From: Candidatus Fermentibacteraceae bacterium
Lineage (GTDB): Bacteria > Fermentibacterota > Fermentibacteria > Fermentibacterales > JCC-6
Reading direction: 5' to 3'
Length of the DNA stretch: 64,000 bases
Assembly (NCBI GenBank): GCA_016744855.1
Contig: JADGDO010000014.1
Location: 1 to 64,000, forward strand
Shown: piece after piece, positions 1 through 64,000 of the stretch
Numbering within the stretch: position 1 is the stretch's first letter
Layout of the letters: every line of letters begins with the position of its first letter
Notes under the pieces: generated by a model
What the model was told of the DNA's origin: nothing
The model's input: the letters and a program-made list of their open reading frames with translations, nothing else
Databases searched by the model: none
Made by a program: the position numbers and the translations under genes

Positions 1-1
1 C

Positions 2-34
2 ATTGAGGATATGTACAAAAGTCTAGAGATATAA
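2..34 (+). CDS. C-terminal tail of probable RelB/DinJ-type antitoxin (partial)
   Basis: The open frame entering from the left edge encodes only about ten residues (ending MYKSLEI) before a TAA. The last A of that stop is the first base of the next ATG (TAATG), so the two genes are translationally coupled. The downstream gene is a YafQ-type toxin, and an antitoxin immediately upstream is the usual order for that family. The assignment rests on position and coupling, because too little protein is present to recognise a fold. It could be any short upstream gene. Confidence 0.45.
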   Translation: MEDMYKSLEI

Positions 35-303
35 TGTTGAGTCTGGTTACTTCTAGACAATTTCACAAGGATATCAAAAGGATTAAGAAACAAGGCAAGA
101 AAACTGAGAAGCTAAAAGAAATCATTTCACTGCTTGCGAACGAGATTGACCTTCCCATTGGGAAAAGAGATCACAAATTGACAGGAATCTACAATCATCA
201 TCGAGAGTGTCACGTTGCTCCAGATTGGTTGTTGATATACAGGACCACCCCCACGGAAATAATACTTGAAAGAACAGGATCTCATTCTGAATTGTTTCGG
301 TAG
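34..303 (+). CDS. YafQ-family mRNA interferase toxin (type II toxin-antitoxin)
   Basis: An 89-residue RelE/ParE-superfamily toxin, expected to cleave mRNA on the ribosome unless bound by its antitoxin. It has the YafQ pattern: basic N-terminal helices (FHKDIKRIKKQGKK), a central HHRECH segment, the strand PDWLLIYR and the C-terminal block LERTGSHSELF, which carries the conserved His and terminal Phe of the family. Length matches YafQ (about 90 residues). It overlaps the upstream antitoxin tail by one base. It sits at the far end of an integron cassette array but on the strand opposite to the two cassettes nearest the integrase; toxin-antitoxin cassettes in chromosomal integrons commonly carry their own promoter. 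The family call is strong; cassette membership is inferred from the attC-like site at 466-547. Confidence 0.85.
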   Translation: MLSLVTSRQFHKDIKRIKKQGKKTEKLKEIISLLANEIDLPIGKRDHKLTGIYNHHRECHVAPDWLLIYRTTPTEIILERTGSHSELFR

Positions 304-465
304 TAGATCCGTGTAAATTCTAGTGAATCAGCCGGGCATATAAAAACTGTTATGCTGGGGATTCAACTTTGCAGAAGATTATCATCAAGATTTGGAGTCG
401 GCAATTCTACTGATGATAAGCGCCGTGAGATTCGCCCCCTCCGGTTTGTTTTGATTTTGTTCGTA
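304..465. other. Non-coding remainder of the toxin-antitoxin cassette
   Basis: No credible ORF is present. The stretch lies between the toxin stop and the attC-like site. It holds an imperfect inverted repeat around 334-360 (GGGCATA / TATGCTGGGG) that could act as a weak terminator for the toxin gene. Nothing else is recognisable. Confidence 0.4.
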
Positions 466-547
466 TTTCAACGCTCTGAATAACCTGCACAAGTATCACT
501 GAAGCCCACAACCAAGCGCTTGTGGCGGGTTCATTCAGTTGTTAAAC
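466..547 (-). repeat. attC-like recombination site of the HEXXH-protein cassette
   Basis: Read on the minus strand, the site begins with a perfect RYYYAAC box (GTTTAAC, complement of 541-547) and ends with a near-match to GTTRRRY (GTTGAAA, complement of 466-472). Between them lies an imperfect inverted repeat: CTGAAT pairs with ATTCAG, AACC with GGTT, and CCACAAG with CTTGTGC-type sequence, with unpaired bases between helices. A single-stranded hairpin with bulges and degenerate outer core sites is the hallmark of attC. The length, 82 bp, is within the known range. The site lies directly 3' of the cassette gene, as expected. A structure search is needed for proof. Confidence 0.65.
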
Positions 548-548
548 T

Positions 549-1340
549 TTAGTTGCCTTTGCCTTCCAAGACAGTAAATACTTTTTCAATATTTTCTATC
601 AAACTTATATCCCAAAGCTCAAGTTGCCTCCATATGTGGTCACCAACGAAATAAAAGGAAGTCCTGTTAGAGGATTCAAAATCGCTCCCTACATTATTTT
701 CCGGGATTTTATTCATCCGAAGGATTTTGTTTTCTATGAATCGCGCGAAGCCTTCCTTCCAGATTTGCCATATCATATACTCATAATCAACATTTCTAAG
801 TGTTGATTTAAGGCTTGCGAGTGCTTCCTGAATGTCATGAAAATTCGACCTCGATATATTTTGGATTAGTTTTAAGAAATCTGGATTAGTATATGGAAAA
901 TCGTGATTAATCTCCCACATATAGTCTTGTGAGTTGAATGCGTGCTGATATATCTCCAGCACTTCTTTTATATCCGATTCAGATGTTCTAGATTGATAGC
1001 AATGGACAAATTCGTGAAGCACAGTCGCATAGAAATTTGCTTCTTCTAGACAACTTGGAGTGATGATACAACAGCAATCCTCTAGCTCATCTACAGGGTA
1101 AGCAGCTTTTGTTCCTTCACGAATCTCATTAGAAAGCAAAATGCAAGTTTTGTATTGATATCTTTTTGATCGCTCCTCAAAAACATGTAATTTTTCTGAT
1201 ACACCAATGCCAACAGTGTACTGATAACTGAAGAGCGAATGAATGTTGCATGCCTTCTCTTTTTTCTTCAGAACAGTTGACAGAGAGATTTCAAATTTCT
1301 GAATATCTTGCATTTCCCTTTTCTTTTCCAAGTTTAACAT
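549..1340 (-). CDS. Cassette-encoded putative zinc metallopeptidase (HEXXH)
   Basis: A 263-residue protein with no signal peptide. The recognisable feature is VLHEFVHCYQ, an HEXXH zinc-binding and catalytic motif inside a predicted helix, followed about 30 residues later by acidic and histidine residues (MWEINHDF) that could supply a third ligand. I do not recognise the family, and the substrate is unknown. The ATG lies only a few bases inside the cassette boundary (GTTACGC at 1344-1350, minus strand), the tight packing typical of integron cassette genes; a second Met ten codons in is an alternative start after a purine-rich stretch. It is transcribed away from the integrase, in the same direction as the preceding cassette. 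It may instead be a non-peptidase that only keeps the zincin fold. Confidence 0.65.
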   Translation of the reverse strand: MLNLEKKREMQDIQKFEISLSTVLKKKEKACNIHSLFSYQYTVGIGVSEKLHVFEERSKRYQYKTCILLSNEIREGTKAAYPVDELEDCCCIITPSCLEEANFYATVLHEFVHCYQSRTSESDIKEVLEIYQHAFNSQDYMWEINHDFPYTNPDFLKLIQNISRSNFHDIQEALASLKSTLRNVDYEYMIWQIWKEGFARFIENKILRMNKIPENNVGSDFESSNRTSFYFVGDHIWRQLELWDISLIENIEKVFTVLEGKGN

Positions 1341-1343
1341 TCA

Positions 1344-1410
1344 GCGTAACCAGCGCCGTTATCTTCAATCCTACTCACTAGCAGGCGTCTGGTTCATGCT
1401 GTGGTTAGGT
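1344..1410 (-). repeat. attC-like recombination site of the lipoprotein cassette
   Basis: On the minus strand the site starts with ACCTAAC (complement of 1404-1410), a perfect RYYYAAC, and ends GTTACGC (complement of 1344-1350), one mismatch from GTTRRRY. The arms pair as TAACCA-C-AGC with GCTGGTTA. The one unpaired base in the helix resembles the extrahelical bases that direct strand choice in real attC sites. The length is 67 bp. It lies between two minus-strand genes, and its ACCTAAC/GTTAGGT core is identical to the core at 2593-2599 beside the integrase, as expected if one cassette spans the interval. The family is well characterised; calling this site functional is inference. Confidence 0.6.
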
Positions 1411-1478
1411 TATCTTCTTTTTGCACACCGAACTTAATTCTAAATCAACCCGGTTACATTGCCACTGGATAGATAAAA

Positions 1479-2495
1479 TCAAAAACCAATATCCTGATCA
1501 TAGTTGGAGTATATGTGACAGAAAAGCCTGTCTGAGATTGGAGACATCACCATGGAGACTACATAATTCTCTACATCTACAACACCAGCCTGGTTGAATC
1601 CCGGCATATCATATACTCTTATATCACCAGTTGAATTGGGATAAAGAAATAATCTTGAAACAGACTCAGCATAGCGAAGACCAGAAGCACTGGTGGTAAG
1701 TTGGCGACTATTGATAATACTGAAACTGGCTCTATCTACCTCATATACTCTGAACTGGTAGGGAGCGGGCATAGTCATGCTAGAGATGAACATGCTATTG
1801 CTTCCCCTTGGTACTTCCACTCTGTTTATTAAGTCGTCGAATACTTGGCTCCGTAACTGCTCTCCGGTATCGGGGTCATATGCGAACAAACAGCACTCGG
1901 TCTGAAGGTACATCTCATCTCCAGAATCAGAGAAATAAACCGTATTTTTGTAATGAGGAATAGATAGAGTATCAGTAAAAAGCATCTGCTCCCAATCGAG
2001 AACAAGAATTGGGGAGTCATACCAAGAAATGTACGCAAGATTTGTATTTGGTCTTGCAGAAATACCAAATTCCAAGTAGTCGCTAAAGCTCAATGAGTCG
2101 ACTATAGACATGTCAGTAGTGTTAATCTTGTAAAATATCCCTTGTTCATCGTAGTAAGATACGAGCAGAAGAAAATCATTATCCGTTACATCAAAGGACG
2201 CTTTACAAACATCATTTCCATTGATAGCTAACTCATTTACAATAGACATGTTATCAAGATTCATTTTTCTTAAAAGATGATGGCTAGAAGTGCTGCGTAA
2301 GAGATACAAGAAATCACCCTCAGAACTCACTTTTAGATCACAAGCTCCCCCAAGATTGAGACTCACTGCTTCATGAATCCCACCTGTCAAGGTATTAATC
2401 ACTATTAACTCGTCACGTATTGTCTGCGAAGGGCCTGTGGAACTGCAGCTTGAAACAAGGGCTAATATTACTACAACTGTTATAAATCTATTCAT
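1479..2495 (-). CDS. Cassette-encoded lipoprotein with beta-propeller-like repeats
   Basis: A 338-residue protein. I chose the internal ATG at 2495 over the longer frame to 2594 because GGGAG sits about six bases upstream and the protein then begins with a clean lipoprotein signal: MNRFITVVVILALVSSC, with the lipobox Cys at about residue 17. The mature part has repeated short blocks (for example VINTLTGGIHEAV, MSIVNELAI, MSIVDSLSF) separated by beta-strand-like stretches, like YVTN/WD-type propeller proteins that record labelled values. No catalytic motif is visible. It is the first cassette next to the integrase, bounded by GTTAGGT cores at 2593-2599 and 1404-1410. Its function is unknown; a surface or periplasmic binding role is only a guess. 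Confidence 0.7.
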   Translation of the reverse strand: MNRFITVVVILALVSSCSSTGPSQTIRDELIVINTLTGGIHEAVSLNLGGACDLKVSSEGDFLYLLRSTSSHHLLRKMNLDNMSIVNELAINGNDVCKASFDVTDNDFLLLVSYYDEQGIFYKINTTDMSIVDSLSFSDYLEFGISARPNTNLAYISWYDSPILVLDWEQMLFTDTLSIPHYKNTVYFSDSGDEMYLQTECCLFAYDPDTGEQLRSQVFDDLINRVEVPRGSNSMFISSMTMPAPYQFRVYEVDRASFSIINSRQLTTSASGLRYAESVSRLFLYPNSTGDIRVYDMPGFNQAGVVDVENYVVSMVMSPISDRLFCHIYSNYDQDIGF

Positions 2496-2592
2496 CTTTG
2501 CTCCCAAATTCTGTATTCCTTTAAATAGATAGCACAATTCATTCGAACTTTTTTGTTGTTTGCACCTTTGCCCATTCAAATTACGTTTATAC

Positions 2593-2748
2593 ACCTAACA
2601 ATGATTGTACTGACTCAGGTAAACTCAGCTTAAATGGGTCAATTATGTATGATGACAAAAGATTTATGACATGTCAATGGTCGCTGGTTGCAATAAAAGG
2701 TAAACGGATGTATACATAGCATTGTGGTTCTCGTTGTTTACCTGAGTC
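2593..2748. promoter_or_regulatory. attI-like region between integrase and first cassette
   Basis: The ACCTAAC at 2593-2599 reads GTTAGGT on the minus strand and is the expected crossover core where the first cassette joins attI. Between it and the integrase are two direct copies of GGTAAAC (2618-2624 and 2699-2705) and one inverted copy (2736-2742). The first and third lie in a perfect 13-bp inverted repeat (GACTCAGGTAAAC at 2612-2624, complement at 2736-2748). In class 1 attI, the integrase binds accessory repeats beside the core; these copies are candidates for such sites or for an operator controlling the integrase. The boundaries are approximate. Confidence 0.5.
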
Positions 2749-2769
2749 TGCAAAACTTGGAGGTTGGAG

Positions 2770-3960
2770 ATGTATGGGGAATTGAATGAATTTAAGGATG
2801 AGCTGAAGAAAAAGCAGATAATTCCTGGGAAAAGTGTGAAGTATTTTGTTTTCTGGGTCCGGCAATACCTGTTACAAGATTCACCGGGGGAGGCTGATTT
2901 TTGTAGAGCTCTAGATGCTGATGCAAGGGAAGGCTGGCAGATAAGACAGGCTCTGGATGCTGTAAAATTGTATAAATATTTTTCACAGGGGGAAGTGGCA
3001 GAAGATTGCTCTGTCATGGAAGGTCCTGTGGAGGTAGTTAGGAGAAGGCTGAGGGTTAAACATTATTCAGAGAAAACCGTAAAGAGCTACTGTAACTGGT
3101 GCAAGAGGTATCTGGCATTTTGTTCCCTGAGGAAGTTAGATAACAGGGCAGATGGGGCTTTTCGGGACTACATGACATACCTTGCATTAAATCGGAAAGT
3201 AGCTGCGTCAACACAGAATCAGTCGTTTAATGCTGTATTGTTTCTATTTAGAAATGTATGGAATCTTGAACCGTCTGAGATTAATGGTGTTCGGGCCAAA
3301 ATACCTAAGCGATTGCCTGCAGTTCTCTCTCGAGAGGAAGTTCGCGATGTATTGAAAGAAGTACAGGGTGTAACTGGGCTTGTCGTGCAAATGATATACT
3401 CCGGGGGTATGCGACTTAGTGAAGCTTTGTCTTTGAGGGTGCAGGACTGCAACCTTGAAGGCTCTTCCGTTGTTGTGCGGCAGGGGAAGGGCAATAAAGA
3501 CAGAGTAACACTGCTGGCGAGAACACTGCTACCTGACTTGAAAGCTCATATTAGCAAGCTGAAGAATCGTTTGAGTAAGGAGAAGATCCCGGTGTTTCTG
3601 CCTGGAGCAATTGCCAGAAAATATCCTGGTGCAGGGCTACAGTGGAGGTGGCAGTTTGTTTTTCCCGGTACAGGAGTCTGCAACGATCCTGACACCGGAA
3701 GATCAGTTCGATACCATTTGCATCCCAGTGCTGTTCAAAGGGAAATGAAAAGAGCCGTAAATGCAGTCGGGATATCCCGAAGAGCCACTGTTCACACATT
3801 GCGTCACAGTTTCGCAACGCACCTTCTTATGGCCGGAACAGACTTGTGTGAGATACAGGAGTTACTGGGGCACAAAAATCTGGAGACTACAAGAGTATAT
3901 CTGCATGTAATGAAAGAGTTGAAGCCGGTTACCAGAAGTCCTTTGGATATGCTTGTCTGA
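2770..3960 (+). CDS. intI: Integron integrase (IntI-type tyrosine recombinase)
   Basis: A 396-residue tyrosine recombinase that would join gene cassettes between attI and attC. The ATG at 2770 is chosen over an in-frame TTG at 2764 because GGAGG at 2759-2763 is ideally spaced from it. The N-terminal SAM-like domain is followed by the catalytic domain with Arg215 (GGMRLSEAL), His342 and Arg345 (HTLRHSFATHLL), His368 (ELLGHKN) and nucleophile Tyr377. The diagnostic IntI insert is present at about 275-320: FLPGAIARKYPGAGLQWRWQ, then VFPG and DPDTG, which XerC/XerD lack. The C-terminus ends SPLD, as IntI proteins do. At 396 residues it is longer than IntI1 (337) because of an extra N-terminal segment of about 65 residues. 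It is divergent from the cassettes and intact, so probably active. Confidence 0.9.
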   Translation: MYGELNEFKDELKKKQIIPGKSVKYFVFWVRQYLLQDSPGEADFCRALDADAREGWQIRQALDAVKLYKYFSQGEVAEDCSVMEGPVEVVRRRLRVKHYSEKTVKSYCNWCKRYLAFCSLRKLDNRADGAFRDYMTYLALNRKVAASTQNQSFNAVLFLFRNVWNLEPSEINGVRAKIPKRLPAVLSREEVRDVLKEVQGVTGLVVQMIYSGGMRLSEALSLRVQDCNLEGSSVVVRQGKGNKDRVTLLARTLLPDLKAHISKLKNRLSKEKIPVFLPGAIARKYPGAGLQWRWQFVFPGTGVCNDPDTGRSVRYHLHPSAVQREMKRAVNAVGISRRATVHTLRHSFATHLLMAGTDLCEIQELLGHKNLETTRVYLHVMKELKPVTRSPLDMLV

Positions 3961-4458
3961 GAGGTATTGGCTGGCAAAGCGGCGCTTCTTCAGATGGATA
4001 TTGAGTTAAATTCAAATACAGCTTGCTCTTGTTGGTTCGCTAGCAGGTAATAGTATCTCTGGGCCCGTTCCGATGAGTGCGCCGACAAAAGGCCTTGCGA
4101 TCAACTTGCTCCTACATGAAAAGTACTTACCTGCATTACCTGAATACCTTAACACACATTGATCAAATGCAAATCTGGGAATGCAATCCATTAAATGTGC
4201 GAATACTGTCCGGTAGAGAGCAAACATTTTCCACCCTTGTGAAAACTCAGAAATGAGGAAAGTAGGCTGAAACAGTGCTGAAGCTGAGTTGATTCTAACT
4301 TGTTATATTGTAACTTGATTGAGCATCTAGATGATGCAGCGGGTGGATACGACTGCGGAATTCATAGAATTGCAGTGATAGATGTGAGGTGTAGAATTCA
4401 CACAAGAATTAAGTGCCTTTTGACAAGTAAGTGAAAGAATTCAACTCGGGGGGATAGA
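3961..4458. other. Gene-poor interval holding an IS remnant
   Basis: The roughly 500 bp between the integrase stop and the peptidase gene contain only the transposase fragment listed separately at 4012-4227. The stretch 4228-4458 is AT-rich with no ORF and no clear terminator. The peptidase start at 4459 has a strong GGGGGG ribosome-binding stretch just upstream. Confidence 0.5.
4012..4227 (-). pseudogene. IS4-family transposase N-terminal remnant (DUF4372-like)
   Basis: Only 71 residues remain. The segment VFAHLMDCIPRFAFDQCVLR followed by YSGN and FSC closely resembles the DUF4372 N-terminal domain of IS4-type transposases, where a VFAQLMDFLP...FDKCV.RY.GN...FSCWDQF pattern is typical. Here the homology breaks down after FSC, where the normal WDQF...YRESLRDIE continuation is missing, and no DDE catalytic domain follows. 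It is therefore a decayed 5' fragment, probably left by an old insertion next to the integron. Family resemblance is from memory of the domain and would need a profile search. Confidence 0.6.
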
Positions 4459-6375
4459 ATGACTGGGACATTTTTACTGGTGCTTGCACTTTGCTCTGCA
4501 GATCCTGAAGTGTATCTTGACTTTACCTCATTGACGAGAGAGATGATTCCAACATTTCTTATTACGGAGTTCGATCACCCCGAGAACCCTGTGGATATTC
4601 TCAATTATGATATTTCGCTGGAGGTTTTTCTGCAGTTGCATGAGATCTCGGGGATAACTGAAATTGAGATGACTGCTCCCACGACGTCTATTACAGATAT
4701 TCGGCTGGACCTGCGGCAGCTTACTGCTGATTCAGTCTGGGATTCCACTGGAGATTTATCTTACTTTCAGCAGGATGACTCAATATTCATAACACTCGGT
4801 GAAGCTCTAAATCCCGGCGATACAACACATGTAAGCATCGCATATGGAGGAGCTCCCTACCACGAGGGCTGGGGTGGATTCTGGTTTGCCGGCAATGTTC
4901 TAGCTTATCATATTGGTGTTGGGGTCAGCACAGAGGGGCAGACAATGGGGAAGTGTATGTTTCCCTGCTGGGATCACCAGAACGACAAAGCAACCTTTGA
5001 TTTCCATATCACCTGTGATGAGGACATGTATGCGGTTGCAAACGGAGATTCAGCCGGGGTAAGTTTCAGCGGTGGAAAGGCAACATACAACTGGACAATA
5101 GATCAGCAGATGCCCACCTATCTTGTTGCTCTGAATGTCGGAGACTATGAAGTGCTTCACGACTCCACTGATGCCCGAATTTACTACTATGTCTATTCAT
5201 GGGATGTCGATGATGCCCTTGCGAGTTTCGTTAATGTGGATGAAATGATGGCAAACCTGGAAAGCATATTCGGACCCTATCCCTGGGATACTCGGTTCAG
5301 TTTAGTGGAGACTCCCAAGGGAGATATGGAGCATGTTTCTCATGTGACCCATACAGCTGCAGCTGTAAACGGTAATACTAACTACGACTGGCTTATTGCA
5401 CACGAGATGACACACCATTGGTGGGGCTGTTGTGTTACAATGGCAGACTGGCAGCACATCTGGTTGAAAGAAGGCTTCGCAACCATAGGGGAAGCCCTTT
5501 GGATGGAGACTTACGGCCAGGAATCATATGACGATTACATGATTAACAATATTATGAAACCTTACCTGCAAAGTGGTGAGATTTTCCCTATATCCAATCC
5601 TCAAACTCCTGCTGAAGTGTTCAGTGCAACAACCTATGACAAGGCTGGAGCTGTGCTTCATATGCTTCGTTATGTACTGGGAGATGAGGACTTCTTTGGT
5701 GCAGTTAACTATTACTTCGACAACCACATGTTTGGTCTTGTCTGGACTGATGATTTCCGTGATGATCTGGAGAGCTACCTAGGCACTGATATAGATTGGT
5801 TCTTCGACAAGTGGATACACGGATGGGGTTACCCGATATATGAAATTGAGCATTCGATAGCCCAGGCCGGAGCTACCTGGGAGCTGACAATAGATCTTTC
5901 TCAGATTCAAACAACTGAAACAATTTTTGAAATGCCACTTGAATTCCTGGTTCATGGTGTTGCTTCGGATACTGTTGTTGTTGTGTGGAATGACCAGCAG
6001 ACTCAGAGTGAAACATATACGATCTCCTTTGAGCCTGATTCAGTTACTTTCGATCCATACCACCACATTCTATGCGGTAATATTCTTCTAGGTATTGAAT
6101 CCCCTATTCTGCCCCCGGGGGGTGTCAGTACTGCATATCTAGGGCCAAATCCAGCAAGATCAAACAGCAATGCCCTGCTTACATGGCCTGGAACTGAACA
6201 AAACATCATAGAAGCCATTATTTTCGATCTTAATGGAAGAGCTGTTTTAACTCAACATCTAGTCCCGGGCAACAGGAATATTATCCTAACCGATTTACCT
6301 GCTTCCACATATCTCCTGCAGCTCACTACCAACACAAACATAAAACAGACTACAAAACTCGTGGTTCTAGAGTAG
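4459..6375 (+). CDS. Secreted M1-family zinc aminopeptidase with T9SS-type sorting domain
   Basis: A 638-residue exported metallopeptidase expected to remove N-terminal residues from peptides. A short hydrophobic leader (MTGTFLLVLALCSA) precedes an M1 N-terminal beta domain. The gluzincin site is complete: His315-Glu316-x-x-His319 (HEMTHHWWG) with third ligand Glu338 (LKEGF), exactly 18 residues on. The usual GxMEN substrate loop appears as GDMEHVSH, so the Asn is replaced by His. The last 80 residues (GPNPARSNSNALLTW, then FDLNGRAVLTQ, then LPASTYLLQL and a final KLVVLE) look like a type IX secretion type-A sorting domain, implying secretion across the outer membrane and cleavage of the tail. 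Start: ATG after GGGGGGA. It is monocistronic as far as can be seen. Confidence 0.88.
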   Translation: MTGTFLLVLALCSADPEVYLDFTSLTREMIPTFLITEFDHPENPVDILNYDISLEVFLQLHEISGITEIEMTAPTTSITDIRLDLRQLTADSVWDSTGDLSYFQQDDSIFITLGEALNPGDTTHVSIAYGGAPYHEGWGGFWFAGNVLAYHIGVGVSTEGQTMGKCMFPCWDHQNDKATFDFHITCDEDMYAVANGDSAGVSFSGGKATYNWTIDQQMPTYLVALNVGDYEVLHDSTDARIYYYVYSWDVDDALASFVNVDEMMANLESIFGPYPWDTRFSLVETPKGDMEHVSHVTHTAAAVNGNTNYDWLIAHEMTHHWWGCCVTMADWQHIWLKEGFATIGEALWMETYGQESYDDYMINNIMKPYLQSGEIFPISNPQTPAEVFSATTYDKAGAVLHMLRYVLGDEDFFGAVNYYFDNHMFGLVWTDDFRDDLESYLGTDIDWFFDKWIHGWGYPIYEIEHSIAQAGATWELTIDLSQIQTTETIFEMPLEFLVHGVASDTVVVVWNDQQTQSETYTISFEPDSVTFDPYHHILCGNILLGIESPILPPGGVSTAYLGPNPARSNSNALLTWPGTEQNIIEAIIFDLNGRAVLTQHLVPGNRNIILTDLPASTYLLQLTTNTNIKQTTKLVVLE

Positions 6376-6660
6376 GTGCTATCAATTTCACATCTGCCAC
6401 ACCGATAAATGATTATGAAGCCTACATAGGCAGATTCGGCATAGAAAGAGGATATGTGGATATCCCCGCAGCTCCTTCTTCATTCTATGTTGATGAGTTT
6501 AACCAGATTGATGACACAACAGGTGCCATTCGACTCAGGTGGGATCATTCCTCCTCCGATGTTTATACCAATAATGTATATCGGGAGAATAGCAATGATA
6601 CCAGAACTCTTCTCTGGGGAACTCCCAACAACGCCTGTTTTGTGGCTGTGCGCATTATGA
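6376..6660 (+). pseudogene. Orphan fragment of a secreted FN3-like protein
   Basis: Immediately after the peptidase stop, in another frame, an open stretch of about 95 codons reads as plausible protein: it includes NDYEAYIGRFGIERGYVDIP, then APSSFYVDEFNQ and IRLRWDHSSSDVYTNNVYRE. The last part resembles the start of a fibronectin type III domain with its W and Y positions. There is no ribosome-binding site or matching start codon, and it runs into the 3' end of the opposite-strand gene at 6655. I read it as the remnant of a deleted gene or a frame-shifted extension of the neighbour. Chance coding remains possible. Confidence 0.35.
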
Positions 6661-9600
6661 GAGGAGTTTTTTCAGGTCTTCGAAGATTTGGATTATTGGT
6701 GAGTTGAGAATAGCTTCTTTGTGGTGGTTGTTTTCAATGCTGTTGATGTGGTTTTGGAACAGTTTTTCAGCTTTTTCGAAGATATCAATGCTTTCTGCTT
6801 TTTTGTTCTGCTGGTGCAGGCATTTTGCCAGGTAGGTCAGTATTTCCATTTCCTGAATTGACGGGTTTTCATCTATTGTGGAAGCCGCAGTTTGCAGCTT
6901 CTCTTCGGCTTCTTTTAGGGCTGTTTCTCTGTCTATAGAGGGGTTTTTTAGTCGCTCCACACCTCTGAAGCCTTGCAGTAATCTCATTTTTGAAGCGCTC
7001 AGGTCTTTTATATTTTCATCGGCTTCAAGCTGACTCAGCTTCATATCCGCTTCTTCGAACTCCTCAATATCGATTAGCATACCGATAAGGTCTATTCTTG
7101 TGGTCATGGCCATATTGATAATACCCAGTTCCTCAGCAAGATCAATTGATTTTATGAAGCTGCTTTTAGCATTGCTGTGATTTTTATCTTCGACATCCAG
7201 CACTGCTAGATAGTAGTATGCCCATACGGAGAACACTTTGATACCGGTGGTTTCCACCATTTTGAGAACTTGTTGACAATAGTCTCTGGCAAGGCTGTAC
7301 TGCATAGCTGAGTAGTGCGTTTCACAAAGGTTCAAGTATGCAACCATTATTGAATGAGTATCACCTACCTCTGTTACAATTTTCAGGCCATCATTCAGGA
7401 GGTTGATCCTAGTTTCATACTTACTGGTTAAGCGCAAGGATACGGCAGTGTTAAGCAGAGCCCTTCCCTCTCCGACCTTATCGGAAAGCTCTCTGAATAG
7501 GGCAATAGCTTTTAAACACATTTCTGTGTTCTCCGACTGAGGTCTTTTTTCCTGAGCGATGATGCCATACATCATATAGTAATCTGCCAGCAGCTCTCTT
7601 CTTGTATTGCTTTCCTCAATCGCCTGTATCATTGAAAACGCTTCATCCATTAGTTTGAGGGCTTTATCTCCCGGGTCCAGCAGGTCCTGCATGTAGGCTC
7701 TTTGAATGACCGATTGCACAGTTTTTTTGCCTAGCGGAAGAAGTTGCATGGCTTCGTCATAAAGGCTGAGGGCAGTGCTATAGTCACCTTTTTTAGCATG
7801 GAGCAGTGCCTCCTGGAAACGAGCATTCCCAATCTCTTCATCGTTTACGGCTAATGTTTCGGCTTCTTTTAGAACAAGTAATGCTTTGTCATAGTCTGTA
7901 AAAAGGCTGCTTAAAGTTCCCAGCTCTAATCTTGCCAGGTAAGCTTCATCTTTGTTCTCTTTAGAAATCTCGGCAAAGAGCATGTACTTATTGAGCCAGT
8001 GGTTAGCTTCCATAATTGCCCCCTTTGCTTTTGCCTGTTTTGCGGTCTTGAGAGCAAAGTGCCTGGCTTTTTCTGAGTTCAGGCTGTCGCAGTAGTGGTG
8101 TGCAGTTAATGGAATCACTATTTCGTTTCCACCGTCGACCATCTCTTCATAATACTGGCCGAATCTTGACTGGAGCGATTTACGGATTCCATGAGAGAGC
8201 TCATGGTAAAGAAAGGTACGCATGGTGTCGTGGATGAAGTGGTACTTCAGGGATGAGCCCAGTAGCTTTTCCTGAACTAGTCCATTTTTCAGAGGCTTCT
8301 CCAGAGTTCTTGCGATCTCCAGCTGGTCTCTACGGAGAACTGCACTGATAGGTTCCAGCGAGAAGGCTCCCCCTGGCATCATTGAACCAACGCAGAGTAC
8401 CTCTTTTTCGTCGCCGGTTAGGTCTTTTAGTCTTTCTTCCATCAGCGCAGATATTGAAGCAGGTAAAGACATGTCATCAGGAATCTGATATGCCCATCCT
8501 CCGTCTACTGCCAGCTCAATTGCTCCGCTGTTCCTGAGAGAGAGTAAAAGCTCTTTGAGATAGAGTGGATTACCACTGCACTTTTTAACCAGTCGTTGCA
8601 GAATGTCTTTGGGAATCTTCGGATCCCGGAGGGCAAACATAACCATGTGTCTGGTGTATTCTTCATCAAGAGCTTTGAGAGAGATTAACTTGTATCTGAC
8701 AATGCCGGACAGGTCTCTTAACTTTTTTTCAATTTCCGGGAAGCTCTCTGTTGGAGCTCTCATGGTGGCAAGGCAGAGAATTGGCACATTTACTGTTGCT
8801 CTAGCGAGGTATGCAAGCAGATCGAAGTCATTTTCTGAAATCCAGTGGAGGTTGTCTGCGGTGAAAATTACAGGTTGTCTGGATGCTATCCATTTAATGA
8901 TCTGTGTGATTTCTGAAAACATTCTCAGTCTGAGTACACTGTCTTTATCTGTTTTTGGTGCCGGTGAGGTGCTCAGAGTGAGGTTCTGAAACAACTCAGC
9001 TGTTTCCGGCAGCAGATCCGGCAGAGAGCTCCGAAGATCGAACAGTTCATCTTCCGAAAGTGTGCAGAGATATTCAGTAAGGGGATCAGTTATAAGCAGG
9101 TACGGTCTGTTTGTACCAAGTTCATCACATCTCGTGCTCAATATTTTGCAGTTCTTGAAGCTGGAGTAGTGTTCAAGTTCATTAGCAAGCCTGGTCTTAC
9201 CTACTCCCGGCTCACCGGCAATAACTACAAAGTTTCCCCTTCCGGTAACTGTATCGTTAAGAGTATTACGAAGCTCTGTGAGTTCTTCGTTTCGACCCAC
9301 AAAGTGTTCGAATGTTATGCTTTTCTTCGTCTTCTCTTCTTTGTGATCTTCGTAGAATGAAACTCTCCCACGACCACCTTTCTTTGCCTGGTACAGGGCC
9401 TTATCTGCCCGTTTCAGGATGTCTGCAAGATGGTTGTCCTCGGATTTGCTTCCTGCTACTCCTATGGAAAGGCCAATTTCCATTCCTTCAGGGAATACTT
9501 CACGCTGAAGAGCCTGCAGAATTCGCTCACCCTGGTTTACTGCTTTAAGCTGTTCTGTGTCCGGCATGACAAACACAAATTCATCACCACCGTAGCGGAT

Positions 9601-9837
9601 AAGACTATCTGTGCTTCTTTTGTTTCTTGAAAGAATATTGGCAACTCTTCTAATAACACTGTCACCTTCGAGGTGTCCGAACACATCATTAACAAGCTTG
9701 AAATGATCAATGTCTATGATTGCAATGGACCATGTCCCGGCCTCATCTACTTTGTTCGAGAACCGGTAATCCAGTTCATCCATGATGCCACGGGTATGAA
9801 GACCGGTTAGGTGATCCAGTTTGTCTTTAGTTGTCAT
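6655..9837 (-). CDS. GGDEF - AAA-type ATPase - TPR signalling protein
   Basis: A 1060-residue cytoplasmic protein combining three modules. Residues 1-165 are a diguanylate cyclase domain with intact GGDEF (83-87, RYGGDEF) and an intact RxxD inhibitory site (RSTD, 74-77), so it should make and sense cyclic-di-GMP. From about 178 a VGRNEEL box starts an AAA-16/STAND-like ATPase with Walker A GEPGVGKT (208-215), as in regulators such as MalT and in adenylate-cyclase-type fusions. From about 600 to the end there are repeated TPR-like helices (ALSLYDEAMQLLPLG, SIDIFEKAEKLF). There are no membrane segments. Start: ATG after a GGGGGGG run. It is more usual for a kinase or nucleotide cyclase to occupy the catalytic slot of such ATPase-TPR proteins. 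Confidence 0.85.
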   Translation of the reverse strand: MTTKDKLDHLTGLHTRGIMDELDYRFSNKVDEAGTWSIAIIDIDHFKLVNDVFGHLEGDSVIRRVANILSRNKRSTDSLIRYGGDEFVFVMPDTEQLKAVNQGERILQALQREVFPEGMEIGLSIGVAGSKSEDNHLADILKRADKALYQAKKGGRGRVSFYEDHKEEKTKKSITFEHFVGRNEELTELRNTLNDTVTGRGNFVVIAGEPGVGKTRLANELEHYSSFKNCKILSTRCDELGTNRPYLLITDPLTEYLCTLSEDELFDLRSSLPDLLPETAELFQNLTLSTSPAPKTDKDSVLRLRMFSEITQIIKWIASRQPVIFTADNLHWISENDFDLLAYLARATVNVPILCLATMRAPTESFPEIEKKLRDLSGIVRYKLISLKALDEEYTRHMVMFALRDPKIPKDILQRLVKKCSGNPLYLKELLLSLRNSGAIELAVDGGWAYQIPDDMSLPASISALMEERLKDLTGDEKEVLCVGSMMPGGAFSLEPISAVLRRDQLEIARTLEKPLKNGLVQEKLLGSSLKYHFIHDTMRTFLYHELSHGIRKSLQSRFGQYYEEMVDGGNEIVIPLTAHHYCDSLNSEKARHFALKTAKQAKAKGAIMEANHWLNKYMLFAEISKENKDEAYLARLELGTLSSLFTDYDKALLVLKEAETLAVNDEEIGNARFQEALLHAKKGDYSTALSLYDEAMQLLPLGKKTVQSVIQRAYMQDLLDPGDKALKLMDEAFSMIQAIEESNTRRELLADYYMMYGIIAQEKRPQSENTEMCLKAIALFRELSDKVGEGRALLNTAVSLRLTSKYETRINLLNDGLKIVTEVGDTHSIMVAYLNLCETHYSAMQYSLARDYCQQVLKMVETTGIKVFSVWAYYYLAVLDVEDKNHSNAKSSFIKSIDLAEELGIINMAMTTRIDLIGMLIDIEEFEEADMKLSQLEADENIKDLSASKMRLLQGFRGVERLKNPSIDRETALKEAEEKLQTAASTIDENPSIQEMEILTYLAKCLHQQNKKAESIDIFEKAEKLFQNHINSIENNHHKEAILNSPIIQIFEDLKKLLS

Positions 9838-10134
9838 TTACCCCCCCCCTTAAAACTAACCCTGAAGATATTCCCTGACGGAGTAGTAAGCAATGGATGT
9901 GCAGCACCTCCCGGTTTCCAGCCTCATCCATAATCAGTAATGCTTAGCACGTTATCAACATTCTTCGCCATATCTATACAGGCTTGTATGCCAAGTGATT
10001 GAGAAGGAGCATGCAGTTAATATTATTCGTATGTGGACTCACTACGAATAACCAATTAAGATAACAGTTAACCTAAGATTCTTCCTTTCCACGGAATCCA
10101 GAGGTTAATGGGATAAGCTATAGCGCTTCAAGAC
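9838..10134. other. Intergenic region between divergent genes
   Basis: About 300 bp without a credible ORF, separating the GGDEF/ATPase gene (minus) from the radical SAM operon (plus). It probably holds promoters for both, but I could not identify -35/-10 pairs with confidence. A poly-C/G run directly abuts the minus-strand gene and serves as its ribosome-binding site. Confidence 0.4.
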
Positions 10135-10212
10135 ACAATGGTTGGACCACCACGTCTGGTTAGGGTAGTGTACCCTTACTAGAAATCTTCAACAGGAATG
10201 GTGGTCCATTGT
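10135..10212 (+). promoter_or_regulatory. Structured inverted-repeat element upstream of the radical SAM operon
   Basis: The left arm ACAATGG-TTGG-ACCACCA (10135-10152) and right arm TGGTGGTCCATTGT (10199-10212) are complementary over 14 bp if a 4-base TTGG insertion is bulged out. Inside is a second perfect hairpin, AGGGTA-GTG..-TACCCT (10162-10176). The element ends 28 bases before the start at 10241, just ahead of its GGAGGAG. It could be a leader RNA structure, a protein-binding palindrome or a degenerate miniature insertion sequence; no known riboswitch consensus is apparent. Confidence 0.45.
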
Positions 10213-10240
10213 TGTGCTGCAGGATCATGGAGGAGAAACA

Positions 10241-11299
10241 ATGCCGAAGATTGATAAAGATGAAATTGGTGTTGCTTTTGATATGGCAGGATGCCCAAAT
10301 AGATGCCGCCACTGCTGGTTGGGTATAGGAAACAACCGTACTCTCTCAGAGACTGATGTTCGGTGGGGAGTTACTCAATTTCGTGAATTCATTCAAGATG
10401 TGGATACACCCATCAGAACACTTGCAGTTTCAACTCACTTCCGCGAGCCGGACTTCAGAGACAATTACAGGGATTTGTATGATCTTGAGGTAGAGCTGGG
10501 AGACGGTAAACCGAAACGGTTTGAACTACTGAGCCTATGGCGGGTAGCCAGAGACAAAAATTACCTTCCCTGGGCTAAATCTGTTGGTCCTGATACCTGT
10601 CAGATCACATTTTTCGGTATGCAGGAAACAACAGACTGGTTTTGCAGAAGAAGTGGTGCTTTCGCAGATGCCTTAACTGCAACAGAGCGACTGCTGGACC
10701 TGGGTATGAAACCGCGCTGGCAGGTTTTTCTAACCACAAAACTATTGTCTGAACTGGACGATCTGCTGGCCTTGCAGGACAAAATTACTGGATCTTATGA
10801 TGAGTTCAAGATCTTTCTGAATCTTCCCGGCCCGGATGGAGAAGCTGAGAAGATAGAAGAGCTGAGACCTACGATCGATCAGATCTCTGCTCTTCCTGTT
10901 TCATTGCTGGAGAAAAGCAGAAAGCATATTGGAGAAAGTGTTTTATGGAGAACAGAAGGAGAGCTTTATTCAAGCATTCTCTCTTCCCCGGATGCTGTGG
11001 AGACAATGCCTGAGCAACTCTGGTTCTTTGTTTGCAGCAACTGGGATGTTTTTTCCAATATTGGAACGCTTGAGCCATGGTGGTGTCTGGGGAATTTAAA
11101 GAAGGATTCAGTCAAAACCATTATTCGAAGGTTCGAAAACAATGAGGTACCGGGGTTGAAAGTACTGTGCCACCACTCTCCCTCTTCGCTGGTTGAAGAG
11201 TTTGGTAATTCTACTGGACGGAAGATCTACTCCGGTCGAGAATGTCTCCTATCTCTATACAGAGAAACACTATGCAGAAGGGATTGGCATCAGAAATGA
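10241..11299 (+). CDS. Radical SAM domain protein
   Basis: A 352-residue protein. I chose ATG 10241 (MPKIDKDE) because GGAGGAG lies six bases upstream. The first 30 residues hold the SAM/[4Fe-4S] motif CPNRCRHC (CX3CX2C), so it should cleave S-adenosylmethionine to a 5'-deoxyadenosyl radical. The rest is consistent with a TIM-barrel: a conserved STHFREPDF stretch after the first strands, and FFGMQETTDWF and WQVFLTTKL later. Further cysteines near the C-terminus (FVCSNWD, WWCLGNL, VLCHH) might bind a second cluster, though the spacing matches no auxiliary-cluster pattern I know. Substrate unknown. The coupled downstream Nudix and GNAT genes suggest a small-molecule modification operon, which is only an inference. 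Confidence 0.82.
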   Translation: MPKIDKDEIGVAFDMAGCPNRCRHCWLGIGNNRTLSETDVRWGVTQFREFIQDVDTPIRTLAVSTHFREPDFRDNYRDLYDLEVELGDGKPKRFELLSLWRVARDKNYLPWAKSVGPDTCQITFFGMQETTDWFCRRSGAFADALTATERLLDLGMKPRWQVFLTTKLLSELDDLLALQDKITGSYDEFKIFLNLPGPDGEAEKIEELRPTIDQISALPVSLLEKSRKHIGESVLWRTEGELYSSILSSPDAVETMPEQLWFFVCSNWDVFSNIGTLEPWWCLGNLKKDSVKTIIRRFENNEVPGLKVLCHHSPSSLVEEFGNSTGRKIYSGRECLLSLYRETLCRRDWHQK

Positions 11300-11778
11300 G
11301 TAGCTCCTTTGAAGAATCGTACCTGGGTCAGCTCCGGAAGATTGTTGGCCAGAAGAGAATTATTGTACCCGGTGTGCGTGCTGTTATCAGGGACAAGCAA
11401 GGGAGAGTTCTTCTTATCCACCGCAGGGACACTGGCAGGTGGGGCATGCCAGCCGGAGCGGTAGAGATTGGGGATTCTGCCCTGGATTCACTGAAACGGG
11501 AAGTGAAGGAAGAAACCGGATTGAACGTTCTTGATGCTACGCCTTTTGCGCTCTACTCCCACTCTCGTTACTCATTTGAGTATCCTAACGGGGACAGGGT
11601 GCAGATGTTTGCACTTGCTTTCCGGGTAGATCGCTGGGATGGAGAACTTGTTCAGAAAACTGATGAAACAATTGGTGCAGAATTCTTTTCTACAGACAAT
11701 CTTCCAGACCTTCACGAGGTATATGCCGAAACTCTTGAAGACTTAAGAAACTATAACGGCAATTTCATTTTGAAATAG
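11296..11778 (+). CDS. Nudix hydrolase
   Basis: A 160-residue Nudix-fold pyrophosphatase acting on nucleoside diphosphate-linked compounds. The Nudix box is GAVEIG-D-SALDSLKREVKEETGL: it keeps the catalytic REVKEE core and both glycines, but the Glu at position 7 of GX5EX7REUXEEXGU is Asp. The fold flanks are present (VRAVIRDKQGRVLLIHRR, then WGMPAG). The start at 11296 overlaps the radical SAM stop as ATGA, implying coupled translation; an upstream in-frame ATG at 11272 is an alternative. Specificity cannot be read from the sequence. PAGAVEIGD resembles the ADP-ribose/NADH group, weakly. Confidence 0.85.
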   Translation: MSSSFEESYLGQLRKIVGQKRIIVPGVRAVIRDKQGRVLLIHRRDTGRWGMPAGAVEIGDSALDSLKREVKEETGLNVLDATPFALYSHSRYSFEYPNGDRVQMFALAFRVDRWDGELVQKTDETIGAEFFSTDNLPDLHEVYAETLEDLRNYNGNFILK

Positions 11779-11792
11779 TTTTGGAGGGTGAT

Positions 11793-12212
11793 ATGCACAT
11801 CAGGGCTTTCGAAATACTTGACGAGGATTCAGTGACTCAGCTTTGGAAAGATTGCGGTCTGGTCGTCTCATGGAACAATCCACATTCAGATATTCAGCGG
11901 AAACTGAAGGTTCAACCTGAGATGTTTCTTGTCGCCTGTATTGATGAAAGGGTTGTCGGTTCTGTTATGGCTGGCTATGACGGGCACCGGGGCTGGATCA
12001 ACTACCTGGCTGTTCACCCGGAATTTCAGGGGAATGGAATTGCAGTTCAACTGATGAATCGGGCGGAAGGAATTCTTCGTGAAGCAGGCTGCCCCAAAAT
12101 CAATCTTCAAGTTCGAACATCAAACAAAGAAGTAATTGAGTTTTATAAGAGGTTGGGATTTCGTGTAGATGATGCATTGAGTCTCGGCAAAAGACTGATT
12201 CCCGATGATTGA
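11793..12212 (+). CDS. GNAT acetyltransferase, YpeA-like
   Basis: A 139-residue N-acetyltransferase. The ATG at 11793 follows TTGGAGGG at good spacing; the TTG at 11781 is part of that ribosome-binding site. It follows the E. coli YpeA pattern closely: LWKDCGLVVSWNNP near residue 20, then VGSVMAGYDGHRGWINYLAV, the acetyl-CoA loop VHPEFQGNGIAVQLM, and the C-terminal YKRLGF followed by SLGKRLI. The acyl acceptor for YpeA is not established, so none is proposed. It is third in the radical SAM-Nudix-GNAT run, 14 bases after the Nudix stop, and probably part of the same transcript. Confidence 0.88.
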   Translation: MHIRAFEILDEDSVTQLWKDCGLVVSWNNPHSDIQRKLKVQPEMFLVACIDERVVGSVMAGYDGHRGWINYLAVHPEFQGNGIAVQLMNRAEGILREAGCPKINLQVRTSNKEVIEFYKRLGFRVDDALSLGKRLIPDD

Positions 12213-12313
12213 CCTCTTCTCAATAAGTAATTATCCTTTAATCAATAAGCTATAAGTACTAATCGTCTTTTCAGGGTGGGTCTTCTCTTCAAACTGGATG
12301 GAGATTTCTGAGT

Positions 12314-14497
12314 ATGGAAAAAGCGGACCAGTCGAATGTTGTAGAAGAGTTGTACAAAATTCAGGATCTTGTGGATCTGGAATCACTCCGCAGAATCTTT
12401 GAAAAATTCACAGATGCCACAGGGTTTACAATTGGATTGTTGGATCATCCCGAGATGAATAATCTGATTTCAACAGGTTGTCGTGAAGTCTGTGCCTATA
12501 CTCATAGTTCTAATCCAGATTCTTTAGCAAACTGCCTGAGAAAAAACAGAATCTTTTTGGATCAGTTAGAGGATCCCTCCAAAGTGATTGTTGAAACTTG
12601 TAAGAACGGTCTTGTCGATTGTGCTATCCCGGTAATTGTCGATGGAAGGCACATTGCGAGCCTCTTTACCGGGCAGCTTTTCCTTAAAAAACCTGATATT
12701 AAGAAATTCCGCAAGCAGTCAAAGGCATTCGGGTTTAACGAGAGGGAATACCTTGCAGAAATCAGAAGCATCCCTGTAGTTTCTGAGGACTATCTTAGAA
12801 AAATAACAGATTTCCTAGGAGAAATTGCAAGAAATATCTCTGAACAAGGATACAGTAATCTTAGCCTGAAGAAGAAAACTCTGCTTCTGGAGGAGGAAAT
12901 TTTCAGGCGAAAAGTTATTGAAAAGGGCAATGTCCAAGGTAAAGAGAAATACAAATTTCTTGTTGAAAACATGACTGATGCTGTTTGGACCGTCGATCTT
13001 GATTTTACCATAAACTATATAAGTAATTCTATTCAGAATATTCTTGGCTATACCCCCGAAGAGATTAAGAAGATACCTCCTGAGAAATTGATAGAGAAAG
13101 ACTCTCTTCTGTATTTAAGGAATCTGCTTACTGAGAGAATAGCCAGCGAGCGGGCTCTTGGATTGAAGAGTGATCAATCTGTTGTTGTCGAGATACAGGA
13201 ACACTGCAAAGATGGCACCCTCAAATGGATAGAGTGTAAGATTAAACCTATGAGAGATGGGTCTGAAGAAATTGTGGGGATGTTTGGAGTTTCGAGGGAT
13301 ATCTCCCAGCGTAAAATGGCAGAGGAAGATAAAAGAGTTCTTCAGGACAGACTTGCAATTGCACAGAAAATGGAATCTCTCGGCCGCCTGGCAGGCGGAG
13401 TTGCCCATGACTTCAACAATCTTCTAACTGTGATCCAGGGTCATTCCGAAATTGCACTTCAGGAGTTATCGCCTGATGAGCACTACTATCACCCATTTGA
13501 GCAGATTCATAAAGCTGCAGCTGATTCCGCGAGCCTTACTCATCAGCTACTGGGATTCGCAAGGAAGCAGGTTGTACAGTCGAGGGTTCTTAATCTGAAT
13601 GATACAGTTGAAAGTATGTTGAAAATGCTGACAAGACTGATTGGTGAATGCATTGAACTTCTCTGGAAGCCCAGTCTTGATTTGTGGTCTTCCAGGGTTG
13701 ATCCTAGACAAATTGATCAGATACTTGCAAACCTGTGTGTGAATTCAAAAGATTCAATTACTGGAGTTGGCAAAATCACAATTGAGACCAAAAACCTGGT
13801 GATGGATACTGACTTTTGCAATACTCATGGTTTTGGTATCCCCGGAGATTATGTTGCACTGTCTGTCGCAGATAATGGATGTGGAATCGAGGAACAGAAT
13901 CTTGAACATGTTTTCGAGCCCTTTTTCACTACAAAAGATTCCGGCTTCGGCACAGGGCTCGGCCTGGCCACAGTTTACGGTATCGCTAAGCAGAACAGTG
14001 GATTTGCCGACCTGACAAGTACAGTTGGTCAAGGGACCTGTTTAAATGTTTACCTTCCCCGCTCGGTGGAACAGGAAGTGGAGAAAGAATTGAAATCACC
14101 TGTTGAAATGCCTCGCGGACGCGGGGAAACGATAATGCTTGTAGAGGATGAAAACGTTGTTTTGGAAACCACAAGAATACTCCTCGAGAAATTGGGTTAC
14201 AGAGTTTTTACTGCTGGCTTGCCGAGAGACGCTATCCGTTTTTTAAAAGGCTTCGATGAAGAAGTTCACTTGCTTCTTACCGACCTTATCATGCCGGAAA
14301 TGAACGGACGCGAGCTAGGAGCTCTTCTTGCAAGAATCAAACCTGAGATGAAATACCTGTATATGTCAGGATACTCTGCTGATATCATTGCGGGCCATGA
14401 TGTTTCCAAAGCAGGATTGCTTTTTCTCCAAAAGCCATTTTCAATACTGGAATTAGCGGAGAAGGTAAGAGAAGCAATTGAAAGGGAGGATGAATGA
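12314..14497 (+). CDS. Hybrid sensor histidine kinase: PocR - PAS - HisKA - HATPase - receiver
   Basis: A 727-residue cytoplasmic kinase with no membrane segment. Residues about 15-180 match the PocR ligand-binding domain ([18 protein letters not shown], then [19 protein letters not shown]), which in known proteins binds small hydrocarbons or glycols and often keeps conserved cysteines. A short coiled coil leads to a PAS domain (about 216-335: [19 protein letters not shown], then [12 protein letters not shown]). The phosphoacceptor is His365 (GGVAHDFNN), followed by the ATPase with [20 protein letters not shown] and GTGLGL. The C-terminal receiver has acidic residues in LVEDEN, phosphoacceptor Asp657 (LLTDLIMP) and Lys in LQKPF. 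It overlaps the next gene as ATGA, with AAAGGGAGGA just upstream. Confidence 0.92.
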
Positions 14498-14976
14498 AAG
14501 AAGAATATCTGAACATGATAGAAGAATCCATCAGAATCGAGTTACAGGTTTCAGAGCTTTATCTTCTTTTCTTTAATTGCTTCCCCTTGGATAAAGGGTT
14601 TTGGTGGAAGATTGCCCTCGAAGAGAAAAACCATGCTGCACTGATTCGGAGCCTGGGTGAATTTCCAGAACAACTTGAGGAATTCCAAGAGAGTTTGTTT
14701 TCCTCCTCCATGATCGAACTTGAGAAGACAAACAGTATGTTGCGTTCTCTGATTGAGAAATTTGAAGCAGAGCCTCCGGACAGGGAGACCGCATTTAATA
14801 CTGCTCTTGAAATTGAGGAATCTGCTGGAGAGCTCCATTACCAGGGGTTTATCGAGGATGAAAAAGATTCCGATATGAAAATAGTCCAAATATTCAGAAA
14901 ACTAAATCGTGAAGATAAAGATCATTCTGTGCGTATTCGCTCATATATGCAGAAGAACAGTATTCAAGTAAAATAA
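14494..14976 (+). CDS. Ferritin-like/rubrerythrin-type diiron protein coupled to the kinase
   Basis: A 160-residue all-helical protein. Helices carry the glutamate and ExxH-like ligands of a four-helix diiron carboxylate protein: IRIELQVSELYLLF, LEEKNHAALI, ALEIEESAGELHYQ and REDKDHSVRI. It has no rubredoxin domain, so it is closer to the bare ferritin-like sensors and oxidoreductases than to full rubrerythrin. It overlaps the hybrid kinase by four bases, suggesting it works in the same pathway, perhaps as an oxygen/iron-linked accessory or a partner of the receiver; that is inference. It is followed by a strong terminator at 15038-15064. Confidence 0.72.
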   Translation: MKEEYLNMIEESIRIELQVSELYLLFFNCFPLDKGFWWKIALEEKNHAALIRSLGEFPEQLEEFQESLFSSSMIELEKTNSMLRSLIEKFEAEPPDRETAFNTALEIEESAGELHYQGFIEDEKDSDMKIVQIFRKLNREDKDHSVRIRSYMQKNSIQVK

Positions 14977-15037
14977 GGAACGGGAGCACTCCCTGTGAAA
15001 ACTCCAGTTTCAGGATTGAATCCTATTTGCAGAAAAA

Positions 15038-15064
15038 AAGAGCCCGGCATTTAGCCGGGCTCTT
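15038..15064. terminator. Bidirectional rho-independent terminator
   Basis: A perfect 11-bp stem, AAGAGCCCGGC paired with GCCGGGCTCTT, has a 5-base loop. It is flanked by A7 on the left and a T-rich stretch on the right. It sits between the convergent ferritin-like gene (plus) and OmpA-family gene (minus) and can serve both. Confidence 0.9.
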
Positions 15065-15080
15065 CTGTTATTAGACGGTT

Positions 15081-17066
15081 CTAGATACTGAGAACGGTAA
15101 ACTCAATTCTGCGGTTTCTTGCTTTGTTGGCAGCAGAATTGTTGGGTACTATCGGGTTAGACTCGCCATGACCAACTGTGGTCAGTCTGTTCCCGGCAAT
15201 GCCCTTGCTTACAAGGTAGGCATATACGGACTGGGCACGACCTTCACTAAGTGTCTGGTTAGAGCCTTCTCCTCCATCACTGTCTGTATGGCCTGCAATC
15301 TGTATTCTGGCATTTGGGTTGTCTCTGAGAAGAATGGCAACACTGTCAAGAATCGGATAACTCTCCGGCTTGAGATTTGAACTTCCTGAGGCAAAGTAGA
15401 TGTTGTCAAAACTCATTACCTCTCCGGCTCTAAGTGCAGCGCGAAGGGTGAAGGAGAGAGATACAGTCTGGTTAGGGCTGATTGTTGTTGTCTGATTATC
15501 AGCGATATAACCGTCGGCCTGTACTGATATAGGCCATGTGCCAGCTTCTGCCCGTGCAGTGTAAACACCAACGGTGCTTGTTGTCACGGATACAGGGTTT
15601 GTGCTGCCAATAGTTACAGTTGCATTTGCAATAGGTCTGCCTTCGCCATCTCTTACGGAGCCGCTGACGGTCCCGAGATTAGGGGCCATTGCAAAGTCCA
15701 AGTTGAGTGACTCATTGCGACTTAGGGCAACTATAGCGCTTGCATCACGATATCCTGCGGCGACTACAGTAACAGGAACTTCCCCTGATGGGATATTATG
15801 AGTATAGAAACCGGTAAGCTCATCACTTGTTACGTTTGCAATTGGAACTCCCGGGAAGGTGATAGTTGCGAAAATTGCCTCACCCGTAAGAGAGTCTGTA
15901 ACAACACCACTGAGAATAGCCATGTTGGATGTTTCTTCTTTACCCATCATGTCTGAAGAAAATCCGATACCGAGGCTTACACCCCAATCGAATACTCCAC
16001 CTATTGGAAGTGGAGCTCTTTCGGCGCGATCTGCTTCAGTAACCAGGCTGTCTGTCTGGTACATCCTGTGACCAAGGTCGTAGTAAGTGGGGTCAAAGGT
16101 GCTGGTGCTGAGGTCGAAAGAGACATCAATAAATGTTCCGGAGCTGTTCTTAAATCTGATTCCAGGTGTGAAGTAGGATACGCTTGCATTTTCACGATCA
16201 AGCAATTTCTGATTGGTGTACTCGAAGAAAATATCAGCGTATGGAGTAGGGATTTCAACACCAAAGCCGAAATTGAAGATGCCATCTGAAACTTCAAGAG
16301 CAAGGCTGGTTGAATCGGAATATGACCATCCAACTGTGTCAGGATTGACAACGAAATCGGTGAAGTAATAATTCTGCTTGTACTTCGCATAACCGAAGTT
16401 CAGATGTGCTTTTGCAGGAACCATTGGCAACCAGCGACCGAAATCACCGGTAATCAGGAAATCCATTGAGTAGTTGCTGTTTCCTGTGCTTGTGAATGGT
16501 CTGCGGATAGTACTCATCATCTGGCCCTGATGCCATGTACCGTCAGGGTCATCAACGTTGCGAAGGAATGCTGTATCTGCCGGTGCGAATCCCAGAGAGA
16601 AGTCTCCACCCAACCAGATAACATCCTCTAGTGTGGGAATCGGATTGTAACCGCCATGAACAACCATGTTGACGCCTTCAAATCCCTGGATTTCTTCCCA
16701 ATGCCCGGTAGAACGTTCTTCATAAAGATCGCGTTCATAACTGGTACCCACGTAGGATGCTGTTGCTGCCAGGTCTACGTAGTCCCAAACTCCGTATGCA
16801 AGGCTAAGAATTCCCCGCCCGGTGTGTTCGGTCTCTGTCAACTCAGGGAAGAGAAGAGTTTGAGGAAGATAATGACTGTGATAGATGTAATTTTTGTATT
16901 CGTTTGCCGCTGTCCAGTAAGAAGTTCTCAGGCTGAAGGACATGTCATTCATGCCCAGAGGCATTGCACTGTTAACTCTGTGCAAGCCGGGAACACCCCA
17001 GATAGATGGTGCTGCCAGAGAACTGGAAACCAGGATAGCAAGAAGAACCGGGATAACTCTTTTCAA
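15081..17066 (-). CDS. OmpA-family outer-membrane protein with carboxypeptidase-regulatory-like domains
   Basis: A 661-residue envelope protein. A signal peptide (MKRVIPVLLAILVSSSLAAP) leads into a region of about 350 residues rich in amphipathic strands (a barrel or surface domain). Two carboxypeptidase-regulatory-like beta sandwiches follow: about 390-460 (SGVVTDSLTGEAIFATITF) and about 470-545 (GSVRDGEGRPIANATVTI). The C-terminal OmpA domain (about 548-661) has the peptidoglycan-binding motifs YFASGSSNLKPES, AGHTDSDGGEGSNQTLSEGR and NKARNRRIEF, which bind diaminopimelate, so the protein should link the outer membrane to the cell wall. Start: ATG with AAAGGAGGGG upstream. Confidence 0.88.
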   Translation of the reverse strand: MKRVIPVLLAILVSSSLAAPSIWGVPGLHRVNSAMPLGMNDMSFSLRTSYWTAANEYKNYIYHSHYLPQTLLFPELTETEHTGRGILSLAYGVWDYVDLAATASYVGTSYERDLYEERSTGHWEEIQGFEGVNMVVHGGYNPIPTLEDVIWLGGDFSLGFAPADTAFLRNVDDPDGTWHQGQMMSTIRRPFTSTGNSNYSMDFLITGDFGRWLPMVPAKAHLNFGYAKYKQNYYFTDFVVNPDTVGWSYSDSTSLALEVSDGIFNFGFGVEIPTPYADIFFEYTNQKLLDRENASVSYFTPGIRFKNSSGTFIDVSFDLSTSTFDPTYYDLGHRMYQTDSLVTEADRAERAPLPIGGVFDWGVSLGIGFSSDMMGKEETSNMAILSGVVTDSLTGEAIFATITFPGVPIANVTSDELTGFYTHNIPSGEVPVTVVAAGYRDASAIVALSRNESLNLDFAMAPNLGTVSGSVRDGEGRPIANATVTIGSTNPVSVTTSTVGVYTARAEAGTWPISVQADGYIADNQTTTISPNQTVSLSFTLRAALRAGEVMSFDNIYFASGSSNLKPESYPILDSVAILLRDNPNARIQIAGHTDSDGGEGSNQTLSEGRAQSVYAYLVSKGIAGNRLTTVGHGESNPIVPNNSAANKARNRRIEFTVLSI

Positions 17067-17199
17067 TTGAACCCCTCCTTTTTGAAAAGAAAAAATTATT
17101 CAACATTGCATGAAGCATGCGAATAATCAGCTTTGGGGTCAACCGATAGGATTCCTCTGCTTGACCCGACCAAAACAAGACCCTATAAAAACAGATATT

Positions 17200-17493
17200 A
17201 TGAAAATGACAGATAGTTATATTAGAGTGTGTTTGAAAGTCACTGGAAGAGTGCAGGGAGTTGGTTTCCGATTCTGGACTCTTCGGGCGGCAGAGCATCT
17301 GAATATAGGTGGTGTGGTATCCAACGCACCTGACGGTTCGGTGGATGCTGTACTATGCGGCAGAGTTGACGCCGTTAATGAGATGATCCAGCTTTGCAAA
17401 GTGGGTCCGAATTACAGTAAAGTTAATGAAGTACTAATTATCAATAGAGAGCCTGCTACGGTCTGTCCGGATGGTTTCAGGATTCTACGATGA
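17200..17493 (+). CDS. acyP: Acylphosphatase
   Basis: A 97-residue enzyme that hydrolyses acyl phosphates to carboxylate and phosphate. It carries the signature GRVQGVGFRFW with catalytic Arg24, the second signature VVSNAPDGSV with catalytic Asn42, and the full alpha/beta sandwich length. The start at ATG 17200 matches the usual family N-terminus; ATG 17206 is an alternative, and neither has a strong ribosome-binding site. The longer frame starting at 17110 would only add an unrelated segment. It is followed by a plus-strand barrel-protein gene 19 bases downstream. Confidence 0.9.
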   Translation: MKMTDSYIRVCLKVTGRVQGVGFRFWTLRAAEHLNIGGVVSNAPDGSVDAVLCGRVDAVNEMIQLCKVGPNYSKVNEVLIINREPATVCPDGFRILR

Positions 17494-17512
17494 ACTAGAG
17501 AGGAATTGATAA

Positions 17513-18454
17513 ATGAAAAAGGCCGTGTTAATTCTATCATTATTTACAGCATTGTCCCTTGCATGGGACCCTCTTTCCTACAACTACCTGGATCATGTAC
17601 TTCCTGTTACGGGAACCTCAAGCGATTTTGCTTTCGGTTTTTTCGGTTTCAGCCAATACTGGGAAACAGATAGTCTTGGCTTTGACAGCCTTTACGATTA
17701 CCGGGACAATTTCGGAGTGGTAAGATTTCAGTGGGCGGGACGCTACGGACTTACATCAAGTCATACAATCAGCCTGATCGTTCCTGCTTTTCTTCAACTT
17801 GCCGGTCCCGGTGACACAATAGGTGTAGGAATTGCAGATCCCTGGATATGTCTTGATGGATGGATGTCCAGAGACCCTCAGTTCATTCTTCGTGGTGCAA
17901 TTCGCCCTACGCTGAAGGGAACTCTCGACACCGGAGACTACACCGAAAGTGACAGGCATGTTGCAGCTGAAGTTTCAGCAACACTTCTTTTCCCTATATC
18001 AGGACCCCTTACGGGGCCGAGATTGCAATTATCAGGAGGATTACGCCACTACTTCACTGCCTGGGATCAGGTGCCGGGTGCACCGGGAGACTCTGCAGAT
18101 ACTTCTCCGGCTACTGAACTTCGCGCTACTGCTCGTATTATTCTTCCTGTCAATCAAGAGTTGAACTTTCATGCCGGTCTTGATATGGCGACAAGAGGAG
18201 AGACGGAAATAGACTCTGATGAGATTTCCGGCAGTGAGGTTTCCCATGTTGATTTCCGCACCGGGATTGAGCTGGATAACTCTCAGCTTGAGTTAGATGT
18301 GGATGTATTCTACCGTCTCAACGGTCAGAATGTAAGCAAGGAATGGGGAGTTATTGTCAGTGGAATTGGTTTTGACATGGGTGATCTGTTCAGTGCAGGT
18401 ACCAGCGGAAGATCATCTTCAGACTCAGGATCGAGTTCTGGGGGCAGAGTGTAA
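17513..18454 (+). CDS. Putative outer-membrane beta-barrel protein
   Basis: A 313-residue protein of no family I recognise. A cleavable signal (MKKAVLILSLFTALSLA) is followed by alternating hydrophobic/polar strands with aromatic girdle residues (for example GVVRFQWAGRYGLTSSHTIS, LQLSGGLRHYFTAW, LELDVDVFYRLNG), the look of a small barrel. The C-terminus is a low-complexity Ser/Gly tail (SGRSSSDSGSSSGG) rather than a terminal aromatic, unusual for a BAM substrate. The ATG follows AGAGAGGAA. Its stop overlaps the next start (TAATG), so it is co-translated with the membrane-anchored protein at 18454. Confidence 0.6.
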   Translation: MKKAVLILSLFTALSLAWDPLSYNYLDHVLPVTGTSSDFAFGFFGFSQYWETDSLGFDSLYDYRDNFGVVRFQWAGRYGLTSSHTISLIVPAFLQLAGPGDTIGVGIADPWICLDGWMSRDPQFILRGAIRPTLKGTLDTGDYTESDRHVAAEVSATLLFPISGPLTGPRLQLSGGLRHYFTAWDQVPGAPGDSADTSPATELRATARIILPVNQELNFHAGLDMATRGETEIDSDEISGSEVSHVDFRTGIELDNSQLELDVDVFYRLNGQNVSKEWGVIVSGIGFDMGDLFSAGTSGRSSSDSGSSSGGRV

Positions 18455-19203
18455 TGAGGAGATCCCTCCTTTTACTCTCTATTCCGGTCCTTGCCGTTGT
18501 TTTTGCTCTGCTAGCCAGACCGTACAGTCTCGGAATCAAACTGGAGCAGAATGCAGATGATTATTCTCAAGCGCTTGGAAACGACCAACCGGAAATTGCT
18601 CTGTCAATGATGACAGAAGCGGCAGCGGCTGGTCTGTCTCCTGAATTTCTCGGTCGGTTGTCGGGAGAGCCTGTTCCAGATAATTTCAGATATGATGGAA
18701 GAGACGACAAAGGGATCAGGATGACTGGTTCTCTCGGTGATGCCGGCAGCAGGGTAATCTGGTTTTCAACTGAAAATGGAATCTTGGTGACTCATGATAC
18801 AGCATTGGATAATATCCTTGGTTCGGCTGTTCTGCTCTGCAGAGAAAGTGCTCTTGCCGATCCGGAGGGTTTTTGCCCCGTTTCAGGAAGAGCCTACGAG
18901 TATAATCCGGATACCGGAAATGTTACCTGCCCTGAAGGGCATTTGGGTGAGGGGATGGTAATTAGTTCAGATGCATGCGCACTAAGAAGAGATTCTGTGC
19001 TTATTGAACTTACCGGATACATTGAAGCCGGGTACCCATTCCCGGATACAATTGAGGAAATGTTTGTTCTCAGCGATGAAGAATTTGGAAGAAGAGGCGG
19101 CTATAGATGTCCCGACAATGGTTACAAGTACTACGAACTTCGAAATGGAGCAATCTATTGTCCATTCCACGAACAATGTTCCGAGGCAGTGGTGAATCAG
19201 TGA
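18454..19203 (+). CDS. Membrane-anchored protein with two Cys-Pro repeat motifs
   Basis: A 249-residue protein with one N-terminal membrane anchor (about residues 5-21) and a soluble outer domain. Two copies of a short motif stand out: CPVSGRAYEYNPDTGNVTCP followed by EGH, and CPDNGYKYYEL...GAIYCPFHE. The pattern CP-x2-x-x-Y-x-Y...CP-x-H is like the closing loop of some pseudopilin and competence proteins, where the Cys pair forms a disulfide or binds metal. The N-terminus lacks a prepilin peptidase site, so it is not itself a pseudopilin. It is coupled to the barrel gene upstream and to the RNase D-like gene downstream (GTGA overlap). Function unknown. Confidence 0.5.
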   Translation: MRRSLLLLSIPVLAVVFALLARPYSLGIKLEQNADDYSQALGNDQPEIALSMMTEAAAAGLSPEFLGRLSGEPVPDNFRYDGRDDKGIRMTGSLGDAGSRVIWFSTENGILVTHDTALDNILGSAVLLCRESALADPEGFCPVSGRAYEYNPDTGNVTCPEGHLGEGMVISSDACALRRDSVLIELTGYIEAGYPFPDTIEEMFVLSDEEFGRRGGYRCPDNGYKYYELRNGAIYCPFHEQCSEAVVNQ

Positions 19204-20384
19204 TTGAATACCCGAGTCTCATTGATGATCAGGAGACGTTTAACAAGCTTATTGAGGATCTCCTGAAAAAACCGGTAGTTGCACTGGATACTGAATTTCA
19301 CTGTGAGAAAAGATACTGGCCGGACCTCTATTTGATGCAGCTTGCAGCAGATGGTATCGGACCGGTAGCTGTTGATCCTTTGGCAGTCAAAGACCTTGCA
19401 CCTCTCGCTCGACTATTTGCGGCGGAAGATGTTGTAAAAGTTCTTCACAGTGCAAGAAATGATCTGGCAATATTGTTTAATGATATCCCTGACTTTTCCG
19501 TGAATAACCTCTTTGATTCCCAAATTGCTGCCGCTTTTCTCGGGTATGGAGAACAGATCAGCCTTGTAAATCTTGTTCATTCTGTATGCGGAGTTAAGGC
19601 CAGAAAGAAATACTCTATGAGCGACTGGTCAGCCAGACCGCTCGCAGAGGGCCAGCTTGATTACGCCCTTGATGATGTTAGACATCTAGTTCAAGTATAC
19701 GAGAAGTTGTCTTCAGAATTAGAGAAAAAGGGAAGAGTACACTGGTTCAGAGGAGAATCCAAATCTCTCTCTGATGCTTCTACATACTCGATTTCCAGAG
19801 AGCGTCTTTTCAGCAAAGCCAGGTCTGCCGGCAAAGTTAAAAAGGCTAACTTTCCTTTGCTTTGGAGACTTGTTAACTGGCGGGAAGAAACCGCAATTGA
19901 GATGAATCGCCCCAGAATCTATACTGCAAGAGATCACCTTCTCTGTCGACTGGCTGTTCTGGCCCCGAAGAAGCCGGATACTATTCGCAGCCTCAGGGGT
20001 CTTCCCGGTGGTTTTGTCGAAAAGTATGGCGACGCAGTGGTCGCCGAAGTGAACAAGTGCATAGAAACCCCCCCCTCTGATGTCCCAAGACTTAGACTAC
20101 CCAGACACGATTGGGGATATGCTGCCAGGAAAGACATTCTTCGAATCTTCCTGAAAATGAAATCCAAATCTCTCGAGCTCTCTCCGGCACTACTTCTCCC
20201 CAAGGAGAGTTTTGAATCTATTCTGGAAAACCCTCCAAAAAATATCGATCAACTGATGACCAGAAAAGATCTTACTGAATGGCGCAAAGAAGCCCTCGGA
20301 CCGGAGCTTGTAGATCTTCTTACCGGTAAGCTGGCGATGGCACTTAAAAAAGGCAACTCGCTGAAATTCGTAAAAGTAAAATGA
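19200..20384 (+). CDS. rnd: Ribonuclease D-family 3'-5' exonuclease
   Basis: A 394-residue DEDDy exonuclease expected to trim 3' ends of structured RNA. Exonuclease motifs: Asp30 and Glu32 (ALDTEF), Asp88 (HSARNDL), and Tyr155/Asp159 (YALDDVRHL). The C-terminal half has helical repeats of HRDC type (NWREETAIEMNRPR, then a second copy around 320-380). The GTG at 19200 overlaps the preceding TGA (GTGA); the longer frame to 19107 lies wholly inside the upstream gene without a ribosome-binding site. Its stop overlaps the endonuclease III start (ATGA), so the two nucleases are co-translated. Confidence 0.85.
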   Translation: MIEYPSLIDDQETFNKLIEDLLKKPVVALDTEFHCEKRYWPDLYLMQLAADGIGPVAVDPLAVKDLAPLARLFAAEDVVKVLHSARNDLAILFNDIPDFSVNNLFDSQIAAAFLGYGEQISLVNLVHSVCGVKARKKYSMSDWSARPLAEGQLDYALDDVRHLVQVYEKLSSELEKKGRVHWFRGESKSLSDASTYSISRERLFSKARSAGKVKKANFPLLWRLVNWREETAIEMNRPRIYTARDHLLCRLAVLAPKKPDTIRSLRGLPGGFVEKYGDAVVAEVNKCIETPPSDVPRLRLPRHDWGYAARKDILRIFLKMKSKSLELSPALLLPKESFESILENPPKNIDQLMTRKDLTEWRKEALGPELVDLLTGKLAMALKKGNSLKFVKVK

Positions 20385-21016
20385 CCGGCAATCTGACTCC
20401 CCGAAAACTGCTGGAGACAATGTCTCAAAGCGTCGGGGAGGCCGGTATACCCTCTCCGCTGGTAACAGGGACTGATCCTTTCAATGTTTTAGTCGGAACC
20501 GTAATCAGCCTTCGAACTCGTGATGCTGTTACTGAAGTCGTAACCGAACGTGTACTCTCATCTCTTCCCAATCCAGATAAAATGAGTGTTGCTTCAGAGG
20601 CAGAACTGGCTTCTCTACTGAGACCGGCAGGTTTTTTTAACAGAAAAGCAGTACAACTGAAAAAAATAGCCGGTATTCTTCTTGATAAGCACAAGGGCTC
20701 TGTTCCATCTGATAGGTCTGAGCTTGAGGCATTGCCGGGCGTAGGGGGTAAAACCGCTGCATATGTTCTTTCTATGGCTTTTGGAATTCCTGCAATCTGT
20801 GTTGATGTTCATGTTCACAGAATCAGCAACAGACTGGGATTGATCCATACCGGTACTCCTTCAGAGTCTGAAGAAGCGCTGAAACTATTTTTCCCAAAGG
20901 AACTCTGGATACCGCTCAATCATGTTTTTGTAAGATTCGGGCAGAGGCAGTGTCTTCCGTTAGGGCCGCTTTGCTCATCCTGCCCTTTCAAAGGATGGTG
21001 TAGTTATGCTGATTGA
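20381..21016 (+). CDS. nth: Endonuclease III (DNA N-glycosylase/AP lyase)
   Basis: A 211-residue base-excision repair enzyme that removes oxidised pyrimidines and nicks abasic sites. The helix-hairpin-helix motif LPGVGGKTAAYVL carries catalytic Lys124, the aspartate is Asp142 (VDVHVHR), and the C-terminal [4Fe-4S] ligands are complete: Cys191, Cys198, Cys201 and Cys207 (CX6CX2CX5C). The motif SLRTRD replaces the SAQTTD of E. coli; that variant is usual in archaeal and deep-branching bacterial homologues. It overlaps the RNase D stop by four bases, and the downstream cyclase gene starts 11 bases inside its 3' end. Confidence 0.93.
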   Translation: MTGNLTPRKLLETMSQSVGEAGIPSPLVTGTDPFNVLVGTVISLRTRDAVTEVVTERVLSSLPNPDKMSVASEAELASLLRPAGFFNRKAVQLKKIAGILLDKHKGSVPSDRSELEALPGVGGKTAAYVLSMAFGIPAICVDVHVHRISNRLGLIHTGTPSESEEALKLFFPKELWIPLNHVFVRFGQRQCLPLGPLCSSCPFKGWCSYAD

Positions 21017-21533
21017 TGTAACTAAGTCGATGTACAATGGAATTCCTGTTTGGCCCGGAGATACGCCGTTTGATAGATCAGTAATTAGTAATGGAAGCTT
21101 CACCTCCTCTAGGGTAACCATGTCTCTGCACACCGGAACTCACATGGATGCTCCATCTCACATGTTTCCCGGCGCTAAAACAATTGATCAGATTCCTCCA
21201 TTTATTGTACCAGCTCTTGTCTTTTTAAACGGCAATCCTCTGGGGAAAGCCGTTCTTCTTGATGGCCCCGTAAGCGGAGCTGTGGCACAGAAGCTTGTTG
21301 ATTCTGGTGCTGTTCTTGTGGGAACATCCTCGATATCAATCGATCATGACGGATCCGAAGATGCGCACAAGGCAATACTTGGCGGCGGCATTCCTGTTAT
21401 CGAGAATCTTGAGCTTGGTGAAGTCGCTCCTGGTGAGTATATCCTGATGGCATTTCCCTTAAAGTTTGCCGGGGCAGACGGATCTCCAGTAAGGGTATTA
21501 CTTGCAGAAAAGGCATCTGATATTCTGCAATAA
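21006..21533 (+). CDS. Cyclase-family metal-dependent hydrolase (kynurenine formamidase-like)
   Basis: A 175-residue protein of the cyclase family, which includes kynurenine formamidase KynB and isatin hydrolase. The metal site is seen at HTGTHMDAPSH (His42, His46, Asp48, His52), and the opening MLIDVTKSMYNGIPVWPGD is typical. It is shorter than KynB (about 210 residues). The catalytic His/Glu near the C-terminus is not obvious, so the substrate is open. There is no tryptophan pathway context here. The start lies inside nth, so it is translationally coupled to DNA repair genes by arrangement only. Confidence 0.82.
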   Translation: MLIDVTKSMYNGIPVWPGDTPFDRSVISNGSFTSSRVTMSLHTGTHMDAPSHMFPGAKTIDQIPPFIVPALVFLNGNPLGKAVLLDGPVSGAVAQKLVDSGAVLVGTSSISIDHDGSEDAHKAILGGGIPVIENLELGEVAPGEYILMAFPLKFAGADGSPVRVLLAEKASDILQ

Positions 21534-21548
21534 TGAAAGGTTTGAACA

Positions 21549-21998
21549 ATGAATGAAGAATCAAAAAAAACACACCACAAGCTTGCTGTAGATTGCTTTA
21601 ATGCAACCTGGGACCTTCTCGATAAGAAAGATCGTTCTCCGGAAGATGATGCAAAGATGATTCACACTGCTCATGCTTCAAGATACCACTGGGGAGAAAT
21701 CGGAACTCCGCTAGAATTTCAGCGCGGAGAGTGGCAGATATCAAGAGTCTACTCGGTTCTATCTCAGGGAGATGCAGCGCTTTTTCACGCTGAGATTTGT
21801 CACGACATCTGTACAAAAAACGGAATCGGTGATTTCGATATGGCTTTTGCGTGTGAAGCAATGGCAAGAGCGCACAGCATCATGGGGAACACCATAAAGA
21901 AGGATATCTTCATCGAAATGACAAAGGCTGCCTCAGAAAAGATTGAGGATGCCGGTAACAAGGAATACCTGCTTGGTGAGTTAGCCTCAATCAGTTGA
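21549..21998 (+). CDS. Hypothetical helical protein
   Basis: A 149-residue soluble protein, mainly helical, of no family I can name. It contains conserved-looking segments HTAHASRYHWGEIGTPLEFQ, RGEWQISRVYSVL and ACEAMARAHSI. Paired helices suggest a TPR-like repeat protein. There is no signal peptide or metal motif. The ATG follows AAAGG. It is convergent with, and overlaps by 12 bases, the MBL-fold gene on the other strand. Probable last gene of the RNase D-nth-cyclase operon. Confidence 0.65.
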   Translation: MNEESKKTHHKLAVDCFNATWDLLDKKDRSPEDDAKMIHTAHASRYHWGEIGTPLEFQRGEWQISRVYSVLSQGDAALFHAEICHDICTKNGIGDFDMAFACEAMARAHSIMGNTIKKDIFIEMTKAASEKIEDAGNKEYLLGELASIS

Positions 21999-22730
21999 CA
22001 CGGGCTTCAGTTGCTCGAAGAATTCTCTGCCTGTGTATGTACACGAGCTACCGGAAATTGCCTCTTCCCAGCTGCATTTCCCGTTGGTTTTCAGTATTTT
22101 TTTAAGGTAGCAAAGTCTGTCGTCAATTGCCTGCTCAATAATTTCTTTGCCCTTGAGCTCGGGGCCGTGCCCAAGAATCAAACGGTCCCTGTTCATTTTG
22201 TTAAGCAATTCAAGTGAAGATATGTGATTACCAAGTTGATCGAATTCAACCCAGGGCACCAGTGCCTTGCCATCATATCTGCTCATAAGATTATCTCCGA
22301 CATGGAGGTATTTCCCGTTTATGTCTATCAGAATGCTGCAAGCTGAGTGTCCGGGAGCTTTCGTGAAGGACAGTTCGTAGTTCCCGAAGTTGAAGGTTTC
22401 TGAAAATGTTACAGGAGATACGGTCTGCTGGATCTCTTTTGCAAGTGTTTTTCTATACTCCGGGCTACCCATTACAGTAAGGTTAGCATCAAGAGCAAGA
22501 AGACCATTCACATGATCCGGGTGAAAGTGGGTCAGAAGAACATGCGTCAGCTTCAGACCCTGCTTTTCAAGGTAGTTCTTTACAGCTTTTGCCTGTGTTC
22601 TAAAACCGGAATCAATTAGAAGAACGCTTCCCTCGTTGATAAGAGCATATAGATTGAATCCGTACCTGAAGCCCTCTTCTTCGGGAAATCTGAAATTGAT
22701 GAAATCGTTTTCTATTCTTTCTGCTATCAT
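21987..22730 (-). CDS. MBL-fold metallohydrolase
   Basis: A 247-residue metallo-beta-lactamase-fold hydrolase. ATG 22730 is preferred over 22760 because AAAAGGAGG lies just upstream of it. Metal-binding motif His68-x-His70-x-Asp72-His73 (THFHPDHVNG), then GHSACSI, the bridging Asp in HVGDNLM and the final GHGPE histidine, are all present, so two zinc/iron ions are expected. The closest look is to the general glyoxalase-II-like group, with no diagnostic insert; substrate unknown. It is divergent from the metal-efflux operon, sharing the region with the operator-like motif at 22784-22803. Confidence 0.85.
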   Translation of the reverse strand: MIAERIENDFINFRFPEEEGFRYGFNLYALINEGSVLLIDSGFRTQAKAVKNYLEKQGLKLTHVLLTHFHPDHVNGLLALDANLTVMGSPEYRKTLAKEIQQTVSPVTFSETFNFGNYELSFTKAPGHSACSILIDINGKYLHVGDNLMSRYDGKALVPWVEFDQLGNHISSLELLNKMNRDRLILGHGPELKGKEIIEQAIDDRLCYLKKILKTNGKCSWEEAISGSSCTYTGREFFEQLKPVSTD

Positions 22731-22783
22731 GAAATCCTCCTTTTTGTATTTTGGGAACATAACAGCTAAGCCGGGTGTATATT

Positions 22784-22803
22784 AGTAGAAATTCCTACCA
22801 AGT
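22784..22803. promoter_or_regulatory. Operator-like motif, copy 1
   Basis: The 20-mer AGTAGAAATTCCTACCAAGT lies between the divergent MBL-fold gene and the TolC/RND operon. A copy differing by one deleted A and one substitution occurs at 30285-30303 inside a sigma70-like promoter. It contains the imperfect dyad CCTACC-AA-GTAGG. The best reading is a repressor or activator site; the regulator is not in the window. See the second copy. Confidence 0.55.
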
Positions 22804-22834
22804 AGGTATGAAATACTAATTTGATTGGGAGAAT

Positions 22835-24040
22835 ATGATTCTGCTGATTCTAATTTGCTATGGACCGGGAGGGTTGTGGCTGGATGCGAGCTCTCAAACT
22901 CACTGGTCAGAGGAACACTCCTTTCAACTCCAGGAAGAACAGGCCATGGTGTCATCCTATGGAGTTCTTCCCAATCCGCTTCTTCAGTTGTCTTACTCAG
23001 GGTCTCCCATTGAAACCAGGAATGGCCCCTTGCTCGGAAGTATCGGTTTGCAGCAGAGAATTCCATGGCCCGGCCTTCTTTCATCTTCGGAAAGAAAAGC
23101 CAATGCCAAGCTTGCCGTTGCGGAAGATGAAATTTTCCATCTCGGTTTACAGATGAGAACTTCTATTTCCAAAGGCTGGGCCGAGGTATACAAGCGGGAG
23201 CAACTGGGGCTTTTAGCAGTCGAGAGGGCTGAGTACCTCGCTTCCCTGCTTGTATCTGCTGCCGGTTCATCCTCCACCCTGGCAATGGAACACTCTGCAC
23301 TTGTTGATCTACGGATAAGAGTAGCTCTTTCGGAGCAGAGGCCTTTGATTGAACACAATCTTCTTGTTGCAGCACATGGGGAGTTACAAGCTCTTACCGG
23401 AACCAGCTTTGCTGTTGTAGATGAGTTACCTCCGGTAGAATGGTTTTTAGAGAAGATTGCTTCAACAAGCGCAGAGCCTTATGCGCTTAGAATTGCTCTG
23501 GGTTCGGTGGCTTTGGCTGAAGCCGAGCTCTCTAGGATCAAATCAGCGGGAATGCCGGACTTCACGGTTGGAGCTTCATACACAGCTATCGGTATTCCTA
23601 AAAACTATAGTGGAGCAGTTTCAGATGAGGGGCGTGACAGCTGGACGGTTTCTCTCGGAATATCACTTCCTCTGGGTTATTCCGGGGATGAAGCCACTCG
23701 ACAGGCTGCAGAATTTCACCTTGCTCAAACCATGGCTCACTACTCCCGATTGGAAGAAGAAATCACGGCAGAGCTGGATGCGAAAGCAACCATCCTTGTG
23801 AACTGTGTTTATGAGTTGGATCTGCTTTTCGAACTGCTGCCGCTCTCTGAATCGGCTGTTCTCTCAGCTTCGCAAGCCTGGATTGCGGGAGGAGGATCAT
23901 ACAGCACTCTTGTTTCAACTCTGGAAAACAATCTTGAAATACACAAGACAATTATTGAAAAGGAAGCCCTACTTGTGGTAAGTGCAGCCGAATGGCTGGA
24001 GCTTGCCGGGGCTGATACAGATGAAGGAGATTTTTTGTGA
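22835..24040 (+). CDS. TolC-family outer-membrane channel of a metal-efflux system
   Basis: A 401-residue outer-membrane factor, first gene of a four-gene heavy-metal export operon. A short signal peptide (MILLILICYGPGGLW) is followed by two rounds of the OEP repeat; the first contains NPLLQLSYSGSPIE and GLQQRIPWPGLLSS, the second PDFTVGASYTAIGIP and VSLGISLPLGYSG, with long periplasmic helices between. It is a little short for the family. It would form the trimeric duct for the adaptor and RND pump encoded downstream. ATG follows GGGAGA. The stop overlaps the next GTG start (GTGA). Confidence 0.85.
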   Translation: MILLILICYGPGGLWLDASSQTHWSEEHSFQLQEEQAMVSSYGVLPNPLLQLSYSGSPIETRNGPLLGSIGLQQRIPWPGLLSSSERKANAKLAVAEDEIFHLGLQMRTSISKGWAEVYKREQLGLLAVERAEYLASLLVSAAGSSSTLAMEHSALVDLRIRVALSEQRPLIEHNLLVAAHGELQALTGTSFAVVDELPPVEWFLEKIASTSAEPYALRIALGSVALAEAELSRIKSAGMPDFTVGASYTAIGIPKNYSGAVSDEGRDSWTVSLGISLPLGYSGDEATRQAAEFHLAQTMAHYSRLEEEITAELDAKATILVNCVYELDLLFELLPLSESAVLSASQAWIAGGGSYSTLVSTLENNLEIHKTIIEKEALLVVSAAEWLELAGADTDEGDFL

Positions 24041-24468
24041 AAAAAATTACAGCAATCCTTGCTCTTGGGTTACTGCTTGTTTCGGCATGCGATTCAGCTG
24101 AAACGGAAGTGGAAGCCAGCGCACCGGCAACTCCTGGTGTTGTCGCACTTGCAAATACTACCTGTCCTGTTATGGGGCTGGAAGTTATGGATGGTGAGTT
24201 CCTGGAGTGGGAAGGGTACAGAATTAACCTATGCTGTCCCGGATGTGATGAAACATTCCTTTCCGATCCGGAAAAGTACATGGGAATTCTCGCAGAAGAT
24301 CCTTCTGTATCTGCAGACCTCTCAGCTTTTCTGCCTGAGGAAGGCATCGGAGGGTGTGCATCTGGTTCCTGTAACATGGTTTCTGAAGAATGCCCTGATT
24401 GCACAGATGAAGAATTATGCGAAGCCTGCGAAACTGCTGATGCTCCAGCGGCATGTCACACAGAATAG
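24037..24468 (+). CDS. Lipoprotein with YHS/TRASH-like metal-binding domain
   Basis: A 143-residue lipoprotein: signal and lipobox MKKITAILALGLLLVSAC, Cys at residue 18. The mature domain at about 40-85 has the YHS/TRASH pattern CPVMGLEV...YRINLCCPGC followed by SDPEKYM, a Cys-rich treble-clef metal-binding unit. The C-terminal 45 residues are unusually rich in Cys (CASGSC, CPDCTDEELCEACE, CHTE). It is probably a periplasmic metal buffer that delivers copper, silver or zinc to the adaptor, which itself carries a metal-binding domain. GTG start with GAAGGAGA upstream, overlapping tolC; the next gene begins 16 bases before its end. Confidence 0.78.
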   Translation: MKKITAILALGLLLVSACDSAETEVEASAPATPGVVALANTTCPVMGLEVMDGEFLEWEGYRINLCCPGCDETFLSDPEKYMGILAEDPSVSADLSAFLPEEGIGGCASGSCNMVSEECPDCTDEELCEACETADAPAACHTE

Positions 24469-25625
24469 TTAGCAGGTATCTGCCTGTTGCTACTGCTGCG
24501 TCTGTCGGTATTGCTGTTTTTCTGATATTCGGTGGGATGGACACGCATGAAAGCTCGGGCAGCTATGCCTGCCCGATGCTCTGTGTTGTTCTTGAAAACC
24601 CAGGAAATTGCCCAGTCTGTGGGATGGAACTGGAGCAACTTCTGGAAACGGGAGATACCCTGCTTGTAAGCGATACAGGAAGCGCACTTGCGGGTATTGC
24701 TTCTGTTGAGGTTTCTGAACAACGCCTCTCTACTATGGGGCGGTTCCCGGCAACAGTTGTTTTTAGCAGTGAGACTGTGGTTGAAGCTAGCAGCTGGGTA
24801 GACGGTCGAATATCTGATGTTCGTATTGTCGGCCCCGGAGAGTCGGTGGAGAGAGGTCAGGTCCTTGCTGTTTTACATTCACCTCAGCTTCAGAGTGCAC
24901 GAACTGATTATGTATCAGCACTCACGTCGGGAGATCTATTTCTTAGAGAAGCAGCAGAGGATAGGCTTCTGGAACTCGGGGTTCAACCGGGAAGTTTTTC
25001 AGAACCCACAGCTGTGGCATACATATACTCCCCTGTGTCAGGTAGAATTGGAGAGGTATTTTTAAACTCCGGTAGCTGGCTGACGAGAGGAACTTCGTTT
25101 GCTACTGTAGTCGAAGAAGATGGCAGGGAACTCCGGATCGATATACCTCAGAACCAGGCTCTCTTGATGGAAGAGGGGCTTCAGCTTTCTTTTGAATATT
25201 CAGAGCAGCGCTTCAATTCTTCAGTTACACGGATAAACGCCGAACTGAACAGAGAAAGCTTAACTCTCCCTGTTTTTGCTTCCTTGCCAGCGCAACTGGT
25301 GCTTACTGCGGGTTCTCCTCTGATGGTTGATGTTCAGTTGACCAGCTCACAAATCTCTGTAGTTGCAGTTCCGGAAAGAGCGGTTCTTGTTCTTGGCGAC
25401 CGCAGTATTGTCTACATCGATTTACTTGAGGGTAGATATGTTCCTCGTCTTATCAGAAAGGGAGAGCTTTCTTACAACGATAACTTTGAACCCTTCTTTC
25501 CAGTCCTGGAAGGACTTTCCCCGGGAGAAAGAGTTGTCCTCGATGCCGCTTTCCTTCTGGATTCTCAGGCTGAGTTAACCGGCATAACATCCTTGATGAA
25601 CAGCTCTGCTGGAGATAGTTTGTGA
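24453..25625 (+). CDS. RND efflux periplasmic adaptor with heavy-metal-binding domain
   Basis: A 390-residue membrane-fusion protein of the CusB/CzcB type. It has an N-terminal anchor (VATAASVGIAVFLIFGG), then a heavy-metal-binding domain of the form YACPM...GNCPVCGMELEQ at about 30-55, as found in CusB-type adaptors. The biotinyl/lipoyl-like hairpin follows (GRISDVRIVGPGESVERGQ) and the beta-barrel domain (PVSGRIGEVFLNSGSW). It bridges the TolC channel to the RND pump. It overlaps the lipoprotein gene by 16 bases and the pump gene by four, so all four genes are translationally coupled. Confidence 0.9.
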   Translation: MSHRIVSRYLPVATAASVGIAVFLIFGGMDTHESSGSYACPMLCVVLENPGNCPVCGMELEQLLETGDTLLVSDTGSALAGIASVEVSEQRLSTMGRFPATVVFSSETVVEASSWVDGRISDVRIVGPGESVERGQVLAVLHSPQLQSARTDYVSALTSGDLFLREAAEDRLLELGVQPGSFSEPTAVAYIYSPVSGRIGEVFLNSGSWLTRGTSFATVVEEDGRELRIDIPQNQALLMEEGLQLSFEYSEQRFNSSVTRINAELNRESLTLPVFASLPAQLVLTAGSPLMVDVQLTSSQISVVAVPERAVLVLGDRSIVYIDLLEGRYVPRLIRKGELSYNDNFEPFFPVLEGLSPGERVVLDAAFLLDSQAELTGITSLMNSSAGDSL

Positions 25626-28600
25626 AACACTTTCTAAACTGGACTGTTCTGCACCCGGTTCCTGTTCTGCTTGCTTCAGTGCTTATAGGGCTGATCGGCA
25701 TCCATTCTGTTGCAACGGTTCCGGTTGATGCTCTTCCTGATGTGACAGAGAATCAGGTAATCATTGCAGTTTCCTGGAATGGCAGAAGTCCAGAAGAGGT
25801 TTATGAACAAATTACCCTTCCACTGACCGGAGCGGTGTCTGGGCTTGAGGGAATGACAAGTGTTCGAGCTGTCTCAGCGTTCGGGTACTCACAGCTTTAT
25901 GCAGTGTTTAGCGATGATATAGATTTCTACACAGCAAGAACCAGGGTAATGGAAAAAGTGGACGAAGTTGTCGCTTCTCTTCCCGACCAGGCAGATATCA
26001 CTTTTGGGCCAGATGCTACTGCCCTGGGTCAGATATTCTGGTACACAGTAGATGGTCCGCATAATGCAGGAGTTCTTCGTGATCTGCACGATGATGTAAT
26101 CGCCCGCAGGCTTCTGATGGTTCCCGGTGTTGCAGAAGTCGCCGGAGTGGGTGGTTTTAGCAGAGAGCTAATTGTCGAAGCCGATCCTGCTCAGCTCTGG
26201 CAATTCGGGATTGATTTCAATACCCTCTTAACTTCGGTAAGAAATTCAGGAGTAGACTTTGCAGCCGGAGCATTAGAATCTTCAGGGATGGAGATTGTTG
26301 TTGAAGGACTGGTAGAGCCCTCCTCTCCGGAAGAACTTCGTCAGACAATTGTTACCGTTAGAGATGGCGTGTCGATTCTTCTCGGTGACGTTGCAGAAGT
26401 CTATTGGGGCCCGGGCCCCAGACGCGGCATACTTGCTGATGAAAACGGGGAAACAGTCGGCGGCATAGTCACAATGCGTATGGGTTCAAACCCAGTGGAA
26501 GTTATTGAGGGATTGGAAGAACAGCTCAAGCTCTTAAAAACAGCGCTGCCAGCAGGTGTATCAGTTAACCCCTACTACGACAGAAGAACGCTGATTGAAG
26601 AAACAACAAAAACGCTCACCGATTCCATTATATGGGAAATATTTATCACTATTGGAGTTGTTTTCTTTTTCCTTCGCAGAGCGAGGGAAGCCCTTCTTGT
26701 TGCTGCAAGCCTTCCGTTTGCAATTCTTCTCTGCTTTATAGCAATGAAAGTCATCGGTGTACCTGCAAATATTATGAGTTATGCTGGAATCGCAGTTGCA
26801 ATAGGCACTCTTGTCGATATGGGCATTGTTATGGTTGAAGCGATTCACAGCAGAAAAGGAAGCATTGTAGATGCTGCCTACTCTGTAGCAGGGCCAATCC
26901 TTACCAGTCTTGGAACAACCATAATCAGTTTTATCCCCGTTTTTTTCCTGACCGGCCAGAGTGCTAAGCTATTCCAGCCACTTGCATGGACCAAAACGCT
27001 TGTTCTTGCCGGTGCCGGTGTTACAGCTTTTACTCTAATACCTGCTGCTGCGAAGTTCTTTCTTCTCAAACCAAAAGGCAAAGTTCCACTTGCTTTGGCC
27101 GGGTCAATCGGTCTCGGCCTTCTCGGAGGTTGGGTTGCCTCTCGTGCTGGACCTGTTGCATCGGTTGTAATGGCAGTCAGTCTCTCTCTTCTTGGCTGGT
27201 GGTCTGTAAAAGAGAGTAGAAAGCCCCGTTCCGGAATCAGGTTTCTCGAGAGAAAATACAAGCCGCTGCTCTCATGGTGTATGAACCACCGAAGCGTTTT
27301 TATAGCATTACCTGTTCTGATTGTTCTGCTTGGGTATACCGCATTTTCGGGACTGGGAACTCAGTTTATGCCTCCATTGGATGAGGGTAGCTTTCTCTTT
27401 ATGCCATCTCTTCTTCCAGCAGGCTCGTTGACCGAGACCGGTCGGGTGATGGTTAACCAGAACGCCGCTCTTTCGCTCCTTCCAGAGGTAAACAGAGTCG
27501 TGGGTAAAGCTGGCAGAGCAGATTCACCTCTGGACCCAGCACCCGTAGGAATGATAGAAACGCTTATCACCCTGAACCCGAGAAACACTTGGCGAGAGGG
27601 AATAACAGAGCAGGACATTCTTGATTCTCTGAGAGCTTCAGTGGAGATGCCTGGTATTGCTCCCTCCTGGTTACAACCAATTGAGACCAGGGTTGTGATG
27701 CTTCAATCCGGAATAAAAACTTCAATGGGCATTGAAATTCACGGCGAAGATCCTCTTGAAGCCGAAAGAATCGCAATTGCCCTTGAAGAGGTTCTTGAGG
27801 GAATTCCTGGTACCCGAGATATCAGTGCTCTTCGCACGGGAAGAAAACCCTATGCAAGGGTTGTCATTGACAGGGAAAGAGCAGCTCTTCTTGGAATTTC
27901 TATGGCCACAGTGAACCTTTCTCTGAGGGGAGCTATTGGAGGGGTGGCAGCGGGAGAAATTGTTGACGGTTACTCATCAAATACAATACGGGTCAGGTAC
28001 TCTAAAGACTTCCGCGATAAACCGGGTGATATCGAAAATGTTCTTGTAAGCTCAATTGACGGTGTTCAATACCCGCTGTCCATGATTGCTTCTCTTACAA
28101 CGGAAACCGGAGCTGCTTCAATACGGTCTGTTGATGGAGATCCAGTTGCATATCTGATGCTTAATTCTTCGGGCCGGGATCAGGGTGGTCTAATTGAAGA
28201 AGCGGATTTGGCTATAGAAGAGTTGATCAGTAGAGAGAGATCTATGCCCGAAGAGGATAGAACACTGAATATGCCTGAGGGATACTGGTACAGGTGGGTA
28301 GGAGACTGGCAGAATCAGCAGGAAGCAAGGAAGAGATTTGCACTGCTTCTTCCTGTGTGTCTTTTTTCGATTTTCCTACTCATGTATATGGAATTCAAGA
28401 CTTTCTCAGTTCCGGCAATCATCTTTGCTGGTAGCATCCCCGTTGCAGTTTCAGGGGGACTGATCGGTCTGCGTTTCTGGCCGGTGCTTCACAGAATGCT
28501 GGAAAGTGCAGGTCTTACCGGTGCTGCTGCCCCCAATCAGATTAACATTACAGTTGCAGTTGTTGTAGGCTTCATTGCCCTGCTAGGTATCTGTGTAGAT

Positions 28601-28903
28601 GACGGTGTGCTGATGGCATCTAACATCACCCGCCTCGTAAGGAAAGAGAAGCCTGGAACAGTCAGAGAGCTTCGATCCCTTGTGCTAAGTGCGGGGACGA
28701 TGCGAATAAGACCTGCAGTCATGACAACAGTTACCACCATCATGGCTCTTATACCAGTCCTTCTTGCCTCAGGCAGGGGCAGTACTCTCGCCCGGCCGAT
28801 GGCTATTCCGGTGTTTGGTGGTATGATTCTTGAATTTCTCAGCATGCTGATTGTACCGGTTGTGTACAGCTGGTGGCTTGAAAGAAAACTCCCGAAATCG
28901 TAG
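25622..28903 (+). CDS. Heavy-metal RND efflux pump (CzcA/CusA family)
   Basis: A 1093-residue inner-membrane transporter that would export metal cations from the periplasm, driven by protons. Signature N-terminus VPVDALPDVTENQVIIAVSW and the SPEEVYEQITLPL loop are typical of the HME-RND class. Two sets of transmembrane helices are visible (about 330-540 and 860-1080). The TM4 proton-relay segment reads IGTLVDMGIVMVEAIHS, and the later one LGICVDDGVLMASNI. The family is about 1030-1050 residues; an extra hydrophobic segment at about 485-530 accounts for the difference. GTG start overlapping the adaptor stop. Metal specificity is unclear: no Met triad of CusA type is obvious. Confidence 0.92.
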   Translation: MKHFLNWTVLHPVPVLLASVLIGLIGIHSVATVPVDALPDVTENQVIIAVSWNGRSPEEVYEQITLPLTGAVSGLEGMTSVRAVSAFGYSQLYAVFSDDIDFYTARTRVMEKVDEVVASLPDQADITFGPDATALGQIFWYTVDGPHNAGVLRDLHDDVIARRLLMVPGVAEVAGVGGFSRELIVEADPAQLWQFGIDFNTLLTSVRNSGVDFAAGALESSGMEIVVEGLVEPSSPEELRQTIVTVRDGVSILLGDVAEVYWGPGPRRGILADENGETVGGIVTMRMGSNPVEVIEGLEEQLKLLKTALPAGVSVNPYYDRRTLIEETTKTLTDSIIWEIFITIGVVFFFLRRAREALLVAASLPFAILLCFIAMKVIGVPANIMSYAGIAVAIGTLVDMGIVMVEAIHSRKGSIVDAAYSVAGPILTSLGTTIISFIPVFFLTGQSAKLFQPLAWTKTLVLAGAGVTAFTLIPAAAKFFLLKPKGKVPLALAGSIGLGLLGGWVASRAGPVASVVMAVSLSLLGWWSVKESRKPRSGIRFLERKYKPLLSWCMNHRSVFIALPVLIVLLGYTAFSGLGTQFMPPLDEGSFLFMPSLLPAGSLTETGRVMVNQNAALSLLPEVNRVVGKAGRADSPLDPAPVGMIETLITLNPRNTWREGITEQDILDSLRASVEMPGIAPSWLQPIETRVVMLQSGIKTSMGIEIHGEDPLEAERIAIALEEVLEGIPGTRDISALRTGRKPYARVVIDRERAALLGISMATVNLSLRGAIGGVAAGEIVDGYSSNTIRVRYSKDFRDKPGDIENVLVSSIDGVQYPLSMIASLTTETGAASIRSVDGDPVAYLMLNSSGRDQGGLIEEADLAIEELISRERSMPEEDRTLNMPEGYWYRWVGDWQNQQEARKRFALLLPVCLFSIFLLMYMEFKTFSVPAIIFAGSIPVAVSGGLIGLRFWPVLHRMLESAGLTGAAAPNQINITVAVVVGFIALLGICVDDGVLMASNITRLVRKEKPGTVRELRSLVLSAGTMRIRPAVMTTVTTIMALIPVLLASGRGSTLARPMAIPVFGGMILEFLSMLIVPVVYSWWLERKLPKS

Positions 28904-28909
28904 AGATAG

Positions 28910-28942
28910 AGCAGAGCCGGCATCGGGGGGATACCGGCTCGG
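28910..28942 (+). terminator. Candidate terminator of the metal-efflux operon
   Basis: GAGCCGG (28914-28920) pairs with CCGGCTC (28934-28940), extended by an A-T pair pair beyond a C-A mismatch, just after the pump stop. No T-tract follows on the plus strand, so termination may be weak or rho-dependent. Confidence 0.4.
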
Positions 28943-28955
28943 AAGAAGAGAAGTA

Positions 28956-30242
28956 TCAGCGAACCACAGTTACCCGTGTACTCGATATTTCTCCGTTGAA
29001 GTCTGCCTTGAGCAGATAAACTCCCTGAGGCAGTTCAGAGATATCTGCTGTGCACTCAAGCAGACCCTGAGGTGCATTGCCGGACCATATTTTCTTTACT
29101 GTTCTTCCATCGAGACTGATGATTGAGACTTCCGCCTGAACCGGGAAGCCTGATGACAGGAAGAAAGAAAGGGAGGAAGAAGCCGGGTTCTGAAGAATTC
29201 CGACTCTGTGTCTGATGGGGGTATATCCCTGACCGCTTTCCTCTTCAAAACCGTTGTCGTCAACTCCCAGGCAGTAGTAAACGTACTCGGAATAGTCTCC
29301 TGAAAGAATATCAACCACGCCGTCATTATTCCAATCGAAAAGGAAAGGTTTTGTGTCGGGATCTATCATAAGAAGGTCACCTCCACCTTCTCTTTGAAGC
29401 ATCTCCGGTGAACCGAATTCAGGGTTATCATCTGTTCCTGTGTTTTCGAAGTACCAGAAACCTTGAGGATCTACGGAAAGACCTTCTCCAAGGATTAGAT
29501 CCTTCTTGCCATCGTTATTTAGATCATAAACACATGGCTGAGTTCTCCACATTTCAATGGGAACCGGGCCTGTGCCCGGGTCGTAACTTATGTAGTCTTC
29601 AGTTTCAAACAAGTATGCCTCTGGAGTACCCGTGTTGATAAATAAACGTACCCGCTTTGGTGATACCTCCGGATGTCCCTCGTTGCATACTATCAGGTCA
29701 AGAAGACCGTCATTGTTCCAGTCAGTTACAAATGGAGCCGAGTTCTGACCAACCCATAAAGAGTCACCGTTGGACATTCTGATAACAGAATCTGCACCGA
29801 GAGTGATGGGATCTTCTGATGTTCTCGGAAAGAAGTGAACGAGGCCCAGTCTTTCTCCCATGATAAGATCAAGCATTCCGTCGTTGTTGAAATCCACAAC
29901 CTGTGGACTTGTAGCACCTGTGCATCAACCAGCTTCCATCGCTATGTACTCTCCATCACCCTGCATCCATTCAAAAGTATTGAAAACCGGGATATCAGTA
30001 TCGCTTTCGTTTTCGTAGAGAGCCACATTGGCAAACTCACTATTGGCATAACCAACAAAGCAACCAAGAATCAAATCAGGTTTCCCATCTGCATTCCAGT
30101 CACCCATCCAGGGGTTCAGGTGACCGAAAATCTGGGTGATGGGTTCACCTGCACAATTAATCTGGACCGGATCTTGGAAAACCGGTATGTCGCAGAATGC
30201 TGCTACACCCAGTAGAAGAACAATCGTAACTGCAAGCCTCAT
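28956..30242 (-). CDS. Secreted FG-GAP/VCBS-repeat protein interrupted by an in-frame TGA
   Basis: One reading frame of 429 codons, broken at codon 106 by TGA (complement of 29925-29927). Both halves clearly belong together: the upstream part has a signal peptide (MRLAVTIVLLLGVAAFCD) and the FG-GAP repeat DWNADGKPDLILG; the downstream part continues in the same frame with DFNNDGMLDLIMGE, DWNNDGLLDLIVC, DLNNDGKKDLILGE and DWNNDGVVDILSGD, each a calcium-binding beta-propeller blade. The C-terminus (NPASSSLSFFLSSG, SLDGRTVKKIW, LPQGVYLLKADF) resembles a type IX sorting domain. It has a strong promoter at 30278-30306. Either a nonsense mutation, a sequencing error or a recoded codon explains the TGA; a hairpin starts 14 bases after it. 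Confidence 0.8.
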
Positions 30243-30277
30243 AACAAACTCCTTTTCAATGTTTTTGGTGCGGAGGA

Positions 30278-30306
30278 ATTATAAAGTAGAATTCCTACCG
30301 AGTCAA
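30278..30306 (-). promoter_or_regulatory. Sigma70-like promoter with embedded operator-like motif, copy 2
   Basis: On the minus strand TTGACT (complement of 30301-30306) and TATAAT (complement of 30278-30283) are separated by exactly 17 bases and point at the FG-GAP gene 36 bases downstream. The spacer is nearly all taken up by a 19-mer (30285-30303) almost identical to the motif at 22784-22803 beside the metal-efflux operon. A protein bound there would block RNA polymerase, so repression is the simplest reading. Confidence 0.75.
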
Positions 30307-30382
30307 GAAATGCGCTCAGCGCATTGATTGACATCCCGTTCATAATTGAGTAGCCTTGGTTTCTCAGAGGGAGGAAATTCTC

Positions 30383-31615
30383 GTGGAAAAAACCCGAAGT
30401 GCTTACAGTGATGTTCTGGAATCTGTTATGTCTCTGCGCACATTGCTGGATCGAGCTTTTACATCAATTTCCGTTTCTGGAAGATCAGCTCCTGAGATAC
30501 ACAGGGAGCTGAAAATAGACAGAAAGCTTGCTTGGAAGCTCTCGAAATTTCTTTCCGAGGATGATCATTTCCAGGCTGCTGTTCAATTTCCCGGGAAAGC
30601 TGCTCTGACAAACTTTGTCAAGCTGCTGAGGAAATCTGGAGTAGACGTAAAGCTAACAGCAGAGCTTCTTCGTAGTTCAGAGAAGTTCAACAGCCTTGTT
30701 CTGAAGCATGCTGAGGACAGATCTTCTTTCGATATGATGATGCTTTCTCTCTCGGAGAGCGGTCTTTTGCAGGCTTATCGCGCTCAGCAGAAGGTCCAAT
30801 TCTCAGCCAACAGTTATCTCCTCGGTATTCAGTCTAGAGCACAGTTCTCAACCTGCTTCTTTCATCCCTCTGAAAACCCTGATCAAGTGGATTCAGCAAT
30901 ACTCCGTGGAGTGATTGACTTAAGAAGGAACAGACCAAAAGCTCCTTTTGTAATACACAGCATTTATCACGGGGATGTGGATGGAGAGAAAACGGAATCT
31001 GTCAGGACGATACCTGTAGAGAATTCCGAGAACCCAGTTATTCAAAGCTGCGGTTTTCTTAGAGATTTTTGCTCGAAGCCACTTCCTGATGTTCTAGACA
31101 TCGAGGAGCACAGTAAACAGTGGAAAGTAAAGCTTGCCGATGCTCCAATAGGAAAAACCAGCCAGTTTTCTATTGTTTCAGCAGAGGTCTACCCGGAGCT
31201 TGAGAAGAGATGGGCAACACCTGATGAAAAGTTCTGGGAATTCCAAACATGCATTCGCACACCGGCAGAGGTTACCGTTAATGACCTTCTTGTTCACAGA
31301 TCTCTTCTTACAGAGAACGGTCCTCTTTCCGATATATGTCAGGATATTACAGTAACAAATGTTGTAATGCCCATCTCAAAACGGGCACCTGAAACACTGA
31401 TTCCATGCCATGCTCACATCAGATACTCAGGAACGGGTATAGATTCTCTGACATCAGCTATTGTTCCTGATTATGCTTCAATGGTAAAGAGAGTTTATGA
31501 TAAAACTGGCTGGAAAGCCGAGGATATGCACCTTTTCAGGCTTACAATCGAATATCCCGTAACGCCATCTTCAGTGTACCTGCGCGTTTCGATTCCTGAA
31601 AAAGGGAAAAAATAA
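30383..31615 (+). CDS. Conserved hypothetical protein with N-terminal helix-turn-helix-like region
   Basis: A 410-residue soluble protein. The GTG at 30383 is chosen because AGAGGGAGG ends eight bases before it; the TTG at 30356 has nothing upstream. Residues about 20-65 (RSAPEIHRELKIDRKLAWKL) look like a helix-turn-helix, which suggests a regulator. The remaining 340 residues form no family I recognise, though they have conserved-looking segments such as KAPFVIHSIYHGDVDG and SQFSIVSAEVYPEL. There are no membrane segments. It is convergent with a propeller lipoprotein and separated from it by a terminator at 31614-31649. Confidence 0.6.
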   Translation: MEKTRSAYSDVLESVMSLRTLLDRAFTSISVSGRSAPEIHRELKIDRKLAWKLSKFLSEDDHFQAAVQFPGKAALTNFVKLLRKSGVDVKLTAELLRSSEKFNSLVLKHAEDRSSFDMMMLSLSESGLLQAYRAQQKVQFSANSYLLGIQSRAQFSTCFFHPSENPDQVDSAILRGVIDLRRNRPKAPFVIHSIYHGDVDGEKTESVRTIPVENSENPVIQSCGFLRDFCSKPLPDVLDIEEHSKQWKVKLADAPIGKTSQFSIVSAEVYPELEKRWATPDEKFWEFQTCIRTPAEVTVNDLLVHRSLLTENGPLSDICQDITVTNVVMPISKRAPETLIPCHAHIRYSGTGIDSLTSAIVPDYASMVKRVYDKTGWKAEDMHLFRLTIEYPVTPSSVYLRVSIPEKGKK

Positions 31616-31649
31616 CGGGGATCTGATCCCTATTGAACAAATCCCCGTT
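31614..31649 (-). terminator. Terminator of the propeller lipoprotein gene
   Basis: A perfect 9-bp stem, AACGGGGAT paired with ATCCCCGTT, has an 18-base loop. On the minus strand it is followed by ATTTTTTCCC, so it terminates the minus-strand gene ending at 31669; on the plus strand no T-tract follows, so it is weaker for the plus-strand gene. Confidence 0.65.
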
Positions 31650-31668
31650 GGTCATATCACATTATGAT

Positions 31669-32844
31669 CTATTCTGCGAGAAACAGATCTTCATCTTCAG
31701 GAGTGATGATGTAGGCCCTGGGCCAGGTTTCTGTCTGTGGATTGAAACCAGTTACACCGTAGCTGTTTATCGAAGGAACCACATTCTCGTGTGCTTCATC
31801 TGTACGGAGTGCTGCGGTGAAAAGGAAATCACCTGTCTCACAGTCATACACTCTGTACACAGGAGTATCGTAGAAACCCATCAGAACCCAGAGTCTGTTG
31901 AGATTGTCTACTTCAATAAGAGCTATGAAAGTCTTGTAATCTTCGAGCTGGAAGCTATCAACCATGTCAGGTGGAGTGCCGGTTGCAGCCATCCTTGATC
32001 TGATTAGTTCGCGCTCCTCGACTATTTCCTCTTCTGTCTTTTTGATCCGGGGATAGTCTTCCTCTATCTGCCAAATCTGGTCACCATCCAGAGACCGTGA
32101 AGTAATCACGAAATGCTCGGTGGAGTAGGGAGTGGTAATCACATTATCATTTTTATCTGTATCGAAGAAAACCATGGTTTTCACCGATGCTCCAAGATCG
32201 TTCATGTCGAAGAGAATCATGTTTCTCTCGTACTCCATTTCATGGGCAGCCGAGTCTGTCCAGAGATAGATACCCATTCCAATATTCATCTCTTCTTCAG
32301 TCTGTTCGAACTCAGGTTTAAGACCCACAAAGCCACCAACAACCGGCGAAATCATAATCGGAGGTGTCGGAAAGAAACCTGTCATTGCATCGGTAAAAAC
32401 GTAGTCTGGATCGTAGAAGTTTAATTTACCGCCCATTGCATCGGGAATCATGAATGACCCATCGTCACGTACTGCAAAAGTGGAGAGCATGAGAAACTCA
32501 CCAGGTCCGCTTCCATCATGACCCACAGTGCTAACAAATTCTCCACCCCGTGTATAAACACTTACTCTGGTCTTGAGCATGTCTGCTATCGCGATGTTAC
32601 CGTCAGGAAGAAATTGAACACCCGCAATCTGTCCGAAAACAAAATTGGAGTCTCCCATTTCAACACCGATAGAATCCGTAATAGCAAGCCAGTGATCAAT
32701 TTCCGGCATTTCTAAAGCGGCTGTATCACTTTCAGACTGTGGATCCGAGGACGAGGAATCAGAGTCTGGAGCGTCCCCACAGGCTGAAATTATGAGAAGC
32801 AGAGCAAATCCTACAGCCGAAAGTACTGTTAGCTTCTTTCTCAT
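31669..32844 (-). CDS. Lipoprotein with 6-bladed beta-propeller
   Basis: A 391-residue lipoprotein: signal MRKKLTVLSAVGFALLLIISAC with the lipobox Cys at 22, then a Ser/Asp/Glu-rich linker. The mature part follows the 6-bladed NHL-like propeller pattern common in Bacteroidetes-type lipoproteins: FGQIAGVQFLPDGNIAIAD, then VYTRGGEFVSTVG, then GSGPGEF, where the GPGEF box is diagnostic. The last blades end in VYDCETGDFLFTA. The ligand is unknown. Start: ATG with AAGGAG upstream. It begins nine bases after the glutamine synthetase stop on the same strand, so is probably co-transcribed, an odd partner. Confidence 0.82.
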   Translation of the reverse strand: MRKKLTVLSAVGFALLLIISACGDAPDSDSSSSDPQSESDTAALEMPEIDHWLAITDSIGVEMGDSNFVFGQIAGVQFLPDGNIAIADMLKTRVSVYTRGGEFVSTVGHDGSGPGEFLMLSTFAVRDDGSFMIPDAMGGKLNFYDPDYVFTDAMTGFFPTPPIMISPVVGGFVGLKPEFEQTEEEMNIGMGIYLWTDSAAHEMEYERNMILFDMNDLGASVKTMVFFDTDKNDNVITTPYSTEHFVITSRSLDGDQIWQIEEDYPRIKKTEEEIVEERELIRSRMAATGTPPDMVDSFQLEDYKTFIALIEVDNLNRLWVLMGFYDTPVYRVYDCETGDFLFTAALRTDEAHENVVPSINSYGVTGFNPQTETWPRAYIITPEDEDLFLAE

Positions 32845-32852
32845 AATACTCC

Positions 32853-34277
32853 TTACAGGGAGAAATAGAGTCTGTGCTCAAGGGGATGCGGATTTCCCTT
32901 GAAAAGACTGGTTTCTGCCCTTTTGACTTCGATGAATGCATCGATCAGATCCGGTGTGAACACATCGTCCTGTTCGAGGAATTCTCTGTCTTCTCCGAGT
33001 GCATCGAGAGCTTCATCTAGGCTGCCTGGAAGAATTGAGAGTCCGGAAGTGTCGTATCCTTTGGCGAATACATTCTCATCGATTGGACCGAAGCCCATGT
33101 CCTCGGGTACCATTTCCTTTTTAATTCCATCAATAGCTGCCATGGTCAAAGCGCCCATTGCAAGGTACGGATTGCAAGTACCATCGCCGACTCTGTATTC
33201 AAAACGCATTTTCTTAGGTGTTCTAGCATAGGCCGGCACTCTTATTGCCGCTGATCTGTTTGGTCCGCTGAAGAATCGGTATACGGGTGCTTCCTGATTT
33301 GGAACCAATCTCTGATAGCTGTTTACGCTGGGGTTTGTGAATGCACACAGAGCCCGGGCATGGTGGAGAATTCCTGCAATAGCACTTCTGGCTGTGGGGC
33401 TGAGGTTGCAGTAGCCTTCCTTCTGGAAGAAAACTCTTTCTCCTGCTTTGTCGAAGTAAAGATGAAAATGCATACCGTTTCCGGGTTCACCGGGCATAGG
33501 CTTGGGCATGAATGTAGCTGCGAGATCGTTTTCAAGAGCAACATTACGAACAATATGCTTGGTTAGCATTACATTATCTGCACTGATGAGCATAGGTGAG
33601 AAATTTACTTCAATCTCAGACTGACCCCATCTACCAACTTCGTGATGGTGGTATTTAACCTTAATGCCAGCATCCTGCAGATTGGAGACCATGTCTCCAC
33701 GAACGTTGTGGAGGCTATCAACAGGGAACATGGCATGGTACCCACTGTGTGTCGGATGAACTAGACCGCGCGAGTCGGGATTAATCGAGGCCTCCGGATT
33801 CTCAATACTGTCGAATTCGTAACCCATTTCTCCCGGCTTGTTCCAGAATCTGGCTTTGTCAAAGAGATTGAATTCAAACTCAGGTGCCCAGAAACTATCC
33901 GTAGCAATACCGGAGAATTTGAGAAGGTTGTCTGCTTTTCTTGCGACTCCTCTGGGATCCCTGGAATAAGGGTGACCCGTTACGCAGTCTACAATATCTC
34001 CAAAAAGGGCAACGGTTTTTTTCTTTGGAAAGGGATCAAAGTAGAGTCTTCTTGGATCTGGAACGAGGGCCAAGTCCCCTGCCTCAACCTTGCTCATGCC
34101 GTCGAGGGTGGAACCGTCAAATCCTACGCCCCTTAAAAAAAGATCACTTGGTGCTGAAGCAACAGGAATTGTAACATGACGCCAGTATCCAAGGAGATCG
34201 GTAAATCGGATATCGATTTCCTCTATGCCTTTTTCCTTCAGTTTTTTCTGAACCGCTTCGATGATTCCGCTGCTCAA
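32853..34277 (-). CDS. glnA: Glutamine synthetase, type I
   Basis: A 474-residue ATP-dependent ligase making glutamine from glutamate and ammonia. The N-terminal beta-grasp domain (IDIRFTDLLGYWRHVTI) is followed by DGSTLDGM, and by the catalytic domain with the glutamate ligands in FWAPEFEFNLF, the VKYHHHEVGRWGQSEIEVNF segment, the ATP-binding MPKPMPGEPGNGMHFHLYF and the NRSAAIRVP arginine loop. The region where many GSI-beta enzymes carry an adenylylated Tyr reads VFAKGYDTSG, so that control site is not clearly conserved. TTG start, set by AAAGGAGG seven bases upstream. It may be the last gene of a core minus-strand run, followed by a lipoprotein. Confidence 0.95.
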   Translation of the reverse strand: MSSGIIEAVQKKLKEKGIEEIDIRFTDLLGYWRHVTIPVASAPSDLFLRGVGFDGSTLDGMSKVEAGDLALVPDPRRLYFDPFPKKKTVALFGDIVDCVTGHPYSRDPRGVARKADNLLKFSGIATDSFWAPEFEFNLFDKARFWNKPGEMGYEFDSIENPEASINPDSRGLVHPTHSGYHAMFPVDSLHNVRGDMVSNLQDAGIKVKYHHHEVGRWGQSEIEVNFSPMLISADNVMLTKHIVRNVALENDLAATFMPKPMPGEPGNGMHFHLYFDKAGERVFFQKEGYCNLSPTARSAIAGILHHARALCAFTNPSVNSYQRLVPNQEAPVYRFFSGPNRSAAIRVPAYARTPKKMRFEYRVGDGTCNPYLAMGALTMAAIDGIKKEMVPEDMGFGPIDENVFAKGYDTSGLSILPGSLDEALDALGEDREFLEQDDVFTPDLIDAFIEVKRAETSLFKGNPHPLEHRLYFSL

Positions 34278-34291
34278 TTTGATGCCTCCTT

Positions 34292-35335
34292 TCAGAGGTT
34301 GTTTAATTCTTCTATCAATCGTTTCTCTAGTTCATTTTCCTGTATTGCACCGAGAGATTCTCCGTTTCTCCAGAGAAGGAACCCGGTGGGTGTACCGATA
34401 ACTGCAATATCTGCATCTCTGGCCTCGCCAGGTCCGTTTACTTCACAGCCCATTACTGCAACCGTAACCGGCAGGCAGAGACCCTCTACCAATTTCTGAA
34501 CCCTCAGGGCGAGGGTGGCCACATCAAGTCTGGCTCTTGCACAGGTAGGACAACTCACAATTCTAACGAATCTGCGTCTAAGATCAAGAGAAGAGAGAAT
34601 CTCCCAGCCTGCTCCCGGCTCTGGTTCTGGTGAACCGGAGATGGAGACTCTAATGGTGTCTCCTATTCCCTCATTCAGAAGGATGCCCATGGCAACAGCA
34701 CTTCTGATGCCGGCTGTTCCTCTGGGACCGGCCTCAGTTACTCCAAGATGGAGTGGATAAGGGCATTCTGCTGCAGCGAGCCTGTTCACTCTGACTGTAA
34801 GCATTGGATCAGAAGCCTTGAGAGAAAGCACGATGTCTGTAAAACCTGTATCTGTAAGAAGAGATATGTGTCTTTCCGCAGCTTCCCACATAGAGTTCTC
34901 GTTAACTCCCTGGTATTTTTCACGGAGATCTCCGGGAATACTACCGGAGTTTACCCCGATTCTTATAGGAATGTTGAGCTTGCCTGCTAGTTCTGCAATT
35001 TTGTAAACATCTGCCGTTCTTCTGATGTTGCCGGGGTTGAGCCTGAGCTTGTGAACACCAGCCTGAATTGACTTAATTGCAAGATCGGCTCTGAAGTGAA
35101 TGTCGGCTACTACAGGTACCGGTGATTTCTCAACAATGCTTTGTAGTGCTGCCGCTGAAGAATCATCAGGAACAGAAACTCTGATTATTTCTGCACCAAG
35201 AATGGCTAGTTTATCAATCTGAGCAAGTGTGGCTATGTGGTCTGATGTTGCAGTGGTTGTCATGGATTGAACCGCAACAGGTGCACCTGCACCAATTGTC
35301 ACATTGCCTATTTTAACACTTGTCATGGAAGCCAA
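34292..35335 (-). CDS. ispG: 4-hydroxy-3-methylbut-2-enyl diphosphate synthase (flavodoxin)
   Basis: A 347-residue [4Fe-4S] enzyme of the non-mevalonate (MEP) isoprenoid pathway, converting MEcPP to HMBPP. It has the N-terminal TIM-barrel (VAVQSMTTTAT, then VVADIHFRADLAI, then KLRLNPGN) and the C-terminal cluster domain with SCPTCARARLDV and the third cysteine in VAVMGCEVNGPGEARDADI. The TTG at 35335 follows AGGAGG by eight bases; a Met three codons in is an alternative. The ribosome-binding site lies inside the 3' end of prmC, so the two are coupled. It is the sole MEP-pathway gene in the window. Confidence 0.95.
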   Translation of the reverse strand: MASMTSVKIGNVTIGAGAPVAVQSMTTTATSDHIATLAQIDKLAILGAEIIRVSVPDDSSAAALQSIVEKSPVPVVADIHFRADLAIKSIQAGVHKLRLNPGNIRRTADVYKIAELAGKLNIPIRIGVNSGSIPGDLREKYQGVNENSMWEAAERHISLLTDTGFTDIVLSLKASDPMLTVRVNRLAAAECPYPLHLGVTEAGPRGTAGIRSAVAMGILLNEGIGDTIRVSISGSPEPEPGAGWEILSSLDLRRRFVRIVSCPTCARARLDVATLALRVQKLVEGLCLPVTVAVMGCEVNGPGEARDADIAVIGTPTGFLLWRNGESLGAIQENELEKRLIEELNNL

Positions 35336-35337
35336 AA

Positions 35338-36174
35338 CTATTTCCTCCTAGCGGTTACCATTCTGTGATTGCCAGCAAGATCATTAAATGTTCTAACATT
35401 TGTCCAGAGTTCAGTAGAGAAACAAGATGGAACAGAAATTCTCTGGTCGAAGCCGGTTTCTAGCACAATCAGCCCTCCTGATTTCAGTTTACCAGGAATA
35501 CTTCGAATTAGCTCCAATATAAGAAAAGTTCCGTCCGTTCCCCCATCAAGAGCTAATCGGGGGTCATGATCTCTAACCTCTGAATCCAGAGTGGAGATAA
35601 CTTCTGAAGGAATGTAAGGGAGATTGGCAACAATTAAGTCAAAACAACCGTTGACACCTTCAGCGAGATTGCAGTTTATCGTACTGAAATTGTTTGCTTT
35701 TTGAAGATGCTTGTTCTCAGTTGCGAGAGCGATTGCGTCGGCAGAAATGTCGGTGGCGACTACTGTAGCCCCCGGTAACTCAAGGGCAAGGGAAATGCCT
35801 ATTATTCCGGAACCTGTGCCCACTTCAAGTATGCTGGGGGAGGGTGCGAGCTTTGTTGAGACTATGAATTCTACCAGAAGTTCGGTTTCCGGCCTTGGTA
35901 TCAAAGCTCTTTCATCAACTTTGAAAGTTCTTCCGAAGAAATCCCATTCCCCGATAACATGCTGGAGGGGGACACCGGAAACTCTCCTTGCTGTAAGTTC
36001 AAGCAAATCTTTGTAGAGTTCGGTATCGAATGGGTTGTCACTTCTTATATAAAGCTGATTGACCTTTATTGAAGCTGCGTGTGCTACCAGTATTTTTGCC
36101 TGTCCGGTGGAATCGGAAAGGCCAGAGGCTTCCAGAATTCTGGAAGTCTTTCGAACAGCATCGGCAAAAGTCAT
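35338..36174 (-). CDS. prmC: Release factor glutamine methyltransferase
   Basis: A 278-residue SAM-dependent methyltransferase that methylates the Gln of the GGQ motif in peptide release factors. The N-terminal helical domain ends in a VSGVPLQHVIGEWDFFGR motif characteristic of PrmC. The catalytic domain has the SAM loop ILEVGTGSGIIGISLA and the substrate motif NLPYIPS (NPPY in most homologues; here the second residue is Leu). It lies directly downstream of its substrate gene prfA; only one base separates the prfA stop from the ATG. Well conserved. Confidence 0.93.
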   Translation of the reverse strand: MTFADAVRKTSRILEASGLSDSTGQAKILVAHAASIKVNQLYIRSDNPFDTELYKDLLELTARRVSGVPLQHVIGEWDFFGRTFKVDERALIPRPETELLVEFIVSTKLAPSPSILEVGTGSGIIGISLALELPGATVVATDISADAIALATENKHLQKANNFSTINCNLAEGVNGCFDLIVANLPYIPSEVISTLDSEVRDHDPRLALDGGTDGTFLILELIRSIPGKLKSGGLIVLETGFDQRISVPSCFSTELWTNVRTFNDLAGNHRMVTARRK

Positions 36175-37251
36175 TTATCCTTTTGACCTTGCGGCTAGAA
36201 TTTTCTCCTGATCCGCTTTTATGAGAGCATCTATAACAGGATCGAGACTTCCTGCAAGGATATCGTTAAGGCTATGCAGAGTAAGATGGATTCTGTGATC
36301 TGTGAACCGCCCCTGAGGGAAATTATAGGTGCGTATTTTGGCGGATCTGTCACCGGAGCCGACCATGCTTTTTCTGCTTTCAGACCTCTTGGCATTTTCT
36401 TCGTCCTGTTTGACAATAAGCAATCTTGAGCGGAGAACCTTCATCGCTTTCGCTTTGTTCTTGATCTGGCTCTTCTCATCCTGGCAGGACACTACTGTTC
36501 CTGTTGGAAGGTGGGTAATACGCACGGCTGAATCCGTTGTATTAACACTTTGTCCACCTGGCCCACTTGAACGGTAGACATCCACACGAAGCTCGTCACT
36601 CTTGATTTCAACATCAATTTCTTCAGCTTCAGGGAGTACAGCAACTGTGCAGGCGGATGTGTGAATCCTGCCGCTTGTTTCAGTTTCCGGAACTCTTTGA
36701 ACTCTGTGGACACCGGATTCGTATTTGAGCCTGCTGTAAACTCCATTACCGGTAAGGTTTACAATTATCTCCTTGTATCCGCCTCTGTCGCTTTCCCGTG
36801 CACTCATTACTTCGGATTTCCAACCCTGTTTCTGAGCGTAGTAGCTGTACATCTTGTAAATACTTCCTGCAAAAAGAGCTGCTTCGTCACCGCCGGTGCC
36901 TGCTCTGATTTCCATAACTACACCGCGATCATCATTCGGATCGGGCGGAATAAGCAGAACTTTAAGATTATGATTAAGCTTCTTGAGCCTTTTGGTTAAT
37001 CCGGGAATTTCCTCTGATGCCATTTCGGAGAGCTCGGGGTCATCTCCGGAAGAAGCTGTCTCCATTTCTTCAAGTAGAGATTCTGTATCGATTATGTCAA
37101 CTAAGGTTTCGTTAATTCTTACAAGGCTGTATCTCTCGGTGTTGAGAGATTTCATGAGCACCCGGCTTCTCAGAGTCTCCGGTTTACAGAGAGCTTCGTC
37201 AATTTCGCCGAGTCGTTGCTCTATTTTTTTTTGTTCCTCGTGTGCTGTCAT
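36175..37251 (-). CDS. prfA: Peptide chain release factor 1
   Basis: A 358-residue release factor that reads UAA and UAG and triggers peptidyl-tRNA hydrolysis. It has the catalytic GGQ motif ([14 protein letters not shown]), where Gln is methylated by PrmC, and the stop-codon recognition tripeptide in [14 protein letters not shown], where PET replaces E. coli PAT and is common elsewhere. Because RF1 does not read UGA, the presence of prfA says nothing about UGA recoding; no release factor 2 is in the window. ATG start overlaps the stop of the YqhQ-like gene as ATGA. Confidence 0.96.
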
Positions 37252-38231
37252 CCTGTTTTCTCCTCTGCAATTTCAACATTGGCTGGCAGATCAAACCCAA
37301 GGGCCATTTTTGCAGCAGTTTCTGCGACTTCAAGCATTTCGGGTGTTGCCGGTTTTGTAGTCAGTCTCTGAAGCCAGAGCCCGGGCTTGGAAAGACCCCT
37401 TGCGAAGGCCGAGGAGTCGAGGTGCTTGTCTGCAGTTTTCAGTACTTCATAAGAAATTCCCATCACCAGAGGAATAAGAGGAAGGTGATAGAGGACTCTC
37501 CAGTGGGCTGCAGGAGAGACTCCTGTGGCAAGATAAACCAGAGAATCAATAATAGTGTAACAGAGAATTGTTACGATCATGACATACATCAGAAAACTTG
37601 TACCGCACCTTGCATGAAGAGGTGATTCTTTTGCTGCATCATGGGCGAGATCATCAGAACCATCTTCCCAGGCATGAATTACCTGGTGTTCTGAACCATG
37701 ATACATGAAGACTCTTCGAATGTCGGGCATCAGCGAAATTGCCATTATGTAGAGAACAAAGGCAAAGATTCTAAATGTACCGGCTACGATGTGAATGTAA
37801 AACTGTTCCATGCCGCCACTAACGTTACCCAGACCGGAGACTATCCATGAGGCAAGACGAAGTGGAAGCCATGCAAAAAGAAGCATTGCAAGAGCAACTG
37901 CACCTATGTTCGCCAGCCACATGCCGATTTTAGCTGTTTTCTTTCCTTCGGATTCCTTGCCTTCTTCACTGGCTTCCGAAGTTTCCGCTGCTTCCGCAGA
38001 CCAGTTCAACGCGGAAAATCCCATTTTCATTGTGTCAATGAGGCTGATAGCGCCTCTGAAAATGGGCTTACTAAGAATGCCGGTTCTTTTGGCGGGGACG
38101 AGGTAGTTCATGTTTTTTGCCACTATAGTGCCGTCAGCTCTTCGAACTGCTGCTGCCGCACCTTCCGGAGCACGCATAAAAACACCCTCTATAAGGGCTT
38201 GTCCGCCTATACTAGGTCTCTTTTTTGTCAT
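37248..38231 (-). CDS. DUF1385 (YqhQ-family) membrane protein
   Basis: A 327-residue inner-membrane protein. ATG 38231 ([20 protein letters not shown]) has GGAGA just upstream; the ten-codon-longer frame does not. The family signature is [12 protein letters not shown] at the N-terminus, followed by VRRADG, and four or more membrane segments at about 105-250, including [17 protein letters not shown] and the motif [15 protein letters not shown], which supplies conserved His/Glu. B. subtilis YqhQ has no firmly known function. It is co-translated with prfA. Position between rpmE and prfA is the arrangement seen in several bacteria. Confidence 0.85.
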
Positions 38232-38246
38232 GATTCTCCATATGTG

Positions 38247-38278
38247 CAAAACGGGAGGCAATATGCCTCCCGTTCCAT
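38247..38278 (-). terminator. Terminator or attenuator after rpmE
   Basis: A perfect 11-bp stem (AACGGGAGGCA paired with TGCCTCCCGTT, 38250-38274) has a 3-base loop. On the minus strand it is followed by TTTTGC and lies between the L31 gene and the ribosome-binding site of the next gene, so it would separate or attenuate readthrough into the YqhQ-prfA-prmC operon. Confidence 0.75.
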
Positions 38279-38294
38279 TGTCGCATCGGGGTTG

Positions 38295-38513
38295 TTACCC
38301 TTCCTGCTCGTCCTTCTGAAGACCGTATTTTCTAAGGTACTTGTCCACTCTACCAGCAGAATCAATAAGCTTCTGCTTGCCGGTATAAAACGGATGGCAG
38401 GCCGAACAGATATCAAATCTGTGGTCGCCCTTTGTGGACTTTGTACGAACTTCATTACCGCACGCGCAGGAGAAAACAGCTTCCCCATACTTAGGATGTA
38501 TATCTTTTTGCAT
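38295..38513 (-). CDS. rpmE: 50S ribosomal protein L31
   Basis: A 72-residue ribosomal protein of the zinc-binding (C+) class. It opens with MQKDIHPKYGEA and has the zinc ligands Cys in FSCACGNEV and CSACHPFYTGKQK, and the closing GRVDKYLRKYG. A GGAGGA lies just upstream of the ATG. It is short and matches the family length exactly. The C+ form is the one usually used when zinc is plentiful; no C- paralogue is in the window. It lies immediately downstream of rho, as in many bacteria. Confidence 0.96.
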   Translation of the reverse strand: MQKDIHPKYGEAVFSCACGNEVRTKSTKGDHRFDICSACHPFYTGKQKLIDSAGRVDKYLRKYGLQKDEQEG

Positions 38514-38545
38514 AATTTTTCCTCCATGCTCAAAATCGCCGTATA

Positions 38546-39862
38546 CTACTCGTAATTCTGCATGTTGTCAAGGAACCTTCTATTGGATTTGTGCTTTGAC
38601 AACTGCTTCTTTAAAGTCTCCATTGCTTCAACTGGACTCATTTCAACCAATATTTTTCTCATTACCCATACTCTGCTGATCATTTCCTCTGACATCAGAA
38701 GGTCTTCACGTCTGGTTCCGGATTTGGTGATATCTATTGCAGGATAGACTCTTCTGTCGGCAAGTCTTCTGTCGAGGACAATTTCGCAGTTTCCCGTTCC
38801 CTTGAACTCTTCGAAGATAACCTCATCCATTCTGCTACCTGTATCCACCAGAGCTGTACCGATGATGGTGAGACTTCCTCCCTCAACAATATTTCTGGCC
38901 GCGCCGAAAAATCTTTTGGGGCGCTGGAGTGCATTTGAGTCGACTCCACCCGAGAGAATTTTGCCGGAGTGGGGAATTACCTGATTGTTTGCCCTTGCAA
39001 GCCTGGTAATACTGTCCAAAAGAATAACTACATCTTTGCCAGCCTCAACAAGTCTTTTTGCTTTCTCTAAAATCATGTCTGCAATATGAACGTGTCTCTT
39101 GGGGGGTTCATCGAAAGTGGAACTGACGACCTCGCCCTGAACTCGACGCTTCATATCGGTAACCTCTTCAGGTCTCTCGTCGATAAGAAGAACTATAAGG
39201 ATTACTTCCGGATGGTTCTGTGTTATTGAATTAGCAATGTGCTGAAGAAGAATTGTTTTACCTGCCCTCGGAGGAGAAACAATGAGAGCTCTCTGCCCTT
39301 TTCCGATAGGAACAAGAAGATCCATTACCCTTCCGGAAAATTCATCTGCACCTGTTTCAAGAGTAAAGGCTTCTTCCGGATAGTATGGAGTCAGTTTTTC
39401 GAATCTTCTACGAGAGGAAATTTCTTCCGGACTAATGCCGTTGATTTTTTCCAATCTGATCAAAGCTGCGTATTTTTCGCCATCTCTCGGTTTTCTTGCA
39501 TGTCCGGAGATGGAATCACCTGTTTTTAGGTTGAATCTTTTTATCTGACTTGGAGAAATGTAGACATCGTCCGGGCCGGGAAGGTAATTGGATGTGGCAT
39601 TTCTAAGAAATCCGTATCCCTCATTGAGGGTTTCAAGAACACCCTGTGCAAATCCGAGTCCATTTTTTTCGGCTTTTTTCTCAAGAATAGTAGTTATCAG
39701 GTTTGCTTTGCGGATGTTGGTGACTTTTGTAATCCCTGCCTCTTTGGCCATTTCCTGGAGTTCCGTGAGGGTTTTTGCTTCAAGGTCAGAAGCCGAAGGC
39801 CCGGAAATGATTTGGCGGCGCTTGTTATACGGTGTTCTTTTCTGTCTATTGGTTTTCTGCAA
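38546..39862 (-). CDS. rho: Transcription termination factor Rho
   Basis: A 438-residue hexameric RNA-dependent ATPase. The N-terminal Rho helical bundle ([14 protein letters not shown]) is followed by the RNA-binding OB-fold ([14 protein letters not shown], then [13 protein letters not shown]), and the ATPase domain with Walker A SPPRAGKT, Walker [11 protein letters not shown] and the secondary-site loop [13 protein letters not shown] start with GGAGA eight bases upstream. The 170 bases upstream of the gene include a gap shared with the divergent signalling gene. It heads the rho-rpmE run. Confidence 0.97.
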
Positions 39863-40150
39863 TGAATATCTCCATGATGCTCTGCCGGCTGGCAGAAGGT
39901 TTGTTACCGGTAGCTGTTTTTTATGTAGTCTTCCACAAAAGGAAGTAGAAAAATGGATTTTCGGTCTATCAGATTCTGTGTTGGCTTGATTTTAGTCACA
40001 CTTTCAAGTGCCCCTAAAAATCATTAAACTATGCCCCTGTCGTCAAGTGGCATATTTTTCTTGGCTTTCCGCTTGTTTTTGCTCTCCTCAGTTTTACTTC
40101 CTGTCAGGGATTTGTACACTATATTCGGTAAGCTGAAACAGCAGACAATA

Positions 40151-42160
40151 ATGACGAAGGAGAAGTCGGTGTCTAGAGATAAAATCATTGGGAATGCGCT
40201 TTTCACTCTTTCAGCACTCATCGTGCTGGTTAATGCAGCAGCTGTTTCCGAGAATCTGCCGGATCGCTTCCTGTATGGTTTTGTTTCTCTCACTATTGCA
40301 GCCATCATTGCAGTTTTTCTTTTAAAAAGAGACAGCACACCCCATACTGGCATTATCCTGATTGCAGCAGCGGCAGTTAACACAACTGTTCAGCTTTGGG
40401 GCGGGGCGCTCGGGCCGGCAGCTTTTCTCTACCCTCTGCTTTTCCTCTGGATGAAGAGGGAATCTATCGGTGGTCCAGCCGTTGCAGTTGCAGGAGTTCT
40501 TGGAGCTGTTGAATTTATCGCTCCAATCGTTTCCAGCACCGGGATAAAGAGTGGTAATTTTGATCTGAGTACATTTCTTGGTGTTCTGGTGGGAGCACTA
40601 ATAGCCGGTATAATTCCATTGGCATCAATGCTGGCTGTCGAATATCTCAAAGGGGATAAGCCGGTCGGAGCATCTGACAGTTCAGAAGAAGATGAAGAGG
40701 CTGTAAACAGTAAGAAGCTGCAGTTCCCTGACGATGTAGCCAGAAGTCTTATTCCTATTCTTAAGAAAAGCACAGGAGCTCACGGCATTTTTCTTTTCGT
40801 TCGAGATGAAAGGGAAGTCTGGACTCTTAATGAATTTGTCGCTGATTCTGGTGGGGTTTCAGTGAGGTATATGGTTGGACCAGATGATCCTGTGATTCAG
40901 ATTCTGAATGGAAGTTCTGGAGAAGTCGTTCAGGTTACAGCAGATAAATTATTTATTGGTGGAAGCACTTCGCTTCCATGGTACATTAATGGCGGTAGGA
41001 ATTCACTGGTATCTCTGGTTCAATTTCGCAGAGATGGTGTACTGAACGGATTTATGGTTCTTGATTTTGATTCAGAAGTAAAGAGAAAAGAGAGTTTTTC
41101 TCTTCTTTCAGATTCTACATTTCTTTTATCTCTCTCCTGGGCCCTGGGTAGAGAAGACAGCGACACGGGATTTCTTGCTCTCTGCGAGGAGATGGAAGCC
41201 TCCACAGATGTGCGAAACGCTGTGCATAAACTCATAGGGAGAATTGTACTCTCATATCCCGGGACAACTGCAACAGTTGCAATAGTTAATAAAGCAGATA
41301 CTCTGGCCATTTTTGAGTCCAGGGGAGTTGTAGGTGACGGGAGAGCTGGAAGAGAATTTCATATTAATGATGGCGTGGCAGGTCTTGCCGTTTCCAGAAG
41401 GCAGCCTATACGAAGACTGCGGATGGGTGAGGTAAGAACATTCGGTGAAAGTGATGATCCCGATAGAATAGTTGGCTCCTGTTGCGTTGTTCCGCTTGAG
41501 AACAACTCTGCCGTGCTGGGGGTTCTTGCTGTAGAAAGCCTTAAAGAACAGTATTTTTCTACTGATGATCTTTCCATTTTTAAGGCCTATGCAACGGTGT
41601 TCAGCCTCGCAGTTAGCAGGAATCAGCTTCAAAGCTCGATGCGGAAGCTCAGAGATGTTGACCGATTGACAGGTTTGCCTCTACTTTCTTCTTTCCACGA
41701 GCAGCTTGCTGATCTCATCAGAGGTGTAAGGAGCAGGGCATTAACCATCGCCGTGCTCGCCATAGATATTGATGGATTCAAAGGGATTAATGAAGAGATG
41801 GGTTACAAAGCAGGAGATTTAGTTCTTCGTAAAACAGCAGAACGAATGAAAGGTGTTTTAGGAGAAAAGGCGATTCTGAGCAGATATGGCCCAGACAGTT
41901 ATTATGTCTGTCTGGCAGGAGTTGACAGGGTATCGGCAGAGGCCTTTGCAGCAAGAATTCATGAGGAATTTGCTTACAAACCTATAGAGGTGTTTGGAAG
42001 AGAAGTCAGTATTCGAGTCTGTATAGGAGGAGCCGTTTCGCACGTTGACAGAATGATAAAGAAACTTCCTGAAATAGCGAAAACTACAGTTGAGGGAATT
42101 TCCTCCAGGCCGGGTTTCTCGGCTATCGTGGACGTGGGACAATTCTACGGGTCTAAATGA
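40151..42160 (+). CDS. Membrane protein with GAF domain(s) and degenerate GGDEF domain
   Basis: A 669-residue signalling protein. ATG 40151 gives a sensible N-terminus (MTKEKSVSRDK); the longer frame to 40031 would add a hydrophobic segment with no ribosome-binding site. About six hydrophobic segments lie at residues 15-180, followed by a linker and two GAF-like regions at about 200-360 and 370-500 (the latter with GVAGLAVSRRQPIRRL, then FSTDDLSIFKAYA). The C-terminal domain keeps the DRLTGLPLLSSF and AIDIDGFKGINE features of GGDEF proteins, but the active loop is RYGPDSYYV instead of GGDEF, so it cannot make cyclic-di-GMP and may only bind a nucleotide. Nearby GGDEF genes are intact. Confidence 0.75.
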   Translation: MTKEKSVSRDKIIGNALFTLSALIVLVNAAAVSENLPDRFLYGFVSLTIAAIIAVFLLKRDSTPHTGIILIAAAAVNTTVQLWGGALGPAAFLYPLLFLWMKRESIGGPAVAVAGVLGAVEFIAPIVSSTGIKSGNFDLSTFLGVLVGALIAGIIPLASMLAVEYLKGDKPVGASDSSEEDEEAVNSKKLQFPDDVARSLIPILKKSTGAHGIFLFVRDEREVWTLNEFVADSGGVSVRYMVGPDDPVIQILNGSSGEVVQVTADKLFIGGSTSLPWYINGGRNSLVSLVQFRRDGVLNGFMVLDFDSEVKRKESFSLLSDSTFLLSLSWALGREDSDTGFLALCEEMEASTDVRNAVHKLIGRIVLSYPGTTATVAIVNKADTLAIFESRGVVGDGRAGREFHINDGVAGLAVSRRQPIRRLRMGEVRTFGESDDPDRIVGSCCVVPLENNSAVLGVLAVESLKEQYFSTDDLSIFKAYATVFSLAVSRNQLQSSMRKLRDVDRLTGLPLLSSFHEQLADLIRGVRSRALTIAVLAIDIDGFKGINEEMGYKAGDLVLRKTAERMKGVLGEKAILSRYGPDSYYVCLAGVDRVSAEAFAARIHEEFAYKPIEVFGREVSIRVCIGGAVSHVDRMIKKLPEIAKTTVEGISSRPGFSAIVDVGQFYGSK

Positions 42161-42179
42161 AAGGCTGTACTTGAATCTC

Positions 42180-42569
42180 ATGAGTAGATATACCATTCCC
42201 AGAAGAATCTTTTTGATTACTGTTGCCCTTCTTGTAGTCTACCTCAGTCACCAACCCTCATTGAAGCCCCCTCTCGAGCTGTTTCCCCATCAGGATAAGC
42301 TTTTTCATATGCTGGAATTCGGCGGACTCGGCCTTGCTCTTGTTTTCAATTCGGATCTGTTCGGTAAGAAAACCCAGAGAATTAGAATGATTTCTGCTGG
42401 GGTTATCTGGGCCCTTCTTGATGAGTTGCACCAGTCTTTTGTACCGGGTAGAGATTGCTCTTTACAGGATGTTTTTGCCGACATTGCCGGCCTTCTCATT
42501 GCTGTGATGTTATTTAGTTATATGTGTACTAAAGTGGGCAGAAGGGTCTCTTCACCCCAGATTCCGTAG
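42180..42569 (+). CDS. VanZ-family membrane protein
   Basis: A 129-residue integral membrane protein. It shows the VanZ motifs: LSHQPS after the first helix, DKLFHMLEFGGLGLAL, then LLDELHQSFVPGRDCSLQDVFADIAG, with conserved His, Glu and Asp. Four helices are expected. VanZ itself confers low-level teicoplanin resistance, but small VanZ-like proteins are widespread and have no agreed role. An in-frame TTG at 42171 with AAAGG upstream is an alternative start. It starts 20 bases after the GAF/GGDEF-like gene and may be co-transcribed. Confidence 0.82.
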   Translation: MSRYTIPRRIFLITVALLVVYLSHQPSLKPPLELFPHQDKLFHMLEFGGLGLALVFNSDLFGKKTQRIRMISAGVIWALLDELHQSFVPGRDCSLQDVFADIAGLLIAVMLFSYMCTKVGRRVSSPQIP

Positions 42570-42758
42570 ATTGCAGTGATTGCTTTTTCCGCCCCCTTTG
42601 ATTGCGTCTTGACAGAACAGTGTGTTGTGGTTAGTAATAGTCTTCAAGGGTTGTAAATTTGTGCCCCAGTCGGGGTGGGGGGGTCATGAGGACATAATGT
42701 ATTCACGATTCCATAGTTACGAGAATAACGACAGAGTAACCTAGAGGAGGTTTCGGAG
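42570..42758 (+). promoter_or_regulatory. Promoter region of the coiled-coil lipoprotein/LysM pair
   Basis: A perfect TTGACA at 42609-42614 is followed after 18 bases by AGTAAT (42633-42638), a fair -10 box. The following leader contains a CCCC-AGTC-GGGG hairpin near 42663-42675. The lipoprotein start at 42759 has AGAGGAGG just upstream. Confidence 0.5.
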
Positions 42759-43031
42759 ATGCTCAGAACAAGAACTTCAATGTTCTTTCTTGCACTCCTG
42801 GCCATGGTTCTGCTTGTAGCAGCATGCGGTCCTAGCGAAGAACAGCTTCGTGCGCGTGACACAGCAAGAGCAGCAGCATTGGCCGCGGAAGCAAGAGCGA
42901 TTAGTCTTGAGAACGAATTTGGTAATCTCAATGAGGAAATTCCTCAGCTGGAGGCACAGATTGTGCAGCTTCAGGCAGAGAAGGCAGAACTTCAGGCCGA
43001 GTACGATGCTCTCGGTGGAACCGGAAGATAG
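42759..43031 (+). CDS. Small coiled-coil lipoprotein
   Basis: A 90-residue lipoprotein: signal MLRTRTSMFFLALLAMVLLVAAC, Cys at residue 23. The mature 67 residues are nearly all a heptad coiled coil (ARAISLENEFGNLNEEI, then LEAQIVQLQAEKAELQAEYD), reminiscent of Braun-type lipoprotein but ending GGTGR rather than in Lys, so covalent attachment to murein by that route is not indicated. RBS AGAGGAGG. It is followed 13 bases later by a LysM-domain protein that also begins with coiled coil, making interaction between the two plausible. Confidence 0.82.
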   Translation: MLRTRTSMFFLALLAMVLLVAACGPSEEQLRARDTARAAALAAEARAISLENEFGNLNEEIPQLEAQIVQLQAEKAELQAEYDALGGTGR

Positions 43032-43044
43032 GAAGGGGTAAAGT

Positions 43045-43710
43045 ATGCGCTATACAATGATTTTCGTACTGGTCCTCTTCGCAACTCTTTCATTTGCAAA
43101 GAGCTATACTGTTGAGGATCTTCAGGATTACAATCGTGATGAGATCGAGGCTATGGGCGACAAGAACATTCAGCTTCAGATCGCTTATTGGGAATGGGTA
43201 AAAAGCGAAGCAGATCCAGTAGTAGCAGAGTGGGAAGCACAGGTTCTTCCTCTTCGCGCTGTAAAAGCAGAGCTTCAGGCACAGATCAACCAGCTTAACC
43301 AGGATATCTCCTGGCTTCGTGGTGAGATCAACAGACTTCGCAACAGCGGTGTTAACCACACAATCGTTGAAGGCGAGAGTCTCTGGCTCATTGCCAGTTA
43401 CCACTACTACTTCGGCAACGGTTCCGAGTGGCCTCGTATTTATGAGCGCAACAGCGCCCATATCAACGACCCCAACATGATCTATGCAGGTGACACCATT
43501 GTTGTACCAGTACCAATGGCAAGCTCCTACACAGTAGTTGGCGGCGACTACCTCGGCAAGATCGCCGGATACGGTATTGTTTACAACAGCAGAGGCGAAT
43601 GGCCTCAGCTTTATGAGGGTAACCGCGACAAAATCAGTGATCCTAACCTGATTTATCCCGGACAGATGCTTTCTATCCCTCGCGGCGGAGTTCGCGGCGG
43701 ACGCCAGTAG
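43045..43710 (+). CDS. Periplasmic LysM-domain protein
   Basis: A 221-residue secreted protein. A signal peptide (MRYTMIFVLVLFATLSFA) is followed by a coiled-coil segment at about 65-105 (LRAVKAELQAQINQLNQDI) and two LysM-like domains. The first, about 110-155, contains HTIVEGESLWLIASYHYYFG and IYAGDTIVVP; the second, about 160-215, contains YTVVGGDYLGKIAGYG and IYPGQMLSIP. LysM modules bind peptidoglycan N-acetylglucosamine. There is no catalytic domain, so it is probably a cell-wall adaptor. The Arg/Gly C-terminus (RGGVRGGRQ) is unusual. A terminator follows. Confidence 0.87.
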   Translation: MRYTMIFVLVLFATLSFAKSYTVEDLQDYNRDEIEAMGDKNIQLQIAYWEWVKSEADPVVAEWEAQVLPLRAVKAELQAQINQLNQDISWLRGEINRLRNSGVNHTIVEGESLWLIASYHYYFGNGSEWPRIYERNSAHINDPNMIYAGDTIVVPVPMASSYTVVGGDYLGKIAGYGIVYNSRGEWPQLYEGNRDKISDPNLIYPGQMLSIPRGGVRGGRQ

Positions 43711-43734
43711 TAACAGGCGACTTACGGATACAAT

Positions 43735-43770
43735 AGAATCTCCCTGCCCATTCGGGTGGGGAGATTCTTT
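43735..43770 (+). terminator. Rho-independent terminator
   Basis: AGAATCTCCCTGCCC pairs with GGGTGGGGAGATTCT (one mismatch), with a TTC loop and a following TTTAT. It ends the lipoprotein/LysM transcript immediately before the phoH gene. Confidence 0.8.
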
Positions 43771-43784
43771 ATATTAGCATACTT

Positions 43785-44723
43785 ATGAAAAAACCAGATA
43801 GAAGAAGAATTCCAGTTTCGCCGGAAGATGCGCAGAAACTTCTGGGGCCTGGCGATAGGAATCTGAGAGAAATCTGCCGTATTCTCGGTGTCGCTGCTGT
43901 CTACCGTGACGCAAGTCTTGTTTATACCGGAGAAAGACCCGCTCTGGATAGAGCTCAATTGGTCACGGAACGACTTGTCACTGAAATCAGGTCAAGTGGC
44001 CGTCTGTCCGGAAGTGCATTCAATAAGGCTCTTGAGTTTCCTGAATTGAAATCGGTTGGCCTTGTTTATAGCGTACCCGGAAGGGCGGGAAACATTATCC
44101 CCCGCACGCCCGGGCAGGAAAGCTATATGCGCTCGGTCATGAATAATGAACTTGTTTTTTCTATAGGCCCTGCCGGCACAGGTAAAACATTTCTTGCAGT
44201 AGCCGCTGCAGTCAGTGCTCTTCAGGACAAAAGGGTAGAGAGAATCATTCTTACAAGACCAGCAGTTGAAGCGGGTGAAAAACTCGGTTTTCTTCCAGGT
44301 GATCTTCAGCAGAAAATTGATCCATACCTAAGACCCATATACGATGCTCTAAATGATACTCTCACTGCGCCCAGGGTTCAGAAATACATGGAAAGCGGTC
44401 TGATTGAGGTTGCCCCTCTAGCTTACATGCGTGGAAGAACACTCAATAATGCCTTTGTTATCCTTGATGAAGCTCAGAACACAACACTTACCCAATTAAA
44501 GATGTTCCTTACCAGAATGGGATATGGATCCAGAATGGTAGTAACCGGGGATGTGACTCAAATTGATCTAAAACCACCAACAATTTCCGGTTTAATAAGC
44601 GTGTCGAAGATGTTGAAGCAGATTCCCGGAATAGGATTTGCTTATCTTGACCAGAGTGATGTGCTGAGGCATCCTCTGGTACAGCGGATAATCGAGTCCT
44701 TCGGACGAAAGGATGAAGTTTGA
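43785..44723 (+). CDS. ybeZ: PhoH-family ATPase
   Basis: A 312-residue cytoplasmic ATPase of the PhoH/YbeZ type, linked to rRNA processing and RNA metabolism with YbeY. Walker A is GPAGTGKTFLAV, Walker B is VILDEAQNTTL, and the conserved VTRP-like and GDVTQIDL loops are present (LTRPAVEAGEKLGFLPGDL, then MVVTGDVTQIDL). An N-terminal KH-like domain occupies about 1-90. It opens the operon phoH - pgpH-like - ybeY - corC-like - recO - glyS, which has the same order in many bacteria. The stop overlaps the next TTG start. Confidence 0.92.
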   Translation: MKKPDRRRIPVSPEDAQKLLGPGDRNLREICRILGVAAVYRDASLVYTGERPALDRAQLVTERLVTEIRSSGRLSGSAFNKALEFPELKSVGLVYSVPGRAGNIIPRTPGQESYMRSVMNNELVFSIGPAGTGKTFLAVAAAVSALQDKRVERIILTRPAVEAGEKLGFLPGDLQQKIDPYLRPIYDALNDTLTAPRVQKYMESGLIEVAPLAYMRGRTLNNAFVILDEAQNTTLTQLKMFLTRMGYGSRMVVTGDVTQIDLKPPTISGLISVSKMLKQIPGIGFAYLDQSDVLRHPLVQRIIESFGRKDEV

Positions 44724-46765
44724 GTTTTCTTAAAAAGAAAATTTCTTTGAATCTACTTGCTGGAACCCTCTTCTCATTGATTCTACTCGCAGGTTTCTAT
44801 TTTGGATTTGATGCCAGAGGAGCTCTCTCCGACAGAAATCATATTATTGGTGAACCTGTAGCTGAGGGTATTATTGCAGTACACGATTTCTCACTTCCTT
44901 TTACTGCAAGTGAACTTCAGGAAAAAGCTGATGAAGTGGAAGCTTCCACGCCAGTTTATCTTCATCGGACTGCACAGACCGGGCTGAATTCATCTGAACA
45001 AATCAAGGAGCTGATACAGCTTTCTACGGGAAATGATGAACTTGCTCTGTATTTTGCGCAAAGGGTAAGTTCACTTTACGTAACTGGCATTATAGACATA
45101 CAAGCATTGCGTGCGATTTATGATGGAAGCAGAGCCATCGCAGATAATGGACCTGTTGTGAATATTTCTGAACTCTTCACTCTTGCTGAAGCGAGGGATG
45201 GTATTCGCCTGGATATCGAAAGAAGAGGAGTGCTTCACGAGGAAATCCCACAGATACTCGCACTGATAGTTCCAGACCTTGAAATAGATTACGCAGCTAG
45301 AGAAGCTGCTGTACAAGAGCAGAGCGAGAACCTGCCTTCCATTAAAAAGGAATTTGTAACAGGAGAGGAAATTCTTCCTCCGGGAGGCTTGTTTACCGAA
45401 GAAATCAGTCTTTCCTGGGATGCCATGGTTCTTTCTCCAGCAAGTTCACAGGGTGTTGTAGAACACAATATCGCTAAAACAGCTCTAGCAGCTTTGCTTC
45501 TGATTATCGGATTATTGTTTGTCTGGAAAGAGCAAAACTTTTTGGTTTTATCTCTCTCTGATATGTTTCTTCTCTTTACGATCTGGGCTCTCAGCATGGG
45601 GCTGACAATTATTCTTTTTCATTCCGGAATCCGCGAACTCTCAGTTTTTTCTTTTTCCATGCTGGGAGCAAGCCTGACTTCGGTATTCTTTGACAGCCGA
45701 TCAAGAAGAAAAAATATGAATTATTCATGGTTCTTTGCTGGAATATTTTCATCAATATTCGCTCTTGTTTCTCCCCACCCGGTAGCATCTTTTATGATAG
45801 GATTTATTCCCGCCTGTTTTGTTTCCTCAGCGATAAGAGATCTCAGCGACAAACGCACTTCTTCCTCTATAGTTATTGGAATCACCTTTTCCATTCTGGT
45901 TTACTGGTTACTGGCTGCTGCAGGCAGTTCCGGTTCCATGCACTTCAGTTCTCCTGTATGGCTCGCACTCATAGGACTTCCGGTTGTAATTGTCGGTATT
46001 GTCAAGGTTATCAGCCATCCTCTGGAATCGATTTTCCATGTAGCTACTTCCAGAACCTATGAAAGACTATCCAACGATGATCACCCATTGCGTGATCTGC
46101 TTCGAAGAAAAGCACGTGGCACCTACGCTCACTCGCTGATTGTAGGAGAACTTGCGTCAGCTGCGGCAGAGGAACTAGGATTTGATGGAAAGTTAGCAAA
46201 ACTTGGAGGAGTCTTTCACGATATAGGCAAATTGAAAAATCCTGAGATGTTTATTGAAAATATTGCAAATCCTGACGAAAATAATCCTCACCGTCACATG
46301 TCACCCGAGGAGAGTGCAAAATTCATTGTCGACCATGTGAACAATGGCGTGGAGCTGGCAGAGAAGCATCTGCTACCAGCTGACATCTGTGATATTATCA
46401 AACAGCATCATGGAGACACCAGCGCACGCTTCTTTCTGGAGAAAGCCAGAAAGGAAGTCCCACCCGGTGGAGAATTTGATGAAGCATTGTTTCATTACGA
46501 TGGCCCGAAGCCGAAATCTGTTGAAGCTGCACTGGTTTTGCTTGCGGATTCAGTTTCATCAGCTGTAAAGGGTCTTGGAAACTCTTCATCCTACGAAGAA
46601 AAGTTAGCCGTTGTTTTCAGGATTATCAGGGAAAAAACCAGTGAAGGCCAGTTTGATGAATGCAATTTGACAGAGTCTATGAGAACCAGAGCCGCACATG
46701 TGTTTATGGATGTACTCAGCCAGAACGATTATGAAAGGGTAAAGAACTATCCTCATGGAAAGTAA
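44720..46765 (+). CDS. 7TM-HD membrane phosphodiesterase (PgpH/YqfF family)
   Basis: A 681-residue protein with an N-terminal anchor, an extracytoplasmic domain of about 220 residues, about seven membrane segments (250-430), and a C-terminal HD domain. The HD motif is complete: THSLIVGELASAAA with a first His, HDIGKLKNPEMF, then PHRHMSPEES and QHHGD. In Gram-positive bacteria PgpH hydrolyses cyclic-di-AMP; whether this organism makes c-di-AMP is unknown (no synthase is in the window). TTG start overlapping phoH, co-translated. It lies upstream of ybeY, as in many bacteria. Confidence 0.88.
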   Translation: MSFLKKKISLNLLAGTLFSLILLAGFYFGFDARGALSDRNHIIGEPVAEGIIAVHDFSLPFTASELQEKADEVEASTPVYLHRTAQTGLNSSEQIKELIQLSTGNDELALYFAQRVSSLYVTGIIDIQALRAIYDGSRAIADNGPVVNISELFTLAEARDGIRLDIERRGVLHEEIPQILALIVPDLEIDYAAREAAVQEQSENLPSIKKEFVTGEEILPPGGLFTEEISLSWDAMVLSPASSQGVVEHNIAKTALAALLLIIGLLFVWKEQNFLVLSLSDMFLLFTIWALSMGLTIILFHSGIRELSVFSFSMLGASLTSVFFDSRSRRKNMNYSWFFAGIFSSIFALVSPHPVASFMIGFIPACFVSSAIRDLSDKRTSSSIVIGITFSILVYWLLAAAGSSGSMHFSSPVWLALIGLPVVIVGIVKVISHPLESIFHVATSRTYERLSNDDHPLRDLLRRKARGTYAHSLIVGELASAAAEELGFDGKLAKLGGVFHDIGKLKNPEMFIENIANPDENNPHRHMSPEESAKFIVDHVNNGVELAEKHLLPADICDIIKQHHGDTSARFFLEKARKEVPPGGEFDEALFHYDGPKPKSVEAALVLLADSVSSAVKGLGNSSSYEEKLAVVFRIIREKTSEGQFDECNLTESMRTRAAHVFMDVLSQNDYERVKNYPHGK

Positions 46766-47183
46766 AGAAACCTCGAATGAAGCCCCCACAGAAGGCCCAT
46801 CTCTGAGCATTATTCTCGAGAATCCCTCGCCTGAGCTGGAGTTACTTGCTTCTGTGATTGACAGCACTATTACCGGTCCGGTTGAATTTGTAATTTGTGA
46901 TCCGGGTGTTATGCGTTTCCTGAACTACAACTGGCGCAAGATTAACAAACCTACCGATGTGCTTACATTTGATCTTTCATCACCGGAAAGTGACTACCCC
47001 GAAGGGGTTGTCTACATTGATGGAAGAATGGCACCACCGCTGGTGGAAGTACTTGAAAGACTTTATCACGGTTGGTTGCACCTTAGTGGTTACACCCACA
47101 ATACCGAAGAGGAGACAAGAGAGATGAACCACCTAACTGCTGAATTGGTGCAGAAGGGATTGATGGCGGTGGAAAAAGTATGA
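46755..47183 (+). CDS. ybeY: Endoribonuclease YbeY
   Basis: A 142-residue zinc-dependent RNase for 16S rRNA 3'-end maturation and ribosome quality control. The N-terminal NYNWRKINKPTDVLTFDL stretch (usually LN...R..D.PTDVLSF) and GVVYIDG precede the metal site HGWLHLSGYTHNTEEE. The usual HGxLHLxGyDH motif has Asp replaced by Thr, while all three zinc-ligand His remain, so activity is still plausible. It starts 11 bases inside pgpH and overlaps the corC-like start (ATGA). Confidence 0.9.
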   Translation: MESKETSNEAPTEGPSLSIILENPSPELELLASVIDSTITGPVEFVICDPGVMRFLNYNWRKINKPTDVLTFDLSSPESDYPEGVVYIDGRMAPPLVEVLERLYHGWLHLSGYTHNTEEETREMNHLTAELVQKGLMAVEKV

Positions 47184-48385
47184 ATCTGTCTGGAGAACTG
47201 ATTCTTCTTGCTGGAAGTATTCTCTGTACTGCTGCTGCAAACGGAGCTAGAACTGCGATACCTGAACTGGTCAACGACAAGGGAAGAGACCCTTCTGACA
47301 GGCGGCGGGAGGCAGCTGCACGCTTGAGAACTATTTGGCTTGCCCGGGTTGCCGGCTTGCTTCTAATCGGTGTGAGTTCCACTTTAGTCTCAGCACATAT
47401 GTCGTATCCGCGCTGGATTTCGGTAAGCGGTATTGCACTTTTAGCTTTCCTTTTTTCGGAGGTAATCCCTCCTATTTTCGTGCAGCGTCTTACCGAGGGT
47501 CGTGCTAACAAGTTGTTCGCTTTACCAATGGGTATACTGACTTTTCTCTTCAGACTTCCTGCTAGAATTCTTCTCGGTAGAGAAGATATAGCAACAGACG
47601 ACTGGGCCTATACGCCACCTGACACTCTCTGGTTGGAGCAACGCCGTGAAAAGGGCGATCAGGAAGAGCTTGAAAAGGAACAGGAGCTTGTCGATTCCAT
47701 ACTTGAATTTTCCGATAAAATTGTGCGTGAAGTCATGGTTCCCAGAATAGATATGGACAGTATCGAGCTTTGCGATGATATCGGCAGCATTGTTGCCCAG
47801 GTAAAAAAGGCAGGTCACTCCAGAATTCCAGTTTACAGGAAGATTATAGATGACATTGCCGGTGTTCTTTATGCTAAGGATCTTCTCGGTGTTCCCCTTA
47901 ATGCATCGGAAGGCGAATTCAAGGTAGAGGATTTTATCAGAGAAGCCTACTTTGTTCCTGAGTTCAAAAGAATTGATGAACTTTTTACAGAGTTTCAGAC
48001 AAACCGAATTCATATGGCAGTTGTTGTTGATGAGTATGGCGGCACTGCGGGTATTGTAACTATGGAAGATATTGTAGAGGAAGTTTTCGGAGAAATCCGT
48101 GATGAATTTGATTCAGAACCACCGATGGTTAGATCTGTTGGCGGCGGTTCGTACCGGGTTGATGCAAGACTGCCGATCGATGATCTCAACGACCTTCTTG
48201 AGACAGATTTCGAAGAAGATGAAGATTATGAATCAGTGGGGGGTCTTGTCTACCACCAGCTGGGGCACATACCTGAAGCTTCAGAATCGGTCGAGATAGA
48301 CAACTGGTGCTTTACAGTTGAAAAAGTCAGCGGACAGAGGATTTTGTTTGTGAAGGTGAGTCCTGGAAAAGTTGAGAACGATTGA
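47180..48385 (+). CDS. HlyC/CorC-family transporter-like protein with CBS pair
   Basis: A 401-residue membrane protein of the CNNM/CorC type, implicated in magnesium or cobalt export. A short membrane part (hydrophobic segments at about 1-25, 55-75, 80-100, shorter than a full DUF21) is followed by two CBS domains at about 180-320 (REVMVPRIDMDSIE, then MAVVVDEYGGTAGIVTMEDI) and the C-terminal CorC/HlyC domain (RVDARLPIDDLNDLLETDF, then VGGLVYHQLGHIP). Start ATG overlaps ybeY by four bases. Substrate not shown. Neighbour of ybeY and recO, as is typical. Confidence 0.86.
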   Translation: MNLSGELILLAGSILCTAAANGARTAIPELVNDKGRDPSDRRREAAARLRTIWLARVAGLLLIGVSSTLVSAHMSYPRWISVSGIALLAFLFSEVIPPIFVQRLTEGRANKLFALPMGILTFLFRLPARILLGREDIATDDWAYTPPDTLWLEQRREKGDQEELEKEQELVDSILEFSDKIVREVMVPRIDMDSIELCDDIGSIVAQVKKAGHSRIPVYRKIIDDIAGVLYAKDLLGVPLNASEGEFKVEDFIREAYFVPEFKRIDELFTEFQTNRIHMAVVVDEYGGTAGIVTMEDIVEEVFGEIRDEFDSEPPMVRSVGGGSYRVDARLPIDDLNDLLETDFEEDEDYESVGGLVYHQLGHIPEASESVEIDNWCFTVEKVSGQRILFVKVSPGKVEND

Positions 48386-49137
48386 GAGTTACCACACCCG
48401 CTTTTGTTCTCAGGCGAGTACGATGGAGTGACTCTTCATTAATACTGACACTTTATTCTTACGATTATGGCAGAATTTCTGCTATGGTCAGAGGGGCACT
48501 GAGGCCGAAAAGCAAGTTTCTGGGCCGAATAGAACTGTTCAGTCAGAGCGACTTCCAGCTTCTCCGGCGTGAAGGAAGAGAGCTGGATACAGCTACAGAG
48601 GCAAGCATTCTTATACATGGGGAGAAGCTTAGAAGTGAGTTCAGGGCTTTCTCGGGTGCCGGTCTTTTTACGGAATGGCTTCTATCGGTAATCAGCTACA
48701 GCAATGAACCGTCAGGACCAGTTTTCAGGCTTATTGAAGAGGTGTTTTCCCTCCTTGAAACTGGGGCACCTCCGTGGCCTGTTGTCTGTGGAGGTGTTGT
48801 CAGGCTTCTTCACTTGTCAGGACACGGTTTATCTACCGATATCTGTGTTTCGTGTGGAGATAATATTGATGGATCAGTCTGCTGGTCTCATTCCGGCGGT
48901 GGAGTGGTTTGTGGTAAGTGCGGGGAGACTGGTTTTCCAGTTAAATCGGGTATCGTCAGTTTTCTGTCAAGAGCGGGAAATTCAAGCCTGGAATCGCTTG
49001 CAAGGGTCAGGCTTTGGCCGGGTGGTTATATTCAGTGCCATTCGCTACTCAAAGAATATGCACAGGTTCATCTTGAGCGCCGCCTTCTTTTGAAGTCGGA
49101 AAAAGTTATGAAGGAGATATTAGATGCAGGCCACTAA
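48382..49137 (+). CDS. recO: DNA repair protein RecO
   Basis: A 251-residue recombination mediator that works with RecR to load RecA onto SSB-coated single strands. The N-terminal OB-fold (TTPAFVLRRVRWSDSSLILTLYS, then GRISAMVRGALRPKS) is followed by the helical domain, and by the zinc finger of four Cys: ICVSCGDNIDG and VVCGKCGE. TTG start overlapping the preceding TGA. RecO is divergent between phyla, but the fold and Cys pairs fit. The last 14 bases overlap the glyS start. Confidence 0.88.
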   Translation: MRVTTPAFVLRRVRWSDSSLILTLYSYDYGRISAMVRGALRPKSKFLGRIELFSQSDFQLLRREGRELDTATEASILIHGEKLRSEFRAFSGAGLFTEWLLSVISYSNEPSGPVFRLIEEVFSLLETGAPPWPVVCGGVVRLLHLSGHGLSTDICVSCGDNIDGSVCWSHSGGGVVCGKCGETGFPVKSGIVSFLSRAGNSSLESLARVRLWPGGYIQCHSLLKEYAQVHLERRLLLKSEKVMKEILDAGH

Positions 49138-50458
49138 CGACCTGATGAAAAAAATAGTTTCTCTCTCCAAGAGACTTGGATTTGTTTACCAGTCCGGAGA
49201 GATACACGGAGGACTTCAGGCCGCATGGGATTACGGTCCTCTCGGCGTAGAACTGAAGAAGAACATCACAGAGCTTTGGTGGCACGAGATGGTCCGCTCG
49301 AGAGGCGACGTTGTTGGTGTGGATACCGCCATAATCACTCACACCGATGTATGGAGATCGTCCGGTCACCTGAAAAACTTCCATGATCCATTGGTTGACT
49401 GTAAGAAGTGCCATGCCAGATTTCGTGAGGATCATGTTGAGGGAGACAAGTGCCCGAATTGTGGTGGCGAGCTGACAGAGCCCCGTAATTTCGGATTGAT
49501 GTTCAAAACATATATGGGTCCTCTGGAAGATGAAGGTTCCATCGTATACCTCAGACCTGAAACCTGCCAGCCCATCTTTGCTCAATTCCAGAACATTGTT
49601 ACTTCAAGCAGAAAAAGCCTTCCCTTTGGAATAGCCCAGACAGGAAAGGCATTCAGAAACGAGATAACAGTACGCAATTTCATATTCAGAAGCCGAGAGT
49701 TCGAGCAGATGGAAATGGAGTATTTCGTCCATCCTGACGAAATGGATAAGTGGTACAAATACTGGGTCCAGAAGAGACTCGACTGGTATACAAATGTTCT
49801 TGGTATAAAAGAGGAAAACCTCAGACTCAGACCTCATGAGGAAAAAGAACTTGCCCACTACGCATCCGGTTGTACCGATATTGAGTACCGCTTTCCTTTT
49901 GCCGGCGGAGACGGTTACGGAGAACTTGAAGGAATCGCCAGCAGAACAGACTACGATCTCTCCGCTCAGATGGAAGGCAGTGGAAAGGATCTGAAAATAC
50001 TGGACAAGGAAACCGGTAAGAAGATCACTCCATACGTTATTGAAACGTCAGGCGGGCTCGGAAGAACATTCCTTATGGTTCTTCTTGATGCATACCGCGA
50101 GGAAGAAATTGACGGAAAGACCAGAGTGGTTCTCGGACTCGACAGGAAGCTTGCCCCAATAAAGGCTGCAATACTTCCACTGTCGAAAAAACTTACGGAG
50201 CAGGCGCGTGAGGTGGAGGATCTCCTTCGTCCTCACTGGCCAGTCCTCTTCGATGTTACAGGATCAATTGGCAAGCGTTACAGAAGAAATGATGAGATAG
50301 GAACACCCTACTGCATCACATTTGACTTCGATAGTCTGGAAGACCGGAAGGTAACTATCCGGGACAGAGACACACTTGAGCAGATCAGGGTCGATATAGA
50401 TAACCTCGTAGAGGTGATGTCCCGGCTTATTACTATTGGCTGGGAAAGACAGGAGTAG
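49124..50458 (+). CDS. glyS: Glycyl-tRNA synthetase, alpha2 type
   Basis: A 444-residue class II aminoacyl-tRNA synthetase of the single-chain dimeric type rather than the alpha2beta2 form of E. coli. Motifs: IVSLSKRLGFVYQSGEIHGG at the N-terminus, then WDYGPLGVELKKN, motif 2 region RPETCQPIFAQF and the AFRNEITVRNFIFRSREFEQ segment, and motif 3 GGLGRTFLMVLLDAYREE. A zinc-like Cys set, CKKCHARF...CPNCGG, lies at about 88-107. The anticodon-binding domain follows. ATG with AAGGAGA upstream, overlapping recO. Confidence 0.96.
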   Translation: MQATNDLMKKIVSLSKRLGFVYQSGEIHGGLQAAWDYGPLGVELKKNITELWWHEMVRSRGDVVGVDTAIITHTDVWRSSGHLKNFHDPLVDCKKCHARFREDHVEGDKCPNCGGELTEPRNFGLMFKTYMGPLEDEGSIVYLRPETCQPIFAQFQNIVTSSRKSLPFGIAQTGKAFRNEITVRNFIFRSREFEQMEMEYFVHPDEMDKWYKYWVQKRLDWYTNVLGIKEENLRLRPHEEKELAHYASGCTDIEYRFPFAGGDGYGELEGIASRTDYDLSAQMEGSGKDLKILDKETGKKITPYVIETSGGLGRTFLMVLLDAYREEEIDGKTRVVLGLDRKLAPIKAAILPLSKKLTEQAREVEDLLRPHWPVLFDVTGSIGKRYRRNDEIGTPYCITFDFDSLEDRKVTIRDRDTLEQIRVDIDNLVEVMSRLITIGWERQE

Positions 50459-50463
50459 AGTTA

Positions 50464-52815
50464 ATGGCACTGCCAAAAAGATACAAAGCAAAAGAATCAG
50501 AACCCCGTCTGCAACAGAAATGGGCTGACGAAGGTATCTACAAATACAATCCGGATTCCGGTAAGGAAGTTTACTCCATAGATACACCGCCACCTACGGT
50601 TAGCGGTATGATTCATATGGGACATATTTTCAGTTATGTACAGGCAGAAGTTCTTGCCCGTTACCAGAGAATGACGGGAAAAGAAGTTTTCTATCCGTTC
50701 TGCTTTGACGATAACGGTCTTCCAAGCGAGCGTTTTACAGAAAAAGTAAAAAAAGTCAAAGCTCAGGACATGACCAGAGGTGAGTTTGTTAAACTCTGCC
50801 TCGAAGTAGCAAAAGATGCCGAGAAGCAGTTCCGTGAATTGTGGAACAGCTTTGGTTTCAGCTGCGACTGGTCTCTTATGTATACCACGATTGATCCATG
50901 GGTACAGCGTGTAAGTCAGCGCTCATTCCTTGACCTTGTCGTGAAGGATAGAGTTTACAGGAAAGAAGCTCCGACTCTGTGGTGCCCCGAGTGTCAGACC
51001 GCAGTTGCCCAGGCTGAAACCGAAGACAAGGAATTCCCAAGTCATTTCCACGACCTGGAGTTTAAGCTTGCAGATGGCAGTGGAGTCGTTCCGGTAGCCA
51101 CAACACGCCCCGAGCTTGTTCCGGCATGTGTTGCTGTTTTTGTAAATCCCACTGACTCGCGTTGGAATAACCTTGTAGGGCAGAAGGTATCGGTTCCTCT
51201 TTACGACAGAGAAGTAACTATTTTTGCTGACCCAAAGGTAGACCCTGAAAAGGGTTCCGGTGCTGTGATGTGCTGCACCTTCGGAGATACTACCGATATC
51301 GAGTGGTGGAGCGAGCACAATCTCGACCTCAGAATCATTCTTGATGACCGCGGACACATGAATGCTGATACCGGCTTCCTTGAGGGTATGTACTGGAAGA
51401 AAGCACGCAAGGCTATCGTAGCGAAACTTGATGAAGAGGGTTACCGCAAGGGTGGCAGAGATATTTCGCACGCCGTTAATGTCCATGAGAGGTGCGGTAC
51501 ACCTCTGGAGTACCTTGTTAACAGGCAGTGGTTCATTCGGGTTCTCGATAAGAAGCAGGAGCTTCTTGATAAGGGAAACGAGATTAACTGGTATCCCCCT
51601 CACTTCAAGGTAAGATACAATCACTGGGTTGAAAACCTGAAATGGGATTGGTGTATCTCCAGACAACGGTTCTACGGAGTTCCCTTCCCTGTGTGGTTCT
51701 GCAGCAAGTGTGAAACTCCAATTTTCGCCGACGAAGCCAGCCTTCCGGTTGATCCTCTCGTGGATTCTCCCGGGAAGCCATGCCCCAAGTGCGGTTCAAC
51801 GGAATTCAAACCCGAGAGCGATGTCATGGACACCTGGGCCACCAGTTCACTCACTCCTCAGATCAACATGAAGTGGGGAGAAGAAGACCAGAGAGAGAAT
51901 GTTTTCCCAATGGCGCTCAGGCCACAGGCACACGATATCATCAGAACATGGGCGTTCTACACCATAGCGAAATCAATGTTACACGAGAACACTATTCCCT
52001 GGCAGGATGTCATGATCTCAGGGCATTCCCTTAATCCTGACCGTCAGAAGATGTCCAAGAGCAAAGGCAATGTTGCCGGTGACCCTATAGCTGCCCTCCA
52101 GCAGTTCTCTGCTGATGAGCTTCGTTTCTGGGCCTGCTCATCAAAGCTCGGTACAGATGTTGTGTTCAGCAAGGATGTGCTGGGAGAGGGAAGAAGGCTC
52201 GTAACTAAACTCTGGAATGCATCTAAGTTCGCAGAAACCAGGCTTGAGGGCTACAACCCCGACCGAAAAGTAGAGCTCCATCCCTTCGACAAGTGGCTTC
52301 TTAGTCGGCTTACGGAGACCGTGCAGAAGGCCACATCAGGTATGCAGCAGTACGAGTACTCGGTCTGCATGCGCGAGGCTGAGACCTTCTTCTGGAAAGC
52401 TCTCTGCGACAACTATCTTGAGATAGCTAAAAACAGGCTTTATGGTGACGACCCTGAAGCCAAGGCAGCTGCCCAGCACACTCTTTACACGGCACTGTAT
52501 ACCGTGATGAGGCTCTTTGCCCCCATCATGGTTCACATAACCGAAGAGCTGTATCTGGAGATTTTCAAGCCATTTGAGAACCATGAGAGCATACACATAG
52601 CTCCCTGGCCAGAAAGAGATTTCATGGACGAGGAAGCTCTGAAGCTCGGTAACAAAGCTCTGCTTGTTATAGAAGAAGCCAGAAGGTGGAAGAGCGAAAA
52701 CAGCCTCAGTATGGCTACTTCAATGGATTCCATTGAGGTCTCAGAAGAGCTCAGACCTTTTGAAGCTGACCTGATGGCTGTTACAAGAGCGGAAAAGGTT
52801 ACATACACCGTTTAG
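50464..52815 (+). CDS. valS: Valyl-tRNA synthetase, short (archaeal-type) form
   Basis: A 783-residue class I synthetase. The HIGH motif is GMIHMGH in a TPPPTVSGMIHMGHIFSY context, which characterises the second ValRS type shared by archaea and Rickettsiales. KMSKSKGN is intact. The editing domain, including VATTRPELVPACVAVFVNP, is present. Zinc-binding Cys sets occur at WCPECQ and CSKCE...CPKCGS. It lacks the long C-terminal coiled-coil arm of the E. coli form, which explains the length (E. coli 951). It follows glyS by five bases and ends at a strong terminator. The unusual type suggests a lineage-specific or transferred gene. Confidence 0.95.
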   Translation: MALPKRYKAKESEPRLQQKWADEGIYKYNPDSGKEVYSIDTPPPTVSGMIHMGHIFSYVQAEVLARYQRMTGKEVFYPFCFDDNGLPSERFTEKVKKVKAQDMTRGEFVKLCLEVAKDAEKQFRELWNSFGFSCDWSLMYTTIDPWVQRVSQRSFLDLVVKDRVYRKEAPTLWCPECQTAVAQAETEDKEFPSHFHDLEFKLADGSGVVPVATTRPELVPACVAVFVNPTDSRWNNLVGQKVSVPLYDREVTIFADPKVDPEKGSGAVMCCTFGDTTDIEWWSEHNLDLRIILDDRGHMNADTGFLEGMYWKKARKAIVAKLDEEGYRKGGRDISHAVNVHERCGTPLEYLVNRQWFIRVLDKKQELLDKGNEINWYPPHFKVRYNHWVENLKWDWCISRQRFYGVPFPVWFCSKCETPIFADEASLPVDPLVDSPGKPCPKCGSTEFKPESDVMDTWATSSLTPQINMKWGEEDQRENVFPMALRPQAHDIIRTWAFYTIAKSMLHENTIPWQDVMISGHSLNPDRQKMSKSKGNVAGDPIAALQQFSADELRFWACSSKLGTDVVFSKDVLGEGRRLVTKLWNASKFAETRLEGYNPDRKVELHPFDKWLLSRLTETVQKATSGMQQYEYSVCMREAETFFWKALCDNYLEIAKNRLYGDDPEAKAAAQHTLYTALYTVMRLFAPIMVHITEELYLEIFKPFENHESIHIAPWPERDFMDEEALKLGNKALLVIEEARRWKSENSLSMATSMDSIEVSEELRPFEADLMAVTRAEKVTYTV

Positions 52816-52845
52816 ATTATAGCATCGGATGCCCAAAGGCAAGAA

Positions 52846-52875
52846 AAAGGGGAGGAGCAAATGCTCCTCCCCTTT
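52846..52875. terminator. Bidirectional terminator
   Basis: AAAGGGGAGGAGC pairs with GCTCCTCCCCTTT around an AAAT loop, between convergent valS (plus) and the first propeller-like protein (minus). The plus-strand side is followed by CTCTTT and the minus side by TTTTTCTT, so both directions can terminate. Confidence 0.85.
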
Positions 52876-52892
52876 CTCTTTAACTCAATGAT

Positions 52893-53744
52893 CTAGAAAG
52901 ATGTCTTGATGGAACCCCAGCTTGTACGGCTAAGTGATGTAAGCTCAAAGCTGAATTCGGCAAGATGGTAGGCGTTGCTGGCATCCTGGTATGTCCAGAA
53001 CATGGTGTCTGTTACATTGCTGTAAGAAAGACCGTAAGAAGCACCGATTCCTGAGACTGGGCAGGGAGCTGAGCCTATGTAGCTCATTGTGCTTCCATCC
53101 CACTCGTAGAAATAGATATTGTGAGTGTTGTAGGTTGTAACAGCAACGCCTGTGTTTCCATTGTATGGGAATACAGCGAGACCACTTGGCTGATCTGTTA
53201 CTTCTGGAATTGCTACGTTCTCCTGACCAACACCGGGGCTGAAGCGCCAGAGACCACCGTTGGTTGCATTTGTTGCCCAGTAGTTTGTACCATCAAAGTC
53301 CATACCTCTTGCGCTAGTACCTGCAGGATTTGGAGTGCTGGTGCTCCAGGAAGCTCCGAAATCTTCCGTGTAGTAAAGATTGGCATCCTGCCAGTCGTTG
53401 GTGTAGTAGGTGTCAGTATCTGGGTCGTTGTTCCAGGCCATACCGAAGCAGGATGCATTCTCAGTGTCAAGAGTAAGAGTTCCAAGTGGTGCACCGGTAA
53501 GGTCATAAGCCTGAATCTGCATTTCAGTTTTCTCTACAGTCAGAATGTAATTCCCTGTAGTCGATTCAAAGATATCGATTCCAAGAGAAGCGTTAGGAAC
53601 GGTCCAGTCATTGACAATAGCAAGAGTCATATCCAGATCATTTGCCTGGACAGGATTTACTGCGCTACGTATTTCAGTGCAACCGTCAATATCGGTGGCA
53701 AAAGCCATCGATGCAATAACAAAGACAAGCATAAGAAATTTCAT
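52893..53744 (-). CDS. Secreted propeller-like protein, paralogue 1 of 4
   Basis: A 283-residue exported protein. A signal peptide (MKFLMLVFVIASMAFA) is followed by repeated beta strands with labelled blocks shared by four neighbouring paralogues: IVNDWT near the start, MAWNNDPDTDTYYTND, NLYYTEDFGASWSTS, GMDFDGTNYWATN, GLAVFPYNGNTGVAVTTYNT, YFYEWDGS and a closing SLSRTSWGSIKTSF. The YTEDFGASW block is like the Asp-box of BNR/sialidase propellers (S/T-x-D-x-G-x-x-W). No enzyme motif is visible. The conserved C-terminal 14 residues ending in Phe could be a sorting or assembly signal. It has a leader hairpin at 53765-53778 and a likely promoter at 53788-53815. Confidence 0.72.
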   Translation of the reverse strand: MKFLMLVFVIASMAFATDIDGCTEIRSAVNPVQANDLDMTLAIVNDWTVPNASLGIDIFESTTGNYILTVEKTEMQIQAYDLTGAPLGTLTLDTENASCFGMAWNNDPDTDTYYTNDWQDANLYYTEDFGASWSTSTPNPAGTSARGMDFDGTNYWATNATNGGLWRFSPGVGQENVAIPEVTDQPSGLAVFPYNGNTGVAVTTYNTHNIYFYEWDGSTMSYIGSAPCPVSGIGASYGLSYSNVTDTMFWTYQDASNAYHLAEFSFELTSLSRTSWGSIKTSF

Positions 53745-53764
53745 TATTTCTCCCCCTTTTTTAA

Positions 53765-53778
53765 CTGAAGAATTTCAG
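53765..53778 (-). promoter_or_regulatory. Leader hairpin of paralogue 1
   Basis: CTGAA-ATTC-TTCAG on the minus strand, followed by TTAAAAAAGGGGGA and the ATG. Similar hairpins precede paralogues 3 and 4 at the same distance from a G-rich ribosome-binding site. Confidence 0.5.
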
Positions 53779-53787
53779 CTAACATTT

Positions 53788-53815
53788 AACATAACCGATT
53801 TAGCACCTATGTCAA
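53788..53815 (-). promoter_or_regulatory. Candidate promoter of paralogue 1
   Basis: A perfect TTGACA (complement of 53810-53815) is followed after 16 bases by TATGTT (complement of 53788-53793). Confidence 0.5.
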
Positions 53816-53841
53816 AACTAACATTCCCCGCCCCGCTCGTC

Positions 53842-54654
53842 TTAAAAGAATACCTTGTAAAGAGTAAGACAACCCAGAAGAGTTGTGGCAATGCCAATTA
53901 TCAGAGTAAATTTTTCAGGATTGATTTTCTTTACTAGAGCAGCACTGATAGGGACCCCGGCAAATGCGCCTATCAAAAGGGGTGGGGCTATGCTCCAATC
54001 TATTTCTGCTCCCATTATCAGGTATGTCGTTACACCAATAAAACAGGTGAAGCTTTCCGCCATGCTGGTAATGGCAATAGCGCTTTTCCCTTTAACTCCT
54101 GAAAGAATCTGCCCGCTTGTTACCAGAGGACCGTATCCCCCACCCGAAAGTCCTTTGTTGAATGCTGCCACAACCCCGAGAGTGGTTACTTTGTACCAGC
54201 TGAACTTAGAGCGACTCTTGTGTTTGAAGAGAATGATAAGTCCCATTGCAAAAACAATTACTCCGATTATTGGTTTCAGATAATTCTGCAGATTAACAGC
54301 AAAAACAGCAGCACCTACAGCTCCGAGAAGGCTGCATATCCCCAGAACAAAAGCAATCTTGGAGTCGTTGGATTTGGGCAGGTAACCTAGCTTCCCCATT
54401 TTCTTCACGATACGGTGCTCTCTGTCATTATGAAAATTAAAAAATGCATTCCCTGCTCTGTGGTGAGCGAAAGCGGAGAATGCACCGGTAATCAATTCAG
54501 AAAGCAGTATTGCGGGAACAACCTGCATTGGCTCGTATCCCATAAAAAGAAGTACAGGGGTAAGTGTTGTTCCGTAGCCCATTCCAAGAGTGGAATCAAC
54601 CAGTTCGCAGAAAAATGCCATACCCAAGAGAAGTAAGAGAGGCTCCCATTCCAT
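53842..54654 (-). CDS. TauE/SafE (TSUP) family membrane permease
   Basis: A 270-residue inner-membrane protein with about eight hydrophobic segments. The TSUP motif appears twice: DSTLGMGYGTTLTPVLLFMG at the N-terminal half and NKGLSGGGYGPLVTSGQIL in the second half, reflecting the internal duplication. Family members export sulfite, sulfoacetate or related small organosulfur anions; the substrate here is unknown. It is encoded between propeller paralogues and next to a DUF5343-like gene on the same strand, 24 bases after that gene. It has no obvious sulfur-metabolism neighbour. Confidence 0.87.
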   Translation of the reverse strand: MEWEPLLLLLGMAFFCELVDSTLGMGYGTTLTPVLLFMGYEPMQVVPAILLSELITGAFSAFAHHRAGNAFFNFHNDREHRIVKKMGKLGYLPKSNDSKIAFVLGICSLLGAVGAAVFAVNLQNYLKPIIGVIVFAMGLIILFKHKSRSKFSWYKVTTLGVVAAFNKGLSGGGYGPLVTSGQILSGVKGKSAIAITSMAESFTCFIGVTTYLIMGAEIDWSIAPPLLIGAFAGVPISAALVKKINPEKFTLIIGIATTLLGCLTLYKVFF

Positions 54655-54678
54655 TCCTGTTTTCCTCTGCCTCTGCCT

Positions 54679-55320
54679 CTACATAGTCTTTTTCAGAATA
54701 GTTTTAATCATAGCAAGCATTTCAGCATCCATTGCAGAAGCTGGTATAGTGATGTTCAGAGAAAGCTCACCGGAAAGGCCGCTTATTCCGGGTGCCGGTT
54801 CCTCTGACACATCGGGAAGTTCAGCCTTTGGAGCTGCGGGTATATCATTAGTGTCAGGTGCCGGTATAGCGGGAGTAGCTTTTGTCTGCTTGTCGTTCCT
54901 GTGAAAATCTGCCAAATCGGTGAGTACCTGAAGGGTCAGAACCATATAGGCTGATTCTGTTTCGGTAACACCGGTTTCTTTTTTGAAGAAAGCCATAAGT
55001 AGCTTGCTGTCTGTTGATCCCTGCTCTTCCTGATATTGGAATGCACTCGCATAAGCTTTCTCTATTGAAGGAGAAAGAATCTCTTTGAATTTCTCATCGG
55101 CAACATCCCTGATTGCCTTCCATTGAGCAGTAGGAGAGAGGTTATTGTCTATGAATCCCAGAAAGAAGAGAAGTTCCAGAAGCTTAACATCAGTCTGCCT
55201 TCTGAAACCAATAGAAGCCAGGTAGTCAGAGGTAATTTTGTCAGGCTCTTCTTTCGATCGAACGTTACGGAAAAGCAATTCAATTGATCCGGGATCTCTT
55301 ACGGCAGGATATGTTTTCAT
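54679..55320 (-). CDS. DUF5343-like protein
   Basis: A 213-residue soluble protein. ATG 55320 is used because GAGGAG lies eight bases upstream; the 13-codon-longer frame is unsupported. Residues 1-130 resemble DUF5343, a helical domain found in bacterial and archaeal proteins of unknown role (KITSDYLASIGFRRQTDVKL, then LLFFLGFIDNNLSPTAQW). A Pro/Ala-rich linker follows (ATPAIPAPDTNDIPAAPKAE), then a short C-terminal domain with LSLNITIPASAMDAEML. DUF5343-type proteins sometimes sit near defence genes, but no such genes are present here. It precedes the TauE/SafE gene by 24 bases. Functional inference is not justified. Confidence 0.55.
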   Translation of the reverse strand: MKTYPAVRDPGSIELLFRNVRSKEEPDKITSDYLASIGFRRQTDVKLLELLFFLGFIDNNLSPTAQWKAIRDVADEKFKEILSPSIEKAYASAFQYQEEQGSTDSKLLMAFFKKETGVTETESAYMVLTLQVLTDLADFHRNDKQTKATPAIPAPDTNDIPAAPKAELPDVSEEPAPGISGLSGELSLNITIPASAMDAEMLAMIKTILKKTM

Positions 55321-55369
55321 TTCAAACTCCTCTATTGATGTTACGTGCAAGATATTCATTTACAGAGCG

Positions 55370-55403
55370 AAAAAAAAGAGGGGAGGATTATTCCTCGCCC
55401 TCT
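55370..55403 (-). terminator. Terminator of paralogue 2
   Basis: On the minus strand AGAGGGCGAGGA pairs with TCCTCCCCTCT (one mismatch and one bulge) and is followed by TTTTTTTT. It lies just downstream of the paralogue 2 stop and before the DUF5343-like gene. Confidence 0.85.
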
Positions 55404-55426
55404 TCCTGCCGTAAGCAGTAATAAAT

Positions 55427-56221
55427 TCAGAAACTCGCTTTTATACTGCCCCAGCTGAATTGCTGGAGAGATTGAACGGAAAAGGAAATCTCAGCCAGAT
55501 GATACTCGTTGGATCCTCTTTTGTATGTCCAGAAGATGTTTCCATTGTCAGCAGCGGCCAGACCGAATGATGTAGTAATATCTGTTACTGGGCAGTCTGC
55601 TGATCCAAGAAAACTCACACTTGACCCATCCCACTGGTAGAAGTAGAGCTGATGAGTAGTGTAGGCGGTTACGGCAATTCCAAGATTGCTTTCGTAAGGA
55701 AACACTGTCAAACCGCTTGGAGGAGTGGGGATCTCTTCGGTGTTATAGAGCTGCTGACTTTCACCTGGCTGGAAACGCCACAACCCTCCACTCTCATTAC
55801 TCCAATAGTCGACTCCATCAAAATCGAGACCTCTTCCGGTACCTCCAGAGGGGTTAATGGAAGTAGTCCAGGTTGTTCCTGAATCAACTGAACAGTATAA
55901 GTTTCCCAGGACCATATCATCGGTATAGAGAACTTCACCATCTGTTGATTCATTCCAGACTACACCCCATGGATACTCGTTATCAGAATCAAGAGGAAAA
56001 GTTTCTCCTGTCGGTTGACCTGTAACTGGATCGTATACTCTGATAAGAGAACTCTGACCGCATACTGCCAGAAGACGCGAAGAAGAACCCGACTGAGAAT
56101 AATCCACTCCGAGGACTTGATCTTTAGTGATCCAGTCATTTACTACAACCAGAGAAATTTCTGTTCTACCAGCAGCGTAAGCTAGTGATGTCACAAATAA
56201 AAAAATAAACAACTGCTTCAT
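55427..56221 (-). CDS. Secreted propeller-like protein, paralogue 2 of 4 (most divergent)
   Basis: A 264-residue exported protein, shorter and more divergent than its neighbours. Signal peptide MKQLFIFLFVTSLAYA. It keeps the family order: VVNDWI, VRVYDPVTGQPTGETFPLD, VVWNESTDGEVLYTDDMV, LYCSVDSGTTWTT (an Asp-box-like block), GLDFDGVDYWSNE, GLTVFPYESNLGIAVTAYTT, YFYQWDGS, and SLQQFSWGSIKASF at the end. It lacks the DPDTDTYY block and the leader hairpin of the others, and its ribosome-binding site is GAGGAAAG. It has its own terminator at 55370-55403. The divergence suggests an older duplication. Confidence 0.72.
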   Translation of the reverse strand: MKQLFIFLFVTSLAYAAGRTEISLVVVNDWITKDQVLGVDYSQSGSSSRLLAVCGQSSLIRVYDPVTGQPTGETFPLDSDNEYPWGVVWNESTDGEVLYTDDMVLGNLYCSVDSGTTWTTSINPSGGTGRGLDFDGVDYWSNESGGLWRFQPGESQQLYNTEEIPTPPSGLTVFPYESNLGIAVTAYTTHQLYFYQWDGSSVSFLGSADCPVTDITTSFGLAAADNGNIFWTYKRGSNEYHLAEISFSVQSLQQFSWGSIKASF

Positions 56222-56277
56222 TCACGGCCTTTCCTCAGAGAGATTGCTATTTATTGTTCCCGTAAATATAGCAGTAC

Positions 56278-56305
56278 AAAAAAAGGGAGGGGCATAGCCC
56301 CCCCC
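56278..56305 (-). terminator. Terminator of paralogue 3
   Basis: On the minus strand GGGGGGGCTATGCCCCTCCC folds into a G/C-rich hairpin followed by TTTTTTT (complement of 56278-56284), just after the paralogue 3 stop at 56322. Confidence 0.85.
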
Positions 56306-56321
56306 TGATAATTCTTGAAAT

Positions 56322-57164
56322 CTAGAAGCTGGTTTTGATTGAACCCCAGCTTGAACGCGACAGAGAGGTGAGGTCGAAGGAGAATTCAGCGAGATGATAG
56401 CTGGAGCCGTCATTGTATGACCAGTAGATGTTGCCGTTCTGTTCGCAGTATGCAAGTCCGTAGGATGAACTGACAGTTGAAGCAGGGCAAGCTGCGTTAC
56501 CGATAAATGTCATGGAAGATCCATCCCACTCGTAGAAGTAAATCTGGAGGGGAGTATAACAGGCTACAGCAAGACCAAGATTGCCACCGTAAGGGAATAC
56601 GGTGAGGCCGCTTGGATTACCGGTAACTTCAGGAGTCGCGATGTTGGACTGTCCTACGCCCGGCTGGAAACGCCATACGCCGCCGCCTTGACCATTCGTG
56701 CACCAGTAGTCTGTTCCATCAAAATCCATTCCTCTAGCAGAATTTCCAGATGGGTTGGTCGCTGTTGTCCAGCTTGCGCCGAAATCTTCGGTGTAGTAAA
56801 GATTGGTCGTTGACCAGCAGTTTGTGTAGTAGGTGTCGGTATCCGGATCGTTGTTCCATGCGAGGCCGAAACAGTTAGTGTTTGCAGCGTCAAGAGGAAT
56901 TGAAGACTGAACTCCACCTGCTTGATCGTAGGCCTGAATAACATCCAGATTGTTATCAGCACCAAGAATGTATACTTCGGAACCATCTTCGAAAACATCA
57001 AGACCCAGAGCTTTTTCAGCGAGTGTCCAGTCATTAACGATTGTAAGAGTTATCGCATCACTGCCAGAACCATGAGGATCAACGCTGATGCTTGTGCCGA
57101 AGTCTCCGTCATTGTTTGCAAAGGCAAAAGCCACAACAACAAGAATTAAAAACAAATATCTCAT
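56322..57164 (-). CDS. Secreted propeller-like protein, paralogue 3 of 4
   Basis: A 280-residue exported protein very similar to paralogues 1 and 4. Signal peptide MRYLFLILVVVAFAFA. Shared blocks: TIVNDWTLAEKALGLDVF, VIQAYDQAGGVQ, FGLAWNNDPDTDTYYTN, LYYTEDFGASWTTAT, RGMDFDGTDYWCTN, WRFQPGVGQSN, GLTVFPYGGNLGLAVA, YFYEWDGSSMTFIGNA, and SLSRSSWGSIKTSF at the C-terminus. Asp-box-like YTEDFGASW suggests a BNR-type blade. Single gene with a leader hairpin (57183-57198), RBS AAAGGGGAG and its own terminator. Ligand unknown. Confidence 0.72.
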   Translation of the reverse strand: MRYLFLILVVVAFAFANNDGDFGTSISVDPHGSGSDAITLTIVNDWTLAEKALGLDVFEDGSEVYILGADNNLDVIQAYDQAGGVQSSIPLDAANTNCFGLAWNNDPDTDTYYTNCWSTTNLYYTEDFGASWTTATNPSGNSARGMDFDGTDYWCTNGQGGGVWRFQPGVGQSNIATPEVTGNPSGLTVFPYGGNLGLAVACYTPLQIYFYEWDGSSMTFIGNAACPASTVSSSYGLAYCEQNGNIYWSYNDGSSYHLAEFSFDLTSLSRSSWGSIKTSF

Positions 57165-57182
57165 AACACTCCCCTTTTATGA

Positions 57183-57198
57183 GCAGAACTATTTCTGC
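57183..57198 (-). promoter_or_regulatory. Leader hairpin of paralogue 3
   Basis: GCAGAA-ATAG-TTCTGC on the minus strand, followed by TCATAAAAGGGGAG and the ATG. The stem sequence differs from the CTGAA/TTCAG stem of paralogue 1, but pairing and position are kept. Confidence 0.5.
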
Positions 57199-57289
57199 AA
57201 CCTTTGACTATTTAATATTTCATTGACAAAGTCAAATATTTGTAGAGTTCTGTCTGCATCCCTCTTTCAGTGTGGGTGTACAATTGCAG

Positions 57290-57318
57290 AAAGGGGGAGG
57301 GGCAATACCCCTCCCTCC
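57290..57318 (-). terminator. Candidate terminator of paralogue 4
   Basis: On the minus strand GGAGGGAGGGG-TATTG-CCCCTCCCCC, followed by TTTCTGC, forms a G/C-rich hairpin after the paralogue 4 stop at 57334. The T-tract is short, so it may be leaky. Confidence 0.65.
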
Positions 57319-57333
57319 GATATCAGAAAAGCT

Positions 57334-58179
57334 TTAGAAGCTGGTTTTGATTGAAGCCCAGCTTGAACGTGTGAGAGAGGTGATTTCGAAAGAGAGTTCA
57401 GCAAGGTGATATTCACTGGTGCCTACCCAGTAGCTCCAGAAGAGGTTGCCGTTTGCACCATAAGCAAGACCCATTGAATAGCCGATACCGCTTGCAGGGC
57501 AAGCAGCAGAGCCTAAAAATGTCATTGCGGAGCCGTCCCAATCGTAGAAGTAGATGCTGTGGGTATTGTAGCAAGTTACAGCAATGCCGAGGTTGCTTTC
57601 GTGTGGGAATACTGTTAGTCCGCTTGGCTGGTCTGCAACTTCTGGAATTGTGACGGTCGCTGTTCCGACACCCGGCTGGAAGCGCAGAAGGCCGCCACCG
57701 GTACCATTTGTTGTCCAGTAGTCTGTTCCATCAAATGCCATACCTCTGGAATTACTGCCACCTGGTGCTGGTGTTGTAGTCCAGCTGGTACCGAAGTCCT
57801 CTGTGTAGTAAAGAACAGTCTGCTGGAAATCGTTCACGTAGTATGTGTCGGTATCCGGATCGTTGTTCCAGGCAAGACCGAATGCGGAGGTGTTGGCAGC
57901 ATCAAGAGTCATGGTGCCTGTAGGAGCACCTGTTGCAGGGTCATAAGCCTGAATGATGTCATCAGTGTTGTTGACAGCAAGAACGTAGTCTCCTGCTCCA
58001 TCGAAAAAATCAATACCAAGAATCTGATCAGCCAGTGTCCAATCGTTAACAATGGTGAGTGTAACAGCGTCAGAACCGGATTCATGTGGGTTGATAGTCG
58101 TACTGGTCTCAGTACAACCATGATTCCCGCTGGCGAAAGCCAGTGATACTGTAATCAACAGTAAAAATAGATATTTCAT
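57334..58179 (-). CDS. Secreted propeller-like protein, paralogue 4 of 4
   Basis: A 281-residue exported protein. Signal peptide MKYLFLLLITVSLAFA. Blocks in family order: TIVNDWTLADQILGIDFF, DIIQAYDPATGAPTGTMTLD, FGLAWNNDPDTDTYYVND, LYYTEDFGTSWTT, RGMAFDGTDYWTTN, LRFQPGVGTATVTIPE, GLTVFPHESNLGIAVTCYNT, YFYDWDGSAMTFLGSA, and SLTRSSWASIKTSF at the end. It is clearly a tandem relative of paralogues 1 and 3. Leader hairpin at 58207-58220 and a candidate promoter at 58231-58258. Probably the upstream-most gene of the series, each with its own transcription unit. Confidence 0.72.
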   Translation of the reverse strand: MKYLFLLLITVSLAFASGNHGCTETSTTINPHESGSDAVTLTIVNDWTLADQILGIDFFDGAGDYVLAVNNTDDIIQAYDPATGAPTGTMTLDAANTSAFGLAWNNDPDTDTYYVNDFQQTVLYYTEDFGTSWTTTPAPGGSNSRGMAFDGTDYWTTNGTGGGLLRFQPGVGTATVTIPEVADQPSGLTVFPHESNLGIAVTCYNTHSIYFYDWDGSAMTFLGSAACPASGIGYSMGLAYGANGNLFWSYWVGTSEYHLAELSFEITSLTRSSWASIKTSF

Positions 58180-58206
58180 AAGACCATTTCCCCCTTAACT
58201 GTGGAA

Positions 58207-58258
58207 CTGATTAATTTCAGCCACCTTTATCTATTATAAATTTGCACCTTAACGTCAA
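58207..58258 (-). promoter_or_regulatory. Leader hairpin and candidate promoter of paralogue 4
   Basis: Minus strand: TTGACG (complement of 58253-58258), 16 bases, then TAATAG (complement of 58231-58236), then a CTGA-AATTAA-TCAG hairpin (58207-58220), an A/G-rich spacer and GGGGGA before the ATG. The hairpin is weaker than in paralogues 1 and 3. Confidence 0.45.
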
Positions 58259-58387
58259 TTGGTCATGCATTTATCCTTTAGACATCCAGCTAGTTCTGGT
58301 TAACCGCTCTTCAATTGCAGACTATAGCCGGGAGGCTGGTTGGCAGCAGAGTTTATCACTATCTTGAGTATGAACGGGGGACAAATT

Positions 58388-59341
58388 GTGAACAGGCTTT
58401 CAGAACATGACATGGAAAATCTTTCCATATTAAGAAATGTTTCTGCTGAAGCGGTAAGCGATGTTTTGGGTAACTGCCCTGTTCTTAATCTTAAAAAGGG
58501 AGAGATTCTATTGCGGGAGAAGCAATTGAATCAGAGTCTCTACCTCATCCTCGCTGGTTCACTTTCCGTATATCTGGAGTATCCCGGAAGCGACCCTGTT
58601 GCCATGCTTGATCAGGGAGAAACTGTTGGAGAACTCTCTGTCATAGATGACAGTCCCACCTCCGCTTATGTTGTAGCTAGAGAAGAATCAAGAGTTCTTG
58701 AAATCGATGAGACTTCTTTCTGGCGACTAACTTCAGTGTCACACGCGTTTGCATGCAACATGCTGCTTCTGCTCTCGGACAGAATGCGATCCTCTGATGA
58801 AATTATCCTGAAAAACATCCGCTTGAGAAGAAGATTCGAGAGGGATGCAATGGTAGATGCACTCACCGGTATGCATAACCGAAGGTGGCTCGATCTTCAG
58901 CTCCCTAGGCTTATCAACAGGCACCTGCGGAACGATAAACCTCTGAGCCTGATAATGTTCGATGTAGATAATTTTAAATCATTCAACGATAAATACGGGC
59001 ATGATGCCGGTGATGATGTGCTAATGCATGTAGCAAGAACAACCCTTTTTAGCTTGCGCCCGACTGATCTCAGCGCAAGATTCGGTGGAGAGGAATTTGT
59101 TGTGATGCTGGCAGGAATAGATATGGATCTTGCCTGGATTGTTGCTGAAAGACTCAGAAAGTCAATCGAATCGGAAGTACTGGTCACCCAGGATGGAATG
59201 AATCTTCCTTCAGTGACTGTATCACTTGGGATAGCTGAGATAAGAGAGGGAGACACCGCGGAATTAATAGTGAAAAGAGCAGACACGGCAATGTATAAAG
59301 CAAAGAACTCCGGCCGAAACCGCACTTGCAGGGAAGGATAG
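58388..59341 (+). CDS. Cyclic-nucleotide-binding-like sensor with GGDEF (GGEEF) domain
   Basis: A 317-residue cytoplasmic diguanylate cyclase. The GTG at 58388 is used because GGGGGA lies seven bases upstream; the longer frames at 58370 and 58340 do not fit. Residues about 15-130 are a cNMP-binding jelly-roll (LNQSLYLILAGSLSVYLEYP, then QGETVGELSVIDDSPTSAYV). The GGDEF domain at about 160-317 has ARFGGEEF, with Mg-binding and catalytic residues intact, and an RxxD inhibitory site (RPTD) five residues before it. It is likely co-transcribed with the next GGDEF gene, whose ATG begins one base after the stop. Confidence 0.9.
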   Translation: MNRLSEHDMENLSILRNVSAEAVSDVLGNCPVLNLKKGEILLREKQLNQSLYLILAGSLSVYLEYPGSDPVAMLDQGETVGELSVIDDSPTSAYVVAREESRVLEIDETSFWRLTSVSHAFACNMLLLLSDRMRSSDEIILKNIRLRRRFERDAMVDALTGMHNRRWLDLQLPRLINRHLRNDKPLSLIMFDVDNFKSFNDKYGHDAGDDVLMHVARTTLFSLRPTDLSARFGGEEFVVMLAGIDMDLAWIVAERLRKSIESEVLVTQDGMNLPSVTVSLGIAEIREGDTAELIVKRADTAMYKAKNSGRNRTCREG

Positions 59342-59342
59342 A

Positions 59343-60986
59343 ATGGCCGGGAGTGTTCTTCAGCTGCTAAACAGTGTTCTACACACCGAGCATTCTCATA
59401 ATTATTTCTACTCCTTCTTACTGCTGGCCTCGGCCACTGCGTGTGCATCTATTGCTTTGGTTGCCTGGAAACGGCGCAAGAAGGGTCCCTTAGCATCTAC
59501 CACTGCTTTATTCATGTTTGCAACGTCCTGGTGGGGTCTTACCTATGCTATTCACTGGTTCAACATTCCCGGGCTTGATTATCTTTTTTGGCTGGATGCC
59601 TCGTATCTAGGTGTAGTTCTTGTTCCTGCAACATTCCTTGTCTTTGCTATCCGGTTTACTGGGGCTGGAGACTGGATCACAAAAAAGAAACTAATTTTGC
59701 TTGCCATTGAACCTGTAGCTACCCTCATAATTCTCTGGACTGATAATTTACACAACCTGTTTTTCGCAGGAATGAGAATGGAAAACAGCACCTCTATTCT
59801 CTGCGGTGGCCCCTGGTTCTGGGTAAACGCGCTATACTCTTATTCCCTTATTTTCGTAGCAGTAGTTATCATTATCAGATTCGCATTCAATACAAGAGGA
59901 GTGTACAGGAAACAGGCAGCGATCATACTTTTTGGTGCTATGATTCCATGGCTAAGCAGCATTGTCAGCGTTATGGACATTAGCCCTGTTTCAGATCTTG
60001 ATCTAACTCCCTTCGGCTTTACCCTTACCGGTATTGCATTTGCCTATGCTTTATTCCGATTGAATCTTCTTAACATCGTACCGGTAGCCAGGGATGCTCT
60101 GGTTGAGATAATGAGTGATGGCTTTTTCGTTGTAGATCTTAGAAACTGTGTGGTGGATATTAATCTGGCTGCCCAGAAATTCCTTGGTATTTCAAAGGCT
60201 TCTATAGGTAAAAATGCAGAGTATCTGTTCAGGAATACTCCGGATCTTGTAAGGCTATACCGTTCCAGAGAGGAAGGAGATTTTGAGTTCTTTACCGAGT
60301 TCTACGGACAGCGACATCTCCACATGCAAATCGTTCCTCTCTATGACAACCGAAAGCAGCGTACCGGTCGGCTCTTTATTTTCAGGGATATAACCGAGAG
60401 AAAAATCGGCGAGATAGAAATCCAGAAAGCAAACAAGCTTCTGCAGGAGCAACTGTACGAAATCAAGCTGCTTCAGACCGAACTGCGGAGGCAGGCTATC
60501 AGAGATCCTCTTACCGATCTCTACAATCGCCGATATCTTGAGGAATTTCTTGAGGAGGAGGTTGCCAGAGCAGAGCGTGAGGGGACACCACTGAGTATTC
60601 TGATGCTCGATATCGATCACTTTAAATCATTCAATGATACGCACGGGCACAGGGCGGGAGACGCGGTGCTCAAGGGGCTTGGTGAACTAATGCGATCAAA
60701 AACCCGAAGCCAGGGAGATATTGCCTGCAGATACGGTGGGGAAGAATTTGTAATTGTTTTGACCGATACAACACTCTGCCATGCTGCAGTACGTGCAGAG
60801 CAGTTCAGAAGTGGTTTTGAAAAAATGAATATATCAGTCGGCGGAGTAAATCTGTCCGCAACTCTTTCGGTTGGTGTTGCTACTTTTCCCGAGCATGGGA
60901 CTTCCAGCGAATCCGTTCTTCATATAGCAGATAATGCCCTTTATAAAGCTAAAGAAATGGGAAGAAACCGGGTAGTTACAGCCTGA
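59343..60986 (+). CDS. 7TM sensor - PAS - GGDEF (GGEEF) diguanylate cyclase
   Basis: A 547-residue membrane protein. The N-terminal seven-helix region of the histidine-kinase-N type (about 20-240) includes the pattern FMFATSWWGLTYAIHWFN and FTLTGIAFAYALFRLNLL. A PAS domain follows (about 250-365), then a short coiled coil (ANKLLQEQLYEIKLLQTEL) and a GGDEF domain (about 385-547) with RYGGEEF intact. The residues before it read SQGD, so the Arg of the RxxD inhibitory site is missing and product inhibition may be lost. The ATG follows GGAAGGATA, one base after the previous gene. Confidence 0.92.
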   Translation: MAGSVLQLLNSVLHTEHSHNYFYSFLLLASATACASIALVAWKRRKKGPLASTTALFMFATSWWGLTYAIHWFNIPGLDYLFWLDASYLGVVLVPATFLVFAIRFTGAGDWITKKKLILLAIEPVATLIILWTDNLHNLFFAGMRMENSTSILCGGPWFWVNALYSYSLIFVAVVIIIRFAFNTRGVYRKQAAIILFGAMIPWLSSIVSVMDISPVSDLDLTPFGFTLTGIAFAYALFRLNLLNIVPVARDALVEIMSDGFFVVDLRNCVVDINLAAQKFLGISKASIGKNAEYLFRNTPDLVRLYRSREEGDFEFFTEFYGQRHLHMQIVPLYDNRKQRTGRLFIFRDITERKIGEIEIQKANKLLQEQLYEIKLLQTELRRQAIRDPLTDLYNRRYLEEFLEEEVARAEREGTPLSILMLDIDHFKSFNDTHGHRAGDAVLKGLGELMRSKTRSQGDIACRYGGEEFVIVLTDTTLCHAAVRAEQFRSGFEKMNISVGGVNLSATLSVGVATFPEHGTSSESVLHIADNALYKAKEMGRNRVVTA

Positions 60987-61025
60987 ACACCACTAGCTGG
61001 TATCCAGGCTGAACAAACAAAGATT

Positions 61026-63086
61026 CTATTCGCTTATACCCGCCTGATTAAGCAGGAATGCGAATTTAGATGCAGTATCTCCCAGCCATCCGTAGCGACC
61101 GGATGCACCACCGTGGCCTGATCCCATGTTAATCCTGAAGATTACTGGAGCATCGCCAGTGTTGGCCCGGCGAATGCCTGCTACCCACTTGGCCGGTTCC
61201 CAGTACCCAACCTGAGAATCATTTACCCCCGAGAAAACATACATCGCTGGAAATTCAACTTCAGCAACGTTGTCTACAGGTGAATAAGACTGGATGTACT
61301 CAAAAGCCTCCTGGCTTTCGGTGGGATTTCCCCACTCTCCGTACTCTCCGGTTGTCAGAGGAATTGATGGATCAAGCATTGTTGTAAGTGCATCCACAAA
61401 AGGAACACCGGCAACTACTCCTCTCCAGAGGTCGGGGCGCATGTTTGTAACAGCACCAACCAGCAATCCTCCAGCACTTTCTCCCATAGCGAAAATCATT
61501 TCGGGGTCACAGTAGTTGTTTTCCTTCAGGTATTCAGCGCAGGCAATGAAATCTGTGAAAGTATTCATTTTGTTCATGAGCCTACCCTGATCGTACCATT
61601 TTCTGCCCATCTCGCTTCCACCCCTGATGTGGGCATCAGCATAGACAAAGCCTCTGTCGAGCATGGAAAGAATACTGGAACTGAACATGGGATCAAGACT
61701 CATTCCATAAGCTCCGTAACCGTAAAGGATCAGGGGGTTTACTCCCTCTGAAAACAAATCCCTGCGATAAACCATACCGATAGGAATCTGTGAGCCGTCC
61801 TCAGCCGTCGCCATTACTCTTCTGCTCTCGTAAAGGCTCTGATCGAAATTTTCTCCGGCAAACTGAGTCTTAAGCACATTAACAACTTCAGTGGATGTCT
61901 GATAAGAAATGGTAGACCATGGAGTTGTAAGTGATGTGTAGATCAATCGAATCGAGTCAGCATCGGGTGAATAATTGGCTGATGTGTAAAAAGTTGCAGC
62001 TTCCTCTCCCAGGTTGGCAAAATGCCCGTCCCCGGTCATTCTGTCTGCAAGGAAGAGTTTCTTAAGACCATCGGTTCTAACCGTAACGGCAAGAAAATCC
62101 TGAAAAATATCGACGTCTTCGATTAGAGTATTTTCATCGTGAGCAATAACTGTTTCCCAGTTCTCTATGCCGGGATTGTCTGCTGGAGCTCTCACAACAG
62201 AGAAATTCTCACCATCAAGATTCGTTTCGATGAAGAAGAGTGAATCAGCGGCATAAATATAGTATTCATGACCATCTGTTCTGGGGTGAACAAGAGTCAT
62301 TGAGTCTGTCGGGGTTGCCGCAGAAAGCACCCGGTACTCGGACTCTTCCGAGCTGGCAGAACCGAGAAGAATCCAGTTCCTGTCGGGTGAGTTCGATACC
62401 CATGGCCAGAAGGTAAGGTCTTCCTCGGTGTAGACGCACATCTGATCGTCGCAACCGATTGTCTGCCTCATTATTTTGTCTGTTCTGCCAGTGGCATCAT
62501 TGAGCCCGTAGAAGACCATTCTTGAATTTGCAGCCCAGGCCAGGTCTCCCGAGGCGTTTGTAACTATTCCGAGGGTGTCTCCCGTTTCTATGTCTGAAAA
62601 TACAAGAGTATTCCAGTGGCCTCCCGTTGTGTCATATGCCCAGGCCATTGTTTTGTTATCCGGGCTTACGCTGAGAAGTTCGACACTGAAATAATCATGC
62701 ATCTCTGCATAGATGTTTTCATCCAGCAGTACCTCAGCCTCCCCGTCCGGGTGACGACGGCGCATGTTGACGCTGTAATCCTGATCCGGTCTGTACTCAT
62801 ACCAGTACCAGTATCCGTTCCTGAAGTAGGGAACAGATGCCTCATCAGCAGGCATTCGCTCCATCAGTTCCATTACGATGGTTTCAATCAGTTCTTCCGA
62901 ACCAGCCATCATGGAGTCTGCATATTCATTCTCAGCAGCGAGGTAGGCGAAAACTGCAGGATCATCAATATTGTTTAACCAGTAGTAATCATCGGCGCGT
63001 GTGTGCCCGTGAGTTGTGGTCTCGTGCGGTATTTCAGCGGCAACCGGTGGAAGAAGTCCAAAGATAAGAAATACAAGAGCAGTCAT
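61026..63086 (-). CDS. Prolyl oligopeptidase-family protease (S9A, oligopeptidase B-like)
   Basis: A 686-residue serine peptidase with a signal peptide (MTALVFLIFGLLPPVAA), so probably periplasmic. The N-terminal part is a seven-bladed propeller (HGHTRADDYYWLNN, RNGYWYWYEYRPDQDYSVNM) that gates the active site. The C-terminal alpha/beta-hydrolase has the family sequence YGYGAYGMSLDPMFSSSILS, HIRGGSEMGRKWYDQGR, the nucleophile Ser in GESAGG (near residue 535), and plausible Asp in GVNDSQVGYWEPAKW and His in GSGHGGASGRYG. Cleavage after basic residues would be expected by analogy with OpdB. It is convergent with the GGDEF gene and separate from the next gene on the other strand. Confidence 0.92.
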   Translation of the reverse strand: MTALVFLIFGLLPPVAAEIPHETTTHGHTRADDYYWLNNIDDPAVFAYLAAENEYADSMMAGSEELIETIVMELMERMPADEASVPYFRNGYWYWYEYRPDQDYSVNMRRRHPDGEAEVLLDENIYAEMHDYFSVELLSVSPDNKTMAWAYDTTGGHWNTLVFSDIETGDTLGIVTNASGDLAWAANSRMVFYGLNDATGRTDKIMRQTIGCDDQMCVYTEEDLTFWPWVSNSPDRNWILLGSASSEESEYRVLSAATPTDSMTLVHPRTDGHEYYIYAADSLFFIETNLDGENFSVVRAPADNPGIENWETVIAHDENTLIEDVDIFQDFLAVTVRTDGLKKLFLADRMTGDGHFANLGEEAATFYTSANYSPDADSIRLIYTSLTTPWSTISYQTSTEVVNVLKTQFAGENFDQSLYESRRVMATAEDGSQIPIGMVYRRDLFSEGVNPLILYGYGAYGMSLDPMFSSSILSMLDRGFVYADAHIRGGSEMGRKWYDQGRLMNKMNTFTDFIACAEYLKENNYCDPEMIFAMGESAGGLLVGAVTNMRPDLWRGVVAGVPFVDALTTMLDPSIPLTTGEYGEWGNPTESQEAFEYIQSYSPVDNVAEVEFPAMYVFSGVNDSQVGYWEPAKWVAGIRRANTGDAPVIFRINMGSGHGGASGRYGWLGDTASKFAFLLNQAGISE

Positions 63087-63186
63087 TTTCTCTCCGTTTC
63101 ATTTTGCAGGGTGTTCGATTATAATTAACAGTTACTGAAAAATGCCCATGATGCATGATACTAAACCAGGAACGAAAGGAGATACG

Positions 63187-64000
63187 GTGACTCTCAGGAA
63201 TTCTTTTCTTGTAATTACGATGGCTATCCTTCTTGTTGCAGCCTGTGGCGACAGCGAGAACAACCCGCAGGGTGGGGGAACAAATCCTACTGCTTCTACT
63301 CTCACTGCGAGTGTTTCTTACAATACAGCTACTCTTAGTTGGACCGAGTGTCCGGATGATGATTTTGCCTCGTATGTTGTTTACCGCTCAGAATCCTCCG
63401 GTATTGCAGCTAACCCAGCAGCAGCTACCATTGTTGCAACAATCACAACAAAAGCAACAATTACATTTGATGACGCAGGTCTTTCCTGGAATACACCTTA
63501 CTACTACGCAGTTAATACAGTAGACAGTTCACAGCTCACTGCATGGAGCAATGAAGCTACCGTAACCACACCGGATTCCTCCGGTGGCGGCGGCGGCGGT
63601 AATGCACTTACATGCTACGAAATCCAGGGTCAGGCCGATGCCTCCCCATATGATGGTGACGACGTAACTGTCACAGGTATTGTAACCTCCGAAGCTGGCG
63701 AGTTGTATGCCGGTAGTGCGGGTGATTTTGTCTCTATCATGGATCCTCAGGGTGGAGAATGGTCAGGCGTGGTACTGTTCGGGTACGACGGCATCATGAA
63801 CAGTCTTGAGAGAGGCGACAGCGTCGTTGTCTCCGGTTATGTCAGTGAGTACTACGAATTCACAGAAGTTGTGGTTAATTCAGTTGACTTCGTTGACAAG
63901 GGACACGCGATTCCCGGACCTGAATCTATCAGTACACTTGACATCTCTGAAGAGAAGTGGGAGGGAGTGTTCACTGCTGTACACGATGTTACTGTAACTA
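63187..64000 (+). CDS. Lipoprotein with FN3 domain and OB-fold-like domain (3' end outside window)
   Basis: A gene of at least 271 codons that runs off the right edge. GTG 63187 is chosen because AAAGGAGA lies five bases upstream and the protein begins with a lipoprotein signal (MTLRNSFLVITMAILLVAAC; lipobox Cys at 20). After a Gly-rich linker comes a fibronectin type III domain at about 35-115 (ATLSWTECPDDDFASYVVYR, then TPYYYAVNTVD, WSNEA). After a poly-Gly linker at about 135 follows an OB-like domain (YEIQGQADASPYDGDDVTVT, then VSGYVSEYYEF), similar to those before extracellular nucleases and phosphatases. It may therefore be a large secreted enzyme; the catalytic part is beyond the window. 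The FN3 domain is strongly supported, the rest less so. Confidence 0.75.
   Translation, partial: MTLRNSFLVITMAILLVAACGDSENNPQGGGTNPTASTLTASVSYNTATLSWTECPDDDFASYVVYRSESSGIAANPAAATIVATITTKATITFDDAGLSWNTPYYYAVNTVDSSQLTAWSNEATVTTPDSSGGGGGGNALTCYEIQGQADASPYDGDDVTVTGIVTSEAGELYAGSAGDFVSIMDPQGGEWSGVVLFGYDGIMNSLERGDSVVVSGYVSEYYEFTEVVVNSVDFVDKGHAIPGPESISTLDISEEKWEGVFTAVHDVTVT

Follow-up and report, generated by a model that had tools for sequence, protein, structure and literature searches.

Hundreds of unrelated exported proteins from several bacterial lineages end in a short peptide, which we term the “WG tag” (A-[LV]-E-x-x-[ST]-W-[GA]-x-[IV]-K-x-x-[FY], in some cases followed by a single Arg). On a homologous protein body, the tag takes the place of a type IX secretion system (T9SS) domain. 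It is probably an undescribed address label for the destination of the protein. On sequence evidence, we lean toward a novel kind of sorting signal, a very short one at the C-terminus of proteins exported through Sec that serves as a minimal substitute for the T9SS domain. The fuller claim, that the tag directs localization and that the T9SS is its reader, would in our estimate fall just short of an even call.

Four propeller proteins and their common tail

The whole stretch of DNA that was analyzed (64,000 nucleotides, here “the window”) encodes four exported propeller paralogs on its minus strand: paralog 1 (52893..53744, 283 aa, ending SLSRTSWGSIKTSF), paralog 2 (55427..56221, 264 aa, ending SLQQFSWGSIKASF), paralog 3 (56322..57164, 280 aa, ending SLSRSSWGSIKTSF), and paralog 4 (57334..58179, 281 aa, ending SLTRSSWASIKTSF). 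The C-terminal tag takes up the last 14 codons before the stop of paralog 1 (52896..52937) and lies at 55430..55471, 56325..56366, and 57337..57378 in paralogs 2, 3, and 4, in the last of these as a WA form. A first-pass annotation of this DNA had described four exported paralogs, and rightly so: each has an N-terminal signal sequence and they are full-length homologs, paralogs 2–4 sharing 47–60% identity with paralog 1 in a 285-column alignment. What it had read as about ten separate shared blocks is instead global homology, and the copies are not contiguous: two unrelated genes, one TauE/SafE-like (53842-54654) and one DUF5343 (54679-55359), separate copies 1 and 2.

Its finer observations held up well. 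The Asp-box-like motif is present in all four proteins (YTEDFGxSW, but SVDSGTTW in copy 2), the near-invariant tail reads SL-x-x-x-SW[GA]SIK[TA]SF throughout, and a purine-rich sequence resembling a ribosome-binding site precedes each start. Each gene also appears to have its own terminator, with a G+C-rich hairpin and T run visible by eye 3' of every stop. An automatic scan calls the terminator-like hairpins after paralog 3 (56284..56306) and paralog 2 (55383..55396); those after paralog 1 (52849..52872) and paralog 4 (57293..57318, with a short T run) were seen by eye and not called by the scan, all four lying on the minus strand. The family has expanded by duplication in the four window copies, which might, as the annotation suggested, reflect selection for surface diversity, and a more distant fifth paralog is found in the same genome (G000:C15:1527-2381). 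This genome belongs to the uncultured Candidatus Fermentibacterota; the closest named relatives of the four proteins come from Candidatus Sabulitectum and Aegiribacteria MAGs.

Structure prediction, which the annotation had proposed as a check, sets the tail apart from the fold. An AlphaFold2 model of paralog 4, built with 20 sequences, has a mean pLDDT of 83.8 (about 82–95 in the core blocks). Its confident core spans about residues 39-266, the last core strand being 256-266; tail residues 271-281 lie outside this core and are drawn as a short separate helix with pLDDT <50. Foldseek matches the core to six-bladed propellers (E down to 9e-9, TM-score about 0.5–0.6), including Pizza6, NHL, the PknD extracellular domain, and glutaminyl cyclase, and we are confident in assigning the window bodies a predicted six-bladed-propeller-like fold. 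They differ from NHL-like six-bladed propellers in that none of the four has any Pfam family above its cut-off. The annotation had also allowed for a tail that simply belongs to the final propeller strand and occurs on no other proteins. This fails on both counts: the model places it beyond that strand, and unrelated proteins carry it.

Distribution and shape of the tag

The genome search that the annotation had suggested was run on the home genome (G000) with the pattern W-x-x-I-K-x-x-[FY]-stop and the reversed pattern as control. It returned 17 C-terminal matches against 1–2 control matches, and reversed-pattern controls rule out chance matches as an explanation. All 17 proteins have S/T before the W and G/A after it, neither of which the pattern demanded. 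A clear N-terminal export signal is found in 15; of the two exceptions, one (L021, on C74) begins with a hydrophobic stretch but lacks a good start codon; the other, a gene on C19, is broken by an in-frame TGA. Apart from the propeller group, a C13 pair, and a C19/C96 pair, the tagged bodies look unrelated, and the genes, whose neighborhoods were read by eye, are single, scattered over the genome, and without a recurrent partner. With the stop left out of the pattern, all six matches were C-terminal and the control gave none, which is an unbiased, though small, test of C-terminal placement.

All 42 genomes of the Fermentibacterota phylum carry the F-ended tag, with 493 matches in total (1–28 per genome) and a single control match. 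Outside the phylum, 343 genomes were searched and a single lineage stood out. In the phylum of that lineage, here the second phylum, 6 of 14 genomes have the F-ended tag, with up to 26 each. A variant with a terminal Arg, the Arg form ([ST]-W-[GA]-x-[IVL]-K-x-x-[FY]-R-stop), was found in 14 other genomes from eight families, with 6–55 matches per genome and 0 control matches there, and once or twice in further scattered genomes. Nearly all of the Arg-form proteins that we read have an N-terminal hydrophobic signal, the few without one being fragments. Tagged proteins can also be locally expanded, as in the array of nine tag genes in about 22 kb at G016:C5:5818-27357 (L159, L160), which arose by duplication.

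Most of the single-copy cases that we read represent one small exported protein, and the rest are different exported proteins. The small protein (L254-L263; about 130–160 residues, Fn3-like in appearance, ending TWGSIKA[ML]FR) occurs at eight loci in several families, and no relative of it was found on plasmids. That the single-copy TWGSIKAMFR matches are a housekeeping protein was considered and rejected, those read being small exported proteins. Clustering the neighbors of single-copy tag genes revealed no recurrent partner gene; at two loci of the same family (L261, L262) the single tag gene adjoins a gene whose beginning is patatin-like, an arrangement seen nowhere else.

The bodies behind the tag are diverse. 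Tagged proteins of at least 90 residues were stripped of their last 18 residues and compared by BLASTP (E 1e-3), which sorted 168 of them into 46 body clusters, between which distant homology may still exist at that threshold. Five clusters contain both endings. The domains recognized include lamin-tail, NHL, beta-helix, CBM96, Big_5, and plastocyanin-like. With one representative per cluster, the consensus is A-[VL]-E-x-x-[ST]-W-G-x-[IV]-K-[AS]-[LM]-[FY], in which W and K were fixed by the design of the search, as was S/T in later searches, whereas the upstream A, L/V, and E and the A/S after K are conserved though never demanded. The tag is essentially confined to C-termini: 190 of 195 distinct [ST]W[GA]x[IV]K contexts are separated from the end by exactly 3 or 4 residues, a proportion inflated by loci that were mostly fetched by their C-terminal motif.

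A crude signal-peptide test, based on hydrophobicity and eye rather than a trained predictor and with a poor background set, was passed by 96 of 109 complete F-form ORFs, and an in-frame TGA accounts for several of the failures. No Pfam or NCBIfam model matches at the tail. Among 35 tagged proteins scanned against NCBIfam, no listed family was a tail model matching the C-terminus, although HMMER filters could miss so short a motif; the sole weak NF058595 match lies at residues 114-135, not on the tail. The motif was not found printed in the literature searched. Two related lipoprotein-like proteins (L265:9958-10563 and L145:10514-11077) have tag-like tails (SWGYVKWIFR and TWSRVKWIFYEE), which would extend the tag to lipoproteins.

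Ten tagged ORFs that fail the signal-peptide test are preceded by an in-frame upstream half with a signal peptide and a single stop between, and in 10 of 10 this stop is TGA. Its contexts include W-TGA-S-Y-C (UxxC, thioredoxin-like) and C-G-G-TGA (CxxU), and a candidate hairpin lies downstream of the TGA in each of the ten. Most of the tested genomes of both phyla have a strong tRNA-Sec match, the home genome included (68 bits). The exported proteins with an in-frame TGA (L149:8190-8999 on G000:C19, L089, L054, L057, L157, L161, L109, L122, L123, and L124), with conserved TGA places and a hairpin downstream, are probably exported selenoproteins.

Type IX secretion and the possible readers of the tag

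The tail had been described from the start as unlike the T9SS domain found elsewhere in the window, and it bears no resemblance to the type A-like C-termini of two window proteins, encoded at 4459-6375 (plus strand) and near 28956-29897 (minus strand). TIGR04183 matches neither the four window proteins nor any of 35 tagged proteins (NCBIfam). Also in the window, at 6655-9837 on the minus strand, is a gene for a protein that fuses a GGDEF domain, an AAA_16 ATPase, and TPR repeats.

The same body can carry either ending. One propeller protein, selenoprotein-like in its single in-frame TGA at a shared C-TGA-G-S site, carries the tag at its C-terminus in G000 (L149) and G013 (L089); its homologs from two other genomes (L057 and L054), with the TGA at that site too, have a type A-like T9SS domain there. 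Swap pairs of lower similarity are the beta-helix proteins L205/L252 with L075, adjacent paralogs in L208, and the FG-GAP proteins L231/L239 with ORFs in L089 and L036. Tag and T9SS domain were never found on one protein among the fetched loci.

SprA scores above its profile cut-off in 40 of the 42 Fermentibacterota genomes, and in the home genome the TIGR04189 (SprA) match reaches 416.7 bits (cut-off 200), with neighboring matches in frame. Type A domains are present in all genomes of both phyla and at loci sampled from the Arg-form lineages; PorV-family matches number 5–14 per genome in the ten genomes tested. The best such match in the home genome (G000:C107:33491-34420) contains one internal TAA, which marks either a pseudogene or an assembly error. 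The T9SS alone does not imply the tag, because some genomes of the second phylum have SprA and type A domains yet lack the F form. Genome G014 (98% complete), of the Fermentibacterota phylum, has no good SprA match, seemingly lacks the PorV ortholog of its relatives, and has apparently lost the canonical T9SS. It keeps two tags, one F-form and one Arg-form; this is far fewer than its relatives have, but the genome is also small.

The first guess, of a signal distinct from the T9SS domain, gains support from the position of the tail outside the core and its presence on many unrelated exported proteins. Three observations argue for a role in sorting: one tag serves many different exported proteins, it occurs on bodies related to proteins with other C-terminal signals (an NHL protein that matches the ScyF PEP-CTERM family), and it is exchanged for a T9SS domain in the in-frame-TGA propeller. 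This last exchange favors a short alternative to the T9SS domain. A tagged protein would be exported through Sec by its N-terminal signal peptide, as its sequence suggests; an envelope receptor would then recognize the tag, whatever the body, and the protein would be delivered where T9SS cargo goes, either onto the cell surface or out of the cell. As reader, the best candidate would be the type IX translocon acting via a PorV-like shuttle, which would make the tag a minimal counterpart of the type A and type B domains. The final 22 residues of a T9SS domain are enough for secretion in P. gingivalis (PMC5445135), and the various T9SS domains have specialized shuttles of their own (PMC12618676). 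If our reading is right, hundreds of unannotated small proteins in uncultured lineages (Candidatus Fermentibacterota and others) could at once be labelled as exported cargo of a single route, and a 14-residue peptide would allow tests of what a C-terminal sorting system minimally recognizes.

The strongest competitor, which we consider possible but clearly the less likely, is that the tag belongs to an unrecognized sorting pathway that works beside the T9SS in several deep lineages. Here, a dedicated non-T9SS receptor or enzyme of the envelope would read it as a sorting or retention signal, with a logic like that of PEP-CTERM and exosortase. In its favor, no T9SS domain is nearly as short as the motif, whose sequence specificity is strong, and both the T9SS-bearing genomes without the F form and the apparently SprA-less G014, with its two tags, fit such a pathway. 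Against it, the same body is tagged in some genomes and ends in a T9SS domain in others, every tag lineage sampled has type A domains, and no recurrent neighbor gene presents itself as the partner, which could however be encoded elsewhere in the genome.

Less probable again is a peptide that has no role in export and binds a membrane or anchors the protein at the surface, for instance as a short helix. Interfacial helices often contain W, I, F/Y, and K, and AlphaFold2 does draw a short C-terminal helix there. That helix is nevertheless of very low confidence, and the helical hydrophobic moment of the tails shows no excess (mean 0.258 vs. 0.26 ± 0.07 for column-shuffled tails). The tightly held G/A, S/T, and I/V positions suggest a specific partner instead, and some homologs carry short extensions beyond the motif or substitutions within it (e.g., SWGQIKADFE, SWSTIKSLYR).

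We think it improbable that a periplasmic chaperone or protease binds the tag as a signal for folding or quality control. Degrons and chaperone sites are classically found in C-terminal peptides, but the tag occurs only in certain lineages and on only some of the exported proteins, and a T9SS domain replaces it in homologs; sorting fits both facts better. Functionless likeness, through homology or the copying of ends between genes, can be set aside almost entirely: duplication did produce the four window copies and the G016 array, yet the 46 body clusters share no detectable homology, several deep lineages carry the tag, and the motif is conserved amid variable flanking sequence. A sorting signal, with the T9SS as its most likely reader, stays our preferred reading.

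Comparison with known C-terminal signals

The beta-signal of outer-membrane beta-barrels resembles the F form of the tag in its aromatic last residue; however, the tagged bodies are soluble folds, and the tag does not have the alternating hydrophobic pattern. PEP-CTERM, GlyGly-CTERM, LPXTG, and similar signals are likewise short and C-terminal and are found on many unrelated exported proteins, but they combine a transmembrane segment with a basic tail, and the tag has neither. Read from their sequence, the last ~30 residues of the tagged proteins contain no long hydrophobic stretch. One tagged protein (L248, by its NHL body) does match NF035926, the ScyF family, which is named for its PEP-CTERM-type end.

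Known T9SS signals are folded and measure about 100 residues (type A) or 150–235 residues (type B) (PMC12618676), as opposed to about 14 for the tag. The type B domain (TIGR04131) provides a precedent as an alternative C-terminal signal in T9SS bacteria with its own shuttle (PMC12618676), although it often lies beside a porP/sprF-like gene and tag genes have no recurrent neighbor. The type A domain (TIGR04183) differs in its length (about 70–100 residues in our comparison), in its Ig-like fold, and in its motif (YPNP...GxYxxRL...K vs. [ST]W[GA]x[IV]Kxx[FY]). It is nonetheless, like the tag, a C-terminal element of Sec-exported proteins, is shared by many different bodies in the same genomes, and ends homologs of a tagged protein.
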